DNA from: Hyphomicrobiaceae bacterium
GTDB taxonomy: Bacteria; Pseudomonadota; Alphaproteobacteria; Rhizobiales; Hyphomicrobiaceae
DNA: 64,000 nt
Reading direction: 5' to 3'
Assembly: GCA_025351355.1 (NCBI GenBank)
Contig: JANXWC010000251.1
Location: 1 to 64,000 of the forward strand
Shown: piece by piece, positions 1 to 64,000 of the stretch
How the letters are laid out: every line of letters begins with the position of its first letter
Position numbering within the stretch: the first letter of the stretch is position 1
Notes under the pieces: generated by a model
What the model saw: only the letters and a program-made list of their open reading frames with translations
Databases searched by the model: none
Told to the model about the DNA's origin: nothing
Translations under genes and position numbers: made by a program

Positions 1-60
1 AGCGAGTAGGGATGAAAGAACCGCGCTTGGCGGCTTCCCTATTCGCTACTGACTATTCGC
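1..60. repeat. Short inverted/tandem repeat of TATTCGC-type units at the window edge
   Basis: Bases 1-12 (AGCGAGTAGGGA) and 36-47 (TCCCTATTCGCT) form an inverted repeat matching at 11 of 12 positions. The flanking bases up to 60 repeat the unit CTATTCGC/CTACTGACTATTCGC. It lies downstream of accB, in what would usually be the accB-accC spacer. Similar short TATTCGC/TACTCGC units are scattered between genes in many Hyphomicrobiales. Whether this copy is a mobile repeat or a hairpin cannot be told, because the window cuts it off. Confidence 0.35.
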
Positions 61-74
61 AATTCACTCCTCCC

Positions 75-554
75 TTATTCAATAACCACCAGCGGCTCGC
101 CGAATTCAACGGGCTGGCCGTTGTCGATGAACACTTGCGTCACCGTGCCGGAGCGGGGCGCGGGAATATGGTTCATCGTCTTCATCGCTTCGATGATCAG
201 CAAGGTCTGGCCTTGGGCGACGCGGGTGCCAACCTCGACAAATGGTGCCGAACCGGGCTCGGCTGCCCGATAGGCGGTGCCGACCATCGGTGATTTGACA
301 GTGCCTGGATTGCTGGCGGCGTCGGCGGGCTTGGGTGCCACGTCGCCTGCCAAATGCATGCTCGGCAGCGGCGCATGCGCTGCAGCTACAGCAGCCGGTG
401 CTGCAACCGCCATGGTCAGCTGACGCGCGACCCGCAGTCGCAAGCCCTGGCGCTCCATTTCAATCTCACTCAAGCCGGTCTCATTGAGCAATTCGGCCAA
501 CTCGCGGATGAGCATGCCTTCGGCGCTCGGTTTATCCTTGGTGTCTTTTGCCAT
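75..554 (-). CDS. accB: Biotin carboxyl carrier protein of acetyl-CoA carboxylase
   Basis: AccB carries biotin between the biotin carboxylase (AccC) and carboxyltransferase subunits in the first committed step of cytosolic fatty acid synthesis. The protein has 159 residues, normal for the family. An N-terminal helix region (IRELAELLNETGLSEIEMER) is followed by an Ala/Pro-rich linker and a C-terminal biotinyl domain from about residue 85. The biotin-accepting lysine is Lys125 in EAMKTMN, where most relatives have EAMKMMN. I start at the ATG at 554 because MAKDTKDKPS matches the family's usual beginning; the open frame runs further upstream to 698 with nothing recognisable. accC would be expected to the left, outside the window. 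The usual upstream neighbour aroQ is absent. Confidence 0.95.
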   Translation of the reverse strand: MAKDTKDKPSAEGMLIRELAELLNETGLSEIEMERQGLRLRVARQLTMAVAAPAAVAAAHAPLPSMHLAGDVAPKPADAASNPGTVKSPMVGTAYRAAEPGSAPFVEVGTRVAQGQTLLIIEAMKTMNHIPAPRSGTVTQVFIDNGQPVEFGEPLVVIE

Positions 555-748
555 GCCCCGATGGGTCCAGTGATGAATGATAAATGTGCTGATCGCGAAT
601 CTGCGTGCGAAGCTTCTGGTCCCCTTAGCAGCTTTCGGAATGCCGAGAAAGGTATGGATTTTCAACCCGCAAAAGTGAACGGCGAGGTCCTTAACCAAAG
701 CCGGTTTGCAACGTAGACTGACGCTCGCTTTGATGTCTGGTGGCGTTC

Positions 749-1357
749 ATGTCGAGGTCGATGTTCAAAATACCGCTGCGCCGGTCGCCTTGGAAGGCTG
801 CCGCATTGATTGCGGTGCTGGCGGCGGCGCAGTCTCCAACGGCCGCGACAGCCGACGCTGTTCCGTGCGCGGCGACCGCGAACTTGCCTGCCCATCGTGC
901 CGCCATTGCGTCGGCGGAGGCATGGCTGGCCAGTCGATGGCGTCGGAGCGGAGAGACCTGGATCACCGCCTACCGGCTCAAGCCGGAACAGTCGCTGCCA
1001 CTTGGAATCGGCCGCTTCGGCCACGTCGGCGGCCTGGATCCTGGCCAGTCGCAGCCTGTGGTTGGCCTTGCAAAAATAGCGCGTATCACATGCGCATCGT
1101 TCGAGATGAACCCGGGACCGACGTATGCGGTTCGTTTCGCGGGACACGCGCTGCAGTTCGACGAGAACGGACGCGGCTGGAGCCGACCGATTGTCACTGC
1201 TGTCATTCATGTCTTGGAGGTACGCCTGCCAGATACACCAGATGGCAAGGCCACCGTCATCGAACTCGCAGAATCAAGAACGGCGCTGCCACCGGACGCT
1301 GAACTGAGGCTTCCGGACGCGCCTGCAGCCCTCCGGCCTGCTTCAAAGCGCCGCTGA
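749..1357 (+). CDS. Secreted protein of unknown function
   Basis: I do not recognise the family. The frame encodes about 202 residues, with a basic N-terminus (MSRSMFKIPLRRSPWK), a hydrophobic stretch and an Ala-rich cleavage region (AAATADA), so it looks like a Sec signal peptide. The mature part has two cysteines and hydrophobic beta-like segments (YAVRFAGHALQF, IVTAVIHVLEV), then a Pro/Ala-rich tail. The start could be GTG 740, ATG 749 or ATG 761; none has a strong ribosome site. Two other long frames overlap this segment (706-1302 + and 662-1210 -), so the call rests on the signal peptide and the plausible composition. It is divergent from accB across a 194-base gap that should hold both promoters. 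Confidence 0.55.
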   Translation: MSRSMFKIPLRRSPWKAAALIAVLAAAQSPTAATADAVPCAATANLPAHRAAIASAEAWLASRWRRSGETWITAYRLKPEQSLPLGIGRFGHVGGLDPGQSQPVVGLAKIARITCASFEMNPGPTYAVRFAGHALQFDENGRGWSRPIVTAVIHVLEVRLPDTPDGKATVIELAESRTALPPDAELRLPDAPAALRPASKRR

Positions 1358-1591
1358 CAACGCCGCGGTGCGGCCCGCTGTTGCCATAATCACGCTCTTA
1401 CTCAAAGTTAACTTGGCAGAGTCGCATCTGTCGGTTAACCCACGCACGCCCGTAGCGTTGCCGGGGCAGCCAGCGTCATCACTGCCGATTAAATGCAGGC
1501 CACCAACCGGCGATCGACGTCACTACAATCGTTTCTCCAGCGCACCGGCCATCAGTGAAGCCCAACCGCCGCACAGCAATTTCGAGGTGAT

Positions 1592-2539
1592 ATGCCCTTT
1601 CCAATTTCCGCACGCACCGTCCGCTTCTCGACCCGGTCGAGCATTGTCGCGCTCACTCTGGCTCTGGCAGGCACGGCGCTGCAGTCGATTTCCGGAGCAT
1701 TGCCGGCCTTGGCGCAGGACAAGCCGCTGGCGACGGTCAACGGCAAACCCCTGTCAGAGGCCGACCTGAAGCTGGCCGAAGCCGAGTTGGGAGCGGAACT
1801 GGCGCAATTGCCAGAGGGCTCGCGCCGCCGCATTCTGCTTGAATATCTCATTGAAAATCAGGTCTTCTCCGATGCGGCCGAGGGCGCCAAACTGGCCACC
1901 GGAGCTGACTACGACGCTCGCATCCAATACTGGAAGCGCCGCGCGTTGCGTGACCTGTTCTTCGAGAAGTCGATCAAGGCTGCCGTCAAGGACGAGGACG
2001 CCAAGAAGTTCTACGACGATCAGGTCAAGGCGCTGAAGCCCGAGGAAGAAGTGAAGGCCAGCCACATCCTGGTTAAGGATGAGGCCAAAGCTAAAGACAT
2101 CGCCGAAAAGTTGACCAAGGGTGGTGATTTCGCAGCGTTGGCGAAGGAAAATTCGGAAGACCCGGGGTCCAAAGACAACGGCGGCGACCTCGGCTACTTC
2201 GGCCACGGCCAGATGGTGCCCGAATTCGAATCCGCGGCCTTCGCCTTGGAGAAAGGCAAAATCTCGCCGCCGGTGAAATCTAACTTTGGGTTCCACATCA
2301 TCAAGCTCGACGACAAGCGGATGCGCCAGCCGCCGCCTTTCGACGGGCTGAAAGATCGCATCGTCAACACCTTGTTGCAGAAGAAGGCGCAGACAATCGG
2401 GCTAGAATTGCGCAACGCCGCCAAGGTCGAATACGTCGATCCCGAAATCAAGAAGGCGGTCGAAAGCGAAAAGGCGGCAGCGGCTGCGCCGAAAGAGGCT
2501 CCCGCAGCACCTGTTCCGCCCGCTCCGGCCAAGAAATAA
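1592..2539 (+). CDS. Parvulin-type peptidyl-prolyl cis-trans isomerase, exported
   Basis: A periplasmic foldase of the PpiC/SurA/PrsA group, 315 residues. A Sec signal peptide ends near residue 42 (ALPALAQ). A SurA-like chaperone segment follows (ATVNGKPLSEADL to about residue 145). The parvulin domain at about 153-248 shows EVKASHILV, GGDFAALAKENSEDPGS, GGDLGYFG and the terminal FGFHIIKL. The Ala/Pro/Lys-rich C-terminus resembles other alphaproteobacterial copies. GAGGTGAT just before the ATG at 1592 is a good ribosome site. A strong intrinsic terminator follows, so it is probably transcribed alone. The 234 bases upstream hold no gene; two GTTAAC words there are not spaced as a CtrA site. 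Confidence 0.93.
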   Translation: MPFPISARTVRFSTRSSIVALTLALAGTALQSISGALPALAQDKPLATVNGKPLSEADLKLAEAELGAELAQLPEGSRRRILLEYLIENQVFSDAAEGAKLATGADYDARIQYWKRRALRDLFFEKSIKAAVKDEDAKKFYDDQVKALKPEEEVKASHILVKDEAKAKDIAEKLTKGGDFAALAKENSEDPGSKDNGGDLGYFGHGQMVPEFESAAFALEKGKISPPVKSNFGFHIIKLDDKRMRQPPPFDGLKDRIVNTLLQKKAQTIGLELRNAAKVEYVDPEIKKAVESEKAAAAAPKEAPAAPVPPAPAKK

Positions 2540-2566
2540 TCACGCCGAGTCCGACAGATATCGGGG

Positions 2567-2595
2567 AATCCGGCGACCACCATCGCCGGATTTTT
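2567..2595 (+). terminator. Intrinsic terminator after the parvulin gene
   Basis: A perfect 10-bp stem, AATCCGGCGA (2567-2576) and TCGCCGGATT (2583-2592), closes a 6-base loop and runs into a T tract (to 2595), 27 bases after the stop codon of the isomerase gene. Confidence 0.88.
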
Positions 2596-2713
2596 CACGT
2601 AAAGTACGGGCAGTTCGGCTTACGTCGACGACAGCTGCGCATCGGCTGATCGCAATGATTGTCGAGATCAATAGTCAAGCCTTTGAATAGCGACGTCGAC
2701 CTCGACCACGCCA

Positions 2714-3604
2714 CTATTCCCCGGGCAGTTTCAGCCGCGCATTCCGCGCATAGACTTTGGCAACCGCGGCGTCATCTTCAGCACCAAAACCCATGCCGGA
2801 AGCAGCCAGAAACTGTTGCAGTGCGGCTGCCGTCAGTGGCGCTGAAAAGCGCACGCCGCGCGCAATATCGCTGACGATCCCGAGATCCTTGACGAAAATC
2901 TCCACAGCCGATCGCGGCGTGTAATCACCGTCGACAACGTGCGGGCCCCGATTTTCCAGCATCCATGACGTCCCCGCACATTGCGGGATCACATCCATGA
3001 ACTGCCGGGGCTCGACACCTTGCGTCATTGCAAACGTGATCGCCTCGGCCATCGAAGCGATGTGCACACCCGCCAGCATCTGATTGACGATCTTCATCGC
3101 CGACCCCGCACCCGCGCGATCGCCAAGTCGAAAAATCTTCTGCGCCATCGAGGCGAGCACGGGCTCGGCCTTGCTCATCGCTTCCGGTGTTGCGCCAACC
3201 ATCATCGTCAACGCGCCATCGGCCGCCTTGGCCGCGCCGCCCGACATCGGCGCATCGACGTAGAGGACACCGAGTCCGGCAAGGCGCGCTTCCGTGCTGC
3301 GCGCGAAGTCAGGGGCGACGGTGGCGCAACCAATAACGACCGTACCCTTGGCGAGCGAAGGCGCGACGCCGTGCTCACCGAACAGCACACTTTCCATCTG
3401 CGCCGCGTTGACAACCACCGTGACAAGGACATCCAGCCGCTTGGCCACATCGGGCAACGCGCCTGTTTCACCGCCATCCGCGATAAAGTGCAGGACCGCC
3501 TTATCGTTGATGTCGAAACCGTGCACGACATGGCCGGCGCGCAGCAGACTGCGCCCCATGCCGCCCCCCATCGAGCCCAATCCGACTAATCCGACCCGCG
3601 CCAA
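2714..3604 (-). CDS. NAD(P)-dependent beta-hydroxyacid dehydrogenase, L-threonate dehydrogenase-like
   Basis: A member of the 3-hydroxyisobutyrate dehydrogenase / tartronate semialdehyde reductase family, 296 residues. The N-terminal Rossmann motif GLVGLGSMGGGMG (residues 5-17), the substrate-loop signature DAPMSGG near 117 and the catalytic lysine region GSAMKIVNQM (lysine near 170) are all visible. The sequence is closest in feel to L-threonate dehydrogenase (LtnD) and GarR-type enzymes, but no sugar-acid catabolic gene is adjacent, so the substrate is unproven. The start is a TTG at 3604 preceded by AAGAAGGGA at a good distance. It has its own 174-base upstream and downstream spacers. Confidence 0.88.
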   Translation of the reverse strand: MARVGLVGLGSMGGGMGRSLLRAGHVVHGFDINDKAVLHFIADGGETGALPDVAKRLDVLVTVVVNAAQMESVLFGEHGVAPSLAKGTVVIGCATVAPDFARSTEARLAGLGVLYVDAPMSGGAAKAADGALTMMVGATPEAMSKAEPVLASMAQKIFRLGDRAGAGSAMKIVNQMLAGVHIASMAEAITFAMTQGVEPRQFMDVIPQCAGTSWMLENRGPHVVDGDYTPRSAVEIFVKDLGIVSDIARGVRFSAPLTAAALQQFLAASGMGFGAEDDAAVAKVYARNARLKLPGE

Positions 3605-3659
3605 AGTTAAGTCCCTTCTTGCTTGCAGCGCCGATCCTCACCGCAATGGATCGACCCGA

Positions 3660-4490
3660 TCACTTCTGCTCAAGTTTCGCCTTCTCATACAGCGCGAGAA
3701 CTTCGGGGATGTGCTGCTTGATGGTCTGGATGCGTGTTTCGCCCGAGGGATGCGTCGACATCCACTGCGGCGGCGCCCCTTGCGACGCCTTGCTCATCTT
3801 CTGCCACAAGGTGATGCCGGCGCGCGGATCGTAGCCTGCACGGGCCGCCAGTTCCAAACCGATCAAGTCCGCCTGTGTTTCGTCACCACGGCTGAATTTA
3901 AGCGACGCGAGTGACCCCGCACCCGCGCCGACGAGATCACCAAGCTGGCCGAAAATCAGACCGGCAACCGCCCGCCCGGCGCCCAGCGCCATTTGCTTGC
4001 CGGCGCGAGCGCGGGCGTGCTCATAGAGTGCATGTCCGATCTCGTGCCCCATGACCAAGGCCGCTTCATCGTCGGTCAGCTGAAGTTTATTGAGAATGCC
4101 GGTGAACACGGCGATCTTGCCACCGGGCATGCAGAAGGCGTTGATCTGCGGACTATCGAGGACGTTGATTTCCCATTTCCAGTCCTTGGCACGCTCATTG
4201 AATTTTGTCGCATGCGGCAAAAGACGTTGAGCAATGGCCCGCATCCGTTGGGTCTGCGCATTGTCCGAAGGGAGCAGCGCACGTTTGGCAGAGGCTTGCC
4301 GTGTCATTTCGTCGTACTGAACGCCAGACTGCTGTTCGATAGTATCAGCTGAGACCGCAAACCTGAACACAGACTTGTTCTTGATGACAACGCCATCCGG
4401 CTCCTTGGCGATGGTGACGACGGAACCGCCAAGACACAACCCCAGCATAACCGCCGCGACCCATACGCCGCGACCGTGACTTCGAGCCAT
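3660..4490 (-). CDS. M48-family zinc metalloprotease, exported
   Basis: A 276-residue periplasmic or membrane-associated metalloprotease of the LoiP/BepA-like M48 group, usually involved in outer-membrane protein quality control. The N-terminal signal sequence (VWVAAVMLGLCLGG) lacks a proper lipobox. The zinc motif HEIGH is at residues 149-153, the third ligand is likely the Glu in the GDETQADLIGLELA segment near 207, and PGGKIAVFTG precedes the active site as in the family. The frame continues upstream to 4892, but the ATG at 4490 has GAGGGAG/AAGG in front and begins the signal peptide. It is divergent from the acyltransferase gene. Confidence 0.9.
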   Translation of the reverse strand: MARSHGRGVWVAAVMLGLCLGGSVVTIAKEPDGVVIKNKSVFRFAVSADTIEQQSGVQYDEMTRQASAKRALLPSDNAQTQRMRAIAQRLLPHATKFNERAKDWKWEINVLDSPQINAFCMPGGKIAVFTGILNKLQLTDDEAALVMGHEIGHALYEHARARAGKQMALGAGRAVAGLIFGQLGDLVGAGAGSLASLKFSRGDETQADLIGLELAARAGYDPRAGITLWQKMSKASQGAPPQWMSTHPSGETRIQTIKQHIPEVLALYEKAKLEQK

Positions 4491-4689
4491 TGCCTTCACT
4501 CCCTCAACATTTCGCCAATCCGTTTGCTTCCGGCGGCACCAGATCCCGCTCACTCCTAGCAAGAAAGAAGGCAATTGTGCGAGAGCCCGCGCGTCGATTT
4601 GCGAATAAGTTTGGCAGAAAGTCTGCAGACAAGAGGCTTTCCGTCGACGTACACTCTGACCGGTCAGCGGATCGAGGCAGCCCACCTTT

Positions 4690-5892
4690 ATGAGCGCAGC
4701 CAATACGCCTAAATCTTCCGCGCTCACCGCGCGTTGCCTGTCAGCCATTGGCGAGGTCCCGGCCGAAGCGTGGGATGCACTCGCCAATCCGGTCGCAACA
4801 ATTGCAAACCCATTTGTCAACCACGCTTTCCTCAAGTGTCTGGAAGACGCGGGGACTGTCGGCGGTCGTACCGGTTGGACGCCCCGCCACATCGTGCTTG
4901 AACGCGACGGTCGGTTGATCGGCGCGGCGCCTGCCTACGTGAAATCGAATAGTCAGGGAGAATACATCTTCGATCACGGCTGGGCGGATGCCTACGAGCG
5001 GGCCGGCGGCAGCTATTATCCGAAGCTGCAGATCGCGGTGCCGTTCACGCCGGTTCCAGGGCCGCGCCTACTCGTGGGAACCGGGGTTGACACCGACGAG
5101 TCGAGCCGACTGCTTGGTACGGCCTGCATCGAAGTAGCCCGGAGCCTGGGCGTGTCTTCGCTGCACGCGACTTACATCGACCGGCATGTATGGGACACTT
5201 TGGGCGGCGGTAGCAAGCCGCTGTTTCTGCAACGCACCGATCAGCAGTTTCATTGGCACAATGCCGGCTACCAGACCTTCGAAGACTTCCTGGCGGCGCT
5301 ATCGTCACGCAAACGCAAAACGATCCGCAAGGAGCGCGCGACAGCGGTCGAAGCCGGAATTACGGTCAAGTGCCTACGCGGGGCGGCCATAACAGAGAGC
5401 TACTGGGACGCCTTCTATCGCTTCTATCAAGATACAGGCAGCCGCAAATGGGGACGACCCTATCTTAATCGGCAATTCTTCTCGTTGCTTGGCGAGCGAA
5501 TGGGCGACAGTTGCCTGCTGATTGTTGCCGAACGCGGCGGCATGCCAATTGCAGGCGCACTTAATTTGATCGGCGGCGATTGCCTATATGGTCGCTATTG
5601 GGGGATGACTGAACACCACCCCTGCCTGCATTTTGAACTCTGTTACTACCAAGCGATGGACTGGGCGATTGCGCACAAGCTCCCGCGCGTCGAAGCCGGG
5701 GCGCAAGGCGAGCACAAGCTGGCGCGGGGCTACAATCCTGTTGCCACATACTCGTTGCACTGGATTGCCGACCCGAGCTTTCGGCGGGCCGTCGATCGGT
5801 ATCTGGGCGAAGAACGCGCCCACATGGCCGAACGACGCGAGATGCTGGCTGAATATGCCCCTTACAAGAGAGTTGTCGAAGAGCAGGATTGA
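4690..5892 (+). CDS. FemAB-like / COG3146 predicted N-acyltransferase
   Basis: A 400-residue protein of the FemAB-like (PF04339, formerly DUF482) family within the GNAT fold superfamily. Family signatures are the early NPFVNHAFL, the FDHGWADAYER stretch, SRKRKTIRKER and the C-terminal YSLHWIADPSFRRAV. Members transfer acyl or aminoacyl groups, but the substrate is not established. The ATG at 4690 is used; GAGG lies a little far upstream. It is divergent from the M48 protease and has no operon partner. It borders the exopolysaccharide locus but is widely conserved outside such loci, so I treat it as housekeeping. Confidence 0.87.
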   Translation: MSAANTPKSSALTARCLSAIGEVPAEAWDALANPVATIANPFVNHAFLKCLEDAGTVGGRTGWTPRHIVLERDGRLIGAAPAYVKSNSQGEYIFDHGWADAYERAGGSYYPKLQIAVPFTPVPGPRLLVGTGVDTDESSRLLGTACIEVARSLGVSSLHATYIDRHVWDTLGGGSKPLFLQRTDQQFHWHNAGYQTFEDFLAALSSRKRKTIRKERATAVEAGITVKCLRGAAITESYWDAFYRFYQDTGSRKWGRPYLNRQFFSLLGERMGDSCLLIVAERGGMPIAGALNLIGGDCLYGRYWGMTEHHPCLHFELCYYQAMDWAIAHKLPRVEAGAQGEHKLARGYNPVATYSLHWIADPSFRRAVDRYLGEERAHMAERREMLAEYAPYKRVVEEQD

Positions 5893-6083
5893 TTCTTATG
5901 CTCAACAAGCAGCCGCGTAGTGAATATGACGACCCCCAAAGTCGCGCCGAACCGGCAAAACAGAGTGTCCTTCTCGCCACCATGGGAAGTCTTTTTACCG
6001 GCATTGCAGTTTTGACATTCCCTTTTCATTGACGAGTAGCTAATCAGTTCCACTGGGATTTGTGTTTGCGCCTCGGGGGGCTT

Positions 6084-6563
6084 ATGCTTCGTTTAAAGCT
6101 TGTGTGCGCGGTTGCGGTAATTTCTGCACAGTCTACAGTAGCATTGGCAGCTACGCTGCAACCAACTGCTGGTAACGTGTTGGTAAACCGTGGCAATGGC
6201 TTCAAGTCGGCGGGCGTTGGGCAGTCGCAAGTGCAACCCGGCGATATGGTCATGGCCAGTGGTGGCGGCAGCGCTCAGATAATTTATAACGATGGATGCA
6301 AAGTTGGAGTCGAACCAGGGTCTGTCGTTACTGTAGCCGGGGCAACCAATGCAAGAGACGCCAAAGGTGGGTTGCAGGAATTGTCGCCATGCGCAGACGG
6401 ACAGGCTGGCTCTGGCCCTTCTGATCCCGGCGCAAGCGGAAGCGCTGCTTCGGGAGCTGGTGCAGGTTCCGCGGCGATCAGTCCTTATGCTATAGCCGCT
6501 GGTGCCGTGGTTGTAGGTGTGGGTGTGGCTGTACTGTCAAAAAAGAGTTCGGCGAGTCCCTGA
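6084..6563 (+). CDS. Exported FecR-like small protein with C-terminal membrane anchor
   Basis: A 159-residue protein opening the exopolysaccharide locus. A signal peptide (LKLVCAVAVISAQSTVALAA) is followed by a segment at about 25-85 with the cadence of a FecR-type beta domain (NVLVNRGNGF, VQPGDMVMASGG, VGVEPGSVVTV). Two cysteines (DGCKVGV and ELSPCADG) could form a disulfide. A Gly/Ala/Ser-rich linker leads to a C-terminal hydrophobic helix (AIAAGAVVVGVGVAVL) ending in KK. I start at ATG 6084 because GGGGGG sits just upstream. The function is unknown; by position it is an envelope accessory of polysaccharide export. A TTGACA at 6012-6017 may be a -35 box but has no convincing -10. Confidence 0.75.
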   Translation: MLRLKLVCAVAVISAQSTVALAATLQPTAGNVLVNRGNGFKSAGVGQSQVQPGDMVMASGGGSAQIIYNDGCKVGVEPGSVVTVAGATNARDAKGGLQELSPCADGQAGSGPSDPGASGSAASGAGAGSAAISPYAIAAGAVVVGVGVAVLSKKSSASP

Positions 6564-6791
6564 CGCCTGTGTTATTCCGATACCGTCGGGGATTACAAGT
6601 CAATCACCAGCCGGTTTTAGTGTGATGCCGCGGTCGATTGGTGCGCGTGAGATTCTTTTCGCCCCTCAATGCCCCGTGTTTATTAACTGACATTTCATTG
6701 TGGTCGAGATTCTCATTATATCGCTTGCTTGATCGAGTTGATGGAATCGAGCACAGTCGCGAGAGTTACCTTTCAAGGTTGCACCAGCGCG

Positions 6792-7355
6792 ATGAAACCA
6801 GTAGCAAAGCATACCAATTCAGCACTACTGCTCATCGCTTTGGTTGCAGGGGCATTGAGTGGTTGTAGCGGTTTAGCGTCATTGGACACACCGCTTACCC
6901 CGAGTGCGCTGCAGTCGAGCGTGCCTGGCCTTCCTCCGGTGAAATGGTCGCTAGTTGCACTGCCGCCGATAACGGGGGCCCCAACTGGATTTACTGACAA
7001 TTTAGTTCGCGAGATCAATGCGAAAGCTAAATCCGTAAATATCGGGCTGCTGGTCGATCCTACCGCGCAAGCCGATGTGAAGTTGCAGGGCAGTCTGACA
7101 ATGACACGTGACAGCCAAACCGCAAAGATTTTCTACCGTTGGGACGCTATCGACGCGAAGGGCGCTCTGCTGCAGCGCGTCGAGGGCGTCGCCACCTCGG
7201 TTGTACCAAAGTCGGCCAACGAACCTTGGGTTTGGGTCTCACCAGCGGTTATTGCGGAGATTTCAAACAAGGCGGTTTCGACGATGACAGCGCATGCGCG
7301 GCAATCGGAGATCGTGTCGTCTCCTGTCGCTACGGCCCCGGCGCCGGCCCAATAG
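6792..7355 (+). CDS. Lipoprotein of unknown function
   Basis: A 187-residue predicted lipoprotein. The ATG at 6792 starts a classic lipoprotein signal with lipobox LSGC (cysteine near residue 25). The frame extends upstream to 6729, but that part has no signal features. The mature protein has a Pro-rich region, a compact domain (KWSLVALPPI, VKLQGSLTMT, AKIFYRWDAIDAKG, WVWVSPAVIAEISNKA) and a Pro/Ala tail. Outer-membrane or inner-membrane anchoring is likely. I do not recognise the family; similar lipoproteins sit beside polysaccharide export genes in other Hyphomicrobiales, as far as I recall. It is preceded by a 228-base gap that may hold its promoter. Confidence 0.75.
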   Translation: MKPVAKHTNSALLLIALVAGALSGCSGLASLDTPLTPSALQSSVPGLPPVKWSLVALPPITGAPTGFTDNLVREINAKAKSVNIGLLVDPTAQADVKLQGSLTMTRDSQTAKIFYRWDAIDAKGALLQRVEGVATSVVPKSANEPWVWVSPAVIAEISNKAVSTMTAHARQSEIVSSPVATAPAPAQ

Positions 7356-7574
7356 CGCTAAACTAAAACTCCCAGTCTTGCCGTATATCGGCGTTCGACG
7401 AAGTTTTTGGATGCTTTGCGCGTGAAGAGTGTTGCAAGAGTGGATGATCGTTCGCTGCAAAATTGACCAGATCTATGCGTAATTCGCGTACTGATGGCCA
7501 TCAGTCGATCAACGTTTACTTGAGGTGCTCGCCAGCTCTGAGCGACGCCTCCAACTCGAATTTGCCAAAGCCTC

Positions 7575-8300
7575 ATGAAAACCGAGCGTTTTCCCAATCC
7601 GATAACCCGGCTCCTATACGGGCGTTGCCGACGTTGGCTGGCTTTGGCATTAACCAGCTTGTGTGCTGTCGGCCTCCTCGCACCCGGCACAAGTTATCCC
7701 GCCGCGATGATGCTCCATCTGAGCACGGCGCTCGAAATGAGATTTGACAGACCAGCATTGAGCGAAACCGATAAATTGAGCGGCATCATCGTGTTGGGGG
7801 GCGGGGAAGAACGTCTTCGTGAGGCGGCCCGGCTGGCGCGCGAATTCAACGGCGTCAGACTGTTCGTTAGCGGTGCCGGGCCGGAAGACTACGTCCGTGG
7901 CATCCTCGGAAGCGGCATCGAACCGGAACGCATTGCCATTGAGTGCCTGTCAAAAACCACCTTTCAGAACGCACTTTACTCGAGAAACGATCTGCTTCCC
8001 GCGGTAGGTCAGCGCTGGCTTCTGGTGACTTCCGCGTCGCATATGCCGCGCTCCATAGGCGCCTTTCGGCAAGCGGGCTTTGATGTCGTGGCATGGCCAG
8101 TCTATGACTTGCCAGCGCACGCTAACGAGATACGCTCGCAAGCGGCTTTGCATGAATGGTTGGGCCTTGCCTACTATTGGCTGCGTGCACGAAGTAGCTC
8201 AATCCTGCCAGGCCCGCATTCCCAAGTTCCACGCGCCGTCTTGGCTCGTGCAGAGGTCGACACGTCATTATTGATCGGCGCATCTGCCTACGAAGATTGA
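7575..8300 (+). CDS. YdcF/SanA-family (DUF218) membrane protein
   Basis: A 241-residue protein with an N-terminal membrane helix (LALALTSLCAVGLLAPG) and a DUF218 domain: GIIVLGGGEERLREAARL (residues 70-88), SGAGPEDYVRGIL, the SKTTFQNALYSRN motif and the VTSASHMPRS motif with its conserved histidine near 157. This family (YdcF, SanA, ElyC) acts on cell-envelope carbohydrate precursors in ways that are still poorly defined. It heads the export-machinery genes and has a paralogue at the far end of the locus (44958-45734). The 219-base gap upstream shows no clear promoter. Confidence 0.87.
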   Translation: MKTERFPNPITRLLYGRCRRWLALALTSLCAVGLLAPGTSYPAAMMLHLSTALEMRFDRPALSETDKLSGIIVLGGGEERLREAARLAREFNGVRLFVSGAGPEDYVRGILGSGIEPERIAIECLSKTTFQNALYSRNDLLPAVGQRWLLVTSASHMPRSIGAFRQAGFDVVAWPVYDLPAHANEIRSQAALHEWLGLAYYWLRARSSSILPGPHSQVPRAVLARAEVDTSLLIGASAYED

Positions 8301-8447
8301 CAATGGAGCCAATCAGTCCCCCAACATCAACCCTATCGGCTCTGATCCTGTGACCCGAAAAGCCTGCAATTGGCGTAAATTTCTTGACATCGGCCAGGAA
8401 TAAAACGAGACCATCGTCCACTCAGGGTAACGCGTGAGTAATTTTCT

Positions 8448-9278
8448 GTGATAGATCTGCACAGCCATATTTTGCATGGGATTGATGACGGCGCGAATTC
8501 TCTCGAGATTTCGTTGGCGATGGCGCGCGCTTACGTTGACGATGGAGTTGCGGTCGTTGCGTGCACACCCCACATCCTGCCCGGGCTTTACAATAATTCG
8601 GGTCCGGCCATCCGCTCGGCCGTGGCTCAATTACAATTCGCGCTGACGTTGGCCGACATCCCGCTTAACTTGGTCACGGGCGCCGACAATCATTTGACAC
8701 CGACTATGGTGCGGGATCTTCGAACTGGGCATTTGTTGAGTTTGGCCGACACCCGCTACGTCTTGATCGAACCGCCACACCACGTCGTGCCGCCACGCAT
8801 GGATGAGACCTTTTTTGCACTTGTTACCGCGGGGTTTGTGCCTATCCTGACACATCCCGAACGTATGACCTGGATATCACAACACTATGCGGCAGTGAAG
8901 AATTTGGCGCAGAGTGGTGTTTGGATGCAACTGACCGCTGCCTCTATAGTGGGAATGTTCGGAAAGACGGCGCTTTATTGGTCAGAGCGCATGCTTGATG
9001 ACGGGCTAGCCCATATCATTGCCACAGATAGTCATGATATAGTTACTCGTAAACCTTGCTTGAAACTGGCTCGCGACAGAGTTTTAAAGAGGGTAGGCGA
9101 ATTTGAGGCTGAGAATTTAGTAAGTAAGCGTCCACGGGGAATTCTCGACAATGTCGCACCGCATGAACTTCCATTGCCGCCGGGCTCGTCAGCAATGCAG
9201 CAAGTTGATGAGCGTAGCAAAGCCAGCGACAGTAGCCATATTGGGTTTGCTGGGCGCGTGCTCCGCATCTTTGGATAG
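8448..9278 (+). CDS. CpsB/YwqE-type PHP-fold protein tyrosine phosphatase
   Basis: A manganese-dependent phosphatase expected to dephosphorylate the Wzc-like tyrosine kinase two genes downstream. The 276 residues begin directly with the metal-binding motif DLHSHILHGIDDG (residues 3-15). Then come CTPHILPG, VTGADNHLT, ILTHPER and IIATDSHD, which supply the remaining metal ligands of the PHP domain. The start is GTG at 8448, because no upstream codon is available before the first metal-binding histidines. The last 71 bases overlap the start of the export lipoprotein in another frame. CpsB-type phosphatases are typical of Gram-positive capsule loci; most proteobacterial loci use the low-molecular-weight Wzb type instead. 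Confidence 0.88.
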   Translation: MIDLHSHILHGIDDGANSLEISLAMARAYVDDGVAVVACTPHILPGLYNNSGPAIRSAVAQLQFALTLADIPLNLVTGADNHLTPTMVRDLRTGHLLSLADTRYVLIEPPHHVVPPRMDETFFALVTAGFVPILTHPERMTWISQHYAAVKNLAQSGVWMQLTAASIVGMFGKTALYWSERMLDDGLAHIIATDSHDIVTRKPCLKLARDRVLKRVGEFEAENLVSKRPRGILDNVAPHELPLPPGSSAMQQVDERSKASDSSHIGFAGRVLRIFG

Positions 9279-10020
9279 TGCGCAGTCGCCCGATGCGACG
9301 ACGCCCAAGGCTGCTGCCTTCATGGGCGGTGGAGCAACGGCGCCGGCCGCCGTTACGGAGACGACGAAATCCACCGAAAAATCGGCCACGGGAGCAGCTG
9401 CGGCTATTGCCCGAGCTGGCAAGACCGAAATCCCATCCGCCCTGGCGACGCCTAAAGCCGATGTCGGAAGTCCGTCCTATAAAATCAATGCGCTCGACGT
9501 GTTGGAAGTCGTGGTCTTCAAGGTACCGGATCTCAATCGGACGGTGACCGTCGCCGAAAACGGAGCGGTTAACCTGCCGCTGATCGGAGAGACCAACGTT
9601 GCGGGCATGACGGCGCAAGAAATTGAGCGCGACCTGGCGAAACGGCTTGGGGCGAAATATCTGCAGAACCCGCAGGTCTCAATCAGTGTCAAGGAATTCA
9701 ACAGTCAGCGTGTGACTATCGAGGGCGCCGTAAAGAAGCAGGGCGTTTATCCGCTGCGCGGAAAGACAACTCTCCTGCAGATCATTGCGACTGCCGATGG
9801 TTTGTCGGAGGTGGCTGAGTCCGAGGTCGTGGTTGTACGTGAAGTCAAGGGTAAGCGGACCGCGACCACCTACAATTTGGACGAGTTGCGGTCGGGCGCA
9901 ATTGCTGATCCGCAATTGCTCACCGGTGACTTCGTCATTGTCGGTACGTCGGCTATCAAAACGGCATTGAATAACGTGCTCAAGGCGTTGCCGCTTGCGA
10001 CACTGGCGAAGCCTTTCTGA
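9208..10020 (+). CDS. Wza-like polysaccharide export lipoprotein
   Basis: An outer-membrane polysaccharide secretin-like export protein, 270 residues. The ATG at 9208 begins a lipoprotein signal with lipobox LGAC (cysteine near residue 18). An earlier in-frame start at 9151 would put 19 unlikely residues ahead of it. After a Thr/Ala-rich linker comes the Poly_export domain (YKINALDVLEVVVF, LNRTVTVAENGAVNLPLIG, LQNPQVSISVKEF), then an SLBB domain (VTIEGAVKKQGVYPL, LLQIIATADGL). It is shorter than E. coli Wza and lacks that protein's C-terminal barrel helix, like other alphaproteobacterial OPX proteins. It should act with the autokinase encoded next. Confidence 0.92.
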   Translation: MSVAKPATVAILGLLGACSASLDSAQSPDATTPKAAAFMGGGATAPAAVTETTKSTEKSATGAAAAIARAGKTEIPSALATPKADVGSPSYKINALDVLEVVVFKVPDLNRTVTVAENGAVNLPLIGETNVAGMTAQEIERDLAKRLGAKYLQNPQVSISVKEFNSQRVTIEGAVKKQGVYPLRGKTTLLQIIATADGLSEVAESEVVVVREVKGKRTATTYNLDELRSGAIADPQLLTGDFVIVGTSAIKTALNNVLKALPLATLAKPF

Positions 10021-10046
10021 TCAAGCCGTTTTTTTTTAGCTGACGG

Positions 10047-10065
10047 CGTCGGCGGGTTGCCGACG
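10047..10065 (+). other. Hairpin in the spacer before the autokinase gene
   Basis: CGTCGGC (10047-10053) pairs with GCCGACG (10059-10065) around the loop GGGTT, 31 bases before the autokinase start at 10096. No T tract follows, so it is not a canonical terminator. It could tune the ratio of export lipoprotein to kinase by RNA stability or attenuation. A run of nine Ts lies just upstream at about 10029-10037. Confidence 0.45.
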
Positions 10066-10095
10066 TCAAACATCCGGACTTGCGGATTTCAATCC

Positions 10096-12405
10096 ATGAG
10101 TAATTTAACAACACCTGACGCAGAGCCAGGCAAGCGTCTGGTGCCGGCCTCGGATAACCTTGTCCCGGCTGGCTATGCGCAAGGTGGTGCCTATCGCGGC
10201 CTTGCCGACCCGAACGAGGTTCCGCGCTTCAACATCCAAGACTACATTCGGATCGTCTATAAACGAAAATGGCTCATCATCAGCCTGTTCACTGCCGCGG
10301 CGGTCTATGGGGCGTTGCAGGCCCTTATGACAATTCCGATTTACACAGCAAGCGTCCGTCTGCAGATTGATCGCACCTCCACCAAAGTTGTCGAAGGCGG
10401 TAACGTTTCCCCCCTCGAAGGTGCAGACAGCGATTTCTTACGTACGCAATACGAGCTCATTCAAAGTCGGGCGATGGCTGAGCGCGTTGTCGCTCGCACG
10501 CGCATCAGTGAAGAGTCGGATTTCTTCAGACCGCGATCGATTTCCTTTCTTAGTTTCGTGAAACAAAAGATCCTCGGTAGCCAACCCGTGCCGGTTTCGG
10601 GAGACCGGGCTGTTCGAGAGCGCTCGGCTGTAGGTTATGTGATGAACGGTCGCGCAGTCCGTCCCTTAACGGGCTCCCGTTTGGTTGATGTTACGTATTC
10701 GGACCCCGATCCGTCACGCGCACAGCGAATTGCGGCCGCTTACGGCGAAGAATTCATCGCATCCAACTTAGATAAACGATTTCAAGCAAATTCGTTTGCA
10801 AAGACTTTTCTCGAAGATCAGCTCAAGCAATTGAAATTGCGTCTTGAAGACTCAGAAAAGGCGTTGTTGCACTTTGCCGAGAGAGAACAGATTGTCGTGA
10901 CGACCGACAAGGCTTCGATCGCTGAGAGCAATCTGGCGGCCGCCAATGCCACGCTCGGAACGCTGATCAGCGAGCGGATTAAAGCCGAACAACAATGGAA
11001 ACAGGTTGAAAATGTTTCGGCTGTAGCCCTGCCGCAGTTTCTTATGAACACCGTCATCGTCGGATTGCGAGATCGACGTAATGCGCTGGTCACTGAATAT
11101 CAGGAGAAGCTCGAGACTTTTAAGCCGAGTTATCCTTCGATGATGCAAATAACTCAGAAAATCAACGAGATCGAGCGACAGCTTGCTGCAGAAGTAAAAA
11201 CCATAAAGACCTCGTTGAAGGGCGTTTACGAAGCGGCAACTCAACAAGAAGAGGATATGAAAAAGCGGATCGAGTCCTTGCGGCTGGAAGTGCTCGATTT
11301 GCAGAAATTGATGATTCAACACAATTTCTTGAAGCGCGAGGTGGATACTAACCGGTCCCTCTATGACAGCATGCTGCAGCGTTTCAAGGAAGTGGATATT
11401 GCTGGCGGCGTAGGCGCAAACAACGTTTTCATCGTTGATCAGGCGGAAATACCTGGAGCACCTTCCAACGAGGTTTCGCGCACACTTCTACTCTATTCGT
11501 TCCTTGGTTTGGGTGCCGGCCTTGCCGCGGCAATGGCGCTCGAACGGTTCGATGACACAGTCCGTTCACCGGACGACGTCGAACAGGCAGCAAATTTGCC
11601 GACCTTGGGCATCATTCCAAAGATTGGTGGCGCCGGTGTCGAAGAGGAATTGAGGGACCCGCGCTCGTCCGTATCCGAGTCCTACCGCTCGCTCTGCACG
11701 GCACTGCAATTCTCTACCGATGCAGGTTTGCCGAGAACGCTACTCATAACCAGCGCCGGCCCGTCGGAAGGCAAATCAATTACTGCTTACGCCATTGCGA
11801 GGCATTTCGCTCAATTGGGCATGAAGGTTCTGCTGATCGACGCCGATTTGCGCAACCCGTCGTTGCATAAGAAGTTGAACCAGGAAAATTCCGTCGGTTT
11901 GAGCAATTGTCTGACTGGCAATGCATCGCCGCCCGACGCGATGCAAAAGACGGAGATACCCACACTCGCGTTCATGTCATCGGGGCCACTACCGCCCAAC
12001 GCCGCGGACCTGCTGGCGAGTTCGCGCCTGCAATCGCTGCTGACCGTCGGCCTTGAAGTGTTTGATCTCATCGTCATCGATGGTCCTCCTGTGATGGGCT
12101 TGGCGGATGCGCCGCTGCTTTCAAGTGCCACTGCCGCAACTGCGTTCGTCGCGAGTGCTGGACAGGCGCGCGCCGGCCAGATCCGCGGTGCTTTACGCCG
12201 CCTTCAGATGGCCCGCGGACCGATCATCGGCACCGTCGTTACAAAATTCGACCCCAAGGGTGCTGGCTATGGCTACGGTGCCGGCTACGGCTACGGCTAT
12301 GGTTACGGCTATGGAACCTCTTACAACTATGGCACTGCGGACGCCCGAAAAGCCGTTGGTTCTGCCACTGGGGCCGCCATACCTTCATCAACGGAGCGCG
12401 GATGA
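10096..12405 (+). CDS. Wzc-like polysaccharide co-polymerase with tyrosine autokinase domain
   Basis: A 769-residue inner-membrane BY-kinase that controls chain length and export of the polymer. The N-terminal Wzz domain starts around residue 45, with TM1 at about 58-76. A long periplasmic coiled-coil region follows, and TM2 is near 463-485 (LLLYSFLGLGAGLAAAMAL). The cytoplasmic kinase has Walker A GPSEGKS near 555, Walker A' LLIDADLRNP near 580 and Walker B LIVIDGPP near 658. The C-terminus has a GYGYG-type tyrosine cluster of nine tyrosines (about 722-745), the expected autophosphorylation tail. ATG 10096 (MSNLTTPD) is preferred over 10057. Its stop overlaps the next start by ATGA. Confidence 0.95.
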   Translation: MSNLTTPDAEPGKRLVPASDNLVPAGYAQGGAYRGLADPNEVPRFNIQDYIRIVYKRKWLIISLFTAAAVYGALQALMTIPIYTASVRLQIDRTSTKVVEGGNVSPLEGADSDFLRTQYELIQSRAMAERVVARTRISEESDFFRPRSISFLSFVKQKILGSQPVPVSGDRAVRERSAVGYVMNGRAVRPLTGSRLVDVTYSDPDPSRAQRIAAAYGEEFIASNLDKRFQANSFAKTFLEDQLKQLKLRLEDSEKALLHFAEREQIVVTTDKASIAESNLAAANATLGTLISERIKAEQQWKQVENVSAVALPQFLMNTVIVGLRDRRNALVTEYQEKLETFKPSYPSMMQITQKINEIERQLAAEVKTIKTSLKGVYEAATQQEEDMKKRIESLRLEVLDLQKLMIQHNFLKREVDTNRSLYDSMLQRFKEVDIAGGVGANNVFIVDQAEIPGAPSNEVSRTLLLYSFLGLGAGLAAAMALERFDDTVRSPDDVEQAANLPTLGIIPKIGGAGVEEELRDPRSSVSESYRSLCTALQFSTDAGLPRTLLITSAGPSEGKSITAYAIARHFAQLGMKVLLIDADLRNPSLHKKLNQENSVGLSNCLTGNASPPDAMQKTEIPTLAFMSSGPLPPNAADLLASSRLQSLLTVGLEVFDLIVIDGPPVMGLADAPLLSSATAATAFVASAGQARAGQIRGALRRLQMARGPIIGTVVTKFDPKGAGYGYGAGYGYGYGYGYGTSYNYGTADARKAVGSATGAAIPSSTERG
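12264..12316 (+). repeat. In-frame GGCTAC/GGTTAT tandem repeat encoding the Gly-Tyr tail
   Basis: About nine units of a degenerate hexamer (GGCTAT, GGCTAC, GGTTAC) encode alternating Gly-Tyr in the autokinase C-terminus. Such a tract can change length by slippage in steps of six bases, which would keep the frame but alter the number of phosphorylatable tyrosines. Confidence 0.75.
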
Positions 12406-13001
12406 CCCCTGAGGCGGCGGCACTGCAGGCAGCGTCAGTATTGCTGCATGCACCAACCCAGGTACGCGTACTCCGTGCGGCCGTTCTTCCGGAAGCAACC
12501 AGCTTCCTGCTTCGCTTGGCTGCTGGTGAAATTGAGGCATTGCAGCACGCCACGAGCATCAGCAATCGGACCGACGTGCAGCTACGGAAAGCCGCCTTGT
12601 TTTTCATCGAACAGATTCTGCTCGCGCCCGAAGCCGACAGTTATCGGGTGTTGGGCGGCGGGCCGCAATCGACGAGTGCGGAACTTCGACGCAACATGGC
12701 GCTGTTACTGCGTGTCGTGCATCCGGATCTGGGCGCGAGCGCAGAGCATTCAAAGTCTGCGGCTCGCGTCACGCGCGCGTGGGAGGACATCAAGACACCA
12801 GAGCGTCGCGTCCAATATGACTTGAGTTCGCAAAAGGCGTTGTCGAGCAGTGGCAAAAAGCGGTCGCATGCGAGAGACTGGAAACGCCAGCAAAATGAGG
12901 CTCTCGTAAGCCGCCAGAAAGATCACTCTCGTGAACCGAGCCTCGTCAGACGAGCCTTGGCATTCCTGTTACGGTCACGCGACCGCGAGACGCGCCCATG
13001 A
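12402..13001 (+). CDS. J-domain (DnaJ-like) protein of the polysaccharide operon
   Basis: A 199-residue protein with an all-helical N-terminal region (about 1-75), then a degenerate J domain at about 79-143. It has SYRVLG at the start, the intact HPD tripeptide near residues 106-108 (VVHPDLG), and AWEDIKTPERRVQYD matching helices III-IV of the J fold. A basic C-terminal tail (SSGKKRSHARDWKRQQ) ends in an Arg-rich helix. J domains stimulate DnaK/Hsp70 ATPase, so this may recruit a chaperone to the export complex, which is inference. It overlaps the autokinase stop by ATGA and its own stop overlaps the next start the same way, so it is translationally coupled. Confidence 0.8.
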   Translation: MTPEAAALQAASVLLHAPTQVRVLRAAVLPEATSFLLRLAAGEIEALQHATSISNRTDVQLRKAALFFIEQILLAPEADSYRVLGGGPQSTSAELRRNMALLLRVVHPDLGASAEHSKSAARVTRAWEDIKTPERRVQYDLSSQKALSSSGKKRSHARDWKRQQNEALVSRQKDHSREPSLVRRALAFLLRSRDRETRP

Positions 13002-14314
13002 ATGGTCAGTTCACCGGCGCGCCGCCCCATCGAGGCGGAATGACGCCAATTGTGACTATCTTGGCGGCCAGCGTCTTGCTCCTTTATTTCGTCGTTACGC
13101 GATCGGTGTCGGCATCGCTTTCGCCCGAGATGGCGCTTCGCTTGCAGCCCAATAACGGGGTGGCGCTGGTCGATCTTGCCGAGCGATCCCTGCTTGCAGA
13201 AGTCACCCCGGCACGAGGTGCAGTAGCCATCGCAGCAAGCCAGGGCATGCGAGTGGAGAATCCGAATTCGGAAACCGACAACAGTCAGACGCGAACCAGG
13301 CTTCAGGCCGCACTTGCAACTGCTCCATTGAATGCAAGGGCACTGCGTATTCTGGCGCAGTTGGATGAGCGATCTGGCCCGCGGGAACAGCTGTTGCGAC
13401 TGATCGCAAAACTGGACATCAAGGAAAGCTATGCGATCGACACCTTGATGCATCGCGCGTTCGAGAGTGGGGACAATCGCGCAGCCGCAAAATATGCTGA
13501 CATTTTGCTGCGCACCAATTCGACCATGCTGCCGAGCGCAGTTCGCCTCCTCGTCGCCATTGCCGAGCGCCCCGAAGGAACTATGGTCGTTAATGAACTG
13601 CTTGCCGGCGATCCACCCTGGCGGCGATCGTTTTTTCTCAACATGCTGGCATCCATTACTGATGCCCGCACGCCCCTTGCCCTCATGCAACTCCTGAAGG
13701 CATCGAGCACGCCACCAGGTGAAGAGGAATTGAACCGCTATCTTCAATTTCTCGTGTCAAAGGGCTTTTATCAACTCGCCTACTATACTTGGCTGCAATT
13801 TTTGCCGGCCGACCGATTAGCGTCGACAGGATTTCTGTTCAATGGTGCATTCGAGAGCCCGGCCAGTGGCTCGCCATTCGATTGGAACATCGCAACCGAC
13901 AACGCGACGGTGATCGATTTCGCTCAGCGCCCAGATCAGCCAAAGAAGCGCGCGCTGTTGCTTGATATGCGCAACGCGCGCGTCGAATTCTCAGTTTATC
14001 AGATGATTGTCCTGGCTCCTGGATCGTTCAGGCTACACGGAAAGTTTATGGGAAATTTGGTCGGGAAGCGAGGCGTGCGTTGGCGCGTAATATGTGCAGG
14101 AGGCACGCTATTAGGCGAAAGCGCCATGATCGTTGGCGAGATAAAGGGGTGGGTCGACTTCAACGTGGATTTCGAAGTGCCAGCCGAAGGCTGCAAGGCG
14201 CAGACAATGACTTTGTCACTTGATTCGCGCTCCGCATCGGAAAAGTTCGTTTCGGGTTCGCTCAGTTTTGCCGAAATGTCCATCCAACCGCAGCGTGCGC
14301 AGCCGAGCCGCTAG
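12998..14314 (+). CDS. Membrane-anchored repeat protein of unknown function
   Basis: A 438-residue protein with one N-terminal membrane helix (PIVTILAASVLLLYFVV, residues 16-33) and a large periplasmic part. The middle (about 50-270) is built of helical, TPR-like stretches (RLQPNNGVALVDLAER, ALATAPLNARALRILAQL, AAKYADILLRTNS). The C-terminal 150 residues look like a beta-sandwich (FLFNGAFESP, FSVYQMIVLAPGSFRLHGKF, GWVDFNVDFEVP), perhaps carbohydrate-binding. Proteins of this layout occur beside O-antigen-ligase-like genes. No enzyme signature is visible. It is coupled to the J-domain gene by an ATGA overlap and is followed by a strong ribosome site for the next gene. Confidence 0.8.
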   Translation: MNGQFTGAPPHRGGMTPIVTILAASVLLLYFVVTRSVSASLSPEMALRLQPNNGVALVDLAERSLLAEVTPARGAVAIAASQGMRVENPNSETDNSQTRTRLQAALATAPLNARALRILAQLDERSGPREQLLRLIAKLDIKESYAIDTLMHRAFESGDNRAAAKYADILLRTNSTMLPSAVRLLVAIAERPEGTMVVNELLAGDPPWRRSFFLNMLASITDARTPLALMQLLKASSTPPGEEELNRYLQFLVSKGFYQLAYYTWLQFLPADRLASTGFLFNGAFESPASGSPFDWNIATDNATVIDFAQRPDQPKKRALLLDMRNARVEFSVYQMIVLAPGSFRLHGKFMGNLVGKRGVRWRVICAGGTLLGESAMIVGEIKGWVDFNVDFEVPAEGCKAQTMTLSLDSRSASEKFVSGSLSFAEMSIQPQRAQPSR

Positions 14315-14317
14315 TAT

Positions 14318-14325
14318 AAAGGAGG
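14318..14325 (+). promoter_or_regulatory. Strong Shine-Dalgarno that fixes a TTG start
   Basis: AAAGGAGG lies seven bases before TTG 14333. It is the best ribosome site seen in the locus and is the reason for choosing the TTG start of the ligase-like gene. Confidence 0.75.
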
Positions 14326-14332
14326 ATGCGTC

Positions 14333-15874
14333 TTGAAGTTTGGCCGATTCGATGCCGGGGCTATCGGCGCACAAAACGGTGTTCTGGCAGCAGCTCTGCT
14401 AATGATGGTCGCGGCCATCGTTTTCGGGGGAGGCACACGGCAGGGATTGCCTTCTGATGCTTTTCTCCAACTGTTGGCTGTGCCGGTGCTGGCAATTGGA
14501 GGCCTCAACATCGCTCGCCACGGACTCCCCGGGCAAGCTGTTCTTCCGATCATGTTCTGCGCCATGTGCGTGGCACTGCCCTTGTTGCAGCTTATCCCAC
14601 TACCTCCCAACCTCGATAACATCATGCCGTATCGCGGCTTGCTTCGCGAAATTCAGGGAGCTGCTGCAATCGACACGTCCTGGTGGCCGATCAGTCTCGC
14701 GCCGCAGACTACCGCGCTTGCGGTTCTGTCGACCCTACCCGCAATTGCTGTGTTTCTGTGCGCCCTCCAGCTCGATTGTCACGGTCGACGTGTCCTGGTC
14801 ACCACACTGATCGGCTGCGCTACCATTAGCGGTTTTTTGGGCCTCTTGCAGGTTGCCCAGGGGCAATCCAGTCCGCTCCGCTTCTACGAAGTGACAAACT
14901 TGAACGAGGCCGTCGGGTTTTTCGCCAACCGCAATCACTTTGCAGCTTTCATGTACGCGACGTGGATGTTGGCGGCGTGTTGGCTCAACGAGTCAGTGCG
15001 CGCCTATGTAGTGGCAACGCCCAATCGACGGTTATCGACTGGTGTTGCACTTCCGCTGTTGGCGGCCCTCGTCGCCGTCCTCGTATTGTTTGTGGCACTG
15101 CTTACCGCCCGCTCGCGTGCCGGTTTGGTTCTTGGCGGCGCTGCGATGATCATCGCTTTCACTACCGCCGCCGTTGGTCAGGGCCGGGGCACGTGGTTGC
15201 GCCCACGGTGGCTGCTCGCATTGGCGGCGGTTGGTACACTCCTGCTGTCGAGCCAATATGTATTGGTCCGCATGTTCGATCGATTGGCGGATGATCCTCT
15301 TCGAGATGCGCGTTTAGCTTTTGCACGCAACACTTTTCGTGCGGCAAAGGCTTTCCTGCCGTTCGGTTCCGGTGTCGGCACTTTTGCCCCCGTATATGCG
15401 CTTTTTGAAGCACCAACCGATGCAATGGTGGATACGTATGCCAACCGTGCACACAATGATATTCTTGAGATTGCGCTTGAGTCCGGATTGGCTGGAATAA
15501 TGCTAATGATAGTTTTTGCTGTCTGGCTGCTGCACCGACTTTGGAATGTCTGGAGAGGCGGGCTCGACCCTGCCGCAGACTTGGACAATCAGTTCGCGCG
15601 CGGCGCATGCGTCGTCATAATTCTTGTTTCGGCGCATTGTCTCGTTGACTATCCGGTTCGGACGGTCACCATTCTCACGACTTTGGGAGTTTGCTGCGCA
15701 CTCCTTTGCGCACCCTCGCACACAGTCGCGACCATCACCGACAACATGGAGGAGGTAAAGCCCACTACCGAACCGCCGGCGGCATCGTGGTCAACGCCAA
15801 AACCAAGTTTAGGCAATTGGCAACCCGAACAAAATTGGCCGGATTCGTGGAATGAGGGGAAACACCGCTCATGA
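14333..15874 (+). CDS. O-antigen ligase / Wzy-family polytopic membrane protein
   Basis: A 513-residue inner-membrane protein with about ten hydrophobic helices and a large periplasmic loop between about 340 and 380. The loop holds the family features: FGSGVGTFAPVYALFE (341-356) and YANRAHNDILEIALESG with the conserved histidine. This is the Wzy_C / O-antigen-ligase (PF04932) pattern. In a locus with Wza and Wzc homologues it could be the polymerase or could ligate chains to a carrier. A second, unrelated polymerase candidate is encoded at 34021-35385. The soluble Pro/Trp-rich C-terminus is unusual. TTG start supported by the upstream AAAGGAGG. Confidence 0.87.
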   Translation: MKFGRFDAGAIGAQNGVLAAALLMMVAAIVFGGGTRQGLPSDAFLQLLAVPVLAIGGLNIARHGLPGQAVLPIMFCAMCVALPLLQLIPLPPNLDNIMPYRGLLREIQGAAAIDTSWWPISLAPQTTALAVLSTLPAIAVFLCALQLDCHGRRVLVTTLIGCATISGFLGLLQVAQGQSSPLRFYEVTNLNEAVGFFANRNHFAAFMYATWMLAACWLNESVRAYVVATPNRRLSTGVALPLLAALVAVLVLFVALLTARSRAGLVLGGAAMIIAFTTAAVGQGRGTWLRPRWLLALAAVGTLLLSSQYVLVRMFDRLADDPLRDARLAFARNTFRAAKAFLPFGSGVGTFAPVYALFEAPTDAMVDTYANRAHNDILEIALESGLAGIMLMIVFAVWLLHRLWNVWRGGLDPAADLDNQFARGACVVIILVSAHCLVDYPVRTVTILTTLGVCCALLCAPSHTVATITDNMEEVKPTTEPPAASWSTPKPSLGNWQPEQNWPDSWNEGKHRS

Positions 15875-15920
15875 ACCACTCAGTCCAAATTTTCATGCTC
15901 ATATTTTAGGCAAACGTCAT

Positions 15921-15949
15921 TTGACCTTTGAAATTTCATCAACTAATAG
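15921..15949 (+). promoter_or_regulatory. Candidate sigma-70-type promoter for the sugar transferase gene
   Basis: TTGACC (15921-15926), a 17-base spacer and TAATAG (15944-15949) lie in an AT-rich stretch of the 184-base gap before the sugar-phosphate transferase. The assignment rests on sequence alone; TACACT at 15950-15955 is an alternative -10 with worse spacing. Confidence 0.4.
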
Positions 15950-16058
15950 TACACTAGATAGGTGATTTTTACACATGAGGTTAGGCTACTGGCGCCTCGC
16001 AGGAGATCGGGGTCTGATAAGAACTTGAGTTTGTTTGAGTTACAGGGGCACAGTTGTT

Positions 16059-17573
16059 ATGCGTCGTATTACTCTTTGGGCGATTGATCTGTTGTTGGTG
16101 TTCGTTTCCTGTATCGCGGCTATCGTGCTGAGGAACGGGTACGAAATGGCGCCCGGCCTAGTTGTTTCGGTGCTGCCGTATGTCATTGCCTCGATGTTAA
16201 GCTGGGCTGTCGTGAGCGGCGTATTAGGCACCAGCAAAAGCATCTGGCGCTACTCCTCTCTGTCGGACTACATGCAGATAGTATGGGCATCGATCCTAAC
16301 AACCACGATCGCCGCCGGCTCCATCTTTTTCCTCAATAGGCTGGACTCGGTCGCACGCTCTATTCCGTTCTTACATTTGTTGGTCATGATAACGGCTCTG
16401 GTTGGATCGAGAGTTGCTATGCGGATCCGCCATGCACGCCGCGGCACTCAAGCGCCCTTGCAAATGGTTGCCGCACAGGCCGACCGAAAAACTGTTGTGG
16501 TCGTAGGTATCGGGCCATTGTCTGAGCTGTATCTCAGGTCGCTTCAGGAAGTGGCAAGTGATCGAGTTCACGTTGCCGGTATCATCGGTCGTCGCCACGA
16601 CCAAACTGGTCGCGTCCTGTTAAATACCCCGATTTTGGGCACATTGGAAAACATTGAAACGATCATCAGGGACCTTACAGTCCATGGTGTATTTGTCGAC
16701 GAAATCATCGTCGCCATGTCCGCTACATCGCTGAAACCGGCCGCCAGGGAAGCGCTGCAAAAGCTCGAAATGGGCAATACCATAAACGTGCGATATCTCG
16801 CCGAAGAAATCGGACTTGAATCTTACGCTGCGCCGAGTTCGCGATTAACATCTGTCGACGTGCGCTCATCACAGCGCGTGTCAGTTTCCATTGTCGATGA
16901 TAAAATAGTCAGTGCCTCACAGCGGGTCTATTGGCGCGTCAAAAGAATATTTGATTTTGTTGCCGCCTTAGTGTTGTTGGCAATCTTTGCCCCGTTGCTT
17001 GCCTTCCTGGCGTTGCTCGTCGGCATCGATGTCGGTTTCCCCGTTACATTTTGGCAGCGCAGGCCTGGTTTTGGAGGACGGCCTTTTCAATGCCTTAAGT
17101 TTCGCACGATGAGGCCAGCTCACGACGCGGCAGGCTTGCTCGTGCCGGAAGCTGAACGGGTTTCATGGTTTGGTCGGTTGTTGCGAACAAGCCGTTTCGA
17201 CGAATTACCGCAGTTATTCAACATTCTCAACGGCGATATGTCTCTCATTGGTCCGCGGCCGTTGTTGCCCAAAGACCAACCAACAGACTGCGCCCGGTTA
17301 CTTGTGCGTCCTGGCTTGACTGGATGGGCGCAAGTGTGTGCACGACGTGCCGAGTCACCGGCGGACAAGGCTGCACTTGATACTTGGTATATCCTCAACG
17401 CATCGCCGTTCGTCGACTTACGCATTCTGTCGAAGACGATCAAAATTGTCTTGCTTGGCGAGCGCGTTGACTTTGACGCCCTCAATGCGGCGCGGTTGTT
17501 GCGGGCGGCGCCAACACTGTCGGCTGTTTCTTCTGGTGAGGAGCGTCGATTACCTTTACGAGCAGCCTCGTAA
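16059..17573 (+). CDS. Polyprenyl-phosphate hexose-1-phosphate transferase (WbaP/ExoY type, large form)
   Basis: The initiating enzyme that puts the first sugar phosphate on undecaprenyl phosphate at the inner membrane. It has 504 residues. Four N-terminal helices (about 1-115) are followed by a CoA-binding-like domain (VVVVGIGPLSELYL to about residue 250), a fifth membrane segment (IFDFVAALVLLAIFAPLLAF, about 303-322) and the catalytic bacterial sugar transferase domain. That domain has KFRTMR, the SWFGRLLRTSRFDELPQL helix, NGDMSLIGPRP and RPGLTGWAQV. ATG 16059 with CAGGGG upstream is preferred over TTG 16035. It stands as its own unit between two sizeable gaps. Which hexose (glucose or galactose) is loaded cannot be read. 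Confidence 0.93.
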   Translation: MRRITLWAIDLLLVFVSCIAAIVLRNGYEMAPGLVVSVLPYVIASMLSWAVVSGVLGTSKSIWRYSSLSDYMQIVWASILTTTIAAGSIFFLNRLDSVARSIPFLHLLVMITALVGSRVAMRIRHARRGTQAPLQMVAAQADRKTVVVVGIGPLSELYLRSLQEVASDRVHVAGIIGRRHDQTGRVLLNTPILGTLENIETIIRDLTVHGVFVDEIIVAMSATSLKPAAREALQKLEMGNTINVRYLAEEIGLESYAAPSSRLTSVDVRSSQRVSVSIVDDKIVSASQRVYWRVKRIFDFVAALVLLAIFAPLLAFLALLVGIDVGFPVTFWQRRPGFGGRPFQCLKFRTMRPAHDAAGLLVPEAERVSWFGRLLRTSRFDELPQLFNILNGDMSLIGPRPLLPKDQPTDCARLLVRPGLTGWAQVCARRAESPADKAALDTWYILNASPFVDLRILSKTIKIVLLGERVDFDALNAARLLRAAPTLSAVSSGEERRLPLRAAS

Positions 17574-17653
17574 TGCCTTCTGGGTCGTAGTGCGAAAGAG
17601 TTAGCCCAACGATCGGAAGCCGCCGCCGCATCCAAGACAGACTAAGCATTGCG

Positions 17654-17684
17654 TTGCAGCGTCGCTTCGTCCATCGACTATACT
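17654..17684 (+). promoter_or_regulatory. Candidate promoter of the 27-kb glycan operon
   Basis: TTGCAG (17654-17659) and TATACT (17679-17684) are separated by 19 bases, slightly longer than ideal. A start site near 17691 would give a leader of about 180 nt carrying the hairpin at 17725-17761 and the ops-like element at 17809-17820 before the first gene at 17870. The rest of the 296-base gap (17574-17869) holds no gene. Confidence 0.4.
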
Positions 17685-17724
17685 GCTGGCGGTAAAATGA
17701 GCCCGCCTGAGGCATAAATACAGA

Positions 17725-17761
17725 GTACGCGCTTTCGCCGCTATGGCAGCAAAGCGCGTAC
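17725..17761 (+). promoter_or_regulatory. Long leader hairpin (11-bp perfect inverted repeat)
   Basis: GTACGCGCTTT (17725-17735) pairs perfectly with AAAGCGCGTAC (17751-17761). Inside the 15-base loop GCC and GGC can pair further. No T tract follows, so it is not a simple terminator. It sits between the candidate promoter and the ops-like element and could be an RNA structure in the leader or a protein-binding palindrome. Confidence 0.6.
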
Positions 17762-17807
17762 TTAAGATGCACGCGCTGCTGACATTCGGTGATTTTTTTC
17801 ACCCGGA

Positions 17808-17835
17808 CTGCGGTAGCGTGGAATAACTCCCGCAG
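17808..17835 (+). promoter_or_regulatory. ops-like element in the operon leader
   Basis: TGCGGTAGCGTG (17809-17820) differs from the enterobacterial ops element GGCGGTAGCGTG only at the first base. In E. coli, ops in the non-template strand pauses RNA polymerase and recruits RfaH, which suppresses termination in long polysaccharide operons. Here the element begins inside the left arm of a second inverted repeat, CTGCGG (17808-17813) with CCGCAG (17830-17835). It lies 50 bases before the first gene of a 27-kb co-directional gene run. A NusG/RfaH-type paralogue is encoded at 45757-46293. Confidence 0.6.
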
Positions 17836-17869
17836 ATAAAACCAGAAATCGAACTAAGCGAAAAATAAA

Positions 17870-18844
17870 ATGCACCGCGTGAGCGAATTGATTAAAACAA
17901 AAACTATTCTGATCACTGGCGGCGCAGGATTTTTGGGCTCTCATCTCTGCGACAAACTAATTGCTGACGGGCACGATATAATTTGCGCCGACAACTTATT
18001 TACAGGATCTAAACGGAATATAGAACACTTGCTTGCCCATCCCCATTTTGAGTTTATTCGCCATGATGTGACGTTTCCTCTCTACATCGAAGCGGACGAA
18101 ATCTACAACCTTGCCTGTCCAGCATCTCCGATACATTACCAGCACGATCCCGTGCAAACGACGAAAACAAGCGTGCACGGCGCTATCAATATGCTGGGGT
18201 TAGCCAAAAGGTTGAAGGCGAAAATTTTCCAAGCCTCTACATCAGAGATTTACGGCGACCCGAGCGTGCACCCACAAACAGAAGACTATTGGGGCAACGT
18301 CAATCCAATCGGTCCGCGGTCGTGCTACGATGAAGGCAAGCGTTGCGCTGAAACGCTGTTTTTCGACTATCACCGCCAGCATAAACTCGAGATCAAGGTT
18401 GCACGTATATTCAATACTTACGGCCCGAGAATGCGTCCCGACGACGGCAGAGTTGTTTCTAATTTTGTTGTTCAGGCCTTGCGTGGCGATAATATCACCA
18501 TTTACGGCGACGGCAGCCAAACGCGCTCATTCTGCTACGTGGACGACTTAATTAATGGATTCGTTCGCTTCATGAATTCACCGACCGAACTGGTGGGGCC
18601 GATCAACTTGGGCAACCCCGTTGAATTTACGATTTTGCAACTCGCCGAATTGGCCATCGAACTTACCGGCTCCAAGTCAAAACTGACATTCCTGCCGTTG
18701 CCGCAGGATGATCCGAGACAGAGAAAGCCGGATATCGGCTTGGCGCTGCGTCACCTTGATTGGCAACCCGTAGTCCCGTTGAGAAATGGACTTGAGAAAA
18801 CAATTGCATACTTCGAACGCCTGTTAGCAGCGGAGAGCAAGTGA
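17870..18844 (+). CDS. UDP-glucuronate decarboxylase (UDP-xylose synthase)
   Basis: Converts UDP-glucuronate to UDP-xylose in the cytosol. The protein has 324 residues, the normal length for bacterial UXS. It shows the extended SDR Rossmann motif [10 protein letters not shown] (residues 17-26), [12 protein letters not shown], the serine of [10 protein letters not shown], the catalytic Tyr-Lys pair in [18 protein letters not shown] and [13 protein letters not shown]. These details separate UXS from ordinary dTDP-glucose dehydratases. ATG 17870 has a weak ribosome site; GTG 17879 is a possible alternative. It is the first gene of the long operon; its substrate is made by the UDP-glucose dehydrogenase at the operon's end. 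The DNA is visibly more AT-rich than the flanking housekeeping genes. Confidence 0.92.
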
Positions 18845-18851
18845 CAGCGCG

Positions 18852-19931
18852 TTGTCTCAAAAAACTGAAGCCTTGCGCCAAGCGAAAGTCGCCGTGAGCA
18901 TATCGCGGGGCACGATCCTGGTTACAGGAGGCGCCGGATACATCGGCTCACACGCCTGCAAAGCACTGGCGCGGGCCGGATACACGCCAATCGCTTACGA
19001 CAACCTTGTGTATGGACACGAATGGGCGGTCAAATGGGGACCATTTGTGCGAGGCGACATCCTCGATCGCAGTGGGCTGGTCGATGCAATAGAGCGATAT
19101 CGGCCACAGGCGGTCATGCACTTTGCTGCCTTCGCCTATGTCGGTGAGTCGGTAACCGACCCAGCAAAATATTATCGCAACAATGTCGCGGGTACGCTGG
19201 CGCTGCTTGAAGCCATGCAGAATACTCGACTATCGCGATTGGTTTTCTCAAGTACCTGCGCGACATATGGAATTCCAGCGTCGTTGCCTATTAACGAGAA
19301 CACTCATCAGTCCCCCGTCAATCCTTATGGCGCCTCCAAATTCATGGTCGAGCGAATACTGACCGATTTCCGACATGCTTATGCGCTCGACAGCGTCGCG
19401 TTGCGTTATTTCAACGCAGCCGGGGCGGACGGCGATTGTGAGATAGGTGAAGATCATGATCCTGAGACCCACTTGATCCCGCTGGTCCTCGACGCTGCTT
19501 CGGGACTGCGACCCGATATTACTGTATTCGGCGATGATTACCCGACCTCAGACGGCACATGTATACGCGACTATATTCATGTTGCAGATCTTGCCGAAGC
19601 CCATGTTGTTGCGCTCACTAAACTGGAACGAGGTAACGCGCTCCCGGCCTATAATCTAGGCACTGGTAAGGGAGTGTCGGTAAAATTGCTTATCGAACGG
19701 GCGCGGGAAATTACTGGCCGCCAAATCAAAACCGTGGTCGCGGCGCGTAGAGCTGGCGATCCGCCGGAACTTGTTGCAGATGCCAAACTTGCGATGTCTG
19801 ATTTAAAATGGACACCCCAGCACAGCGACATCGACACCATCCTCACTGACGCTTGGCGATGGCATCTCAAGCATCACGTCGGGGTGAAACGAAAAAATAT
19901 CAAGGCGCCTCAGCAATCGATACAATGCTGA
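18852..19931 (+). CDS. UDP-sugar 4-epimerase (GalE family; UDP-glucose or UDP-xylose 4-epimerase)
   Basis: A 359-residue extended SDR with TGGAGYIGSHACKAL (about 24-38), MHFAAFAYVGES, SSTCATYG, NPYGASKFMVE (catalytic Tyr-Lys), FNAAGAD and FGDDYPTSDGTCIRDYIHV, all GalE hallmarks. GalE converts UDP-glucose and UDP-galactose. The position directly after UDP-xylose synthase matches the Uxs-Uxe gene pair described in Sinorhizobium meliloti, where the epimerase makes UDP-arabinose from UDP-xylose, so that activity is a real alternative. TTG 18852 lies seven bases after the previous stop; GTG 18894 is another possible start and would begin nearer the Rossmann strand. Confidence 0.9.
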   Translation: MSQKTEALRQAKVAVSISRGTILVTGGAGYIGSHACKALARAGYTPIAYDNLVYGHEWAVKWGPFVRGDILDRSGLVDAIERYRPQAVMHFAAFAYVGESVTDPAKYYRNNVAGTLALLEAMQNTRLSRLVFSSTCATYGIPASLPINENTHQSPVNPYGASKFMVERILTDFRHAYALDSVALRYFNAAGADGDCEIGEDHDPETHLIPLVLDAASGLRPDITVFGDDYPTSDGTCIRDYIHVADLAEAHVVALTKLERGNALPAYNLGTGKGVSVKLLIERAREITGRQIKTVVAARRAGDPPELVADAKLAMSDLKWTPQHSDIDTILTDAWRWHLKHHVGVKRKNIKAPQQSIQC

Positions 19932-19971
19932 TTTCACGGTCGGGGGCCTACTTGAGTGCCAGTAAGTCGCT

Positions 19972-21075
19972 ATGGGGCTGATTAGAGCCACCTTGGCGCT
20001 CTCTGTTGTGTTCGCTCATGTCGGTCTGAATGTGCTCGTCGGTGGCACCCTGGCCGTCCAAATGTTCTATGTAATCTCTGGTTTTCTGATCGCTCACGTC
20101 GTTTCGCTTGGTGTGTATACGAATCTGCGTGCTTTCTATCTGAACCGCTTCTTGAGGCTATATCCCGCTTACATCGTAGTGGCGGTGCTTTCTCTCGTAG
20201 CCCTCGCTATTGCGAAATCGCCAAAATTTGCTGAATTCGGCGAGTTGCCGTTTGGCGCGCGGGGCTTGCTTGCCGCAGTGAACGCGCTGCTGTTTGGGCA
20301 AGATTGGATCTTTTTCCTCAAGACCGCAGGGACCACACTCGCTATCGCCGACGATGTCTTTGACACCAATCCGAAGTTGTATCGGTTTCTGTTGGTGCCC
20401 CAAGCCTGGACGTTAGGAGTGGAGATCTCATTTTACCTCGTGGCTCCATTTGTGCTGATACGTCCTCGGTTGATCGTCCTTCTCGCAATGGGATCGTTCT
20501 TGCTCAAAGGACGATCCTTGTATCTCGATTTTGGCTGGCGCGACCCCTGGTCTTACCGCCTGTTCCCATTCGAACTCGGCTGGTTCCTGTTAGGTGCCCT
20601 CTCGCACCGATATATCAAACCGATCGCCGAGGCCTATAACAAACGCTATTCGCACATCCGTCCAGACATAGGCGCCGTCATCGTGATGATGAGTTTGCTC
20701 ATCATGCACCCGCTGATGCCTCTGCCTCAGATGCCTTGGATCAATTTTATGCTGCTCGGTATCTGTGTGGTCCTGCTCCCGTTCCTGTTCGTCTACCAGA
20801 ACTCCAGTTCATGGGATCGAACGCTTGGCGACCTCTCGTATCCGATCTACATCGTCCACATGCTGGTGGTCTACTCAATGATCTACCTGCAGCGCGACTT
20901 TGGCGTCGCGCCGGAAGGCATGCTGTTTGGAGGCGCAGCAACCATAGCGTCGGTCGTAGCCGCCTGCGCTCTGCTCGTTTGCGTCATCCGACCAACGGAA
21001 GTTATCAGGGCCCGAATCAAACGCAATCTAGGTAGTACTCATTCAGTTCCCAATCGATCCCTGGTGCATCCTTGA
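19972..21075 (+). CDS. Acyltransferase family 3 (OafA-like) membrane O-acyltransferase
   Basis: A 367-residue polytopic membrane protein that adds acetyl or other acyl groups to sugars of the polymer or its lipid-linked precursor. It begins with the family core: RATLALSVVFAHVGLN with the conserved active-site histidine near residue 16, GTLAVQMFYVISGFLIA and FYLNRFLRLYPAY. Roughly ten hydrophobic helices follow, with the conserved FELGWFLLGAL and LSYPIYIVHMLVVY segments. The N-terminus is slightly short, lacking the usual lead-in before the first helix. The stop overlaps the next start by TTGA. Confidence 0.9.
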   Translation: MGLIRATLALSVVFAHVGLNVLVGGTLAVQMFYVISGFLIAHVVSLGVYTNLRAFYLNRFLRLYPAYIVVAVLSLVALAIAKSPKFAEFGELPFGARGLLAAVNALLFGQDWIFFLKTAGTTLAIADDVFDTNPKLYRFLLVPQAWTLGVEISFYLVAPFVLIRPRLIVLLAMGSFLLKGRSLYLDFGWRDPWSYRLFPFELGWFLLGALSHRYIKPIAEAYNKRYSHIRPDIGAVIVMMSLLIMHPLMPLPQMPWINFMLLGICVVLLPFLFVYQNSSSWDRTLGDLSYPIYIVHMLVVYSMIYLQRDFGVAPEGMLFGGAATIASVVAACALLVCVIRPTEVIRARIKRNLGSTHSVPNRSLVHP

Positions 21076-21701
21076 ACGATCCAAAAACCATCCTTGAACC
21101 GATTGCCGGGTTCTTGCTTGACATATCCGCCAAGCTTCGCGGGGATTTCTTCAATCCCCATTCTCTCACAAAATTGCAGAACCTGCTCCGCGCCAAAGCC
21201 TACACCGGTGCGACTTCGATTATCGAGGTTGGCTCCTTCCGAGGAGTTACGACACGGCGACTGGCACGCTTTTTCCAACACGTGCATTCGATTGAAATTG
21301 AGCCGGCGCTTTTTGCTGAAGCGCAGCATCGCTGCGCCGCTTGCAAGAATGTCACGATGCATCTTGGCGATGGCAAGCACATCCTTAAGGAACTGACACC
21401 CAAAGTGTCACGATGCCTCGTGTTCCTGGATGGACACTTCAGTGGCGGCATTACTGGTCAAGGAGATGAACCAGAACCAGTCCTTGCCGAACTCGACATT
21501 CTCGCACGCGATTTAGACAACATCGTCGGAGTCGTCGTCGACGATTTTCGGATGTTCGGGTTTGACAAAGGCTGGCCAAGAAAATCAGAGGTCATGGCTA
21601 GGCTGGAATACGTAATGCCCGAGCCAGAATGGCAACATACGGTCATTTACGATCAATTCATTTCAATGCGGCGGTCGCCTGCGGGGTCAAGAAGCAAATG
21701 A
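21072..21701 (+). CDS. Class I SAM-dependent methyltransferase-like protein
   Basis: A 209-residue Rossmann protein with the SAM-binding motif TSIIEVGSFRGVTTRRLA (about 48-65), an acidic strand end VHSIEIEP and VTMHLGDG. Further on are VFLDGHFSGG and VVVDDFRMFG. The DGHFSGG/DDFR pattern resembles small methyltransferases acting on sugars (cephalosporin hydroxylase/MacM-like group). The target sugar is unknown. The start is TTG 21072, overlapping the acyltransferase stop by TTGA. No later ATG would preserve the fold. The stop overlaps the next gene by ATGA. Confidence 0.8.
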   Translation: MNDPKTILEPIAGFLLDISAKLRGDFFNPHSLTKLQNLLRAKAYTGATSIIEVGSFRGVTTRRLARFFQHVHSIEIEPALFAEAQHRCAACKNVTMHLGDGKHILKELTPKVSRCLVFLDGHFSGGITGQGDEPEPVLAELDILARDLDNIVGVVVDDFRMFGFDKGWPRKSEVMARLEYVMPEPEWQHTVIYDQFISMRRSPAGSRSK

Positions 21702-22351
21702 TCCGTCGGATGTTGACTGTGTTGGCACGGACCGCGTGGCAGCTCTCGACTATTAGCATGCGCAAGAAAGACAGCGTTGTTCGATTTGCGATGTATAAAG
21801 CACTTGAAGAGGATCCGCGAATTTCAATTGGTCCTGGTCCCGTACTCTCAATCAGTCACTCTACGTATCTTTGCAAGCGATTGGGTGTAGCAGAAAACAA
21901 GATTGTGGAAGCCAACTATCCCGATCAAAAAATCAATAAATTGCAATATCCCGATAACACTTTTACGGCTGTGGTCAGCGATCAAGTTTTCGAGCACATC
22001 GAGTGCTTACCGAGCGAAGCCGCGGCAGAAGTTTTCCGTGTGCTCAAGCCTGGCGGATTTGCCAGACACACGACGTGCTTTTTAACCCCCGAACACGGCT
22101 CGGGCCGGGTTGATGACCTAGACAACGGTGACTTTTGTCGATTCACACCAAGCGGTCTTGGGAGGCTGCACGGGCAATATAGCGAAGTCTTCGCAGCCGA
22201 TGACTGGGGCAATCCTTTGATGCCGATAATCGGCGGTTTGGGGTTGACGAACATGGGTGTACCCGAAGCAAAATGGCATCCGCTCAACAAATTAGCGCTG
22301 TTGAACCGCAAGTCCTACGCGTTTGTCATCTGGGTCGTTGCTCGTAAATGA
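21698..22351 (+). CDS. Class I SAM-dependent methyltransferase (Methyltransf_11-like)
   Basis: A 217-residue protein. VLSISHSTYLCKRLG stands in for the usual SAM-binding glycine loop, which is weak. The rest is typical: LQYPDNTFTAVVSDQVFEHIE (post-II motif, about 86-106) and EVFRVLKPGGFARHTTCF (about 116-133). ATG 21698 overlaps the previous stop by ATGA and is preferred over the upstream in-frame 21629. Likely methylates a sugar or a tailoring group of the glycan. The missing GxGxG motif makes activity less certain than for the FkbM genes. Confidence 0.8.
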   Translation: MIRRMLTVLARTAWQLSTISMRKKDSVVRFAMYKALEEDPRISIGPGPVLSISHSTYLCKRLGVAENKIVEANYPDQKINKLQYPDNTFTAVVSDQVFEHIECLPSEAAAEVFRVLKPGGFARHTTCFLTPEHGSGRVDDLDNGDFCRFTPSGLGRLHGQYSEVFAADDWGNPLMPIIGGLGLTNMGVPEAKWHPLNKLALLNRKSYAFVIWVVARK

Positions 22352-22379
22352 CGCGAAACAGCGGGCACCCGTCCTAAAA

Positions 22380-24212
22380 ATGTGCGGCATCAACGGCATC
22401 TTCGCCTATCACTACGCGGCAAATCCAGTTGACCGCGACGAGGTCATCCGCACGCGCGACCACATGATCGCGCGTGGGCCTGACGGATGCGGACAATGGT
22501 TCGCGGAGGATGGTCGTGTGGGCTTGGGTCACCGCCGGCTCTCGATCATCGACTTGAGCGATAGCGGCGCTCAACCGATGATTTCCAGCGATGCACATTA
22601 TGTCGTTACGTTTAACGGCGAGATCTACAATTATCGAGAACTGCGCCAACGACTTGAAACTAAGGGAAGCGTCTTTAACACCCAGTCTGACACTGAAGTT
22701 CTTCTCCATCTTTTCCGCGAACGAGGAGACGAGATGGTTCACGATCTCCGCGGAATGTTCGCATTTTCAATTTGGGACAACATTCGTCGTCGTCTTTTTC
22801 TTGCTCGCGATCCCTACGGCATAAAACCACTCTACTATGCCGACGATGGCTGGACTTTTCGCTTCGCCTCGCAGGTCAAGGCACTGTTGGCTGGCGAGGC
22901 GATTTCGTGGGACCCAGATCCGGCCGGGGTGACCGGCTTCCACCTCCTTGGGAGCGTACCGGAACCGTTCACCACATTGCGCGCCATTCGATGCCTCCCA
23001 GCCGGATCGACGATGACAGTCGATCGCACGGGCAGTTCCAGCCCTAAGCGGTATCACTCCATCGCATCGGTGTTCGCTAACGCCGAAAACGTAAGCGGGC
23101 CTGTGCACACATCTGACCACGCTCACGCGGCGCTGCGCGACAGCGTTCGCGCCCATCTAGTTGCTGATGTGCCAGTCGGAGCTTTTCTTTCGGCAGGCGT
23201 GGATTCGGGAGCTTTAGTGGCGCTTATGCGCGATGCAGGTGCTACCAAAATAAAGACCATCACAGTCGGGTTCGAAGAATTCAGAGGCAGTTCATCAGAC
23301 GAAACGTCGCTCGCGCGCAACGTTGCAATGCGGTATGGCACGGAGCACGCGGAGCATATCGTAACAAGGTCGGAGTTCGAGGCGGACCTTCCCCGAATCT
23401 TCGCGGCGATGGACCAACCGACTATCGATGGGATCAATACCTGGTTTGTCTCAAAGGCAGCGCGCCAGCACGGGTTAAAAGTCGCCATATCCGGCCTTGG
23501 CGGTGATGAGTTGTTGGGCGGATATCCGTCCTTTCAAGATATACCACGATGGGTTCGCTCGTTATCATTGCTTGGAAGCGTCCCGCTGCTCGGGCGTGGC
23601 ACGCGCGCCCTACTTAATCCTGTGGTCAAAAGGTTTGGCATCAATCCGAAGGGTGCCGGCCTGTTGCAACTTGGCGGTACTTACGCAGGCGCTTATTTGC
23701 TGAAACGTGGCTTGTACATGCCTTGGGAACTCAACGGGGTTCTAGATGCTGAGTTCGCATCCCATGGACTAAGACGCTTGTCTGTCCAGAGACTGATCGG
23801 GCGCGAATTACAACCTGCCCCGCGTTCGCCGTTTGCTCGCGTAGCGACGCTTGAGTCTTGCCTTTATATGCGCAACCAACTGCTGCGCGACACCGATTGG
23901 GCCAGTATGGCGCATGGGCTCGAAGTCCGTGTGCCGCTCGTCGACAGCATCCTTTTGGCTCAACTGGCACCCTATCGCGGCAACTTTGGTGGCATTACTG
24001 GTAAGCGATTGCTCGCATCAGCTCCAACGCTGCCACTGCCAGAGGCTCTGGTGACCCGTGAAAAAACCGGATTTACCACTCCGATCGAATCCTGGATGCG
24101 CTCGCTTGCTGGCGCCTATTGTGGTGACACGTCAGCACGAACCGATCGGAAGGCACCATGGGCGCGTGACTGGAGCCAAACCGTCAGCCGATCCCTGGCA
24201 CTTGCGCAATGA
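22380..24212 (+). CDS. AsnB-family glutamine-dependent amidotransferase
   Basis: A 610-residue class II amidotransferase of the asparagine synthetase B family. The mature N-terminal nucleophile is Cys2 of MCGINGIF. The glutaminase domain shows RGPDGCGQW, GHRRLSIIDLS and FNGEIYNYRELR; the synthetase domain has the ATP/pyrophosphate loop FLSAGVDSGAL (Ala replaces the usual second Gly of SGG) and ISGLGGDELLGGY. In glycan loci such enzymes often amidate uronic acids or other carboxyl groups instead of making asparagine. With UDP-glucuronate made by the same locus, glucuronamide formation is a fair guess. ATG 22380 is fixed by the Cys2 requirement. ATGA overlap with the next gene. Confidence 0.9.
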   Translation: MCGINGIFAYHYAANPVDRDEVIRTRDHMIARGPDGCGQWFAEDGRVGLGHRRLSIIDLSDSGAQPMISSDAHYVVTFNGEIYNYRELRQRLETKGSVFNTQSDTEVLLHLFRERGDEMVHDLRGMFAFSIWDNIRRRLFLARDPYGIKPLYYADDGWTFRFASQVKALLAGEAISWDPDPAGVTGFHLLGSVPEPFTTLRAIRCLPAGSTMTVDRTGSSSPKRYHSIASVFANAENVSGPVHTSDHAHAALRDSVRAHLVADVPVGAFLSAGVDSGALVALMRDAGATKIKTITVGFEEFRGSSSDETSLARNVAMRYGTEHAEHIVTRSEFEADLPRIFAAMDQPTIDGINTWFVSKAARQHGLKVAISGLGGDELLGGYPSFQDIPRWVRSLSLLGSVPLLGRGTRALLNPVVKRFGINPKGAGLLQLGGTYAGAYLLKRGLYMPWELNGVLDAEFASHGLRRLSVQRLIGRELQPAPRSPFARVATLESCLYMRNQLLRDTDWASMAHGLEVRVPLVDSILLAQLAPYRGNFGGITGKRLLASAPTLPLPEALVTREKTGFTTPIESWMRSLAGAYCGDTSARTDRKAPWARDWSQTVSRSLALAQ

Positions 24213-25180
24213 TAAAAAACTTCGCACGCGCCTGTGCAACTGGAATTGCAACAATTCCAGGTGTGACCATGCCGACAACTCGGTTTGTAACCGGTCCCGT
24301 CAGGTTCAAGTCAGCCTGGCCATACAAAGCCATTGCCGCCCTGGCAAGCAGGGTCACCGCACCCCGCACGCTGATTGAAACCAACTTCGGCATTGCCACT
24401 GAAATCCGGGCATTGGTGCCATCCGACAAACACTACCTGCTTTACGGCCGTCCTGATCATATCGAGCACGAACGCGGCACGCTTGATTTAGCGAGAACTT
24501 TTGCGAGGCACAGCCGAGCCTTTGTCGATGTTGGCGCGAACGAAGGCCTATTTGTTTTTAGCGTCGCCTCCGAAATTGGACTGAGCCAAGGGGCCCGCAT
24601 CCATGCTTTCGAGCCCGATATAGATCTCTACAACAGATTGAAGTTGAACCTCTCTCGCAATATGATTGGTGCCAAGCTCAACCAAATCGCAGTTTGTGAC
24701 CGCATCGGGCGCCAAACATTCCATCGCAATCTTAACAATGACCTGTCCGGTTCATTGGCAAAATATTTTACTGAGAGTCACGAAACAATCGCCGTTGGAA
24801 TCGACACGACCACGCTGTCTAACTATCTCGTAGCGAACGATCTCACCGACGTTTGCCTGAAGATCGATGTCGAAGGCGCGGGCTCGCTGGCCTGGGCAGG
24901 CACTGAGGGAGCGCGCGATCGCATTTCTTGGCTGCTGATTGAGATCATCGGGCCCGAAGTTGCCGAAAACCTGCCTCGCCGAATTCTCGAAGAGACCGGT
25001 TGGTCTGCTTATTATATTCGAGACTATGAACTCGTACCTTCGATCGCGGGCGAATTTGACTATCGGGCGCCATTTTATAACTGGTTGTTTTGCCCGGCTG
25101 ACCGAAATCAGCTGACAAAATTACTTACAGGATCCAAGTTCCGGGTGCTTGAGCCAGCGTCATCCAAGGAAGCAAGGTGA
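24209..25180 (+). CDS. FkbM-family SAM-dependent methyltransferase
   Basis: A 323-residue O-methyltransferase-like protein of the FkbM family. It has FVDVGANEGLFVFSVAS (SAM-binding, about 108-124), IHAFEPDIDLYNRLKLNL, VCDRIGRQTFH, the CLKIDVEGAGSLAWAG motif that is the FkbM signature, and a hydrophobic IIGPEV stretch. These enzymes methylate hydroxyls on glycans or polyketides. A second FkbM gene is at 29721-30590, so the polymer or its reducing end probably carries more than one methyl ether. Starts in ATGA overlap with the amidotransferase and ends in GTGA overlap with the following glycosyltransferase. Confidence 0.88.
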   Translation: MIKNFARACATGIATIPGVTMPTTRFVTGPVRFKSAWPYKAIAALASRVTAPRTLIETNFGIATEIRALVPSDKHYLLYGRPDHIEHERGTLDLARTFARHSRAFVDVGANEGLFVFSVASEIGLSQGARIHAFEPDIDLYNRLKLNLSRNMIGAKLNQIAVCDRIGRQTFHRNLNNDLSGSLAKYFTESHETIAVGIDTTTLSNYLVANDLTDVCLKIDVEGAGSLAWAGTEGARDRISWLLIEIIGPEVAENLPRRILEETGWSAYYIRDYELVPSIAGEFDYRAPFYNWLFCPADRNQLTKLLTGSKFRVLEPASSKEAR

Positions 25181-26250
25181 AACTACTTGCCCTTCTCACC
25201 GATGGGTTTGGATCGTTTGGTGGCATTGCGCAGTACAATCGTGATTTAATGACGGCCCTCAGTCAGTATCCCCGCATAAGTCAAGTTGTGGTCTTGCCGC
25301 GATTTGGTGATGCCAACTCCGAACTGCCAACTCACTTAACTCAGATCACACCCGTTGCAGGCAAGATGGCTTGGTGCCTGCAGGCGACAAAAATCGCACT
25401 GCGGACAAAATTCGATGCCGTCTTTTGCGGCCATCTCCATGCGGCACCCTTCGCTGCTGGACTTGCAAAATCTCTGTCAATCCCCTTGTGGATCCAAGTG
25501 CACGGGATTGAAGCATGGACGCCGCAAGGCGTTATCGCAGGTTGGGCTCTCGACCACGCGCGCTTGGTGACTGCTGTAAGCCGGCATACAAGGGATCGCC
25601 TGCTGTCCTGGGCGGATATTGATCCGTCTCTGGTTAGAGTTTTGCCTAATACCATTGCCACAAACCCCGGCTGTCCGAGCAATCCATCACACCTATTTAA
25701 ACGCCACAATCTCGCTGGTAAAAAAGTGATACTGACCGTCGGTCGTCTCGCCGCGGCTGAACGCTACAAGGGGCATGACCGAATAATAGCGGCACTGGCT
25801 GATATTCGCTGCTCATGCCCAAACGCCGTTTACTTGGTCGTCGGTGGCGGGGACGATCTCCCCCGATTGCGAAGTCTCGCTGCGACTTGCGGCGTTGATG
25901 AAGCAGTTATCTTTGCAGGACGCGTGGCGGCAGACGAGATCGCGGATTATTTCGCCGTAGCGGATGTTTTCGCAATGCCGAGCACAGGTGAGGGCTTTGG
26001 TATCGTCTATCTGGAAGCGGCCGCTGCCGGACTTCCTGTAATCGCCGGCAATCGAGATGGCAGCGTCGACGCCCTAGCCGATGGCAAGATCGGTAATTTG
26101 ATAGACCCAGAAAATTACGCTGAATTAGTCAACGCTGTTGCGGATAGGCTAATCGGCGGACGCGACGCTGGGTCCGAAGGCGTCGACCGTTTCGCTTTTC
26201 CACGCTTTGCAGGACACGTACATGCGCTCTTCGAGCAACTCGTTCGTTAG
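25177..26250 (+). CDS. Glycosyltransferase family 4
   Basis: A 357-residue retaining GT-B enzyme. The N-terminal acceptor domain begins LLALLTDGFGSFGGIAQYNRDLM. The C-terminal nucleotide-sugar domain has ILTVGRLAAAERYKGHDRII (about 188-207), ADVFAMPSTGEGFGIVYLEAAAAGLPVIAG with the EX7E motif (about 267-296). Donor and linkage cannot be predicted from the motifs. The start is GTG 25177 in GTGA overlap. The stop lies inside the start region of the ABC permease gene, so the two are coupled. Confidence 0.92.
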   Translation: MKLLALLTDGFGSFGGIAQYNRDLMTALSQYPRISQVVVLPRFGDANSELPTHLTQITPVAGKMAWCLQATKIALRTKFDAVFCGHLHAAPFAAGLAKSLSIPLWIQVHGIEAWTPQGVIAGWALDHARLVTAVSRHTRDRLLSWADIDPSLVRVLPNTIATNPGCPSNPSHLFKRHNLAGKKVILTVGRLAAAERYKGHDRIIAALADIRCSCPNAVYLVVGGGDDLPRLRSLAATCGVDEAVIFAGRVAADEIADYFAVADVFAMPSTGEGFGIVYLEAAAAGLPVIAGNRDGSVDALADGKIGNLIDPENYAELVNAVADRLIGGRDAGSEGVDRFAFPRFAGHVHALFEQLVR

Positions 26251-27100
26251 AAAACAGCTGGCCAGCATGCCTCACTCAGACGAGCCCTCGCTCACCAAGA
26301 TCCTACCGCCCAGCGGCTGGCAATCGATCAACATACGAGAGGTTTGGCTCTATCGCGAACTTATATGGGTGCTGACCGAGCGTGATATAAAGGTCCGCTA
26401 CAAACAGACTGTCCTCGGATTCGCATGGGCAATCATCCAGCCCGTCATGATGATGATCGTGTTCTCAATATTCTTTGGGCAACTCGCGAGAATGCCGTCG
26501 GACGGCTTGCCGTATCCGATCTTCGTCTACGCCGGTCTTCTCCCGTGGACGTTTTTTGCGACCGCAATTTCTGGTTCGGCCACGTCCCTCGTTGGTTCAT
26601 CCAATCTGATCAGCAAGGTCTACTTTCCTCGACTTGTCATACCCATCGCGTCTGTCGGCAGTGGGCTCGTCGACTTCGCCATCGCTGGTGTCATCTTGCT
26701 TCTGATGTGCCTTTGGTTCGGGATCGGCTGGAGCGTGAATCTGCTGATGGCACCATTGCTTGTTGCCGGCACGATATTCATCGCCCTGGGCGTCGGAATT
26801 ATCCTTGCGGCACTCAACGTGGCTTATCGTGATTTTCGTTTCGTCATGCCGTTTCTCATCCAATTCTGGATGTTTGCGACACCCGTCGTCTACCCGGCGA
26901 CTCTCGTTCCTGACCATTGGCGGTGGCTGCTCTTTCTCAACCCGATGGCCGGTTTTATCGAGGGTTTCAGGTCGGCATTCCTTGGCAGGCCGATAGACTT
27001 GACCGCCATCGGAATTTCTCTGTTTGTTGCGATCTGCGTCTTCCTGATTGGGATTGCGTTCTTTGGAAAGATGGAACGGCGTTTTGCCGACATCATATGA
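26222..27100 (+). CDS. ABC-2 type polysaccharide/polyol-phosphate export permease (Wzm/KpsM-like)
   Basis: A roughly 292-residue inner-membrane permease with six hydrophobic helices. The cytoplasmic N-terminus has the family's REVWLYRELIWVLTERDIKVRYKQT... run leading into the first helix, then GFAWAIIQPVMMM, IFVYAGLLPWTFFA, SKVYFPRLVIPI and LNPMAGFIEGFRSAFLG. All are typical of Wzm-type exporters of ABC-dependent O-antigens and capsules. ATG 26222 has AGGA seven bases upstream; ATG 26267 is a second choice. The ATP-binding partner (Wzt), nearly always the next gene, is absent here and I see no ABC ATPase anywhere in the window. Confidence 0.92.
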   Translation: MRSSSNSFVRKQLASMPHSDEPSLTKILPPSGWQSINIREVWLYRELIWVLTERDIKVRYKQTVLGFAWAIIQPVMMMIVFSIFFGQLARMPSDGLPYPIFVYAGLLPWTFFATAISGSATSLVGSSNLISKVYFPRLVIPIASVGSGLVDFAIAGVILLLMCLWFGIGWSVNLLMAPLLVAGTIFIALGVGIILAALNVAYRDFRFVMPFLIQFWMFATPVVYPATLVPDHWRWLLFLNPMAGFIEGFRSAFLGRPIDLTAIGISLFVAICVFLIGIAFFGKMERRFADII

Positions 27101-27122
27101 CACCATCGCCCGTCCACCTCGG

Positions 27123-28490
27123 ATGAAACCTGTGTCCGATCGGGTTTTGCACGTTCCCTTTACCTACTTTCCCGACGCAATCGGTGGGACAGAGGTCTAC
27201 GTAAACGCACTCGTAGGCGAACTGCGTGGGCACGGCTACACGTCGTATGTTGCAGCACCCAGCTCCGTTGCATCTCGCTACATCTACAACGACGTTCAAG
27301 TGCTTCGTTTTGCAACAGATCCACGACCACGCCTTGAACTCGCCTATGGCGTGCCTGACGCCATCGCTGCGTTGAATTTTGCGGCCGTCCTTGAGGAACT
27401 TAAACCTGCTATTGTGCACCTTCATGCGCGAACCTCGGCGATCTCCGAGCAAGTTGTCGACATTGCTCACGCGTCCGGCGCGCGTGTTGTGTTCACCTAC
27501 CATACGCCGACCGTCAGTTGCGCGCGCGGGACTATGATGTCCTTCGGCAAGTCCCCCTGTGACGGACTGATCAGCAAAAGACATTGCGTTGCTTGCGCAC
27601 TAAACGGTAACGGAGTTCCCAGAACCATCGCGGAGTTTGTCGCGAGATTACCTGATTCCGCACTCGCCACAGCCGCTGTAATAGGAAATCTATCAGCCAT
27701 CTTATCGCAAATTCGGTCGCCGTTTCTAATTGCAAGTCAGCGCCAGCGCTTTCTCAACCTGATGTCGAAAGTTGATCACATCGTTGCTGTGTGCGAGTGG
27801 GTTCGCAACGTGCTGCTGACGAATGGTATCAACGCATCCAAAATGACCCTATCCCGCCAAGGCGTCTCGGTCGCGCCACCAGCACCACCGGCGCCAAGCG
27901 CCGAAAGGTCACGATCCGGTAAGCTGCGAATCGCCTACTTCGGCAGAATTGATCGCGCAAAAGGTCCGGACTTGCTGGCAGAAGCGCTGCAATACGTCAC
28001 GGCAGAAAACATTGCAATCGACATCTACGCTGTCCGCCAGCATGGTAGCGACCGGGATTACGATGCGCTGGTGGCGTTTGCGTGCAAGGACAATCGTCTG
28101 ACCCTACGGCCAGCGGTGGCTGTCGACCAGGTACAGGCCACGATGAGCCAATACGACCTCGTAGCCGTGCCGTCGCGCTGGCTGGAGACTGGACCGCTGG
28201 TCGTGCTTGAGGCCTTTGCCGCTGGAGTCCCAATCATGGGCGCTGATCTCGGAGGAATAGCGGAGCTGGTTCATGATGGAATTGACGGCATCCTGGTCTC
28301 CCCAGATGATGCCGCCGCTTGGTCGCAAGCCCTCACCCAGGCTGCGAGCGATACTGGCAAAATCGATCAAATGCGAGCGAACGTCCGGCCTCCCCGCACG
28401 ATGGCTGCTGTGGCGTTGGATATGGCAAGACTTTATGCTTCGCTTGCGGTACCACCGCCCATTGACGCGAAACATACCTTTGCCGCATGA
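27123..28490 (+). CDS. Glycosyltransferase family 4
   Basis: A 455-residue GT-B protein, longer than the neighbouring GT4 enzymes. The N-terminal domain has HVPFTYFPDAIGGTEVYVNAL and IVHLHARTSAIS. A middle insert contains several cysteines (TVSCARG, KSPCDG, KRHCVACAL) that might bind a metal. The donor domain shows RIAYFGRIDRAKGPDLL (about 283-299), the proline-rich hinge before it, and LVAVPSRWLETGPLVVLEAFAAGVPIMG with the glutamate pair. ATG 27123 is used; the frame extends upstream into the permease without similarity. The stop overlaps the next start by ATGA. Confidence 0.9.
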   Translation: MKPVSDRVLHVPFTYFPDAIGGTEVYVNALVGELRGHGYTSYVAAPSSVASRYIYNDVQVLRFATDPRPRLELAYGVPDAIAALNFAAVLEELKPAIVHLHARTSAISEQVVDIAHASGARVVFTYHTPTVSCARGTMMSFGKSPCDGLISKRHCVACALNGNGVPRTIAEFVARLPDSALATAAVIGNLSAILSQIRSPFLIASQRQRFLNLMSKVDHIVAVCEWVRNVLLTNGINASKMTLSRQGVSVAPPAPPAPSAERSRSGKLRIAYFGRIDRAKGPDLLAEALQYVTAENIAIDIYAVRQHGSDRDYDALVAFACKDNRLTLRPAVAVDQVQATMSQYDLVAVPSRWLETGPLVVLEAFAAGVPIMGADLGGIAELVHDGIDGILVSPDDAAAWSQALTQAASDTGKIDQMRANVRPPRTMAAVALDMARLYASLAVPPPIDAKHTFAA

Positions 28491-29674
28491 AATCCACCGC
28501 GGCAAAAAAAACGCGCCGCCGCATCGCCTACATTCAATACACCAATCCAGCCGGTTATCCGCCGTTGGAACATTCGTCTCGCATCCTGGTCAACAACGGA
28601 TTTGAAGTTCTGTTTCTCGGCGCGCAATCGGCTGGCTCGGACATGCTGTCCTTTCCTGACAATCAATCCATTTCCGTGCGTCGCTTCCCAGCTACAGGAA
28701 AGGGTTGGCTGCAGCGGCTTAACTACGTGGCATTTACCGCGTGGTCGGCGGCTTGGTGCGCTCGATTTAAGCCGGAATGGATCTATGCATCCGATCCACT
28801 TTCTTGCCCGGCGGCTCTGGCCGTCACGCGAGTGGTCCGCAGCAACACCATTTATCACGAACACGACACACCCGCATTCAATCTTCAATTATCGGGCATG
28901 CAACAGGTCATCCGCGCCGCGCGCCAAAAATTTGCTGGTAGTGCCGACGTCTGCATTCTGCCGCAACAGTACCGACTGCAAGAATTTCTGAGCGAAACCG
29001 GACGAGTAAAACCATCATTCTGCGTATGGAATTGCCCGAGCATCGGGGACGTGGCAGAGCCGCGAACGGATCCGGTTGGCATGCGAATGCCTGTTCGTTT
29101 CTACTATCACGGCAGCCTGAACTCTGAGCGGCTTCCGATGAGCGTTTTGGAGGCCTTACTTCGAGCAGGTGAACAAGCGCACTTGACCATCGTCGGCTAT
29201 GAGACAGTTGGAAGTATCGGATATATGTCAAATATGTTGCAGCGCGCCGCCGAATTAGGCTTGGCGGGGCGCGTCAGGTATCTCGGACCACTTTCGCGAC
29301 GTGAACTCTTGCTGGAGGCGGGAAATGCCGACGTCGGCCTTGCATTTATGCCGCCCTCTTCAAATGACATCAACATGGCTCATATGGCCGGTGCATCCAA
29401 CAAGCCGTTCGACTATCTCGCGAGGGGACAGATGCTGCTCGTGTCCGACCTAGCGGATTGGCGAGACATGTTTGTGGTCCCCGGCTTCGCACGGGCGTGC
29501 AATCCCTACGATACGACGGAACTGACAAACGCCATGTCATGGTGCATCGAGCATCCCGAAATGATTCGTGAAATGGGGGAGGCTGGACGCCGACGCATAC
29601 TCTCCGAGTGGAACTATGAGCGCTGCTTTGCGCCAGTTCTGGCGCAACTATCCGGGATGGGTCAGCGCGAGTGA
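28487..29674 (+). CDS. GT4-like glycosyltransferase
   Basis: A 395-residue GT-B protein. The N-terminal domain (AYIQYTNPAGYPPLEH, FEVLFLG) contains the segment WIYASDPLSCPAAL and the YHEHDTPA loop. The C-terminal domain has FYYHGSLNSERLPMSVLEAL, VRYLGPLSRRELLLEAGNADVGLAFMPPSS and KPFDYLARGQMLLVSD, which is the pattern of family 4 members with a shortened EX7E region. It overlaps the previous gene by ATGA. A 46-base gap follows, one of the few in this run. Donor unknown. Confidence 0.85.
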   Translation: MKSTAAKKTRRRIAYIQYTNPAGYPPLEHSSRILVNNGFEVLFLGAQSAGSDMLSFPDNQSISVRRFPATGKGWLQRLNYVAFTAWSAAWCARFKPEWIYASDPLSCPAALAVTRVVRSNTIYHEHDTPAFNLQLSGMQQVIRAARQKFAGSADVCILPQQYRLQEFLSETGRVKPSFCVWNCPSIGDVAEPRTDPVGMRMPVRFYYHGSLNSERLPMSVLEALLRAGEQAHLTIVGYETVGSIGYMSNMLQRAAELGLAGRVRYLGPLSRRELLLEAGNADVGLAFMPPSSNDINMAHMAGASNKPFDYLARGQMLLVSDLADWRDMFVVPGFARACNPYDTTELTNAMSWCIEHPEMIREMGEAGRRRILSEWNYERCFAPVLAQLSGMGQRE

Positions 29675-29720
29675 CAACTCTGGTGTTCCGACAACGTATA
29701 CTTGAAGTGAAGACATCCAC

Positions 29721-30590
29721 ATGAGTCTTCCTGAACAGGAATATCTATCTGCGTACGAGGGCGTCATAGCGCGAGCATTGCGAATTCTACCGCCGGGATT
29801 CATTGGCAAGACACGATTGTCACGTCTTGTCGGTGAACGAATATTACAAAAGCAAAACGTAAGAGTTACAACACGCCGCGGCATGCAATTTCTGATGCCA
29901 TCTTTGCGGGAACCCGTCGCTTTTTATTGCCTTTTCGACGGAGTATATGAGCCCGAAACGATGAAACTTTTGGCGCAGCACTTGCCCGTGGGAGGCACGT
30001 TCGTCGATATTGGAGCTAACGTCGGTGTTTTTACGGTTCATGCATCTCGGCTAGTCGGCCACGCTGGACGTATCTTGGCGGTCGAGGCATCTCCGCAAGT
30101 TCAACCGTATCTGGAACACAATCTATGGCTCAATGGATGCACTAATGTCGTCCTCGTGAAGAAAGCCGTTGCAAGAAGCGGCCCCACACGGCTTCCATTT
30201 TGGCCAGCGCCGCCAGAAAAATTTGGCATGGGAGCGCTAGCCGCGCAATTCGACACCGATCCGACTTTCGTCAACGCGGACACCCTCTCCGCGATGTTGC
30301 AAAGCAACCATATAAAACGTGTCGATATGCTTAAGATCGACATTGAGGGGTTCGAAGCTGAAGCATTTTATGGAGCAAAGGACTTGCTTACAGGTCCACA
30401 TCGTCCCCGCATAATATTCGAGTTTGCGGATTGGGCTGAGACGCGCGCTGGCGCGTCGGCCGGTGACGCACAAAGATTGCTTATCGGCCTCGGTTACGAG
30501 CTTTTCATAATCGAAAACGGCGGCGTGTTGCGCAAAATTCAAGAGCCACTCGTCAAGAACTCAGCGAATTTTTTGGCCGTACCATTATGA
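29721..30590 (+). CDS. FkbM-family SAM-dependent methyltransferase
   Basis: A 289-residue FkbM-type methyltransferase, the second in the locus. It has FVDIGANVGVFTVHASRLVG (about 94-113), ILAVEASPQVQPYLEHNL, the VDMLKIDIEGFEAEAFYG signature (about 200-217) and IIFEFADW. The order of motifs is the same as in the 24209-25180 protein, but overall similarity is low, so they probably modify different positions. ATG 29721 sits after a 46-base gap. A 58-base gap follows before the GT2 gene. Confidence 0.88.
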   Translation: MSLPEQEYLSAYEGVIARALRILPPGFIGKTRLSRLVGERILQKQNVRVTTRRGMQFLMPSLREPVAFYCLFDGVYEPETMKLLAQHLPVGGTFVDIGANVGVFTVHASRLVGHAGRILAVEASPQVQPYLEHNLWLNGCTNVVLVKKAVARSGPTRLPFWPAPPEKFGMGALAAQFDTDPTFVNADTLSAMLQSNHIKRVDMLKIDIEGFEAEAFYGAKDLLTGPHRPRIIFEFADWAETRAGASAGDAQRLLIGLGYELFIIENGGVLRKIQEPLVKNSANFLAVPL

Positions 30591-30648
30591 CTGTTGGAAC
30601 CGAAATTCGGCGTGCTTTATCGAGCCATCCCTTACGGAAGTCAGGCGA

Positions 30649-31728
30649 GTGAGTGGTGTTATTAAGTCATCTGGTGATCTTGCACCGCCTTATTTCTCAA
30701 TTTGTATCCCGCAGTACAATCGCACCGATTTCCTGATCGAGGCATGCCGAGCCTACGCCGCACAAACATTTCGGGATTTTGAGGTCTGCATCAGCGATGA
30801 TTGCTCTACCGACGGCAAAACTGACGAACTCATCGCTTTTCTGCGCAACAGCGGCATGCGATTTACCTATTCAAAAACCTCAACGAACCTTCGCTACGAC
30901 GGGAATTTGCGCGCCGCTATTGCACTCTCGACCGGTCGCTACCTGTTGCTGATGGGGAATGACGACAAATTGAGCGCGCCGACCACCTTGCAGACCCTGC
31001 ATGACGCGATCAAACGCGTGGGCGACGTCGCGGCGGCGATTACCAATTACAAGGAATTGTCGACGAATACGACGTTTCGTCGGATGGGTGCCACCGGGGT
31101 TCTCGGTGCTGGCCCGGAAGCGGCGCTTGCGACTTTCCGTAGTTACAGTTTTGTCAGCGGAGTGATCTTCGACGGTGCTCAGGCGCGATCGGAAGCTACG
31201 GTCGAAGTCGATGGCAGCGAAATGTATCAGATGTTTCTGGGCGCTCGTCTCGTTGGCCGCGGTGGACGGTTTCTTGCTATCGATCAAATCTGTATCGACA
31301 AGGACATCCAGATTGCCGGACAGGATGTCGACAGCTACCGGCAGCGTCCGCGCCTTCAGCCGTGTCCGATTGTTAAACGTCCATTGCCCATGGGGCGCCT
31401 GTTAGAGGTCGTAACCGCAGGCCTCCGCCCCTCGGTGTCAGCCGCGGAACTTGACAGTCTCGGCTTCAAAATAGCTTGCCGCCTATATGCGTATACCTAT
31501 CCGTTCTGGGGAGTCGAACTGCGGCGCGTGCAGTCTATGCGCTATGCCATCGGCGTGCTTTTAGCGCTCAGTCCCAGTGACATAGCACGCGATTGCGGAA
31601 TGTCTTGGTATCGCCGCCTGATGCTTTGGCCCATCTACGCGACGACAAGTGCAATTGCTCTGTTGACGCCTCCCAGTGTGTTCGATTGGCTGCGGCCCCG
31701 GCTTTATCGGTTGGCAAAACGCACGTGA
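30649..31728 (+). CDS. Glycosyltransferase family 2
   Basis: A 359-residue inverting GT-A enzyme. It has FSICIPQYNRTDFLIEA (about 16-32), FEVCISDDCSTDG with the nucleotide-binding aspartates, and YLLLMGNDDKLS as the DXD-like element (about 98-109). The C-terminal third contains hydrophobic segments that may lie on the membrane. The start is GTG 30649; the stop overlaps the next GTG start by GTGA. Donor unknown. Confidence 0.88.
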   Translation: MSGVIKSSGDLAPPYFSICIPQYNRTDFLIEACRAYAAQTFRDFEVCISDDCSTDGKTDELIAFLRNSGMRFTYSKTSTNLRYDGNLRAAIALSTGRYLLLMGNDDKLSAPTTLQTLHDAIKRVGDVAAAITNYKELSTNTTFRRMGATGVLGAGPEAALATFRSYSFVSGVIFDGAQARSEATVEVDGSEMYQMFLGARLVGRGGRFLAIDQICIDKDIQIAGQDVDSYRQRPRLQPCPIVKRPLPMGRLLEVVTAGLRPSVSAAELDSLGFKIACRLYAYTYPFWGVELRRVQSMRYAIGVLLALSPSDIARDCGMSWYRRLMLWPIYATTSAIALLTPPSVFDWLRPRLYRLAKRT

Positions 31729-32816
31729 ACGCGCCCGAACATCTAACATCGGATGATGTGATCGACCGCTTTCGTGAGGGCCGTGTGATCATTGTTGGAG
31801 GCGCAGGCGGCACCAACGTCGGCGATAGCTTCTGCCGGGCTGCGTCGGAACTCGGATTGTCGGCTGAACTGGTGGACAGCAGCGACGCGATGGCGCCAAC
31901 AGCCTTCGCTCAGAAATTGCTATGGCATTTCGGCGGACGCCGACCCATGCATCTCAGCAGGTTCTCAAAACAGCTTGTTGCTTCTGTTGCACGAGATCCC
32001 GCCCAAATCCTTATCACAACTGGCGCGGCCCCGTTAACGCGGCGGGCGTTAGCCGAGCTCAAAGCGCTCGGAGTTACTTGCGTCAATTTCTCAACTGATG
32101 ACCCCTTCAATCCGATCCACCACGCACGATGGCACGTCCGGAGCTTGCCCGCCTACGACATCGTGTTCACCCCACGGCGCGCAAATATTGGCGACTTCGC
32201 TGGACTGAAGTGCAGCAACGTCTGCTACCTGCCTTTCGGGTACGATCCTTTGCTCTTCAAGCCTGTCACGGTCGACAGCGCCGCACGCTCACGGCAGACG
32301 CAAGTCTTGTTCGTAGGCGGCGCCGATCGGGATCGCGCTGCATTTTTCGACGCGGCAGGCGCTGCCGGTTTGGAACCCACATTGGTTGGGAGCTACTGGG
32401 AGCGCTTTCACGTCACGCGCGGCGCTAGACTTGGTCAGCGATCGGCCTCGGAACTCTGCCAATTGACTGCAGAGGCGGCAGTCAATCTCTGTCTGGTTCG
32501 GCGCGCCAACAGGGACGGACACGTGATGCGCTCGTTCGAAATTCCCGCCGTCGGCGGTTTCATGATCGCGGAAGATACCCTGGAGCATCGCGAGATATTC
32601 GGGGCAGAGGGGAGTTGCGTCTTGTATTTCAAGACGCCGCAACAGGCTGCCGAAAAGACCAATTGGGCACTTGTGAACCCTGCCGAACGTCATCGGATGG
32701 CTGCGGCTGCTAACCGACACATCCTCTTGGGCAAAAATACATACCGCGATCGACTCCTTCAAATTCTCACCGCAATTGCCGCCATAGTTCCGCGTCAAAC
32801 TGAGCGCCCAGCTTGA
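31725..32816 (+). CDS. CgeB-like glycosyltransferase
   Basis: A 363-residue protein resembling the CgeB/GT family 1-like group. The N-terminal half has VIIVGGAGGTNVGDSF and VNFSTDDPFNP, the latter a family feature. The C-terminal half has VLFVGGADRDRAAFF, NLCLVRRANRDGHVMRSFEIPAVGGFMIAE (about 257-286) and LEHREIFG, typical of CgeB-type donor domains. GTG 31725 overlaps the previous stop by GTGA; the frame itself extends back to 31593 within the previous gene. Named after the Bacillus spore-coat protein, but such proteins are also common in polysaccharide loci. Confidence 0.82.
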   Translation: MNAPEHLTSDDVIDRFREGRVIIVGGAGGTNVGDSFCRAASELGLSAELVDSSDAMAPTAFAQKLLWHFGGRRPMHLSRFSKQLVASVARDPAQILITTGAAPLTRRALAELKALGVTCVNFSTDDPFNPIHHARWHVRSLPAYDIVFTPRRANIGDFAGLKCSNVCYLPFGYDPLLFKPVTVDSAARSRQTQVLFVGGADRDRAAFFDAAGAAGLEPTLVGSYWERFHVTRGARLGQRSASELCQLTAEAAVNLCLVRRANRDGHVMRSFEIPAVGGFMIAEDTLEHREIFGAEGSCVLYFKTPQQAAEKTNWALVNPAERHRMAAAANRHILLGKNTYRDRLLQILTAIAAIVPRQTERPA

Positions 32817-34009
32817 AGAACCTAATTTCCCGTAAGATTGACATTATCGTGCACGGCCGATTCCACGGCTTTTCGCTGGCACACGCACTTCTGTCGCTGG
32901 GTCACGATGTTGTCGTGCATACAAACTATCCGGCGTCCGTCGTCGAAAGGTGGCACGTTCCACGCGCCCACGTACGCTCGTTCCTGCCGCACGGCATCGC
33001 TTCCCGGCTCGGATCGAAGATCAAATCTGTGCGGGCGCAAGCGCTGCTCGAGCCGGCCTTGCACAACGCGTTCGCTCGATGGGCTGCGCGCGGCGTCCGG
33101 ATAGACGCTGATATTATTTATGGTTTTTCCGGCGTAATGGAGCAGTTCCTGCGTCGGCCACGCCCGCAGAAAAGGCAATTGCGCATCTTATTGCGCGGGT
33201 CGTCGCACATCCGCGAACAATCAGATTTACTGCAGGCTGAAGAACGCCGCGTTGGCTTAACGTTGGATCGACCAAGCCAATGGATGATCGAACGCGAGGA
33301 ACGAGAGTACGAGCTCGCGGACTCCATATTCGTGCTTTCTAATTTTGCGCGGGACAGCTTCATCAAGCACAAGATCCAGCCGAACCGCATCATGGTGAAC
33401 CCGCTGGGAGTGAACATCACACAATTTCAAGCGGACGTGGACGCACTTGCAGCCCGGCGCAAGCGCATACTTTCAGGCGACCCGCTTCGGATACTCACTG
33501 TCGGGACCTTTTCCTATCGTAAAGGTGCACGAGATCTCGTCGACATAGCGAGAAGCCTCAATCACTTAATGTCATTTCAGTTTGTGGGCGATTTCCCATC
33601 AGAGACGAGTAAGCTTCGCCAACACGCTGCTCCATGGATTGAATTGAACGATAGAGTGGCTGAGGCCACACTACCGTCATACTATCGGGAGACGGATCTG
33701 TTCTTGTTTCCGACGCTTGAAGATGGTTTTGCCGCGGTGCTAGCGCAGGCCGTGGCGGCTGGTCTACCGATCCTCGCAACCACCAACTGTTCGGCGCCCG
33801 ACATGATTGCGGCCGGTTCCAGTGGCTGGGCCGTGCCCATACGTTCGGTCGGTGCGTTTGCGGAACGCTTGCGTTGGTGCCATGACAACCGGCCGGAATT
33901 TGCGGCTCTGATCGGGGAAAAGCGGAACAACCCGGGTATCCGTACTTGGATTGAAATGGCGACCGAAGTTATCGCCTACCATGACAGGTGGCTGCAAAAT
34001 GACGCGTGA
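32813..34009 (+). CDS. Glycosyltransferase family 4
   Basis: A 398-residue GT-B enzyme. The N-terminal domain contains DIIVHGRFHGFSLAHAL and the RGSSHIREQ loop. The donor domain has RILTVGTFSYRKGARDLVDIA (about 224-243), FQFVGDFPSET, and LFLFPTLEDGFAAVLAQAVAAGLPILAT with the EX7E-like pair (Glu/Gln variant: DGFAAVLAQA), so the second acidic residue looks replaced by Gln. TTG 32813 overlaps the previous stop by TTGA. The stop overlaps a GTG that could start the next gene. Confidence 0.88.
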   Translation: MKNLISRKIDIIVHGRFHGFSLAHALLSLGHDVVVHTNYPASVVERWHVPRAHVRSFLPHGIASRLGSKIKSVRAQALLEPALHNAFARWAARGVRIDADIIYGFSGVMEQFLRRPRPQKRQLRILLRGSSHIREQSDLLQAEERRVGLTLDRPSQWMIEREEREYELADSIFVLSNFARDSFIKHKIQPNRIMVNPLGVNITQFQADVDALAARRKRILSGDPLRILTVGTFSYRKGARDLVDIARSLNHLMSFQFVGDFPSETSKLRQHAAPWIELNDRVAEATLPSYYRETDLFLFPTLEDGFAAVLAQAVAAGLPILATTNCSAPDMIAAGSSGWAVPIRSVGAFAERLRWCHDNRPEFAALIGEKRNNPGIRTWIEMATEVIAYHDRWLQNDA

Positions 34010-34020
34010 GGATTGCAGAT

Positions 34021-35385
34021 ATGAATAGCGATCCCGATCTCTACGCATTTTTGGCGCTTTGGCTGGCTGCTCCGATCTTGCTATTCTCGTTATATGCCGC
34101 GAGAGGGAAACTCGGTGGCTTTCTTGTTTATTCATATCTGATGGGTTTGGTTATGAACCACTGGTTTGGTGCACTCGTTCATGCATCACCTTGGAGCCCA
34201 TTTCTTGACTCTAGCGATACCCTTATTGGGTTTCGCTATTCAACCTACGGTCTTTTGGCCTTCGTATTGGGAACGCTTGTCATCAACGTCACTCGCCCGC
34301 CCTCAACCCGGCTGCCGCGCGCTCAGGAAAGTCGTCGCACTCAGCTCGTAAATCTTGGCGAACTCGAACGTCTCGTCCGGGTGTTTTTCCTGCCACTTGG
34401 TATTGGCGCGTGGATCGCCACGTACACGCCTTTGGCCGCGCTCCCAAGCGCCGGTGCCGTGCTGTCTGTTGGAAAAACTGGACTGCTGCTGGCGATCTGT
34501 TTGATGTGCTGGAGTGCCTGGCACAAGGGCAATACCCGACAGTTCTACCAGTGGATTGGGATCTCTTTGGGGATGCCTGTCATCACGATTATTACATCAG
34601 GGTTCATCGGCTACGGAATTGCAATGATTACGACTATTCTGGCGTTTGTCGCGATGTTCTATCGTCCGCGGTGGCATTTGCTGGCGTTGCTTTCGTTGAT
34701 GCTTTACGGCGGCGTCAGTTTGTGGGTCGCATATGCCGAGCATCGCGGCAATATTCGAGACGCGGTCTGGGGTGGCCAAGATTACGGACAACGCGCAGAT
34801 GCGATGCTCTCTATGATTTACGCATTGACACCCTTCGATATTTCCAATCCACGGCATCTGGAACTTGTAGATATCAGACTAAATCAGAATGTATTGGTCG
34901 GCGCCGTGATGCGCAGCACCCCGTCGCTTGTTCCTTTTCGCGACGGCAGCACCATTGTTGACGGACTGCTCGCCGTGATACCGCGCGTGCTATGGCCTGG
35001 AAAACCTGAGGTCGGTGGCAGCGGCAATTATGTTAGTGATCATAGTATGATAGCATTTTCTGCAGGCACCAGTATCGGCATGGGCCAAGTTATCGAGTTC
35101 TATATCAATTTCGGCCTTCCCGGAATCATTGTAGGTTTTTTCATCTTCGGGATGGCACTGCGGTATATGGACGTGCGCCTAGCCGAAGCCATGACTGCAG
35201 GCGACTGGTACGGGGTCATGTTCTTTTTCTTCGTTGGCTCTGGAACACTGCAATCAGGAGGATCCCTCGCCGAGATAGGGGCATCCATGGCTGCCGGTGT
35301 TGCGATTTATTTTATTGGAATCGAAGCATTGCGGTTTCTGAAGCACTACAAAGCTGTGGATGCGCCGTTACGCAAGCCAAACTAG
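34021..35385 (+). CDS. Wzy-like polysaccharide polymerase (polytopic membrane protein)
   Basis: A 454-residue inner-membrane protein with about ten to twelve hydrophobic helices. A large loop at about 255-335 carries IRLNQNVLVGAVMRSTPSLVPFRDG and IPRVLWPGKPEVGGSG. The VIPRxLWPxKP motif occurs in Wzy-type polymerases and related EPS membrane proteins. ATG 34021 has GAGG at a good distance; GTG 34006, overlapping the previous stop by GTGA, is the alternative and would add five residues. The role as polymerase is inferred from topology, the loop motif and position among glycosyltransferases. Confidence 0.8.
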   Translation: MNSDPDLYAFLALWLAAPILLFSLYAARGKLGGFLVYSYLMGLVMNHWFGALVHASPWSPFLDSSDTLIGFRYSTYGLLAFVLGTLVINVTRPPSTRLPRAQESRRTQLVNLGELERLVRVFFLPLGIGAWIATYTPLAALPSAGAVLSVGKTGLLLAICLMCWSAWHKGNTRQFYQWIGISLGMPVITIITSGFIGYGIAMITTILAFVAMFYRPRWHLLALLSLMLYGGVSLWVAYAEHRGNIRDAVWGGQDYGQRADAMLSMIYALTPFDISNPRHLELVDIRLNQNVLVGAVMRSTPSLVPFRDGSTIVDGLLAVIPRVLWPGKPEVGGSGNYVSDHSMIAFSAGTSIGMGQVIEFYINFGLPGIIVGFFIFGMALRYMDVRLAEAMTAGDWYGVMFFFFVGSGTLQSGGSLAEIGASMAAGVAIYFIGIEALRFLKHYKAVDAPLRKPN

Positions 35386-35456
35386 CTTCGAGCGACGATC
35401 TCATGTTGATTGAAAACACATGCGACCATTTATGATGCGCAGTGGGGGATGACTTA

Positions 35457-36383
35457 GTGAAGGGCGTGACAGTCGCAGTACTGCCAAATGCCGGCTTGGC
35501 AAATAAACTCTTCGTTTGGGCAAAAGCGCAAGCCTTTGCTCATGTAAATGGCATACCGGTTCATACCATTGGTTGGAGTTACCCAAAGATTGGTCCCGTG
35601 CTCAGGGGCGAAAAAAGCTCGCGGCTCTATGCACGCTTTTTTGAACGTACGAGCACTCCGGTAGCGCTTGCGCTAATAAGCGGAGCTGCCCATGGCGGTA
35701 TTGTTGAAGAACCAGTCATTGAGCTGCGACCATCCTCCGTTTCACGCAACGTGTTTACGTTTCGCCGGATCCCTGGCTGGCAAGACATGTTTGGGGATAT
35801 CCGGGAACAACGGACATTCTTACGGCACCGAGTCTACGCCGCAATAAGGCCAGTGTACGCAGAATCGCTCGAACGCCTCGTGCCTCCAATCATCGCAATT
35901 CACGTTCGCCGCGGCGACTTCCGCCAATTGAACCCAAACGAGAATTTTCGCGATGTAGGCGGCGTCCGAACGCCGGATCGCTATTTCACAGACATCATCC
36001 ACCAGATGAGGTTGGCTGCGGGCATCGACTTACCGATTACCGTTTTCTCTGATGGAAGCGACAAAGAACTTTCTTCGCTGCTCAGCCTACCAAACGTCTC
36101 GCGCTCCAAAGCGCAAAATGATGTCGAGGATCTACTCTTGATGTCGCGATCTCGCGTTATTGTCCTGTCGGCAGGGAGCACATATAGCGAATGGGCTGGT
36201 TTTCTGTCTGACGCAGTTCTGCTCCGTCACCCCGATCATATAAATGGACATATTCGTCCGGCAACCATCCGACAGACCTTGTATGAAGGCCCACCGCCCT
36301 CAGCGCCTGGCGAATGGAACCATTTTTGGACGGCCTCTTTGGCTCATCATGTCAGCAATCTCGAAGGCAGCGGCCGACAATGA
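35457..36383 (+). CDS. GT11-like (alpha-1,2-fucosyltransferase type) glycosyltransferase
   Basis: A 308-residue protein. It has the family 11 opening with Gly-Leu-Ala-Asn (LPNAGLANKLFVWAKAQAFA), the GDP-fucose-binding HVRRGDF motif (about 147-153, IAIHVRRGDF), ITVFSDGSDKEL and the VLSAGSTYSEWAGFL segment with the conserved Ser-Thr. These are the motifs of prokaryotic alpha-1,2-fucosyltransferases. The locus also encodes both enzymes that make GDP-fucose, which supports the call. GTG 35457 with GGGGGAT upstream is chosen; GTG 35442 is an in-frame alternative. The stop overlaps the next start by ATGA. Confidence 0.85.
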   Translation: MKGVTVAVLPNAGLANKLFVWAKAQAFAHVNGIPVHTIGWSYPKIGPVLRGEKSSRLYARFFERTSTPVALALISGAAHGGIVEEPVIELRPSSVSRNVFTFRRIPGWQDMFGDIREQRTFLRHRVYAAIRPVYAESLERLVPPIIAIHVRRGDFRQLNPNENFRDVGGVRTPDRYFTDIIHQMRLAAGIDLPITVFSDGSDKELSSLLSLPNVSRSKAQNDVEDLLLMSRSRVIVLSAGSTYSEWAGFLSDAVLLRHPDHINGHIRPATIRQTLYEGPPPSAPGEWNHFWTASLAHHVSNLEGSGRQ

Positions 36384-37510
36384 GATTGCTACATATAGTT
36401 CCATCCTATTTGCCCGCCACCCGTTACGGAGGTCCGATCTACTCGGTCCACGCACTTTGCTCCCAGTTGGTCAAGCAAGGCCACGATGTCGAGGTCTACA
36501 CGACCAATGTCGACGGACCCGGCGTTTCCTCAGTGCCGACGGGCGCGCCAGTGGATTTGGATGGAGTGAGAGTGACATATTTTGCAACCGGCCTGGGACG
36601 CCGTCTTTATCGTTCACCGGACATGGCCGTGGCATTGCAGAACAACCTTTCCACCTTCGACGTGGTTCACTTGCATTCCGTTTTCTTGTGGCCAACAACT
36701 GCAGGTGCTTCCGCCTGCCGACGAGCGGGCATTAGCTATTTAGTATCACCGCGCGGCATGTTGGTCGACGACCTCATTCGTCGCAAGAGCGCGTGGGTCA
36801 AGCGCGCATGGATTACACTATTTGAGCGCCGCAACATCAATCGGGCACATGCCGTCCACGCCACGTCGACAATCGAGGCTGACGAAATTCGAAAATTGGG
36901 ATTTTGTCCTCGCAGCGTGGCCGTCATTCCAAACGGGATCGACCTTTTGCCGAACCCGCCGAGGCGCGTCGAAACCGCCGCGCCATTCGTACTTTATCTT
37001 GGGCGAGTAAACTGGAAAAAGGGGATCGATCGGCTCATTCGGGCAATGGCCCATGTACCCGGCATCCCACTAGTCGTCGCTGGCAATGATGAAGAAACTT
37101 ACGCGCCGAGCCTGCAGCAGCTTGCGCGCGAGCTAGGCTTGGCAGAACGGGTGACGTTTTGTGGCCCAGTATTTGGCGACGACAAATGGAAGCTGATGGC
37201 AAGTGCCACCGTCTTTGTGCTTCCATCATATTCCGAAAACTTCGGCAATGTAGTTTTGGAGGCCATGTCTTGCAGTGTACCGGTCGTCGTGACACCGGAA
37301 GTTGGACTGGCGCATGCAGTCAGCGCTTGCGGCGCAGGGATCGTCGTCAATGGTGCCCCCGAAGTCCTTGGCACAGCAATTGCCAAACTGCTCGCCGATC
37401 GTGAGCTTCGGAAGCAAATGGGAGATGCGGGTTGCCGTGCGGCGCGAGAGCTATTTTCGTGGGATGCGGTAGCTCGATCGATGGCGGACCTGTATTTGGA
37501 AGCGGCATGA
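36380..37510 (+). CDS. Glycosyltransferase family 4
   Basis: A 376-residue GT-B enzyme with a standard N-terminus (LLHIVPSYLPATRYGGPIYS), VVHLHSVFLWPTT, and the family's SPRGMLVDDLI loop, a feature of WbaZ/WcaC-like enzymes. The donor domain has FVLYLGRVNWKKGIDRLIRAM (about 201-221), and TVFVLPSYSENFGNVVLEAMSCSVPVVVT with an intact EX7E. Starts at ATG 36380 in ATGA overlap and ends the same way before the GT2 gene. Confidence 0.92.
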   Translation: MRLLHIVPSYLPATRYGGPIYSVHALCSQLVKQGHDVEVYTTNVDGPGVSSVPTGAPVDLDGVRVTYFATGLGRRLYRSPDMAVALQNNLSTFDVVHLHSVFLWPTTAGASACRRAGISYLVSPRGMLVDDLIRRKSAWVKRAWITLFERRNINRAHAVHATSTIEADEIRKLGFCPRSVAVIPNGIDLLPNPPRRVETAAPFVLYLGRVNWKKGIDRLIRAMAHVPGIPLVVAGNDEETYAPSLQQLARELGLAERVTFCGPVFGDDKWKLMASATVFVLPSYSENFGNVVLEAMSCSVPVVVTPEVGLAHAVSACGAGIVVNGAPEVLGTAIAKLLADRELRKQMGDAGCRAARELFSWDAVARSMADLYLEAA

Positions 37511-38310
37511 AACCAGTCGTCCCAATGAGTATTCTCAATCAAATAACAGTTCTGATTATTACATTTAATGAGGAGCCCAACATTGGGAGAACACTCGAGG
37601 CCGTCAAATGGGCCTCGCAAATTCTTGTTGTCGATAGTGGCAGTACAGATGCGACGATCTCGATTGCTAAACAGTATCCTCAAGTCGTTATTCTGCAGAG
37701 GCCCTTCGACACGTTTGCAAAGCAATGCAACTATGGACTGTCGGAAATAAAAACGGACTGGGTGCTTTCGTTGGACGCCGACTACCAATTGAGTGCAGAC
37801 TTGGTTGCCGAACTCGAGCGTCTGGTGCCGTCGAATGAAATAGCGGGTTACAGGGCGTCTTTCGTCTACAGCATCTTCGGCCGACCGCTGCGAGCGACAT
37901 TGTATCCAGCGCGCACGGTCCTGTATCGACGGAATGGCGCCAACTATTGCGACGAAGGTCACGGCCACCGGGTTGCGATCTTAGGTGCTGTTCAAAACTT
38001 GCAATCCAAGATCCGACACGATGACCGCAAGCCAATTGCACGCTGGTTTGCGTCACAACAAAAGTATGCCGCTGGGGAAGCGGAGTATTTGTTGTCTGCG
38101 TCACGCGAAAAGTTGGGGCGAAATGACAGCATCAGACTGTTGGCATGGCCGGCGCCCATATTCGTATTCGGTTATACACTGCTCGTGAAGGGATGCCTTT
38201 TTGACGGATGGGCCGGCTGGTACTATGTCCTGCAGCGGACGCTTGCAGAAATAATGATAGCCTTAGCCATCATTGATCGGCGCTTGCGTGGAGCTACGGA
38301 AAAACAGTGA
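37507..38310 (+). CDS. Glycosyltransferase family 2 (WaaE/KdtX-like)
   Basis: A 267-residue GT-A enzyme. It shows VLIITFNEEPNIGRTLEAVKWA (about 15-36), ILVVDSGSTDATISIAK, and the short WVLSLDADYQLS with its DXD-like motif (about 89-100). A C-terminal hydrophobic hairpin (about 215-250) fits the WaaE/KdtX-like subgroup that adds hexose to a core or repeat unit. ATG 37507 overlaps the previous stop by ATGA; ATG 37525 is possible. The stop overlaps the next GTG by GTGA. Confidence 0.9.
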   Translation: MKPVVPMSILNQITVLIITFNEEPNIGRTLEAVKWASQILVVDSGSTDATISIAKQYPQVVILQRPFDTFAKQCNYGLSEIKTDWVLSLDADYQLSADLVAELERLVPSNEIAGYRASFVYSIFGRPLRATLYPARTVLYRRNGANYCDEGHGHRVAILGAVQNLQSKIRHDDRKPIARWFASQQKYAAGEAEYLLSASREKLGRNDSIRLLAWPAPIFVFGYTLLVKGCLFDGWAGWYYVLQRTLAEIMIALAIIDRRLRGATEKQ

Positions 38311-40130
38311 TCATACTAGGACTTAACGCGTATCACGGCGACGCGTCTGCTTGCGTCGTGCGCGACGGCATCATCGTCGCGGCAGCCGAGGAAGAGCGCT
38401 TTCGACGCATTAAACATTGGGCAGGTTTCCCGTCCGAGGCAATCCGCTATTGTCTGTCCGCAGCAGGCGCAAAGTTGCAAGATTTGGATCATATCGCGAT
38501 CAATTCCGATCCCCGTGCCGGCTTTATCAAAAAGGCCAAATTTGCACTACTTAATAGACCAGATCCGCGCCTGATTATTGATCGCCTTCGCAATCAAACC
38601 AAACGGCATTCAGTCGAAACGGAATTGCGAACTGCGTTCCCTGAAGCTGAATTCAAGGGAAAACTGCACCGAATAGAGCACCACGTGGCACACTTGGCGT
38701 CCTGCTTTCTCGTCTCTCCATTCCAACAGGCAACGGTGATCTCCATCGATGGGTTCGGCGATTTTTCCAGCGCTGCGTGGGGCCTGGGGAGCGCGACAAC
38801 TATCGACGTGGAAGGTCGCGTCTACTTTCCCCATTCGCTCGGAATTTTCTATCAAGCGCTTACTCAGTATTTGGGATTTCCCAACTACGGCGACGAGTAC
38901 AAGGTGATGGGCCTGGCGCCTTATGGCCAGCCCTCATTTTTGCAGGAAATGCGCCAGATTGTGCGGCTTCTCGATGATGGTTCATTCGCGCTGGAAACGA
39001 AATATTTCCGTCACCATCGGGAAAAAATCGCCTACGAGTGGGAAGGCGGCAGTCCGACTGTGGGCACGCTTTTCTCGCATAACCTCGAAACTCTCCTCGG
39101 ACCGGCACGCCGCCAGGGCGAACCTCTGGAGCAAAAACACAAAGATCTCGCACGCTCAATACAGGCTATGTACGAGGAAGCGTTCTTTCATCTACTTGTC
39201 ACTCTGCACGCACGTCACAAGAACCAGAGCCTTGCACTTGCAGGCGGTTGCGCCATGAATTCCGTCGCTAACGGTAAGATTAAGCGCCGTACACATTTCA
39301 AACGCGTGTACGTCCAGTCGGCGGCCGGAGATGCCGGCGGAGCGATCGGTGCGGCCGTCCATGTCTGGCATCAACTGAATCAAGCGCCGGTAACTTCAAA
39401 CCCTTCGACAGTGTCATCACTGGCGGGAGATGCCAACATTCACCGCGCAGTGATGGACCATGCTTACCTGGGCCCAGACTGCGTATCGGCAGAAGTGGAC
39501 GCCCTACTTCATGCCCAATCCGGCGAACTCAGGAAAGCCGGATGTCTCGTGGAAAAGTTCAGCGACGAACACGCGTTATGTGCGCAGGCGGCCGCGAAAG
39601 TCGCTAATGGCAAAGTTGTCGGTTGGTTTCAAGGACGAATGGAGTGGGGACCGCGAGCGCTCGGCAATCGCTCCATTCTCGGTGACCCCCGTCGCGCGGA
39701 CATGAAGGATATTCTTAACATCAAGATAAAGCGGCGCGAGAGCTTTCGACCGTTCGCGCCATCCATTATGAGGGAGCATGTGAGCGACTGGTTCGAAGAG
39801 GACGACGACGTTCCGTTCATGATGCAAGTGTTCCAGATATGCCAAGACAAGCGCGCGCTCATCCCAGCCGTGACACATGTCGACGGCTCGGGGCGACTTC
39901 AGACCGTCTACAGACAAACGAACGCGAGGTACTGGTGCCTGATCTCCGAATTCCATAAACTCACGGGCGTGCCGATGGTCCTCAACACTTCGTTTAATGA
40001 AAACGAACCCGTCGTGTGTAAGCCCGCGGAAGCGCTTGATTGCTTCCTTAGAACAAAGATGGACGTTCTCGTACTCGGGGATTGGTTCATCACGCGCGAT
40101 GACGCTGCCCTATCGGTGATCACGCCATGA
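38307..40130 (+). CDS. Carbamoyltransferase of the NodU/CmcH family
   Basis: A 607-residue two-domain enzyme that transfers a carbamoyl group from carbamoyl phosphate to a hydroxyl, usually of a sugar. The N-terminal TsaD-like domain has LGLNAYHGDASACVV, EEERFRR, the metal-ligand HHVAHLAS segment (about 124-131), DGFGDFSS, and LALAGGCAMNSVANGK. The C-terminal YrdC-like part has GWFQGRMEWGPRALGNRSILGDPR and NTSFNENEPVV. In rhizobia NodU carbamoylates Nod factors, but no nod genes are present here, so the glycan is the likely acceptor. GTG 38307 in GTGA overlap; ATGA overlap with the next gene. Confidence 0.93.
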   Translation: MIILGLNAYHGDASACVVRDGIIVAAAEEERFRRIKHWAGFPSEAIRYCLSAAGAKLQDLDHIAINSDPRAGFIKKAKFALLNRPDPRLIIDRLRNQTKRHSVETELRTAFPEAEFKGKLHRIEHHVAHLASCFLVSPFQQATVISIDGFGDFSSAAWGLGSATTIDVEGRVYFPHSLGIFYQALTQYLGFPNYGDEYKVMGLAPYGQPSFLQEMRQIVRLLDDGSFALETKYFRHHREKIAYEWEGGSPTVGTLFSHNLETLLGPARRQGEPLEQKHKDLARSIQAMYEEAFFHLLVTLHARHKNQSLALAGGCAMNSVANGKIKRRTHFKRVYVQSAAGDAGGAIGAAVHVWHQLNQAPVTSNPSTVSSLAGDANIHRAVMDHAYLGPDCVSAEVDALLHAQSGELRKAGCLVEKFSDEHALCAQAAAKVANGKVVGWFQGRMEWGPRALGNRSILGDPRRADMKDILNIKIKRRESFRPFAPSIMREHVSDWFEEDDDVPFMMQVFQICQDKRALIPAVTHVDGSGRLQTVYRQTNARYWCLISEFHKLTGVPMVLNTSFNENEPVVCKPAEALDCFLRTKMDVLVLGDWFITRDDAALSVITP

Positions 40131-41107
40131 GCAAGGCTATCCGTACCGTGCCACTCGACACCAAAATTTATGTCGCTGGTGACCGCGGCATGGTCGGCTC
40201 GGCCATTGTCCGACGCCTCAAAGGCGGTGGTTACTCGAACGTACTCACCGCGCCTCGTAATTCGCTCGATCTGTGTAACCAGAATGCTGTTACGGCGTTT
40301 TTGAGGCAAGAAATTCCCGACTATATTGTGTGCGCCGCAGCGCGCGTCGGCGGTATTCAGGCGAATAGCTCGCGACCGGCGGAGTTTCTTTACGAGAACC
40401 TGTTGATCGAAGCCAATCTCGTCCACGGAGCAAAGCTCGCCGGCACCACGCGAATGCTGTTTCTGGGCTCAAGTTGCATTTATCCCCGCGATTGTCCGCA
40501 ACCCATCCGCGAGGACTACCTGCTTACCGGGCCGCTTGAGCCCACAAACGAGGCCTACGCTATAGCCAAAATTGCGGGCATAAAACTTTGCGAAGCTTAT
40601 AATACGCAGTACAAAACAAGTTACGTGAGTGTGATGCCGACCAATCTTTACGGTCCCAATGACAACTATGATTTGGTTGGCAGCCATGTCCTGCCGGCGC
40701 TTCTGAGGCGCACGCACGAAGCCAAGGTGCGCGGCGACAAAGAGTTGACGATCTGGGGCACGGGTCGGCCTCTGCGGGAATTCCTACATGTCGATGATTT
40801 GGCGGACGCCTGCGTTTTTCTCATGGAGCGCGACTATTCCGGAGGAATCCTGAATATTGGTACCGGAAAGGAGCTTTCTATCGGTGAACTGGCCAAGCTG
40901 ATCGCTGGGATCGTTGGTTATTCCGGCGAGCTAGTCTTCGATACTTCAAAGCCTGACGGGACGCCGCGCAAATTGCTGGACGTCGGCCGCCTGTCGGCTC
41001 TTGGATGGACGGCGAGAATAAGTCTGGAAATAGGTATACGGGAAACTTATGCTGATTTCCTTGCCACGATGGGTACGCTGCGTGGTATCGGAACTGCGCA
41101 GACTTAG
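40127..41107 (+). CDS. fcl: GDP-L-fucose synthase
   Basis: Epimerises and reduces GDP-4-keto-6-deoxymannose to GDP-L-fucose with NADPH. The 326-residue SDR has YVAGDRGMVGSAIVRRL (about 15-31), AARVGGIQANSSRPAEFLYENL, the SSCIYPRDCPQPI element and the catalytic Tyr-Lys in NEAYAIAKIAG. Further on are PTNLYGPNDNYD and WGTGRPLREFLHVDD, all diagnostic of GDP-fucose synthases (Fcl/WcaG/NolK). It overlaps the carbamoyltransferase stop by ATGA and is followed 94 bases later by the GDP-mannose dehydratase gene that supplies its substrate. Confidence 0.95.
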   Translation: MSKAIRTVPLDTKIYVAGDRGMVGSAIVRRLKGGGYSNVLTAPRNSLDLCNQNAVTAFLRQEIPDYIVCAAARVGGIQANSSRPAEFLYENLLIEANLVHGAKLAGTTRMLFLGSSCIYPRDCPQPIREDYLLTGPLEPTNEAYAIAKIAGIKLCEAYNTQYKTSYVSVMPTNLYGPNDNYDLVGSHVLPALLRRTHEAKVRGDKELTIWGTGRPLREFLHVDDLADACVFLMERDYSGGILNIGTGKELSIGELAKLIAGIVGYSGELVFDTSKPDGTPRKLLDVGRLSALGWTARISLEIGIRETYADFLATMGTLRGIGTAQT

Positions 41108-41201
41108 AGAGTGCGTAAGGCTGACGCGTGCTCCTTCTCACACTACGTAAATCATCGAACGACATTGGGGCTCGCCAGCTATTGCCGGGATATCAGCGCA
41201 A

Positions 41202-42260
41202 ATGACACAACGACCGATCGCCTTGATCACCGGTGTGACCGGTCAGGATGGTGCTTATCTGGCGGAACTGCTGCTCGCCAAGGGTTATGAAGTGCACGGC
41301 GTCAAACGGCGTTCTTCGTCGTTTAACACACAACGTGTCGACCACCTCTACAAGGACCCTCATGAGGGCGATACGCGCTTTCAGATGCATTATGGGGACA
41401 TGACCGATTCGACCAATCTAATTCGGTTGATGCAGACAATCCGGCCCACGGAGGTTTACAATCTGGCAGCACAAAGCCACGTCGCGGTGAGCTTTGAAAG
41501 CCCAGAATATACAGCGAATGCTGACGGTATCGGCGTCTTGCGATTGCTCGAAGCGATGCGCATTCTCGGAATGGAAAAATCAGCGAGATTCTATCAAGCA
41601 TCGACGTCGGAGTTGTACGGCCTCGTCCGTGAAACGCCCCAAAGCGAAAAAACACCGTTTTATCCGCGATCGCCATACGCGGTCGCCAAACTCTATGGCT
41701 ATTGGATAACCGTGAACTATCGCGAAGCCTATGGCATGCACGCGTCGAATGGCATCCTTTTCAATCACGAGAGCCCTATAAGAGGCGAGACCTTTGTTAC
41801 GCGCAAGATCACTCGCGGCGTGGCACGCATCGAGGCAGGAATAGATAAGTGCATTTACCTCGGCAACCTCGATGCCAAACGGGACTGGGGTCATGCACGA
41901 GACTACGTAGAGGGTATGTGGCGAATGCTGCAGCAGGACGCCCCGGACGATTATGTGCTGGCCACGGGGCAGACGCGGTCGGTGCGGGAATTTGTTGAGG
42001 CCGCCTTCGCCTATGTCGGGCGCATTGTGGAATGGTCGGGCACAGGGGTCGATGAAGTCGGACGCGATAGTCTATCAGGAAATCTGATCGTGAAGATTGA
42101 TACGCGCTATTTCAGACCGACCGAAGTCGATTTGTTGATCGGCGATGCATCAAAAGCACGCAAGCAACTCGGCTGGACGGCAACAACAACGTTTGCCGAT
42201 CTGGTAACAGAAATGATGGCTTCGGACACCAAGCTCGTAAGAACCGAAACTACTGGATAG
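41202..42260 (+). CDS. gmd: GDP-mannose 4,6-dehydratase
   Basis: Makes GDP-4-keto-6-deoxy-D-mannose from GDP-mannose. The 352-residue protein has [20 protein letters not shown] (about 9-28), [48 protein letters not shown], the catalytic Tyr-Lys of [12 protein letters not shown] and [16 protein letters not shown]. All are standard for Gmd. Together with the adjacent fcl it supplies GDP-fucose. The mannose-activation genes (manA, manB, manC) are not in the window and must be elsewhere. Confidence 0.96.
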
Positions 42261-42329
42261 CAAGACCAATATATCTGTCTCTTCCGCCGCGGCCGCGTTT
42301 GTATCCAACCGCGAACTTACGAAAATCAA

Positions 42330-43523
42330 TTGCCAGACCAACTGAGCGTGCTACGCAAAAGAGTTGTTGTGCCAACCACTTCAAGCCGCATCGTTTATCT
42401 CTGCGATTGGCTACCTCCGGACTACGGTGCCGTGGGCCAGTATGCGACGATTGCCGCACGCAAACTTGCGTTCGAGGGTAATGACGTTGTGCTAGGCGGC
42501 TTGAGCTCGAAGGCCGAAAGAGAAACCGAAGAGGTTTTGGGTCAGGGCAAGCTGAAAACGCGAGCGATTGTCGCCAGCAGTTATGAAAAGCAGCGATTTT
42601 TTCGACGCATATTCTGGACGATCGCAACGAACACGCGGCTAACGCTGCAATTCTGGGGCGATTTGCGACGCTCTAATGAAATCGTCTTCACCGGAAGTCC
42701 GCCCCTGTTACTGCACTGGATAGCACCAGCGAATCTGATTCTGCGAAAGCGATTGATCTATAGAATAACCGATTTTCATCCGGAATGTTTGATGGCAGCT
42801 TCAGCTTCGCCATCGATTGTTCTGCGGGCGCTATTTGCATTGACCCTGTTCTGGCGCCGCCGGATTGATGGTTTTGAGGTCCTGGGCGAGGACCAGCGGG
42901 TGCGCTTGCAAGCGATCGGTATCGATCCAGCTAAAATTGTATTAAAACGGGATGCGTCGCCGGTGCCGGTGTCGACCGACACGCTGCCGCTAACGCGACC
43001 CGCCGATACTGATGGCAAGTTGCTTCTGCTCTACTCCGGCAATTGGGGCGTTGCCCATGATGTAGAGACTTTTGTTGAGGCCTACCGCTGGCATCATCGC
43101 CAAGGAAGCGGTCGCTTTGTGTTGTGGCTCAACGCGGTCGGCGCAAATGCTGGAAATGTTGAAGCCGCATTGGTCAAGGACGGGCTTCCGCATATTCGCA
43201 CGAAGCCGGTGCCGCTCGAGGAATTGGCCGCGCTGCTGGTCACGCCCGATGCGCATCTCATTACACTCAGCGACGCTTATGTCGGTTACGTCCTGCCCTC
43301 TAAGGTCTATGGTTGCATTGCGTCGGGGCTGCCGATCCTATACGTGGGAAGTGAAAAATCGGACGTCCATCTGCTGTGCAGCGAAGCGCCACCGATCGGC
43401 TATACTCGCGTTGGCGTTGGTGATGTAAGGGACTGCGCTGCCGCATTGGAGCGGATGGCCGACCGCATCCAAGAACGAATTCTCGGCGCCGGAGCGAAAT
43501 CATCGGACCGTGTCGATCTTTGA
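42330..43523 (+). CDS. GT4-like glycosyltransferase
   Basis: A roughly 397-residue GT-B protein. The N-terminal part has SRIVYLCDWLPPDYGAVGQYA and FTGSPPLLLHW. The C-terminal part has LLLYSGNWGVAHDVETFVEAYR, and the LSDAYVGYVLPSKVYGCIASGLPILYVG segment typical of WcaI/WbuB-like family 4 members. The start is uncertain: TTG 42330 has no clear ribosome site, and GTG 42348 is also in frame. The 69-base gap after gmd contains nothing notable. Donor unknown. Confidence 0.85.
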   Translation: MPDQLSVLRKRVVVPTTSSRIVYLCDWLPPDYGAVGQYATIAARKLAFEGNDVVLGGLSSKAERETEEVLGQGKLKTRAIVASSYEKQRFFRRIFWTIATNTRLTLQFWGDLRRSNEIVFTGSPPLLLHWIAPANLILRKRLIYRITDFHPECLMAASASPSIVLRALFALTLFWRRRIDGFEVLGEDQRVRLQAIGIDPAKIVLKRDASPVPVSTDTLPLTRPADTDGKLLLLYSGNWGVAHDVETFVEAYRWHHRQGSGRFVLWLNAVGANAGNVEAALVKDGLPHIRTKPVPLEELAALLVTPDAHLITLSDAYVGYVLPSKVYGCIASGLPILYVGSEKSDVHLLCSEAPPIGYTRVGVGDVRDCAAALERMADRIQERILGAGAKSSDRVDL

Positions 43524-43570
43524 TCTGCAAGAAGCATTTCGCGAAGCAGCTTTACGGATAGAATTTACCA

Positions 43571-44884
43571 ATGAATATCGCGATTGTCGGATGTGGTTAT
43601 GTCGGCTTGGTGACGGGGGCCTGCCTTGCCGACTTCGGCCATAATGTCGTGTGCATCGACCGCGATGCGGAGCGCATCGCCAATCTCACAAATTCGAAGA
43701 TTCCCATATTCGAGCCTGGCCTCGAAGAACTCGTGGCTACGAATGTTGGCGCAGAACAGCTCCGCTTCACAACGGATCTGAAGGCTGCACTCGAAGACGC
43801 GGAAGTTGTCTTCATCGCCGTCGGAACGCCACGTCGTGAGATGGATGGGCACGCCGACCTATCCCATGTCTATGGCGCCGCACGCGAGATCGGAAAATCG
43901 CTGCGCCGCTACTGCGTGGTGGTTACCAAATCGACAGTTCCAGTGGGCACTGCTGACGAGATCGAACGCATCATCACCGAGTGCGCGCCGCCAGATGGTT
44001 TCTCGGTTGCTTCTAACCCGGAATTTCTCCGTGAAGGTGCAGCCATCCGGGACTTCAAGTTTCCCGATCGAATCGTCGTTGGCGCCAGCGATGCACGGGC
44101 GCGCGACGTCATGAATGAAGTTTATCGTCCGCTCTTTATAAATGCCGCTCCAATGATGTTCACGGACCGCCGAACGGCGGAGTTGATCAAGTATGCCGCC
44201 AATGCGTTCCTGGCGACGAAAATTACTTTCATCAACGAGATCGCCGATCTTTGTGAAGCTGTCGGCGCCGATGTCCAATCCGTAGCCCGCGGCATGGGAT
44301 TGGACAATCGTATCGGTACAAAGTTTCTTCATGCCGGCCCCGGTTATGGCGGTTCCTGCTTCCCGAAGGATACTCTGGCGCTTGTCAAATCAGGACAGGA
44401 CCAAGGCGCGCCACAGCGCATCGTCGAAGCGGTCGTACAGATCAACGATCAACGCAAGCGAGCCATGGCGCGTCGGGTCATTGCTGCGTGCGGCAACAGC
44501 GTGCGCGGAAAAAAAATTGGCATACTCGGCCTAACGTTCAAGCCGAATACAGATGACATCAGAGACGCGCCTGCAATTGCGATTGTTAATTCACTTCTAG
44601 ATGCCGGCGCAAAAATTACCGCTTACGATCCACACGGGATGGCGGCGTTCAAAGAACTGTTCCCAGATATTACTTATGGTCACGATGCCTACCAGTGTGC
44701 CGACGGCGCGAGCGCACTTGTCATCGTCACCGAGTGGGAAGGCTTTCGTGCGCTAAATCTGAAGCGCATCAGGCCGACAATGGACGAACCGCTCATAGTG
44801 GACTTGCGAAATATTTATCCGCCCACGGTCGTTGCTCAACACGGTTTTCGCTATGTCAGCGTCGGCCGTGGGACCAAAAACTAG
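43571..44884 (+). CDS. ugd: UDP-glucose 6-dehydrogenase
   Basis: Oxidises UDP-glucose to UDP-glucuronate with two NAD+. The 437-residue protein has IAIVGCGYVGLVTGACLADFG (residues 3-23), IFEPGLEELV, VFIAVGTPRR, VTKSTVPVGT and NPEFLREGAAIRDF. The catalytic cysteine is near 260 in GPGYGGSCFPKDTLAL, and GLTFKPNTDDIRDAP is in the C-terminal domain. It closes the operon and feeds UDP-glucuronate to the UXS enzyme made by the operon's first gene. Confidence 0.96.
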   Translation: MNIAIVGCGYVGLVTGACLADFGHNVVCIDRDAERIANLTNSKIPIFEPGLEELVATNVGAEQLRFTTDLKAALEDAEVVFIAVGTPRREMDGHADLSHVYGAAREIGKSLRRYCVVVTKSTVPVGTADEIERIITECAPPDGFSVASNPEFLREGAAIRDFKFPDRIVVGASDARARDVMNEVYRPLFINAAPMMFTDRRTAELIKYAANAFLATKITFINEIADLCEAVGADVQSVARGMGLDNRIGTKFLHAGPGYGGSCFPKDTLALVKSGQDQGAPQRIVEAVVQINDQRKRAMARRVIAACGNSVRGKKIGILGLTFKPNTDDIRDAPAIAIVNSLLDAGAKITAYDPHGMAAFKELFPDITYGHDAYQCADGASALVIVTEWEGFRALNLKRIRPTMDEPLIVDLRNIYPPTVVAQHGFRYVSVGRGTKN

Positions 44885-44957
44885 CCGCGCAGAAATTCTG
44901 AATTGCGCACGCAAAAGAGTTGGTTGCGGCGGGATGTAGGGATGTCAATAGATCCCC

Positions 44958-45734
44958 ATGATTTGGCTAATGACGAGCAAGATTTTGGCTGCGATCAGCA
45001 CGCCCATGATGATGACCGTCGTAGCCGTTGCTAGCGCTGCCATGCGAGAACGACGCGCGCGCCGTTTTGGCTTTTGGTTCGCGCTCTTCACCATTGGACA
45101 AGTGTTGGCGTTTTCAACGCCAGTGGTCGCGAAATGGCTGACACGAGCACTCGAACAGCAGTTCCCGGCACAGCCGATTACCCAGTTTGCTCACGCGGAC
45201 GTTGCTGTAGTGCTGGGTGGCGCAACTCGCGGCGCCAAAGCGGCGCGCCTCGAAGTCGAGTTGGGCTCCGCTGGCAATCGCGTGCTCTACGCTGCACGCC
45301 TTTACAAAGCTGGCAAAGTCGATCGCATCATTATTTCGGCGGGCAATCTTACGCCACATCCGACCGATCCGCGCGAAGCGGACGATATCGCAAAACTTCT
45401 GACGGAATTCGGTGTTCCGCGGTCTGCGATCCTATTGGAGAGCGAAAGCCGTACGACGCGGGAGAATGCTGAGCAGACACGGGACATCTGGCTCAAACAC
45501 GGCATTCAGTCGGGCCTCCTAGTAACGTCGGCATTGCACATGGCTCGGGCGATGGTGGAGTTTCGGCGACACGGCCTGCCGGTGATCCCGGCAACGACAG
45601 ATGTTCTCGAAAGCGGGGCAATATATGATTCACCGCTGGATATTATTCCGTCGGCTGCGGCGTTGGCGAGAAGCACGGAAGTATTGCGCGAAATGTTGGG
45701 GTGGGCCGTGGCTACCCTGAGACCGTACCCGTGA
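44958..45734 (+). CDS. YdcF/SanA-family (DUF218) membrane protein
   Basis: A 258-residue protein with one or two N-terminal membrane helices (about 8-24 and 38-58) and a DUF218 domain. It has ADVAVVLGGATRGAKAARLE (about 78-97), GKVDRIIISAGN, EADDIAKLLTEFGVP, LLESESRTTRENAEQT and LVTSALHMARAMVEFRRHG. This is the same family as the 7575-8300 protein at the other end of the locus, with little identity outside the motifs. Likely acts on an envelope glycan intermediate; the exact reaction is unknown. It ends 22 bases from the convergent NusG paralogue gene. Confidence 0.88.
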   Translation: MIWLMTSKILAAISTPMMMTVVAVASAAMRERRARRFGFWFALFTIGQVLAFSTPVVAKWLTRALEQQFPAQPITQFAHADVAVVLGGATRGAKAARLEVELGSAGNRVLYAARLYKAGKVDRIIISAGNLTPHPTDPREADDIAKLLTEFGVPRSAILLESESRTTRENAEQTRDIWLKHGIQSGLLVTSALHMARAMVEFRRHGLPVIPATTDVLESGAIYDSPLDIIPSAAALARSTEVLREMLGWAVATLRPYP

Positions 45735-45756
45735 CTTAAGCGCGGTTCCAGGTCGC

Positions 45757-46293
45757 CTATGGAGCAAGCGGTCGGACCGCGCGCACATCTGTAGTGAACG
45801 CGACTGGCCGGTGCAGCAATTCGAGCATGACGACAATACGATCCGCATCTTTCAGCGCCACTATTTTGGCGACGACACCCTCAAAGGCATTACTGACAAA
45901 CTGGACGGAATCCCCAATCTCATATGGGTTTTCCGGCCTGACGACGGCGCCCTCCAATTCACGTGCTTTCAATGCATCAATGAACCCGCCATCAAGTAAG
46001 GCCGGGCGATCACCGGCCTTTACGATGCGTCGCACACCGAATGTCGAGCCAATAGGCGACCATTGTTGTATTGCCGGATCAAGGGCCACGAAAACGTATC
46101 CGGGGAATAGGGGCTTCAGAATATCTCGCAACCGACGCGCGTGCGAGGTGCGACGCAGAACACGCGGACAATAGGGTTCGTAGCCCTGTCGGGAGAGTTG
46201 CTCGACGACCGCCATTTCCCGGTGCGGCTGCGTATTGACGACCGCGAACTGTTGATACTTCTGTAGCAGATCGGGCGGAACGCGTTGCAGCAT
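45757..46293 (-). CDS. NusG-family elongation factor paralogue (RfaH-like)
   Basis: A 178-residue transcription elongation factor. The NGN domain at about 10-110 reads FAVVNTQPHREMAVVEQL, GYEPYCPRVLRRT and ILKPLFPGYVFVALD. GVRRIVKAGDRPALL follows, with the spacing of E. coli RfaH (EPLFPNYLFVEFD in that protein). The C-terminal KOW domain has IGDSVQFVSNAFEGVVAKIVAL and a RfaH-like tail. It is not the housekeeping NusG, which sits with secE and the rpl genes. Start uncertain: ATG 46293 or GTG 46329. Its position beside the glycan operon and the ops-like element in that operon's leader suggest it is the dedicated antiterminator. Confidence 0.88.
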   Translation of the reverse strand: MLQRVPPDLLQKYQQFAVVNTQPHREMAVVEQLSRQGYEPYCPRVLRRTSHARRLRDILKPLFPGYVFVALDPAIQQWSPIGSTFGVRRIVKAGDRPALLDGGFIDALKARELEGAVVRPENPYEIGDSVQFVSNAFEGVVAKIVALKDADRIVVMLELLHRPVAFTTDVRAVRPLAP

Positions 46294-46470
46294 GTCGACG
46301 GTAACATCCCCTTCAGCCAAGCATGGCACCTTTGGCCAGCCAAGATCTGTTAATTCCTATCATCGCGATAAGACATTGTCGGCATTAATATTTCCGACAC
46401 ATTCGACGCCCGATGGCAACGCCATATCGCGCAATGAATCAACCGCCGGTTCACCCCACCACCGTATCAC

Positions 46471-47145
46471 TTAAAGTGGTGCACCAATAACAAGTGTCCA
46501 AAAGGTCTTGAATTCCGTCTTTGGATCCTGAACCAGCGCGATCCCCATATGCTCGACATCGCCCAGAAGCAAGTTCTTGTTATGCCCGGCACTTTCCTGC
46601 CAACCCTTCATGACTTCGACGATGCTAGCCTGTCCCGTTCCGACATTCTCGGCAGCGACTTTGGCATTGTAGCCACTGCGCTTCACGCGATCCCAGGGGT
46701 TGGATCCGTCCGAACCGTAATGTGAGATACGATCCCACTTGGCGAGATCGCGGCTGTGGGCCTTGGCCGCTTCGGTCAAAGCTGCATTGAGCTTCAATGG
46801 CTTCAAACCCTTGCTCTGTCGGTAGGCGTTAACCACGTCACGCGCTTGTTCGGCGTCGAGTTTAGTCGCGCCGTAGTCACGATCTGAAAGCGCGCCGGCT
46901 GGCGCTTTCTCGTACTGGCCAGCCGGAGCCTTGTCGTCGGCGCGAGCGAGCTTGAGGTTCGAATTTGATTTGCGGGAACTCTGCGGGTCACCACCAAGGG
47001 CGCCACGCGTATCGGTATCGACCGCGGCGGTCTTAGAAACGAGTGGACTTTGCGCAAATCCCGAGGAAAGGCTCGCGCCACCAATCGAGCAACCTGCCAC
47101 TGCCAACGCTATCGACAGCGCACAAGGCACCAAAAGACGGCTCAT
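46471..47145 (-). CDS. CAP-domain (SCP-like) lipoprotein
   Basis: A 224-residue lipoprotein. ATG 47145 has GGAG at the right distance and starts a signal peptide with lipobox VAGC (cysteine near residue 19). A low-complexity linker leads to the CAP domain (about 93-222): VVNAYRQSKGLKPLKLNAAL, AAKAHSRDLAKWDRISHYG with the conserved His, AAENVGTGQ (Glu), GWQESAGHNKNLLLGDVEHMGIAL with the second His, and a final FWTLVIG. Bacterial CAP proteins act in the envelope but mostly lack a known reaction. A strong CtrA-type site lies just upstream. It is transcribed in the same direction as the NusG paralogue, 141-177 bases before it. Confidence 0.9.
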   Translation of the reverse strand: MSRLLVPCALSIALAVAGCSIGGASLSSGFAQSPLVSKTAAVDTDTRGALGGDPQSSRKSNSNLKLARADDKAPAGQYEKAPAGALSDRDYGATKLDAEQARDVVNAYRQSKGLKPLKLNAALTEAAKAHSRDLAKWDRISHYGSDGSNPWDRVKRSGYNAKVAAENVGTGQASIVEVMKGWQESAGHNKNLLLGDVEHMGIALVQDPKTEFKTFWTLVIGAPL

Positions 47146-47180
47146 CAGGTTACTCCAACGCAACTACAACGACCTTTACG

Positions 47181-47218
47181 GGCTTAACCATGCTCACAAA
47201 TGGTTAAGCCAGCCTTAA
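47181..47218 (-). promoter_or_regulatory. CtrA-type binding site with a 10-bp inverted repeat
   Basis: Read on the - strand, TTAA-N7-TTAACCAT spans 47218-47200, matching the alphaproteobacterial CtrA consensus exactly. Its downstream half also pairs with a second TTAACC: GGCTTAACCA (47181-47190) and TGGTTAAGCC (47201-47210) are a perfect 10-bp inverted repeat with a 10-base spacer. The site ends 36 bases upstream of the CAP lipoprotein start at 47145. Confidence 0.65.
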
Positions 47219-47381
47219 TCGCCTCTCCCCGTCGGCGCCCCGCGAAACCGAAATGGTGCGATGGATAGAGACAGTAGAAACGTGGCGCCAATTCGTCCGC
47301 GCGAAGTCAGACTAAGGGCCGGGGGAGGGGATTACGGTCACACCAGGCGACACCCGTTGCCCTCCGGCACGGCCTAATCCT

Positions 47382-47651
47382 TTATTCCTGCCGAAATGCC
47401 TCTGTGCCCGTAGGTGTGCCGCCAGGCCCCAGGGTCAGTTTCTCGACCTTGGCCTCAGCCTGCTTGAGCAACCGGTCGCAATGATCCTTGAGCGCCTCGC
47501 CGCGTTCATAGATAGAAATGCTCTCCTCCAGCTCCACGTCGCCACGCTCAAGGCGACCGACGATGTGCTCGAGTTCCTTCAAAGCACGCTCAAACGCCAT
47601 TTCACGAATATCGGCGTGACGCGTAGGTGCAGACTTGGCTGCCGGCTGCAT
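47382..47651 (-). CDS. xseB: Exodeoxyribonuclease VII small subunit
   Basis: The 89-residue small subunit of ExoVII, a nuclease for single-stranded DNA. It has the family core [28 protein letters not shown] (about 18-45) followed by [25 protein letters not shown], forming the expected helical hairpin. AGGAAG precedes the ATG. It follows the deacetylase-like gene by 25 bases in the same direction, a common alphaproteobacterial arrangement. The 236-base gap on its downstream side contains the CtrA-type site and no gene. Confidence 0.95.
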
Positions 47652-47676
47652 ATCGCTTCCTATCGCTGCATTACGT

Positions 47677-48621
47677 TCAGGCGGCGCCGTCCATCAGCAC
47701 CTTGACGTGCAGCGCAACGGACCGGGCCAGTGCGCGAAGGTCATAACCGCCTTCGAGCATCGAAACCAGCCTCCCGTGGCACTGCTTGTGAGCAACGTCG
47801 ACCAACTTGGCCGTAATCCACTCAAAATCCTCTTCTTTAAGACGCAAATTGGCCAACGGGTCGTCCTCGTGAGCGTCAAACCCCGCTGAGACGAGAATGA
47901 TATCCGGCGAAAAATTCTTCAGCGCTGGCAGAACGCGTGATTCCATTGCCTCGCGAAAAAGGCTACCGCCGTCCCCCGGACGCAATGGCGCATTGCAAAT
48001 ATTGCCGACGCCCGTTTCCGACAGCGCGCCAGTACCTGGAAAAAGCGGCATCTGGTGTGTCGATGCCAGAAAAAGATCTTTGTCCGACCAGAAAATATCT
48101 TGTGTGCCGTTGCCATGATGAACGTCGAAATCGACGACGGCGATGCGTTCGGCTCCGAATTTCTGGCGCGCATAAAGGGCGGCAATAGCGACGTTGTCGA
48201 ATAGGCAAAATCCCATAGCTGACGCTCGCTCGGCGTGATGACCACAGGGTCGCACGGCACAAAAAGCATTGCTGTGCTGGCCCGCCATCACCGCATCAAC
48301 CGCCATCATGCCGGCGCCAACGGCACGTAAGGCAGCTTCCCACGTGCCCGGCGACATGACGGTATCTGGATCGAGGCGGACGGAGGCCTGGCCGGGCGCG
48401 GGACGCACTTCCTTCAATGCGGCAAGATACTCTCGGTCGTGTGCGAAAAGAATCGCGTCCTCGACATCGTCGCGCAGCGGCGCATCCACCCTGGCCAGAC
48501 CGTCAAAAAATGTATGACTGAGGGCTTTATGGATTGCACGCAAACGATCCGGTCGCTCGGGATGCCCCTCGCCCGTATCGTGTTCCAGAAAACTCGGATG
48601 AGAAACAAGCAACGTCGACAT
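47677..48621 (-). CDS. Histone-deacetylase-family (class II, AcuC/HDAH-like) hydrolase
   Basis: A 314-residue zinc amidohydrolase. It has [15 protein letters not shown] near the start, [20 protein letters not shown] (about 125-144, the active-site His pair), [17 protein letters not shown] (zinc Asp and His, about 162-178) and [18 protein letters not shown] (zinc Asp). Such bacterial enzymes deacetylate polyamines or protein lysines; the substrate here is unknown. It is upstream of xseB and probably co-transcribed with it. The 235-base gap before the sterol desaturase gene should hold two divergent promoters. Confidence 0.93.
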
Positions 48622-48856
48622 TCAGCGGCGGCCTCCGGTCGGATATGTATGAGCATAGCGAAGACGCCGGCGGGAAAGAACCGAAATTTCAATAACCCGT
48701 CGCCGCGCGACGGCCGTCCAACACCACTTTTTCGAGTGCTGCAGCCTGTCCATACCGGCACTACCAACGAGAAAATGATCAAACTGACGCCGGAGATAAC
48801 CGTCTGTTAAACCGTGTGATGCTCAATGTCCCTGAAATGGAACGGGGATAACGCCG

Positions 48857-49732
48857 ATGGAAGTCCTGTGGTCGATGTTTACAGGTGTTGAAAAATTCCT
48901 GATCGCCCAGTTGCCTTGGGTGATCGGGCTCTCGGTACTATTTACCATATTGAGCCTGTTTAAGACTGCGGCGTGCAATCCCGGCCGGCCCTGGTGGCGG
49001 AGCCGCGACCTGCTAACCGATATTCAATATTTCTTCTTTCTGCCAATCATCACGCCCTACGCCCGCCTTATCGTCATGCTACTGGTGGCTGCCGGTATGC
49101 GCGGTGTGATGTCGGAAGACGACGTCACGGATTACATATCCAACGGCAAAGGACCGATCAGCCAGTTGCCGTACTGGGGTCAACTGGCGTTCTATGTGAT
49201 CGGAACAGACTTCCTGATGTATTGGGCGCATCGGGTGTTCCACGGTTCCACGCTGTGGCCGTTTCACGCCGTGCATCACTCTGCACTCGACGTCGACTGG
49301 ACCACCACTTATCGCGCTCATCCCGTCAACCAGATGCTGGGCAGCGGACTGGTTACGATCTTCATGATCATTATCGGCGTGCCACCGGCGATCATGATTG
49401 CGATGGTGCCATTCGACACTTTATCGGCAGCATTCGTGCACGCCAATCTCAACATTACCTTGGGCCCGCTGAAATACATCGTCGCCACGCCCGTGTTTCA
49501 TCGGTGGCACCACACCGGCGTCGACGAAGGTGGAGACTCCAACTTTGCGTCGACCTTCGCGATCTGGGACTACCTGTTCGGCACGTTCTATATGCCGGAG
49601 GGTGTGCTGCCACAGGAGTATGGCGTCGACGATCCGTTGTTCCCCACTACGTGGCATGGCCAGATGATCGTGCCTTTCAAGCAATTCCTCGAGCGTTTGC
49701 AACAAGCGCCGAAGAAGGGACCGGCACTCTAG
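48857..49732 (+). CDS. Sterol desaturase / fatty acid hydroxylase family membrane protein
   Basis: A 291-residue di-iron membrane oxygenase. About four hydrophobic segments surround the histidine boxes: HRVFH (about 125-129), FHAVHH (about 137-142), and FHRWHHTG (about 218-225), with further His in AFVHANLN. The family hydroxylates or desaturates sterols, fatty acids or carotenoids using O2. The substrate is not evident. It converges on the sulfatase-FGE operon, ending 14 bases from it, and is the only + strand gene at that edge of the catabolic island. Confidence 0.9.
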   Translation: MEVLWSMFTGVEKFLIAQLPWVIGLSVLFTILSLFKTAACNPGRPWWRSRDLLTDIQYFFFLPIITPYARLIVMLLVAAGMRGVMSEDDVTDYISNGKGPISQLPYWGQLAFYVIGTDFLMYWAHRVFHGSTLWPFHAVHHSALDVDWTTTYRAHPVNQMLGSGLVTIFMIIIGVPPAIMIAMVPFDTLSAAFVHANLNITLGPLKYIVATPVFHRWHHTGVDEGGDSNFASTFAIWDYLFGTFYMPEGVLPQEYGVDDPLFPTTWHGQMIVPFKQFLERLQQAPKKGPAL

Positions 49733-49745
49733 AGATCTATCAGTT

Positions 49746-50765
49746 TCAAGGCATGGGCGCCTCTAAAACGGTGCGAAAGCCGATGTGGGACGCGCCAACA
49801 GCACTCTCACCGGGCTGCCGTGCAGCCGGACGATAGCGTAGGCAGAAATTTGTAGCGCATAGGAATGATCCGCCCTTTATGACGCGGACGTTGTTTGCGT
49901 CTATGGCATTTATAGCCGATGCAGGGCGATGATGGTCCGAGGTCCAGCTGTCCCTAGTCCACTGCCAGACATTTCCAGCCATGTCGTAGAGACCGTACGC
50001 GTTGGGCGGGAAACAGCCGACCGGCGATGTTCCTTTAAAGCCATTGGTACCCAGATTCAGGACAGGAAACACGCCGCGCCAGTTGTTGGCCTTTGGTTCA
50101 TCAGCCGTATCGGGTTCGTTGCCCCAGGTATAAGACTGACCGCTGAACCCACCGCGAGCAGCGTATTCCCACTGCGCCTCGGTGGGCAATGCGCGATTGC
50201 TCCAGTGCGCATAGGCTTCCGCATCCTCGTAGGCAATTTGGACGACGGGATGCCAGCGGCGACGCGTGATGTCGCTACCGGGACCCTCAGGGTGACGCCA
50301 ATTCGCGCCTTCCACAAAGCGCCACCACCGGCTGGGATCGGCAAGTTCCACAGCATCGATCGGTGGTTTGAATACAAACGCGCCGGGCGGATTGCCGCCG
50401 TTCCATCGCTCTGCGACGGTCGCGTAGCCGGCTTCGCGGACGAAGCGTTCGAATTGGGCGTTGGTAACGTCGTGCGCGTCAATCCAGAAACTACCAACCG
50501 TCGCGTTGATTACCGGCGCCTCCTCGGCGCGAAAATCTTCAGACCCCATGGCAAAAATGCCGCCGGTAATCTTGACCATGCCCGACTGCGGACGGGAGGG
50601 CTTGTCGTCAACTTGGCTGCACACTTGCGGCAAAGATGTTTCGGCGACGCGCATCTGCCACGCCAACAAAACGGCGCTACCAGATAAAATCGCCAGGGCT
50701 GCGATCCCTGCTCGAACCGGGTATGCGTGGATTTGGGTGAGGTAGGTTCTCGATCGACAGAACAT
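49746..50765 (-). CDS. Formylglycine-generating enzyme (sulfatase maturation factor), membrane-anchored
   Basis: A 339-residue FGE-sulfatase family (SUMF1-like) enzyme that converts the active-site Cys of type I sulfatases to C-alpha-formylglycine. An N-terminal hydrophobic segment (IAALAILSGSAVLLAW, about 21-36) should anchor it in the membrane facing the periplasm. The catalytic core has MVKITGGIFAMGS, DAHDVTNAQFERFV, LPTEAQWEYAARGG, YDMAGNVWQWTRD and the two active-site cysteines with the same spacing as human FGE (GGSFLCATNFCLRYRPAAR). The ATG at 50765 shares its A with the stop of the sulfatase gene (TGATG), so translation is coupled to the substrate protein. Confidence 0.93.
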   Translation of the reverse strand: MFCRSRTYLTQIHAYPVRAGIAALAILSGSAVLLAWQMRVAETSLPQVCSQVDDKPSRPQSGMVKITGGIFAMGSEDFRAEEAPVINATVGSFWIDAHDVTNAQFERFVREAGYATVAERWNGGNPPGAFVFKPPIDAVELADPSRWWRFVEGANWRHPEGPGSDITRRRWHPVVQIAYEDAEAYAHWSNRALPTEAQWEYAARGGFSGQSYTWGNEPDTADEPKANNWRGVFPVLNLGTNGFKGTSPVGCFPPNAYGLYDMAGNVWQWTRDSWTSDHHRPASAINAIDANNVRVIKGGSFLCATNFCLRYRPAARQPGESAVGASHIGFRTVLEAPMP

Positions 50766-52429
50766 CAGTTAGCCCAATTGATATATTCGGCATTGGGTTG
50801 GGACGGAAAGCTCATTGGCTGGTCAATCATAATTGGCGCCTGCAGCAGGGATGGCCACGCGGGCTTTGACTGCTCTGCATCCAATTTTGTCAGATCAGCC
50901 ATCAATTCCTGGCGTTTGGCCACATTGGTCTCCGCCAGATTTGTCTGCTCTGTTGGATCAACAGCGAGGTCGAACAACCAAACCTTCTTCGGAACCTCTG
51001 AAACCTGGAGTTTCCAATTTCCGGCCAATAGCACTTTGTAGTCGCCACTCCGCCAATACAGTGACTTGTGGGGCGCTTCTGTTGCAACACCCGTGACGTG
51101 GCGTACGAGATCGACGCCGTCGAGAGTGCGATCCGTTGGCACTGCCGCTGAAGCGGTCGCGGCAGCAGTCGCAAAAATATCGACATGGGCTATGGGCTTG
51201 TCGAAAATAGTCTTGGGTGGAATGCGCGCCGGCCACTTCATGAAAAATGGGATATGTAGCCCGCCCTCGAAGAATGTCGCCTTCCAACCACGGAAGGGCT
51301 TGTTGATGTCGGGCAAGCCGATGTAATGCGCGCCGCCGTTGTCGCTGGTGAAGATGACGAGCGTATTGTCGTCGAGCCCATTGTCCTTCAGCGCGTCCAA
51401 TACGTAACCGATACTGCGGTCAAGCGAGCGGACCATCGCGGCATAGACGCGCAGACGATGGTCCTTGATATCGGAAAGGGTTTCATAGTCTGACTTGAGA
51501 GCTTGCAGCGGCGTGTGCACGGCGTTGTAGGCAAGGTACATGAAAAAGGGTCGGTTCTTATTGGCCACAATTGCACGGGCGGCCTCGTGGCCGAGATAAT
51601 CCGTCATGTACTCGCCTGGCGCAAATTGCTTGGATCCGTTGTAACGTATGCCGAACCCGAGGTTGGCCCACAAAAACTTGTCGATGGGATCGAAGTCCTG
51701 CATCGAGTTGACGACCTCCGCACTGCCTTTGGGCAAGAACATGGATGCACCCGAATAAAACGCCAGAGCCTCGTCGAAACCGCGCGCTTCAGGACGGGTG
51801 GCCGGCGTGCCACCCAGATGCCACTTGCCCAGCATGATCGTGTGATAGGCTTTCTGCTTCATGACCTCGCCGATCATGATTTCGGAGGTGGGAACAGTGA
51901 GTAGATCAATGTGATCCGGTATCTGATCTTCCAATTCCGAATGATACATCATCGGATGCCCGTTGGTTGCGGGAAAGGTGCTGATCAGGCGTGAGAACGC
52001 TTTTGGCGCTGGCGTGAATTCAAAACCGAAGCGCGTCGCATAGCGGCCAGTCATAATCGCGGCCCGCGATGGTGCACACGTTGCGTTGCCCGCATACGCC
52101 TGCATGAATGTTGCGCCGTCCAGGCCGATGGAATTGATACGCGGCGTCGGCACGGCACCGTTGGCAACGCCGCCGCGATTGAATGAAAGATCGTTCCAAC
52201 CGAGATCGTCGGCAAGAATTACGATGACATTCGGCGGACGCGATGCACCAGCCGACGGCGGCGTTGCCGGCCCTGCTTGCCAAGACACCGGCTGCGTCGG
52301 TCCGATGGGATCGCGAAACGATGCCACCAGCCCTGGCAGATAATACCAATAGCGCTGCCAGCCTAGCCACCCCGCCGCACCGAGGACGGCAAGCACAACA
52401 AGAACAATGCGACCCGACGACAACTTCAT
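50765..52429 (-). CDS. Type I (formylglycine-dependent) sulfatase, arylsulfatase-like
   Basis: A 554-residue sulfatase with an N-terminal membrane anchor (IVLVVLAVLGAAGWLGW, about 7-23). The metal-binding start VIVILADDLGWNDLSF (about 67-82), the formylglycine motif CAPSRAAIMTGR (Cys about 118), KWHLGG, SLDRSIGYVLDAL and FTSDNGGAHY are all present. It hydrolyses sulfate esters, releasing alcohol or phenol. The Cys-type active site needs FGE, which is encoded by the next gene. ATG 52429 is preferred over the upstream in-frame start at 52468 because it begins the signal anchor. The substrate is unknown; adjacent alcohol- and ketone-handling enzymes hint at an alkyl or steroid-like sulfate. Confidence 0.94.
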   Translation of the reverse strand: MKLSSGRIVLVVLAVLGAAGWLGWQRYWYYLPGLVASFRDPIGPTQPVSWQAGPATPPSAGASRPPNVIVILADDLGWNDLSFNRGGVANGAVPTPRINSIGLDGATFMQAYAGNATCAPSRAAIMTGRYATRFGFEFTPAPKAFSRLISTFPATNGHPMMYHSELEDQIPDHIDLLTVPTSEIMIGEVMKQKAYHTIMLGKWHLGGTPATRPEARGFDEALAFYSGASMFLPKGSAEVVNSMQDFDPIDKFLWANLGFGIRYNGSKQFAPGEYMTDYLGHEAARAIVANKNRPFFMYLAYNAVHTPLQALKSDYETLSDIKDHRLRVYAAMVRSLDRSIGYVLDALKDNGLDDNTLVIFTSDNGGAHYIGLPDINKPFRGWKATFFEGGLHIPFFMKWPARIPPKTIFDKPIAHVDIFATAAATASAAVPTDRTLDGVDLVRHVTGVATEAPHKSLYWRSGDYKVLLAGNWKLQVSEVPKKVWLFDLAVDPTEQTNLAETNVAKRQELMADLTKLDAEQSKPAWPSLLQAPIMIDQPMSFPSQPNAEYINWAN

Positions 52430-52457
52430 GTTCTCGATCCCTTTTTTCACACAAGCC

Positions 52458-53582
52458 TCATGAACCAATGACAGCTATCGGCTTTTCCAGCGCCACCTGC
52501 AGGCCGACGTGACGGAGGCGTGGAATTTGCAGGTCGAGCACGCGCTCGACACCCGCAGTTGCCGCCCAGGCGCGAACCTTGGCCTGATCGCCCGCGCTCA
52601 TAGCCTTGAAGACATCCAGCAATCGTTGGACTTTCCAAGCAGCAAAGATCAGTGCGGCCCGGCTGAACCTGCCGTTGCCCATCGGAAACGTGATGTCGTT
52701 GCCGCCGCGCGGCAGCGGCGTTCCTTGCGGCACCGTTGGGGCAAGGCGCTGCAATTCGAGCACTACCGCCTCTATCATCGGGAGGAATTCGCGCGAGACC
52801 GAATTAAACACCGGTGTGAGCGTCGCCGGAATTTCATCGTCAGCCACGAGGGAGGCCGCAGCTTCGCCGTCAGGCGGAGCTGCCATGCGGTCGATCCATG
52901 CACGCAAGTTCTTGCGCGGGTCCACGAGTTCTCGCTTTGGCCAGGGATCGCGACCGAGATGACCGTACATGGTGCCTACCACGCCGAAATCACCGAGCGT
53001 GGGTCTGTCGCCGAACAGGAAGCGATGTCGGGCGAAGTGCGCGTCGAGATGATCGAGCATGATGCGTGTCCATGACTCCATCATCGCGAACTGCTCGGGC
53101 CTGATACCGACGCGCGGGACGTAGCCGCGCAATTTCGAAGCAACGAAGCCAACGGCCATGTTTTGGAGAAAACGCGGAAAACCTGGCAATAAGGCGCGCC
53201 CGGCATCGCGCTCGAATAGGGCGAAATTTTCCGGATAGCTCCAGCGCGTGTGCATGGCGATGGGGATCCACCATTCGTCACCCCAAACTTCGAGCAAGGT
53301 CGAGGCGAACCGCTGCACGGGTGACTGTGGGATAACGGGCCGCGCCGGGAAACGAGCTTCAAGCTGATCGATAATGACGCTGCTGTCCTGCAGCCATTGA
53401 CCTTCCGGTGTTCGCACTACCGGCATGACGGCTGCGCCGGTATGCCGCTTGATCGGCACTGCGAGCGTGTAAAGACTGACGTCTTGGTCGATAAACGGAA
53501 TATGTTTGTACCGTAGATAGCAGCGTACCTTTCCCGCATAAAACGAAAGATGCCACCCGTAGAGTATGAAAGGTTTGCTCAT
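52458..53582 (-). CDS. Glutathione S-transferase-like protein, long form
   Basis: A 374-residue protein, longer than usual GSTs (about 200-230). The N-terminal thioredoxin-like domain (FILYGWHLSFYAGKVRCYLRY, VMPVVRTPEGQWLQDSSVIID) is followed by an all-helical C-terminal domain with the conserved FLFGDRPTLGDFGVVGTMYGHL (about 189-210). An extra C-terminal region of about 130 residues includes LPRGGNDITFPMGNGRFSRAALIFAAWKVQRLLD. Long GST-like proteins of this type are common in sphingomonads and Rhizobiales near aromatic or steroid genes. Role unproven. It overlaps the hydrolase gene by ATGA. Confidence 0.85.
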   Translation of the reverse strand: MSKPFILYGWHLSFYAGKVRCYLRYKHIPFIDQDVSLYTLAVPIKRHTGAAVMPVVRTPEGQWLQDSSVIIDQLEARFPARPVIPQSPVQRFASTLLEVWGDEWWIPIAMHTRWSYPENFALFERDAGRALLPGFPRFLQNMAVGFVASKLRGYVPRVGIRPEQFAMMESWTRIMLDHLDAHFARHRFLFGDRPTLGDFGVVGTMYGHLGRDPWPKRELVDPRKNLRAWIDRMAAPPDGEAAASLVADDEIPATLTPVFNSVSREFLPMIEAVVLELQRLAPTVPQGTPLPRGGNDITFPMGNGRFSRAALIFAAWKVQRLLDVFKAMSAGDQAKVRAWAATAGVERVLDLQIPRLRHVGLQVALEKPIAVIGS

Positions 53583-54502
53583 AGGGTTGGCACGCGCGGC
53601 GCTACGCGTTGGACAAACTGCTGCACCTGGCTCAAGCTCTGCCGTCCTTCGGGCAGGATGCGGGCGAAGATTGGCCAGACATGAGGGACGCCCTGGACTA
53701 AATGCAGTTCCACCGGCACATTCGCGGCCAGTGCCTTCGACGCAAGGCGCGTCGAGTCATCGCGCAGCACTTCATCCGAACTGGCGAAGATCAACAACGG
53801 CGGCAGACCCTTCAGGTCCGCATACAGCGGAGATGCGCGTGGGTCGAGCGGATCTGCGTCGCCCAGATAGATCCTCGCGCCGTCGCGGATGCCTTGACCT
53901 GTGAACATGGCACAGCGGCGGGTATTAGCATCGATGGAGGCGCCGGTGCCGGCGAGATCCGTCCAAGGAGAAAACAGCACCAATGCCGACGGCATCGATA
54001 AGCCCTGGTCTCGCATGGCGAGCGCGGTAGCCAACGCCAATCCACCACCTGCTGAATCTCCCGCGATGATGAGCCGGCGCCCCGGTTGCCGACTGGCGAG
54101 GACCCGAACTGCGGCGAGTGCATCGTCGAGCGCCGCCGGGAATCGGTGTTCCGGCGCCAATCGGTAGTCGAGTGCGTAGACCGGGGCATCGCAGTGCTTG
54201 GCCATTCCGATCGTGAGTTGCCGATGTGTCTGTGGCGACCCAAAAAAATACCCTCCGCCGTGCAAATAAAGCACCATGAGATCGCTGCGGAGCGGATTGC
54301 CGCTCTCGCGATCGACAGCTTCGAAAGTCAATCCGCTGGCGCTCAGCGGCGCTACCTTCCATCCCGCCGGAACCTGGAGCACCCGCGGCCGAGGTGTCCC
54401 GATGCTGCCGCGCGTCTTGGCAATGTCAATGCCGTGGCGCCCCGCCCGCTTCATCGTCAGGCGCAACATCGTGCAGAGCAGAAACGACTGCCAACTCGCC
54501 AT
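53579..54502 (-). CDS. HSL-family alpha/beta hydrolase (esterase)
   Basis: A 307-residue serine esterase of the hormone-sensitive-lipase family. It has the oxyanion motif HGGGYFFGS (about 80-88), YRLAPEHRFPAALDD, the nucleophile elbow GDSAGGG (about 147-153), DPRASPLYADLKGLPPLLI, the acid residue in ASSDEVLRDD and the final histidine in GVPHVWP. ATG 54502 starts the usual N-terminal helix. The frame continues upstream to 54688 without features. In this operon it could cleave the ester product of the divergent Baeyer-Villiger monooxygenase. Confidence 0.92.
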   Translation of the reverse strand: MASWQSFLLCTMLRLTMKRAGRHGIDIAKTRGSIGTPRPRVLQVPAGWKVAPLSASGLTFEAVDRESGNPLRSDLMVLYLHGGGYFFGSPQTHRQLTIGMAKHCDAPVYALDYRLAPEHRFPAALDDALAAVRVLASRQPGRRLIIAGDSAGGGLALATALAMRDQGLSMPSALVLFSPWTDLAGTGASIDANTRRCAMFTGQGIRDGARIYLGDADPLDPRASPLYADLKGLPPLLIFASSDEVLRDDSTRLASKALAANVPVELHLVQGVPHVWPIFARILPEGRQSLSQVQQFVQRVAPRVPTL

Positions 54503-54506
54503 TTGC

Positions 54507-55055
54507 TTAGCTTCCACGTTTGATCGCGTTGCATTGAATACTTTTCTGCGCGGCGAGAGCCTCGTCCATGTTCGTCTTATCGAGCACCAGCAGGCGTGCC
54601 AACATGACACCCTTGTTGTGGGGTGTGACAACAAACCTTGCTGACGGAAAGCGCGCCGCTGCATCACCGCTGTCACCTGCAGAGCCAAGCATTAGATCCG
54701 CAGTGCTGACTTTCAGATCGTTGGCATTAAACGTGAAAAAATTGTCGGTGTTGGTGTCGAACAGAGACAACGACCAATATGTGGTAGGTGGCATTATCGA
54801 CAAACGCACAGGTCCGGCGCTGACGTCGAACACGCAAACGCCATAGAGGAGGTCAGGACTGGGCTTGACGACGGTACGCGACAAGTCTGTCGGCAACGGC
54901 TGGGTAATGACACGATTGACGCCATATTGTGCCGCGACGCGCGACATGAATACTCGCATGATGACGACCGGCACCAGCCAGACTACGGCAACGTGAATTA
55001 CGGCTGCGAGCCCTATCGTGACGACGAACCATCGCAGCCAAACGCGCGACTTCAT
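54507..55055 (-). CDS. DUF1254-domain membrane-anchored protein
   Basis: A 182-residue protein with an N-terminal membrane helix (WFVVTIGLAAVIHVAVVWLVP, about 9-29) and a DUF1254-like periplasmic domain: SPDLLYGVCVFDVSAGPVRL, TTYWSLSLFDTNTDNFFTFN and VTPHNKGVMLARLLV. DUF1254 and DUF1214 usually form one polypeptide; here they are two adjacent genes. The ATG at 55055 has GGGAG seven bases upstream and overlaps the stop of the DUF1214 gene by ATGA. The biochemical role of these domains is unknown. Confidence 0.86.
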   Translation of the reverse strand: MKSRVWLRWFVVTIGLAAVIHVAVVWLVPVVIMRVFMSRVAAQYGVNRVITQPLPTDLSRTVVKPSPDLLYGVCVFDVSAGPVRLSIMPPTTYWSLSLFDTNTDNFFTFNANDLKVSTADLMLGSAGDSGDAAARFPSARFVVTPHNKGVMLARLLVLDKTNMDEALAAQKSIQCNAIKRGS

Positions 55056-55636
55056 GGACAACTCCCGGCGAGCTTGATCGACGGCAACTCAATGGAAGAG
55101 AGTTGTCGCAGAATCTCGGGGGATGCGTTGTATAGCCGGAGCGTCAAGATAAGCCCCCTGCCGCCGGTTCCCGTGGGCAGCCAATTTCCCGTTTGCTCGG
55201 CGGACGACGCGACAATGCGATAGCGCCCATCTGTGCCGGTCGGCACATTGCCCATGTTGAATGAAAACCGATTTGCCGGATTTGGAATGAGAAAATTATC
55301 GTCAGCGTAGGCAGTGATGCTCCACCACTGCGCGACGAACGGCTTGCCGTCGATGACATAGGTGCAATGGGTCCGCAACGGCCGGCCGGCGTTGTCGACG
55401 TTGGCTGAAAAATAGATCGCCTCGGAAGGATTTAGCGCAAACAAGCCGGTCAGCGCGACGCGAGCGCGCGTATACGGATCCGCACTCGTACTTCCAACGG
55501 CCAAACTCGTGCGCCATGAGCCGTTCGCAATATCGGTCTGCAGCGGGTAGTGGAGCAGCACGGCCCACGCCGATCCGATCGCGATGGCGGCAGCGACGAC
55601 CAATACCCCAATTGCTTTGGCAACCCATGTCATCAT
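55052..55636 (-). CDS. DUF1214-domain membrane-anchored protein
   Basis: A 194-residue protein: an N-terminal membrane helix (IGVLVVAAAIAIGSAWAVLL, about 9-28), then the DUF1214 domain with NGSWRTSLAVGSTSADPYTRARVALTGL in its first half and WWSITAYADDNFLIPNPANRFSF in the second (about 105-127). Its C-terminal half ends in GGRGLILTLRLYN. It is the partner of the DUF1254 gene that follows with an ATGA overlap. The start ATG 55636 (or 55633) lies one base past the stop of the SDR gene, so all three are coupled. Function unknown. Confidence 0.86.
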   Translation of the reverse strand: MMTWVAKAIGVLVVAAAIAIGSAWAVLLHYPLQTDIANGSWRTSLAVGSTSADPYTRARVALTGLFALNPSEAIYFSANVDNAGRPLRTHCTYVIDGKPFVAQWWSITAYADDNFLIPNPANRFSFNMGNVPTGTDGRYRIVASSAEQTGNWLPTGTGGRGLILTLRLYNASPEILRQLSSIELPSIKLAGSCP

Positions 55637-55637
55637 C

Positions 55638-56498
55638 TCATGAGCCCGCCTTGGCGCCGAGCCGGGAGGTGCGGCCGGACGCGCGCCTGTTCAGTCTTTG
55701 CAGCCATTTGAAATGTTGCACCGGCAAATAGCGCGTCAAGCGATCAACGAGGCGGGCATCGCTGCCGATAAGTATGCGCGGCGAATTTCGGAGTATACCA
55801 TCGACGATGCATTGCGCGGCCTGTTCCGGCGTCGAACGCGCAACGGTGTCGAAATTGCCGGCCAAGTCAGCCTTCTGGTTGGAGAGATTAGCTGTCGTCC
55901 GCGCATTGCGAACAATATTCGTCTTGATGCCGCCGGGGTGCACAAGGGAGACGTGCACTGGCCAATTGCGCTCTTCGCACTCATGCCGAAGCGATTCGCT
56001 GTAACCGCGTACCGCAAACTTGCTTGACGCATAAGCGGTCTGCCCGGGCGGGCCAAAAAAACCGAATACGGAAGACAGATTGACGATGTGCGCTTCGCGC
56101 TGTCGACTGAGATGCGGCAGAAAACTTTGGCAGCCGTAAACAACGCCCCAGAAATTGATCGACATGACCCATTCGAAGTCGGCTAGTTTGATATCATCAT
56201 GGTCGCCGAGCAGCGCAACACCGGCGTTATTGACGACAATATTCAGGCCGGGATGGGCGGCTATGGCCGCCGCAGCAAAGCGGGCGACGTCGGCGGCGTT
56301 TGAGACGTCCAACTTGTAAGTGGTGCACTTGACCTTTGATTTAGCGTTAATGATGCCTGCTAAACTCGCCAGTCCCGTTTCGTCCCGATCGGCCAGCGCG
56401 AGATCGCAGCCTAAGTCCGCCAAGCGCAACGCAAGCGCGCGTCCGATGCCACTGGCCGCTCCCGTCACAGCAGCAGCACTTCCCAAGATTTTAGTCAC
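55638..56498 (-). CDS. Short-chain dehydrogenase/reductase, classical
   Basis: A 286-residue NAD(P)-dependent oxidoreductase. It has AAVTGAASGIGRALALRLA (about 9-27), the NNAGVAL strand, SSVFGFFGPPGQTAYASSKFAV with the catalytic Ser and Tyr-x3-Lys (about 142-163) and VHPGGIKTNI. An acidic ADRDE at the end of the second strand favours NAD(H). GTG 56498 with GGAGA upstream is the start; the frame continues to 56573 without family features. Likely interconverts an alcohol and a ketone, fitting the adjacent dehalogenase (alcohol-forming) and monooxygenase (ketone-using). Confidence 0.92.
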   Translation of the reverse strand: MTKILGSAAAVTGAASGIGRALALRLADLGCDLALADRDETGLASLAGIINAKSKVKCTTYKLDVSNAADVARFAAAAIAAHPGLNIVVNNAGVALLGDHDDIKLADFEWVMSINFWGVVYGCQSFLPHLSRQREAHIVNLSSVFGFFGPPGQTAYASSKFAVRGYSESLRHECEERNWPVHVSLVHPGGIKTNIVRNARTTANLSNQKADLAGNFDTVARSTPEQAAQCIVDGILRNSPRILIGSDARLVDRLTRYLPVQHFKWLQRLNRRASGRTSRLGAKAGS

Positions 56499-56529
56499 GC
56501 GGCATTCTCCGTCGCAAAAATACTTCGCG

Positions 56530-57453
56530 TCATAGTTCGGTGCCCGCAGCGGCTTGCCGCACCATGTTGTCAATCAGGGCAACTAATGCAGCTGGTTGGT
56601 CCTCTTGCAGAAAATGCCCGGCCTTGCGGATGGTGGCATGCGGCTGACCGCGCGTGCCGGGAATACGTGCCTGAAAGATTTTGTCGCCGCCGCGCGTGAT
56701 CGGATCGCGATCGCTGAAGGCCGTCAGGAACGGCTTGTTGAAGCCGGCCAGAATTTCCCACGCGGCCTTGCACTCGGGGACGGATGCATGCGCATCGGTG
56801 ATCGGCACCAGGGCCGGAAAGATACGCGCGCCCGCCTTGTAGCGTTCATCGGGAAATGGAGCGTCGTAAGCCCGCTTTTCACCTGCCGTCAGGCCGCGCA
56901 CAGTCCCTTTGCTGACCAGCCAACCGATTGGCAGACGGGGCACGTATTGGCTGAACGCCAACCACAGTTTGAATGGCAAGGGAATGGCCCCGCCGCCGAT
57001 CGGCAACCCAGTATTGGCAGCAATTACGCCCGCAAACCGTTCCGGAAACCGGGCGACAAGCCGCAAACCGATCAAGCCACCCCAGTCCTGGCAAAACAGC
57101 GTTATATCTTTGAGATCGAGCTTAGTGAGCCATTCGCTCATCCAGTCGACGTGCCGCTCAAAGGTGTAGTCGGAGCGCGATGCCGGCTTGTCGGAGCGGC
57201 CAAAACCAATGAGATCCGGAGCCACGACACGATGGCCTCGTTCGGCTAGCGGTTGGATCATCCGGCGATAGAGATAGCTCCAACTGGGCTCGCCGTGCAG
57301 CAACAAAACCGGTGCGGCGGTGGCGGGCCCTTCATCGAGATAATGGAGCCGCAGTTGAATTGCCTGACGCCCCGTCACCTGAACATAATGCGGCGCGAAG
57401 GGAAAATCGCTAAGATCGGCAAAGCGCGCGTCTGGCGTCCGCAGCACCTCCAT
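56530..57453 (-). CDS. Haloalkane dehalogenase (HLD-I subfamily)
   Basis: Hydrolyses carbon-halogen bonds to alcohol and halide. The 307-residue alpha/beta hydrolase starts with the subfamily-typical [19 protein letters not shown]. It has the oxyanion/halide motif [11 protein letters not shown] (about 53-63), the nucleophile aspartate followed by the halide-binding Trp in CQDWGG (about 122-127), and the histidine in KAGHFLQED near the C-terminus. ATG 57453 is chosen because GGGGGG lies six bases upstream; 57459 would leave no room. Epoxide hydrolase activity is the main alternative, but the Glu of HGEP and the Trp after the nucleophile favour a dehalogenase. First gene of the - strand operon. 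Confidence 0.88.
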
Positions 57454-57488
57454 ACTCATCCCCCCAAGCGATACGGAACGTGCTGACA

Positions 57489-57506
57489 GACTTATTGACA
57501 TAAGTC
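57489..57506. promoter_or_regulatory. 18-bp palindrome in the divergent promoter region (candidate TetR operator)
   Basis: GACTTAT-TGAC-ATAAGTC is a perfect 7-bp inverted repeat with a 4-base spacer, in the 108-base gap between the dehalogenase and monooxygenase genes. It overlaps a possible -35 word TTGACA (57495-57500) and is followed by a second short repeat TGACA-N7-TGTCA (57496-57512). The nearby TetR-type regulator (59116-59739) is the obvious candidate ligand. Confidence 0.6.
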
Positions 57507-57561
57507 GTGTCATATCTTCTGATGCCCGTCAACTCGCGGAAAACCGTCGAAGGAAAAGCCC

Positions 57562-59079
57562 ATGGTCTTTACTACCGCATCTCAACAACATGTCGATGTG
57601 CTCATCGTTGGCGCGGGATTGTCGGGTATTGGCGCCGGCTATTATCTAAAGACGCGCTGCCCGAACAAGACGTACGTCATCCTCGAAGGACGCGAGCGGA
57701 TCGGTGGCACGTGGGATCTGTTTCGCTATCCCGGCGTGCGTTCCGATTCCGATATGTTCACCCTCGGATATTCATTCCGACCATGGACGGATCCGAAGGC
57801 CATTGCCGACGGACCCTCTATTCTTAAGTACATCAACGACACCGCAACCGCTGAAGGTATCGACAAAAAGATTCAGTTCCAGACGCGGGTAAAACGTGCG
57901 GCGTGGTCCAGCACAGAAGGAAAGTGGAGCGTCGAGGTGGAGCGCGGCGCCGACCGCGAGGCCGCCACCTACACTTGCAATTTCCTCTTCATGTGCACCG
58001 GTTACTACAATTATCAAGCCGGCTACACTCCCGCTTTTCCTGGACGCGAAGGTTTCAAGGGCCGCGTTGCGCACCCTCAGAAATGGACCGAGGATATCGA
58101 CTATACCGGCAAGCGCGTCGTGGTCATCGGCAGCGGCGCCACCGCTGTCACGCTGGTGCCGGCATTGGCCGAGAAGTCGGCGCACGTCACCATGCTGCAA
58201 CGCTCACCGACCTACGTTGTATCACGACCGTCGTCAGACGTGCGCGCCGACCAGTTGCGCCGTCGCTTGCCGGCCAAGTTGGCGCACAGCATCGTGCGTT
58301 GGAAGAATGTGTTGTGGGGCATGTACGTCTACCGCATCAGCAAGAAGCGACCGGAAGGCATGAAACAGTTTATCCTCAAGGGCGTCCAAGACGCCTTGGG
58401 CCCGGATTACGACGTCAAGAAGCACTTCACACCAAACTACAATCCATGGGATCAGCGTCTGTGTTTGGTGCCGGACGGCGATCTCTTCAAAGCCATCAAA
58501 AGCGGACGTGCGTCAGTCGTTACCGATGAAATCGAAACATTCACGGAAACAGGCATCAAGCTGAAATCCGGGCAGGAGATACCGGCCGATCTCGTGGTCA
58601 CGGCGACCGGGCTAGACCTGTTGGTGCTTGGTGATGTCGCGCTCAGTGTCGATGGCAAAGCCGTCGATCCCGCAAAAGCGATGACCTATAAAGGCATGAT
58701 GTACAGCGACGTGCCCAACATGGCCGTAGCGACAGGCTATACGAATGCATCGTGGACACTGAAGTGCGATCTGACATGCGAGTATGTGTGCCGTCTTCTG
58801 CAATACATGGAGCAGAACGGCTACCAGCAGTGCACGCCGCGTCAGACAGATCCGACAGTGAAGGAGGAGCCGTGGGTTGATTTCTCGTCAGGCTATATTC
58901 TGCGCTCACGCGACAAGTTCCCCAAACAAGGCACCAAGTTGCCATGGAAATTGCACCAGAACTACGCGCGGGACGTCATGTCGCTCCGCTTCGGCTCGCT
59001 CAATGATGGCGTCATCGAGTACAAAAAGCCGATGCGTTCTGCAGAAGCTGTCAGAGCCGGCGAAAAAGAATCTGCCTAG
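57562..59079 (+). CDS. Baeyer-Villiger-type flavin monooxygenase
   Basis: A 505-residue class B flavoprotein monooxygenase. It has the FAD motif VLIVGAGLSGIGAGYYL (about 13-29), RIGGTWDLFRYPGVRSDSD, the Baeyer-Villiger fingerprint FKGRVAHPQKW (FxGxxxHxxxW, about 168-178), the NADPH motif VVVIGSGATAVTLVPAL (about 189-205) and the ATGLDLL segment. It resembles EthA-like enzymes that insert oxygen next to a ketone, or sulfoxidise. AAGGA precedes ATG 57562. It is divergent from the dehalogenase operon and co-directional with the TetR gene 36 bases downstream. Confidence 0.92.
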   Translation: MVFTTASQQHVDVLIVGAGLSGIGAGYYLKTRCPNKTYVILEGRERIGGTWDLFRYPGVRSDSDMFTLGYSFRPWTDPKAIADGPSILKYINDTATAEGIDKKIQFQTRVKRAAWSSTEGKWSVEVERGADREAATYTCNFLFMCTGYYNYQAGYTPAFPGREGFKGRVAHPQKWTEDIDYTGKRVVVIGSGATAVTLVPALAEKSAHVTMLQRSPTYVVSRPSSDVRADQLRRRLPAKLAHSIVRWKNVLWGMYVYRISKKRPEGMKQFILKGVQDALGPDYDVKKHFTPNYNPWDQRLCLVPDGDLFKAIKSGRASVVTDEIETFTETGIKLKSGQEIPADLVVTATGLDLLVLGDVALSVDGKAVDPAKAMTYKGMMYSDVPNMAVATGYTNASWTLKCDLTCEYVCRLLQYMEQNGYQQCTPRQTDPTVKEEPWVDFSSGYILRSRDKFPKQGTKLPWKLHQNYARDVMSLRFGSLNDGVIEYKKPMRSAEAVRAGEKESA

Positions 59080-59115
59080 AACCGTTCAACGCGTAGCATA
59101 GGCATTCGATACTCG

Positions 59116-59739
59116 ATGACACGAACACGCTCCGCTTCTGCCGCGAACACGAGTGTGGTTGCGCGACCGCCGGCCGACGGTCGGCGACGCCGATCGCACG
59201 AGAGCCAGCAGCGCATTGTCGATGCCATGCTGGCGCTGATCGGCGAAGGGAACCATTCGCCGAGCGCCGATCAGGTATCTGAACGCGCCGGCGTCGGCCT
59301 CAGATCGGTATTTCGACATTTCAACGACATGGAGAGCCTGCACCAGTCGATCTCGAATATACTGTCGGCTCGACTGGAAACGGCGGCGCGCCTGCCGTTC
59401 TTAGCGTCGGACTGGCAGGGACAGGTGCTTGAACTGATCGAGCGCCGTGCAAAGGTTTACGAGGCCGCCGGAGCCTTTCTGCTGGCCGGCCAAGTTCATC
59501 GCTACGACTCAAAAGTATTGCGAGCCAACCACAGAAAATTTGTCGGCATTCTCAGGCAGCTGCTGCTCGATCGACTGGCGACAGCGCCCGGGCTTGAACA
59601 GTCGGCGATCGAGGCGATCGATCTGCTTTTGAGTTTCGAAGCCTGGCAGCGGCTCCGCAGTGACCAACGTTTGAGCGTGGCGCAGGCAAAAGACGTGTTG
59701 CGACAAACGATGACCGCGCTACTGAAATTGCGTTCATAA
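59116..59739 (+). CDS. TetR-family transcriptional regulator
   Basis: A 207-residue regulator with an N-terminal basic extension (GRRRRSHESQQRIVDAMLALIGE). The HTH follows at about 46-75: PSADQVSERAGVGLRSVFRHF. The remaining helical domain (about 80-205) is the ligand-binding part. It follows the monooxygenase by 36 bases, so it likely autoregulates and controls the divergent promoters through the palindrome at 57489-57506. It ends 25 bases from the convergent dioxygenase gene, across a spacer with A and T tracts that may terminate both. Confidence 0.9.
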   Translation: MTRTRSASAANTSVVARPPADGRRRRSHESQQRIVDAMLALIGEGNHSPSADQVSERAGVGLRSVFRHFNDMESLHQSISNILSARLETAARLPFLASDWQGQVLELIERRAKVYEAAGAFLLAGQVHRYDSKVLRANHRKFVGILRQLLLDRLATAPGLEQSAIEAIDLLLSFEAWQRLRSDQRLSVAQAKDVLRQTMTALLKLRS

Positions 59740-59764
59740 AAAACTGACCAAGGTGCGAGGTTTT

Positions 59765-60652
59765 TTATTCCGCCGCTTCTTGGGCAACTGTGGGCGCGTC
59801 GCCCGCGACGGTTGTGCGTCGCACATCGCGCGGCTGCGTCTCGTCGTAGCGGCGGCCGCGATGCATGGTTTGCCGGTTGTCCCACATGACGAGGTCGTGC
59901 AACTGCCATTTGTGTACATGAACAAAGCGTGACGCCGTGGCATGCTCGTTGAGATCGCGCAGCAAAATGCGCGCTTCCGGTGTGGGGCGGCCGACGATCG
60001 TGCCGGCGTGCGACGAGAGGTAAAGTGATTTCCGGCTGGTGACGGGATGAACGCGGACCAGTTGCTGGCGGACCGGTTTGAACAGCTGCTTTTCCTCATC
60101 GGTGTACTCGGTGAAGCCCAGCGAACCCCGCGAATACATCAGCGAGTGCTCGCAAATCAGATCCGCCACCTCGGCCTTGCTCTCGTCGTCGAGCGCATCG
60201 TAGGCCGCCCGCATGTCGGCAAATTCGGTGTTGCCGCCCTTTCGATTGACTGTTCGCGCGGAGAGCAGCGAGTACTTGGCGGGAATGGCGCGGAATGAAC
60301 TATCGGAATGCCACAAAAGATTACCCAGGTTGAACAGCCGTTGGCGGCTGTCACGGGCCAAAGGCTTGCCATCCTTGCCGAGGTTGGAAACGTCATTCAT
60401 GCCCGCCGGCAGACGCATATCTGATGGCTTGGTGACGTTGCCGCCACGCGCATTTTCCATGGCACCGAAGTTGCGGCTGAAGACGATCTGCTGTTCGTCG
60501 GTCAGGGGTTGGTTGCGAAAAACCAGCACGGCAAAGGTGTCCATGCCGGCCTCCAGCGCCGCAACATCGGTCGGCGAAATCTCCTTGGTGAGATCCAGGC
60601 CGGCGACTTCCGCCACGAAATCAGGACCAATACGGCGAATGGTGAGGCCCAT
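59765..60652 (-). CDS. TauD/TfdA-family Fe(II)/2-oxoglutarate dioxygenase, TfdA-like
   Basis: A 295-residue non-haem iron dioxygenase. Ligands are the His and Asp of LLWHSDSSF (about 113-119) and the distal His of TMHRGRRYD (about 263-270). The arginine pair in the following DVRRTTVAGD should bind 2-oxoglutarate. The run LVFRNQPL, GGNTEFADMRAAYDAL and HDLVMWDNR matches TfdA (2,4-dichlorophenoxyacetate dioxygenase) better than TauD as I recall those sequences. TfdA-alpha versions are known from Bradyrhizobium. Substrate not proven. It is convergent with the TetR gene and followed on its upstream side by the HdeD-like gene, 15 bases away in the same direction. Confidence 0.9.
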   Translation of the reverse strand: MGLTIRRIGPDFVAEVAGLDLTKEISPTDVAALEAGMDTFAVLVFRNQPLTDEQQIVFSRNFGAMENARGGNVTKPSDMRLPAGMNDVSNLGKDGKPLARDSRQRLFNLGNLLWHSDSSFRAIPAKYSLLSARTVNRKGGNTEFADMRAAYDALDDESKAEVADLICEHSLMYSRGSLGFTEYTDEEKQLFKPVRQQLVRVHPVTSRKSLYLSSHAGTIVGRPTPEARILLRDLNEHATASRFVHVHKWQLHDLVMWDNRQTMHRGRRYDETQPRDVRRTTVAGDAPTVAQEAAE

Positions 60653-60667
60653 GGCGCGAGCCCCCCT

Positions 60668-61225
60668 TCAACTATTCGTAGGGCGCGCGGCATTCGCCAG
60701 CATGACGAAGCTGATGCCCGACAAGATCAAGTTGAAACCGAGCAGCAGGCCGATTACCCAAAACGCAGACGAAGGCAATTGTCGCCAGATCATGAAGGCT
60801 GCAGCGATACCGATCAAGCCGCCGCCCAGCAGCATGACCCAGCCGGAGTGCGGGCGAATGCGAAATGCCAACATGCAGCGCAGAATCCCGTCCGCGAGCA
60901 TGACGACCGCAAGAAATACGGTCAGCGTCACGATACCCTTCAGCGGGTTCAGCCAGAGAACGGCCCCGGCCCCCAGATAAACCAATCCGACGAGAAGACC
61001 GAGCAGGAAGCCCTGCCACTGGCGGGTGCCGAAGGCGTGAACCACTTGCGCGACACCGGAAACAACGAGCGCAATGGCCACCCAGATTTCGACAGCAAGG
61101 CCGCCTGCGAGCGGAAAGGCGATAGCGAGTATGCCTGCCACCACTAGTGCGATCCCCAAAAAAATGAACCATTTCCGATGCGCGGCAATGATGCCGCCTA
61201 CGTCAATTTCGGTTACATCAGCCAT
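60668..61225 (-). CDS. HdeD-like (DUF308) membrane protein
   Basis: A 185-residue inner-membrane protein with six short hydrophobic helices in pairs: WFIFLGIALVVAGILAIAF, VEIWVAIALVVSGVAQVVHAF, FLLGLLVGLVYLGAGAVLWL and others. The repeated small-residue pattern is that of the HdeD/DUF308 family, linked to acid stress in enterobacteria but of unknown function here. ATG 61225 with GAGG upstream starts the usual short cytoplasmic N-terminus. It probably shares a transcript with the downstream TfdA-like gene. Confidence 0.9.
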   Translation of the reverse strand: MADVTEIDVGGIIAAHRKWFIFLGIALVVAGILAIAFPLAGGLAVEIWVAIALVVSGVAQVVHAFGTRQWQGFLLGLLVGLVYLGAGAVLWLNPLKGIVTLTVFLAVVMLADGILRCMLAFRIRPHSGWVMLLGGGLIGIAAAFMIWRQLPSSAFWVIGLLLGFNLILSGISFVMLANAARPTNS

Positions 61226-61417
61226 GGCCGCCTCGCGAGTTCGATGGGAGTTCGACGGTAGGCTCGGCTTCCATTGTTGGCAACATGTCTGTATCGCCGC
61301 CAAGTTGCCGCAGTTGGGGCGCGGCACCACCACATTGGCCGTTTACGGTCGTTCGAGACAAGATCTGAGCCGCGTGTGGCATCCCAGCCGCCGAGATAAT
61401 GCGATGCACGAAACGCA

Positions 61418-63907
61418 ATGATTTTCCTCATCCGATGGCTCACGCGCGCTGTTGAACTGCTGGTGGCAGTGCCGCTTTATGCCCTTCGCTTGCTGGCCGG
61501 ATCGATCGTGTTCAATTTGAAACTGGGGCCGTTGCGGCATGTGCTGACGTTCGGTCTCGGCTATGTCCTGTTCGCGGTTGTGCTGGTGTACGTCGTGGCG
61601 CCGTTGCGTGGCATCATCGGGCATCATACTGCGGGCCGGCAATTGCACTACGCGTCGGAGCGCTGGCTGGCGACTGCGATTTACGACACTTCCGGTGCGT
61701 TCGTCGGTACTTTCGATCCCAGATTGGATAGCCTGCGCGACGTCAACTATACGGAAGCCGCAATCGAAGTAGGTGACTACGTGGCCAATCCCGACCACAA
61801 GTCCATTCCGGTGCGCGAAGTGCCCGACGGTTATTGGCAGTGCCTGACATACCACGAGGACCGCTACCTCGGCGGGTGGCTAAACCCCTACGGCATCGAC
61901 CTCTATGGCGTGCTGAAGATACCGTATACCTCGGTGGTCCGCACCATCCAGACCCGCCGCCCAGTGCTCGGCGTCGGCGGCTCGACATTGCCTATGCAAT
62001 TCGCCCGCGTCGTATTCAATACGCCGCCCTCCTCGAGCGAGGGCTCGGTGGCCAAGCTCACGCGCAAATTGCGCGAGTGGTGGTTGGCGCCGGTGATCTA
62101 TCATGAACTGACCCAGGGCGGCGACATTACGCCGCTCAAACAGTGGGCGGCCAACCACATCTGGCTGGCCCAACGGACGGGCGGCCAACCCCTGCATGGC
62201 GTCGAGGTGACGAGCCGTATCGTGTTTGGCAAGGCTGCCGGCGAACTGTCGACCGCCGAGCAATTCGTACTCGCCTCCGCCGTAAACAAGCCCATCATTC
62301 TGCTGACGGGCACCGATCAACTGAACGAAGTGCGCATGGACCGATGGCGTTACATTACCGAAGTACGCGCGCGAAATTGTGCCGAAAAGCTGATCAAAGA
62401 TCCGGCGGAGCAAAGTATAGTGCTGTTCGAGCTTGTGCAGATGGCGGGCGGGCCGCCGGACCCGAAAGTCAAGCCGCGCCTACAACAGGCTCTTGAAACG
62501 TTTGCGCCCAACCTCGCCCGCCGCGCGGTTGCCAATCCGATCATCCGAGCCAATGCATTGCTGCCGGCGGCCCGGTTCGGCCTACGTGAAGAAATGAAGC
62601 AGGCGTATGGTTTCGGTTGGCGCGACAGCATTCGTGGCGTCACGACGACCTTGGACGTTGCCGAAAACCTGGCGTTCCACGAGCACGTAAAAAGGGAACT
62701 TGCGGCGCTGGATGGACGCGAGCAAGCGCGCATCAATCCGGGCTACACGCTCGACCCTGCCAAGGTCGCACCGGACCGGAAATTGCCGCATGTGGTCGTC
62801 GTCGCGGCCAATGCAGATGGCGAAATCGTCCGCTACTTCGAGGCTGGCGAAAGTGCCGCCTATTTTGGCTCGCCGATGGCGCGCGATGGTCACACTGGTT
62901 ACTATCTGCCGCAGCGCGAGGGCCGGCAGATTGCATCGACCGGCAAGATGATCGCCGCGATCGGCATCGCAAACGAACATCGCGACCAACCAGGCACGGT
63001 GTACCAGGATGGCGCCGCCGCCGCAGGCGCCCTCGATACGTGCCAGAAGGGGAACAATCCCACCCCGCTCGGCCGCAAGGCGCTGGTGGCCTTTGCCTGC
63101 TCGCTCAACAACCCGATCGAATGGCGGACCGCGCAACTCGGCCAGGAACCGGTGCGCAAACTGATCGACGGGTTTGGCTTCAACATGCCACCTGGCGATC
63201 CCGACGGCAGCGGCACACCGCCCTCGACGGCGGCCGTCCGCGGACTGATCGGCGGCTCGCCACGCCGCGTGCATCATATGGCAGGTGTTATCCTGGGTGC
63301 ACTGCTGGAGCGCGGCAACACACCGGTGCGCGCGCCGACGTTGGTTCGCGCCTTCGATTACATCAGTCCCGGCGCGCAGGAAGCCGCACAAAACGGCGAG
63401 GCGGCCATTACACCGACTGCACTGATCCGCTCGGACAGCCACGGCATGCTCAAATCGCTGCTTTCGGCGCCGTTGTGTTACCGCTTCGGCGGGGCGCCTT
63501 TTGGCACTTTGAAATCGCTGGCAATCTGGTGCGCCGACGGTCGCAATGACCTGCGACTGCACTTCGCCAAGACCGGTACCTCCGTCACCACCGATCCCGC
63601 CGCCACAGTGGACACCTGGACGGCCGGTGGCATTCAGTTTGCCAACGGCGCTGCCTATTCCTATGTCGTCATGGTCGGCACGGGTTCGGCACAGGAAACT
63701 TGGGGCCGCAACATGAACTCGGCCCAAGCCACCGCGCCATTGGTTGCAGCGCTACTGGAAGACCTCAAGGGACACGCTAAAACACATCCGATGGCCGGCC
63801 TGCTGCCCGCGCCGAAGATTGCAGATGCAGGGAAGTTGCTCCAGCCAGCCCCTCAGGCTGTCCCGACAAGCGGCTGGAGCAAACAAATATTCACTGTAAA
63901 CAATTGA
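61418..63907 (+). CDS. Divergent bifunctional penicillin-binding protein (GT51 plus transpeptidase)
   Basis: An 829-residue class A PBP-like protein. Two hydrophobic stretches near the N-terminus (about 12-35 and 43-66) anchor it. The GT51-like domain has HEDRYLGGWLNPYGIDLYG and GVGGSTLPMQFARVVF (the family's GGST element, about 187-202) and FGKAAGELSTAEQFVLASAVNKP. The family's KKEILExYLN glutamate is not evident. The transpeptidase domain has STGK (SxxK, about 508-511), SLN (SxN, about 564-566) and KTGTS (about 719-723), all intact. It builds or modifies peptidoglycan. No partner gene is adjacent. After its stop, the last 93 bases of the window are AT-rich with no visible gene. Confidence 0.9.
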   Translation: MIFLIRWLTRAVELLVAVPLYALRLLAGSIVFNLKLGPLRHVLTFGLGYVLFAVVLVYVVAPLRGIIGHHTAGRQLHYASERWLATAIYDTSGAFVGTFDPRLDSLRDVNYTEAAIEVGDYVANPDHKSIPVREVPDGYWQCLTYHEDRYLGGWLNPYGIDLYGVLKIPYTSVVRTIQTRRPVLGVGGSTLPMQFARVVFNTPPSSSEGSVAKLTRKLREWWLAPVIYHELTQGGDITPLKQWAANHIWLAQRTGGQPLHGVEVTSRIVFGKAAGELSTAEQFVLASAVNKPIILLTGTDQLNEVRMDRWRYITEVRARNCAEKLIKDPAEQSIVLFELVQMAGGPPDPKVKPRLQQALETFAPNLARRAVANPIIRANALLPAARFGLREEMKQAYGFGWRDSIRGVTTTLDVAENLAFHEHVKRELAALDGREQARINPGYTLDPAKVAPDRKLPHVVVVAANADGEIVRYFEAGESAAYFGSPMARDGHTGYYLPQREGRQIASTGKMIAAIGIANEHRDQPGTVYQDGAAAAGALDTCQKGNNPTPLGRKALVAFACSLNNPIEWRTAQLGQEPVRKLIDGFGFNMPPGDPDGSGTPPSTAAVRGLIGGSPRRVHHMAGVILGALLERGNTPVRAPTLVRAFDYISPGAQEAAQNGEAAITPTALIRSDSHGMLKSLLSAPLCYRFGGAPFGTLKSLAIWCADGRNDLRLHFAKTGTSVTTDPAATVDTWTAGGIQFANGAAYSYVVMVGTGSAQETWGRNMNSAQATAPLVAALLEDLKGHAKTHPMAGLLPAPKIADAGKLLQPAPQAVPTSGWSKQIFTVNN

Positions 63908-64000
63908 CCAAACTTAGCTATTTTTACAGTTGCCAACCCCTTGAATGCGTATCCGGCACGCCTACGTAATGCGACTGTGAGCAGCTTTAACAGCCTTATC

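Follow-up and report, generated by a model that had tools for sequence, protein, structure and literature searches.

The leader of a long glycan operon in this Hyphomicrobiaceae genome carries a composite element which very probably serves a processive antitermination system of the ops/RfaH-like type, the element recruiting a specialised NusG paralogue to the operon. Comparison of related loci shows that the conserved unit is an RNA hairpin joined to an ops core, and that the 12-mer motif from which the analysis started is its 3′ half; the hairpin, lying just upstream of the motif at 17785-17808, was missed in the preliminary description. The window, i.e. the whole analysed stretch of 64,000 nucleotides, contains the following features relevant to this reading:

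9322-17573, + strand: upstream EPS export and assembly genes (wza-like, wzc-like, Wzy/ligase-like, phosphoglycosyltransferase), from annotation.
17574-17869, + strand: non-coding leader from the EPS phosphoglycosyltransferase gene to the operon, from gene calls.
17785-17808, + strand: RNA hairpin with 5′ arm TTCGGTGA, T-rich loop and 3′ arm TCACCCGGA, from covariance model, fold and compensatory pairs.
17809-17820, + strand: ops-like core TGCGGTAGCGTG, from motif match and alignment of elements.
17870-45734, + strand: putative target, a co-directional glycan operon of about 28 kb, from gene annotation.
45757-46293, - strand: RfaH-like NusG paralogue of 178 aa with NGN and KOW domains, from profile, alignment and model.

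The very long polysaccharide operon proposed to follow the motif is borne out: it runs from 17870 to 45734, with every gene read from the + strand, and comprises SDR/uxs-like, galE, acyltransferase, asnB, methyltransferase, glycosyltransferase and ABC-2 exporter genes, as well as carbamoyltransferase, fcl, gmd, ugd, ElyC-like and nucleotide-sugar genes. No sigma-70-type promoter was recognised in the leader (17574-17869), and the EPS genes at 9322-17573 are possibly the source of read-through transcription into the operon. Positions 17722-17766, about 20 nt 5′ of the element, can adopt a very strong stem-loop (-25 kcal/mol, z -4.4) without a U-tract, which may be a terminator of the upstream operon or a leader structure; strong stems occur near the equivalent place in some relatives, with no common form or position.

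In relatives the composite element shows a constant order, namely a hairpin of the TTCGGGTGA…TCACCCGAA type followed by GCGGTAGC and, as a rule, by T at position 11, with the hairpin terminating at ops position -1 to +1 and the sequence to the left of TCACCC forming its inverted repeat. The octamer GCGGTAGC (positions 2-9) is kept in all aligned elements but one, and T occupies position 11, which played no part in the selection, in 85% of 94 elements picked for GCGGTAGC together with a CACC-like word upstream of it. Polymerase paused at E. coli ops has U11 at the 3′ end of its RNA, and the T11 preference is consistent with a polymerase pause at this position.

The class-wide distribution of the element was assessed in 337 alphaproteobacterial genomes, with the element sought by covariance search and the paralogue defined by a score of at least 100 bits against its family profile (A9). 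The paralogue is present in 82 genomes, about a quarter. At E<=1e-5 the element was detected in 39 of the 337, all 39 carrying the paralogue as against 0 of 255 genomes without it (Fisher p 2e-28), and within the subset with polysaccharide export genes the numbers were 16 versus 0 (p 6e-11); both p-values take genomes as independent, which does not hold, and more weight attaches to the breadth of the association across many families. Relaxing the threshold to E<=1e-3 gave 51 paralogue genomes versus 6 others. In 43 of the 82 paralogue genomes the element was missing at E<=1e-5; the filters lose weak matches, and variants of the element are likely in genomes without a match at this level. About 30 elements lie 14-230 nt 3′ of the paralogue stop codon on the same strand, a layout encountered on named contigs of Rhodospirillales, Kiloniella, Magnetospirillum, Magnetovibrio, Micavibrio and a Rhodobacteraceae MAG, and behind such paralogue-adjacent elements one often finds 15-18 co-directional genes, as far as the sequence was read. 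One element-led operon encodes NeuB, a cytidylyltransferase and an aminotransferase, i.e. sugar-acid synthesis, and the class of targets is therefore broad. Linkage to the paralogue at the level of genomes and by position, together with placement before long gene runs, is read from the sequences directly.

The alternative that survives best regards the element as a general pause site or attenuator of polysaccharide leaders, or as an RNA read by another protein, which accompanies the gene clusters that the paralogue also accompanies and is unbound by the paralogue. We consider it improbable: element and paralogue are indeed both tied to polysaccharide clusters, and the residues K10, H20 and R73 by which RfaH contacts ops are lost, but the element occurs in 0 of 121 genomes that have polysaccharide export genes and no paralogue, its link with the paralogue persists when kilobases separate them or when the downstream genes differ, and its core is exactly the octamer read by RfaH.

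Outside Alphaproteobacteria the element at E<=1e-5 was found only in one family (f202), two genomes of which have it behind the paralogue at distances of 34 and 77 nt; the proteins of this family nest among alphaproteobacterial ones, which suggests transfer. Elements of the form TCACCC(N)4-5-GCGGTAGC were also observed on MAG contigs assigned to Desulfobulbaceae and “Deltaproteobacteria” (L212 at about 2240, L216 at about 10040, L219 at about 6915), at 90-170 nt 3′ of the RfaH-like gene that each contig carries, and the system may accordingly reach beyond Pseudomonadota. Two alphaproteobacterial paralogues without the element (L315 on contig C20 of G619 and L310 on contig C50 of G695) branch off the main group and may represent RfaH of another type.

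The hairpin half of the element was characterised with a covariance model built in two rounds, R1 and then R2, the latter trained on 38 elements. The model matches 17784-17823 with 35.2 bits (E 5e-9), and the window hairpin has a fold energy of -7.3 to -9.1 kcal/mol. Of 30 aligned elements, 29 fold into a hairpin, with the stem ending at ops position 0 or within a few bases of it. In 30 class-wide matches to the model, 28 of them outside the training set, the 11 pairs show 84.5% standard pairing. Two-sided changes amount to 24 cells over these 30 loci versus a shuffled mean of 7.6, a value reached in 0 of 500 shuffles, while the covariation score of 0.282 drops to 0.083 or less when the alignment is slid by one column. 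The outer pair at position 0 is G-C in 14 and C-G in 7 of the 30 matches; since this pair is absent from the model, its covariation did not arise from the fitting. The element as such, the covariation of its hairpin and the conservation of core and register are seen in the alignments themselves. A terminator of the upstream gene with an incidental ops-like octamer beside it would account for the T-rich loop of the window hairpin and for a weak terminator-like call overlapping it, but relatives lack a U-tract after the stem, and the register between stem and octamer is fixed across many families with compensatory changes, which makes this explanation very improbable.

The core TGCGGTAGCGTG on the + strand shares 11 of 12 bases with E. 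coli ops and is separated by 50 nt from the first gene of the operon, in full agreement with the preliminary description; this gene begins with the ATG at 17870, and the intergenic leader spans 296 nt. It is the sole match to GGCGGTAGCGTG with at most one mismatch in the 64-kb window, where 18 matches with at most two mismatches are found versus 7.7 expected. The exact 11-mer GCGGTAGCGTG shows no enrichment genome-wide, having 5 copies versus 11 of the reversed control pattern, so that the bare word is within chance; as it is rarer than the control and its copies in relatives are mostly coding, its count was dropped as evidence. The earlier judgement that chance is unlikely at this exact position holds by conservation, although the motif count alone fits chance; the significance of the motif comes from its conservation. 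The embedding of the motif in CTGCGG...CCGCAG, noted previously as an additional feature, is present and not conserved (CCGCA follows downstream in 3 of 94 elements, with 1.4 expected), and this flanking repeat is incidental.

An exact GCGGTAGCGTG is also present at L004 1501-1511 on the - strand (C168:19501-19511 of the same genome); it follows an L,D-transpeptidase gene at a distance of about 10 nt and precedes a pelA-pelF type operon. As a second target this pelA leader was rejected, its copy having no hairpin and being absent from the pelA leaders of congeners, and the 11-mer there is probably a chance copy. The genome encodes a second pelA-like gene, 42% identical (L278; G000 C129:30132-30947).

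Close relatives of the 5.25-Mb draft genome are Hyphomicrobiaceae/Hyphomicrobiales MAGs and Hyphomicrobium. The preliminary description had staked its reading on conservation of the motif upstream of orthologous operons, and the reading survived this comparison. In one relative (G023) the orthologous leader, delimited by orthologues of the 16059 and 17870 genes, has TCACCCGAAGTGCGGTAGCTTTG, and in comparison TTCACCCGAAGTGCGGTAGCTTTG of its intergenic region stands against TTTCACCCGGACTGCGGTAGCGTG of the window. The extended 19-mer TCACCCGAAGTGCGGTAGC occurs with at most two mismatches in 25 of 42 paralogue-bearing relatives versus 1 of 78 non-bearing ones, and about a dozen paralogue-bearing genomes hold exact copies. 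Elements lie mostly between genes, the strong copies being intergenic, and stand ahead of co-directional runs, often of 10-18 genes; no good element was found in the fragmented assemblies of the two congeners with the paralogue (G002 and G004). A chance match of the 12-mer, for which the 11-mer count below the reversed control and the unconserved, hairpin-less copy in the pelA leader might speak, is scarcely credible, as hairpin plus core at 17785-17820 are the only match at E<=0.01 in a covariance search of the own genome and the orthologous leader shares the element, and for these positions it is already refuted by conservation.

The only genes of the genome with the PF02357 domain are the paralogue and the housekeeping NusG. 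The description of the product of 45757-46293, convergent with the operon, as an RfaH-like NusG paralogue is upheld as regards likeness and NGN/KOW architecture, and it fails at the RfaH cut-off and at the ops-contact residues. Its best NusG-type model is RfaH (TIGR01955; 86 bits, below the equivalog cut-off of 144.5), ahead of UpxY (51 bits, below the cut-off of 100), NusG (34 bits) and LoaP (23 bits, below the cut-off of 125); compared with solved structures, the family profile fits RfaH best (106 bits versus 65 for NusG), and ops-recruited RfaH is the first structural match of the AlphaFold model. A single-sequence fold of the protein was uninformative (pLDDT 43). In E. coli, RfaH contacts ops by K10, H20, R23 and R73 (PMC5995543). 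The window protein keeps R23, together with Q24, and has K10, H20 and R73 replaced; H20 is found in some relatives’ paralogues, and across the paralogues the DNA-pocket residues R23 and Q24 (PMC5995543) are for the most part retained. Since K10, H20 and R73 are not conserved, DNA reading cannot be identical to that of E. coli RfaH. The family carries the signature HAR...RPLFPGYxF (45757-46293 and alignment A9), and its conserved basic HAR(K/R), in place of RfaH’s RGKR, could be a nucleic-acid contact. The position of E48, the salt-bridge residue of RfaH, is occupied by K or R in the paralogues, and structure prediction gives KOW as a beta barrel, not alpha (mean pLDDT 90). The protein tree, which has long branches and weak deep forks, places the gammaproteobacterial proteins and EcRfaH in a group of their own (99/100).

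In the proposed mechanism the nascent RNA of the leader would form a hairpin, and about 10-12 nt beyond it the ops core would halt the polymerase, the RNA 3′ end then lying near position 11. Exposed on the non-template strand, GCGGTAGC would fold into a small C3:G8 hairpin presenting G5 and T6, on which the paralogue’s NGN domain would dock, displacing NusG and riding with the polymerase; the riding paralogue would suppress pausing and Rho-dependent polarity along the 28-kb operon, and its KOW domain probably aids ribosome loading. Pausing, DNA binding, anti-polarity and ribosome contact we infer by analogy with E. coli RfaH. Since the paralogue gene stands directly 5′ of the element in many relatives, loading there would be in cis, and the recurrence in many lineages of a factor gene before its own loading site makes cis loading likely ancestral; in the genome under study 28 kb separate the element from the paralogue gene, which is convergent with the operon, hence the paralogue probably acts in trans. 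As the KOW domain is apparently not autoinhibited, the RNA hairpin may, hypothetically, supply specificity. A fuller version, in which two keys are used, so that a non-autoinhibited paralogue reads the nascent-RNA hairpin (as LoaP does) along with the non-template ops hairpin (as RfaH does), cis action being ancestral and trans action derived, is put forward tentatively and appears rather unlikely in its entirety.

No description of an alphaproteobacterial ops or JUMPstart was found in the open-access literature searched, and the system appears to be a relative of RfaH that is widespread in Alphaproteobacteria and has apparently gone undescribed. According to reviews, E. coli RfaH was the one factor whose mode of recruitment had been worked out in detail (PMC7593976, 2020; PMC6391919, 2019), LoaP’s RNA hairpin having been added later to the known modes (PMC12691694). 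The element offers a concrete conserved candidate for the recruitment of specialised NusG paralogues in a second large group, makes the question of how other paralogues find their targets directly testable and points to a hairpin-plus-ops architecture that is either old or has been used repeatedly; the paralogue family lends itself to comparison in tracing how autoinhibition of RfaH evolved, and the covariance model provides a search tool for targets of these factors.

With the E. coli RfaH/ops pair the system has in common an NGN-KOW NusG paralogue, leader position, long polysaccharide operons, a sense-strand GCGGTAGC core with C3, G5, T6 and G8, and, as a preference, T at position 11, the pause position of E. 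coli ops. It differs by protein identity of only about 24% to E. coli RfaH, a score below the equivalog cut-off, replacement of K10, R73 and E48, a predicted beta KOW, a factor gene often immediately 5′ of the element, and relaxed positions 1 and 10-12. JUMPstart (Hobbs and Reeves), reported for Gammaproteobacteria (PMC2864571), likewise has an RNA hairpin in fixed register just 5′ of ops: in E. coli leaders (rfb CTGG…CCAG, waaQ CAGG…CCTG) the stem ends at -1, one base before GGCGGTAGCGTG. Here stem and loop sequences differ (GGGTGA/TCACCC, with a loop that lacks GGTAGC). Neither the window leader nor any of 19 element loci matched the Rfam JUMPstart model RF01707 at E<=10, and the new covariance model reached only 12-13 bits on E. 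coli leaders; with cross-matches barely or never obtained, the two share architecture and not sequence. LoaP with the dfn leader hairpin of Bacillus also combines a NusG paralogue, a small leader RNA hairpin and a long operon, but its hairpin is of the UNCG type without an ops core (PMC12691694), and the LoaP model scores low on the window protein, as given above. Monomorphic beta-RfaH proteins acting in cis resemble the paralogue in the predicted beta KOW, the gene beside a long operon and the missing ops-contact residues (PMC13015549); those proteins functioned without ops in a reporter assay (PMC13015549), whereas here a conserved ops-like element stands with the paralogue gene.

Follow-up and report, generated by a model that had tools for sequence, protein, structure and literature searches.

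Two separately conserved gene modules in a putative composite TetR-controlled catabolic operon of a Hyphomicrobiaceae bacterium

The window, by which we mean the whole analysed stretch of 64,000 nucleotides from a draft assembly of a Hyphomicrobiaceae bacterium (266 contigs, 97.98% complete, contamination 0), contains a compact block of ten genes, all present as intact open frames. Eight of them occupy the minus strand from 49746 to 57453, and in order of transcription encode a haloalkane dehalogenase (HLD) of the HLD-I type (56530–57453), a short-chain dehydrogenase/reductase (SDR, 55638–56498), a DUF1214 protein (55052–55633), a DUF1254 protein (54507–55055), an HSL-type esterase (53579–54502), a long GST-like protein of 374 aa (52458–53582), a type I (formylglycine) sulfatase with a predicted membrane anchor (50765–52429), and an FGE (49746–50765). 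Opposite this set, at 57562–59739 on the plus strand, lie genes for a type I Baeyer-Villiger-like flavin monooxygenase (57562–59079) and a TetR-family regulator (59116–59739). An operator-like inverted repeat, TTGACA-N7-TGTCA (57495–57512, plus strand), lies in the intergenic region from which the dehalogenase and monooxygenase genes diverge. An earlier note on this DNA had described the eight minus-strand genes, the divergent monooxygenase and the TetR gene following it, and all of these were recovered from open frames, Pfam and NCBIfam, the TetR match being a weak one.

Gene starts were revised from aligned relatives and ribosome-site context, which placed them at ATG 57453 for the dehalogenase, GTG 56498 for the SDR, ATG 55055 for DUF1254, ATG 54502 for the esterase, and ATG 52429 for the sulfatase. 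With these starts, the spacing is 31 bp from dehalogenase to SDR, 1–4 bp from SDR to DUF1214, 4 bp from DUF1254 to esterase, and 28 bp from GST to sulfatase, while DUF1214 and DUF1254 overlap at ATGA, the esterase and GST frames overlap, and the sulfatase and FGE share 1 bp. The largest gap among the eight genes is therefore 31 bp, in agreement with the earlier statement that they overlap or lie within about 35 bases of each other. A convergent fatty-acid-hydroxylase-type gene (48857–49732) has its stop 13 bp beyond the 3′ end of the operon, and 25 bp separate the end of the TetR gene from a convergent TauD-type gene. The latter, a TauD-family dioxygenase gene outside the operon (59765–60652, minus strand), encodes a protein 71% identical to PDB 5bke, which is annotated as an alpha-ketoglutarate-dependent 2,4-D dioxygenase. 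In a genome of the same genus (G002, L199 4604–6103), a different monooxygenase, 46% identical, was observed about 2 kb from the ortholog of the fatty-acid-hydroxylase-type gene. GC content is alike in the ten genes (55–63%), so that composition gives no mark of recent arrivals.

The dehalogenase scored 464.5 bits against NCBIfam PRK00870, for which the curated cut-off is 265, and also matched Abhydrolase_1. It is 63.5% identical to DccA, a haloalkane dehalogenase of Caulobacter vibrioides (PDB 5esr; PMC10619424), and has the same catalytic pentad. The HLD-I pentad is complete, comprising the Asp nucleophile, two halide-binding Trp, the Asp acid and the His base (CQDWGG, FKLW, FSDRDP, AGHF). 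The sulfatase domain (PF00884, 5e-49) contains the formylglycine motif CAPSR, kept as C[AS]PSR in 16 relatives, and its closest solved relative is an S1 carrageenan sulfatase. The FGE (PF03781, 2.1e-75) matched solved FGEs at about 250 bits and has the active-site cysteine pair (FLCATNFC, aligned with a solved FGE), which is kept in 10 relatives from the gene clusters described below as module B. The GST-like protein combines GST_N_3 and GST_C_2 domains.

Among the remaining proteins, the SDR (adh_short, 3.1e-48) has the motifs TGxxxGIG, NNAG and YxxxK, and the esterase (Abhydrolase_3, 1.9e-58) has HGGG and GDSAG. The DUF1254 protein (PF06863, 3.3e-17; alignment A1) and the DUF1214 protein (PF06742, 8.3e-23; alignment A4) are recognised by Pfam, and the DUF1214 profile aligns with the C-terminal part of VPA0106 (PDB 3u07). 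The monooxygenase (FMO-like, 1e-18), whose closest solved relatives are OTEMO and PAMO, has two Rossmann GxGxx[GA] motifs at residues 17 and 190 and the BVMO1 pattern [GA]GxWx4[FY]P[GM]x3D at residue 48. The strict BVMO2 pattern FxGx3Hx3W[PD], a motif that can degenerate (PMC9044951), does not match, since the sequence at residue 165 is FKGRVAHPQKWT, in which Thr replaces Pro/Asp. As this end varies between WT and WP among close monooxygenase relatives of the same gene cluster, we call the enzyme BVMO-like, and Baeyer-Villiger chemistry is likely. The regulator scored 19.9 bits against TetR_N, under the cut-off of 24. Hydrophobic N-terminal segments were found in four proteins, the sulfatase, the FGE (KD19 1.92 at residue 17), DUF1254 (a helix, KD19 2.62) and DUF1214 (a helix), and because of these segments the four are probably membrane-tethered or exported.

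In order to see which of these genes belong together, we compared their neighbourhoods in other genomes, and the ten genes resolved into two sets. The one that we call module A consists of the TetR and monooxygenase genes and, divergent from them, the genes for the SDR, DUF1214, DUF1254 and the HSL esterase. It is complete and in the same order in a genome of the same genus (G004, L042) and in a Rhodospirillales MAG (L120), so that the BVMO, SDR and HSL esterase share one locus in these two as in the window. Partial versions were found at four loci: L117, in a second Rhodospirillales MAG, has no SDR and carries the TetR gene at the opposite end, L055 and L056, in Acetobacteraceae MAGs, have the esterase divergent from the monooxygenase, and the fourth is L043. 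The SDR, esterase, DUF1214 and DUF1254 genes occur together on a short contig of genome G003. SDR orthologs are 54–67% identical in L042, L043 and L120, and the esterase is 55–68% identical across six related loci. None of these loci, complete or partial, has a dehalogenase, GST, sulfatase or FGE gene. Module A was absent from the other 76 of the 80 closest named monooxygenase loci, mostly from Bradyrhizobium, and is thus rare. As a negative control, 20 loci of the class with esterase homologs of 38–55% identity contained no BVMO, TetR or operator, and esterase homologs were dropped as markers of the route. DUF1214 and DUF1254 were likewise set aside as markers: 92 of 100 relatives encode a DUF1214 protein, mostly with an adjoining DUF1254 gene in the loci read (e.g. 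L046 8060–9774), and further pairs in the class have no monooxygenase. The two apparently make up a common gene pair, of which the operon's is a diverged copy. Four MAGs (L117 444–3940, L120 3726–7107, L055, L056) have oligopeptide-type ABC transporter genes next to module A, possibly for uptake of its substrate; a hydantoinase/oxoprolinase A and B pair is also present in L056.

The other set, module B, consists of the HLD-I dehalogenase, sulfatase, FGE and GST genes with a related TetR gene, and is found again in further families of the class. No close homolog of the window sulfatase turned up in 100 relatives, among them four of the same genus, and its orthologs in other families of the class are 44–60% identical. 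Around 15 such sulfatase loci, a dehalogenase (52–64% identity) was present in 5, an FGE in 10 and a TetR of the window subfamily in 10. The neighbourhood was then viewed from the dehalogenase, a close ortholog of which is present in 83 of the 348 genomes of the order of G793. Forty dehalogenase loci were ranked by identity, one per genome, with neighbours ignored and with two loci that had been found through the sulfatase left out. Within about 9.5–10 kb of the dehalogenase this sulfatase was present in 22/40, the TetR in 28/40 and an FGE in 17/40, along with an MBL-fold protein in 23/40, DUF1330 in 23/40, and some GST and DsbA-like genes. In a genome of roughly 4 Mb with one sulfatase, chance would place that sulfatase so near any particular gene about 0.5% of the time. 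Among the 40 loci, the five most distant had zero module B partners, and ranking by identity with the window dehalogenase leaves distant orthologs under-represented in the set. Conserved-frame clustering in 33 loci returned an identical partner list with no further widespread partner that could be identified, and the active sites are conserved in the module B dehalogenases, sulfatases and FGEs checked.

The window operon, which contains dehalogenase, sulfatase and FGE in one locus, as we take a module B cassette to do, resembles these clusters in the families of its dehalogenase, sulfatase, FGE, GST and TetR, and several of them have the same operator-like site. L219 and L258 are examples of module B loci with the same order, sulfatase then FGE, and a GST ortholog (47%) adjoins sulfatase and FGE in L221. 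They differ in usually having the additional MBL-fold and DUF1330 genes, sometimes with a DsbA-like isomerase and a second sulfatase, and in having none of the window's SDR, esterase and monooxygenase. MBL-fold and DUF1330 genes are absent from the window operon and its neighbours; an MBL homolog (45%) is located elsewhere in the same genome (C116). Near the module B cluster of L219, a single protein (3049–5370) combines DinB_2, FGE-sulfatase-type and histidine-specific methyltransferase domains, and looks like a fused ergothioneine synthase.

Comparison across genomes thus shows the hybrid to be made of two separately conserved modules, a putatively ancestral module A and a module B cassette, and the grouping is far beyond chance because each of the two subsets recurs on its own elsewhere. 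A single conserved eight-gene operon is ruled out, as none of the relatives examined has all eight genes, and the hybrid of both modules was found in no other genome examined. This divides the claim of the earlier note, which had seen a coherent oxidative degradation route and regarded scattering of its genes in relatives as evidence against it. The SDR, monooxygenase and HSL esterase form a conserved unit, whereas the eight-gene set falls apart into modules A and B, each of which holds together. Where that note had the dehalogenase or the sulfatase releasing an alcohol, we would now write "and", because these two genes repeatedly adjoin in other genomes. The reaction order it gave is chemically sensible.

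Phylogenetic trees associate the two parts of the operon with different sources. The window TetR groups with the module A TetR of G004 (support 99/98), in a family shared with the module B regulators, while the window dehalogenase groups with module B dehalogenases (support 97/93), apart from the second haloalkane dehalogenase of its own genome (G000:C224:39975-40817, L238). The latter is 46% identical to that of the operon and, being common to three genomes of the same genus, was probably inherited vertically. The window dehalogenase gene separates the SDR from the divergent promoter region, a position with no dehalogenase in G004 and L120, and the GST, sulfatase and FGE genes are placed 3′ of the esterase. 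This would be consistent with an acquired module B cassette having been put under the promoter of module A, with the dehalogenase gene entering immediately downstream of the shared divergent promoter and the other three genes being added at the 3′ end. No empty insertion site was seen between the fatty-acid-hydroxylase and PBP genes, and module A is located elsewhere in G004.

The divergent regions of module A share a site of the form CTATTGACA-N7-TGTCA followed by a GTCAA half-site, which in the window reads TTATTGACA, with its core at 57495–57512. TTGACA-N7-TGTCA occurs exactly in the divergent regions of L042, L120 and L056, and as a TGCCA variant in L055 and L117. The same core adjoins the TetR or dehalogenase gene in several module B loci. 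In total, exact matches numbered 3 in module A loci, against 0 after shuffling, and 11 in module B loci, against a shuffle mean of 0.08. The other exact matches in the window's own genome had no module A or B homologs nearby in the loci examined and several lie inside reading frames, and we rejected them as a wider regulon. TetR may bind TTGACA-N7-TGTCA, with repression being lifted when a pathway compound is present. TTGACA could also be the −35 box of the monooxygenase promoter; a strict promoter scan found no good −10, which makes that element uncertain. That related TetR proteins read one common operator-like site would explain most simply how the modules could merge.

Parts of module A are familiar from described systems, since BVMOs occur together with an SDR and an HSL esterase in the cyclohexanone chn clusters and in mymA. 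We know of no DUF1214/DUF1254, dehalogenase, sulfatase or FGE in the pdc, mymA, EthA or chn systems. In the pdc cluster of Caenibius tardaugens (PMC12239570) a type I BVMO adjoins a TetR gene, as in the window, but that cluster has a luciferase-like monooxygenase and a LuxR regulator, neither of which appears in the window gene list. The mymA operon and EthA of M. tuberculosis are further published BVMO systems (PMC9044951). The Deinococcus radiodurans plasmid pMP1 encodes an HSL-type hydrolase fused to an EthA-like monooxygenase (WP_010884002, L185 4933–7434), which links the esterase and monooxygenase functions. In this protein an HSL-type hydrolase forms the N-terminal part, and the C-terminal part matches the window monooxygenase with 53% identity; unlike in the window, it is a single polypeptide with no other partner genes nearby. 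The fusion is annotated merely as an alpha/beta hydrolase. In a literature search with incomplete coverage, no paper was found that describes DUF1254 with DUF1214, or a cluster of HLD and sulfatase.

Taking these data together, we favour, with somewhat better than even confidence, a composite TetR-controlled catabolic operon in which a module B cassette was joined to module A to give one pathway from desulfation to cleavage. While the enzyme families are evident from profiles and motifs, each reaction and the order of the steps are read from those families. The FGE would activate the membrane-anchored sulfatase, which would take off a sulfate ester, and the dehalogenase would hydrolytically swap a halogen for a hydroxyl. 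The GST may deal with electrophiles, for example epoxides from halohydrins formed when a sulfate beside a halogen is removed. The resulting secondary alcohol would be oxidised to a ketone by the SDR, the monooxygenase would insert oxygen to yield an ester or lactone, and the esterase would cleave the ester to an acid and a shorter alcohol, thus splitting the carbon skeleton, with DUF1214 and DUF1254 as putative exported or membrane-tethered helpers. Because the sulfatase and FGE appear to be exported and the other enzymes look cytosolic, the step order is a guess.

That separation of compartments also fits a different reading, in which the four module B genes serve sulfur scavenging and general detoxification and lie in the operon for shared induction rather than as consecutive steps. 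Sulfatase and FGE, probably periplasmic by their hydrophobic N-termini and so apart from the cytosolic enzymes, would then supply sulfate, and the dehalogenase and GST would defuse reactive compounds; the occurrence of module B without any monooxygenase or esterase agrees with this. However, the adjacency of dehalogenase and sulfatase in many genomes is hard to explain without a shared substrate, and the regulator belongs to the module's own TetR family rather than to the sulfur regulators. We regard scavenging as rather unlikely, if worth keeping in view.

It is also possible, but unlikely, that the dehalogenase-like protein acts on another electrophile, such as an epoxide, lactone or ester, and that the substrate is a terpenoid, steroid or phenol derivative that is sulfated without being halogenated. 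In favour are the versatility of the alpha/beta hydrolase fold, an epoxide hydrolase (EHN domain) that adjoins the sulfatase in one module B relative, and published BVMO clusters that act on steroids (PMC12239570). Against this, the nucleophile, both halide-binding Trp, the acid and the His are kept across the module B dehalogenases checked, and the window protein is 63.5% identical to DccA, which has been described as a dehalogenase (PMC10619424). Finally, the hybrid is known from one draft genome only, and its genes could have come to lie side by side by chance or through assembly without functioning as a single operon. We consider this very improbable, since starts and stops interlock, with overlaps of 1–4 bp at esterase/GST and sulfatase/FGE, GC content is similar in all ten genes, and every frame is intact.

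Returning to the composite catabolic operon, the association of dehalogenase and sulfatase genes suggests that the substrate is a natural food compound bearing both a sulfate ester and an alkyl halide. Chlorosulfolipids, a natural class whose first description came from Ochromonas danica, a freshwater chrysophyte, and which has now been detected with up to 11 chlorines in Pacific coastal water (PMC13413282), are a candidate, though a long shot. The same literature search of incomplete coverage found no paper on bacterial degradation of chlorosulfolipids. Two other functions were considered and set aside. Polysaccharide desulfation, raised by the match to the carrageenan sulfatase structure, is disfavoured, as the conserved module B neighbours that were identified are small-molecule enzymes with no glycosidase among them, and an anti-phage function was dropped after PADLOC gave no matches for four of the proteins.

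More generally, one might imagine a widespread TetR-controlled module of Alphaproteobacteria (HLD, sulfatase, FGE, MBL, DUF1330, GST) for sulfated and halogenated natural molecules, which the window operon extends with a chain-cleaving Baeyer-Villiger module via a shared operator; we hold this generalisation to be quite doubtful. That such a module, acting for example on algal chlorosulfolipids, would be one so far undescribed is an equally speculative proposition. If true, the HLD-I dehalogenases of the module would gain a natural substrate. The wide occurrence of dehalogenases in organisms that have no record of breaking down synthetic organohalogens suggests that they act on natural halogenated compounds (PMC6299022), and the conserved neighbourhood of dehalogenase and sulfatase narrows the search for natural substrates to compounds that also bear a sulfate ester, which is testable. 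The operon itself would illustrate clearly how two catabolic modules that have related regulators and operator-like sites can fuse into a longer one.
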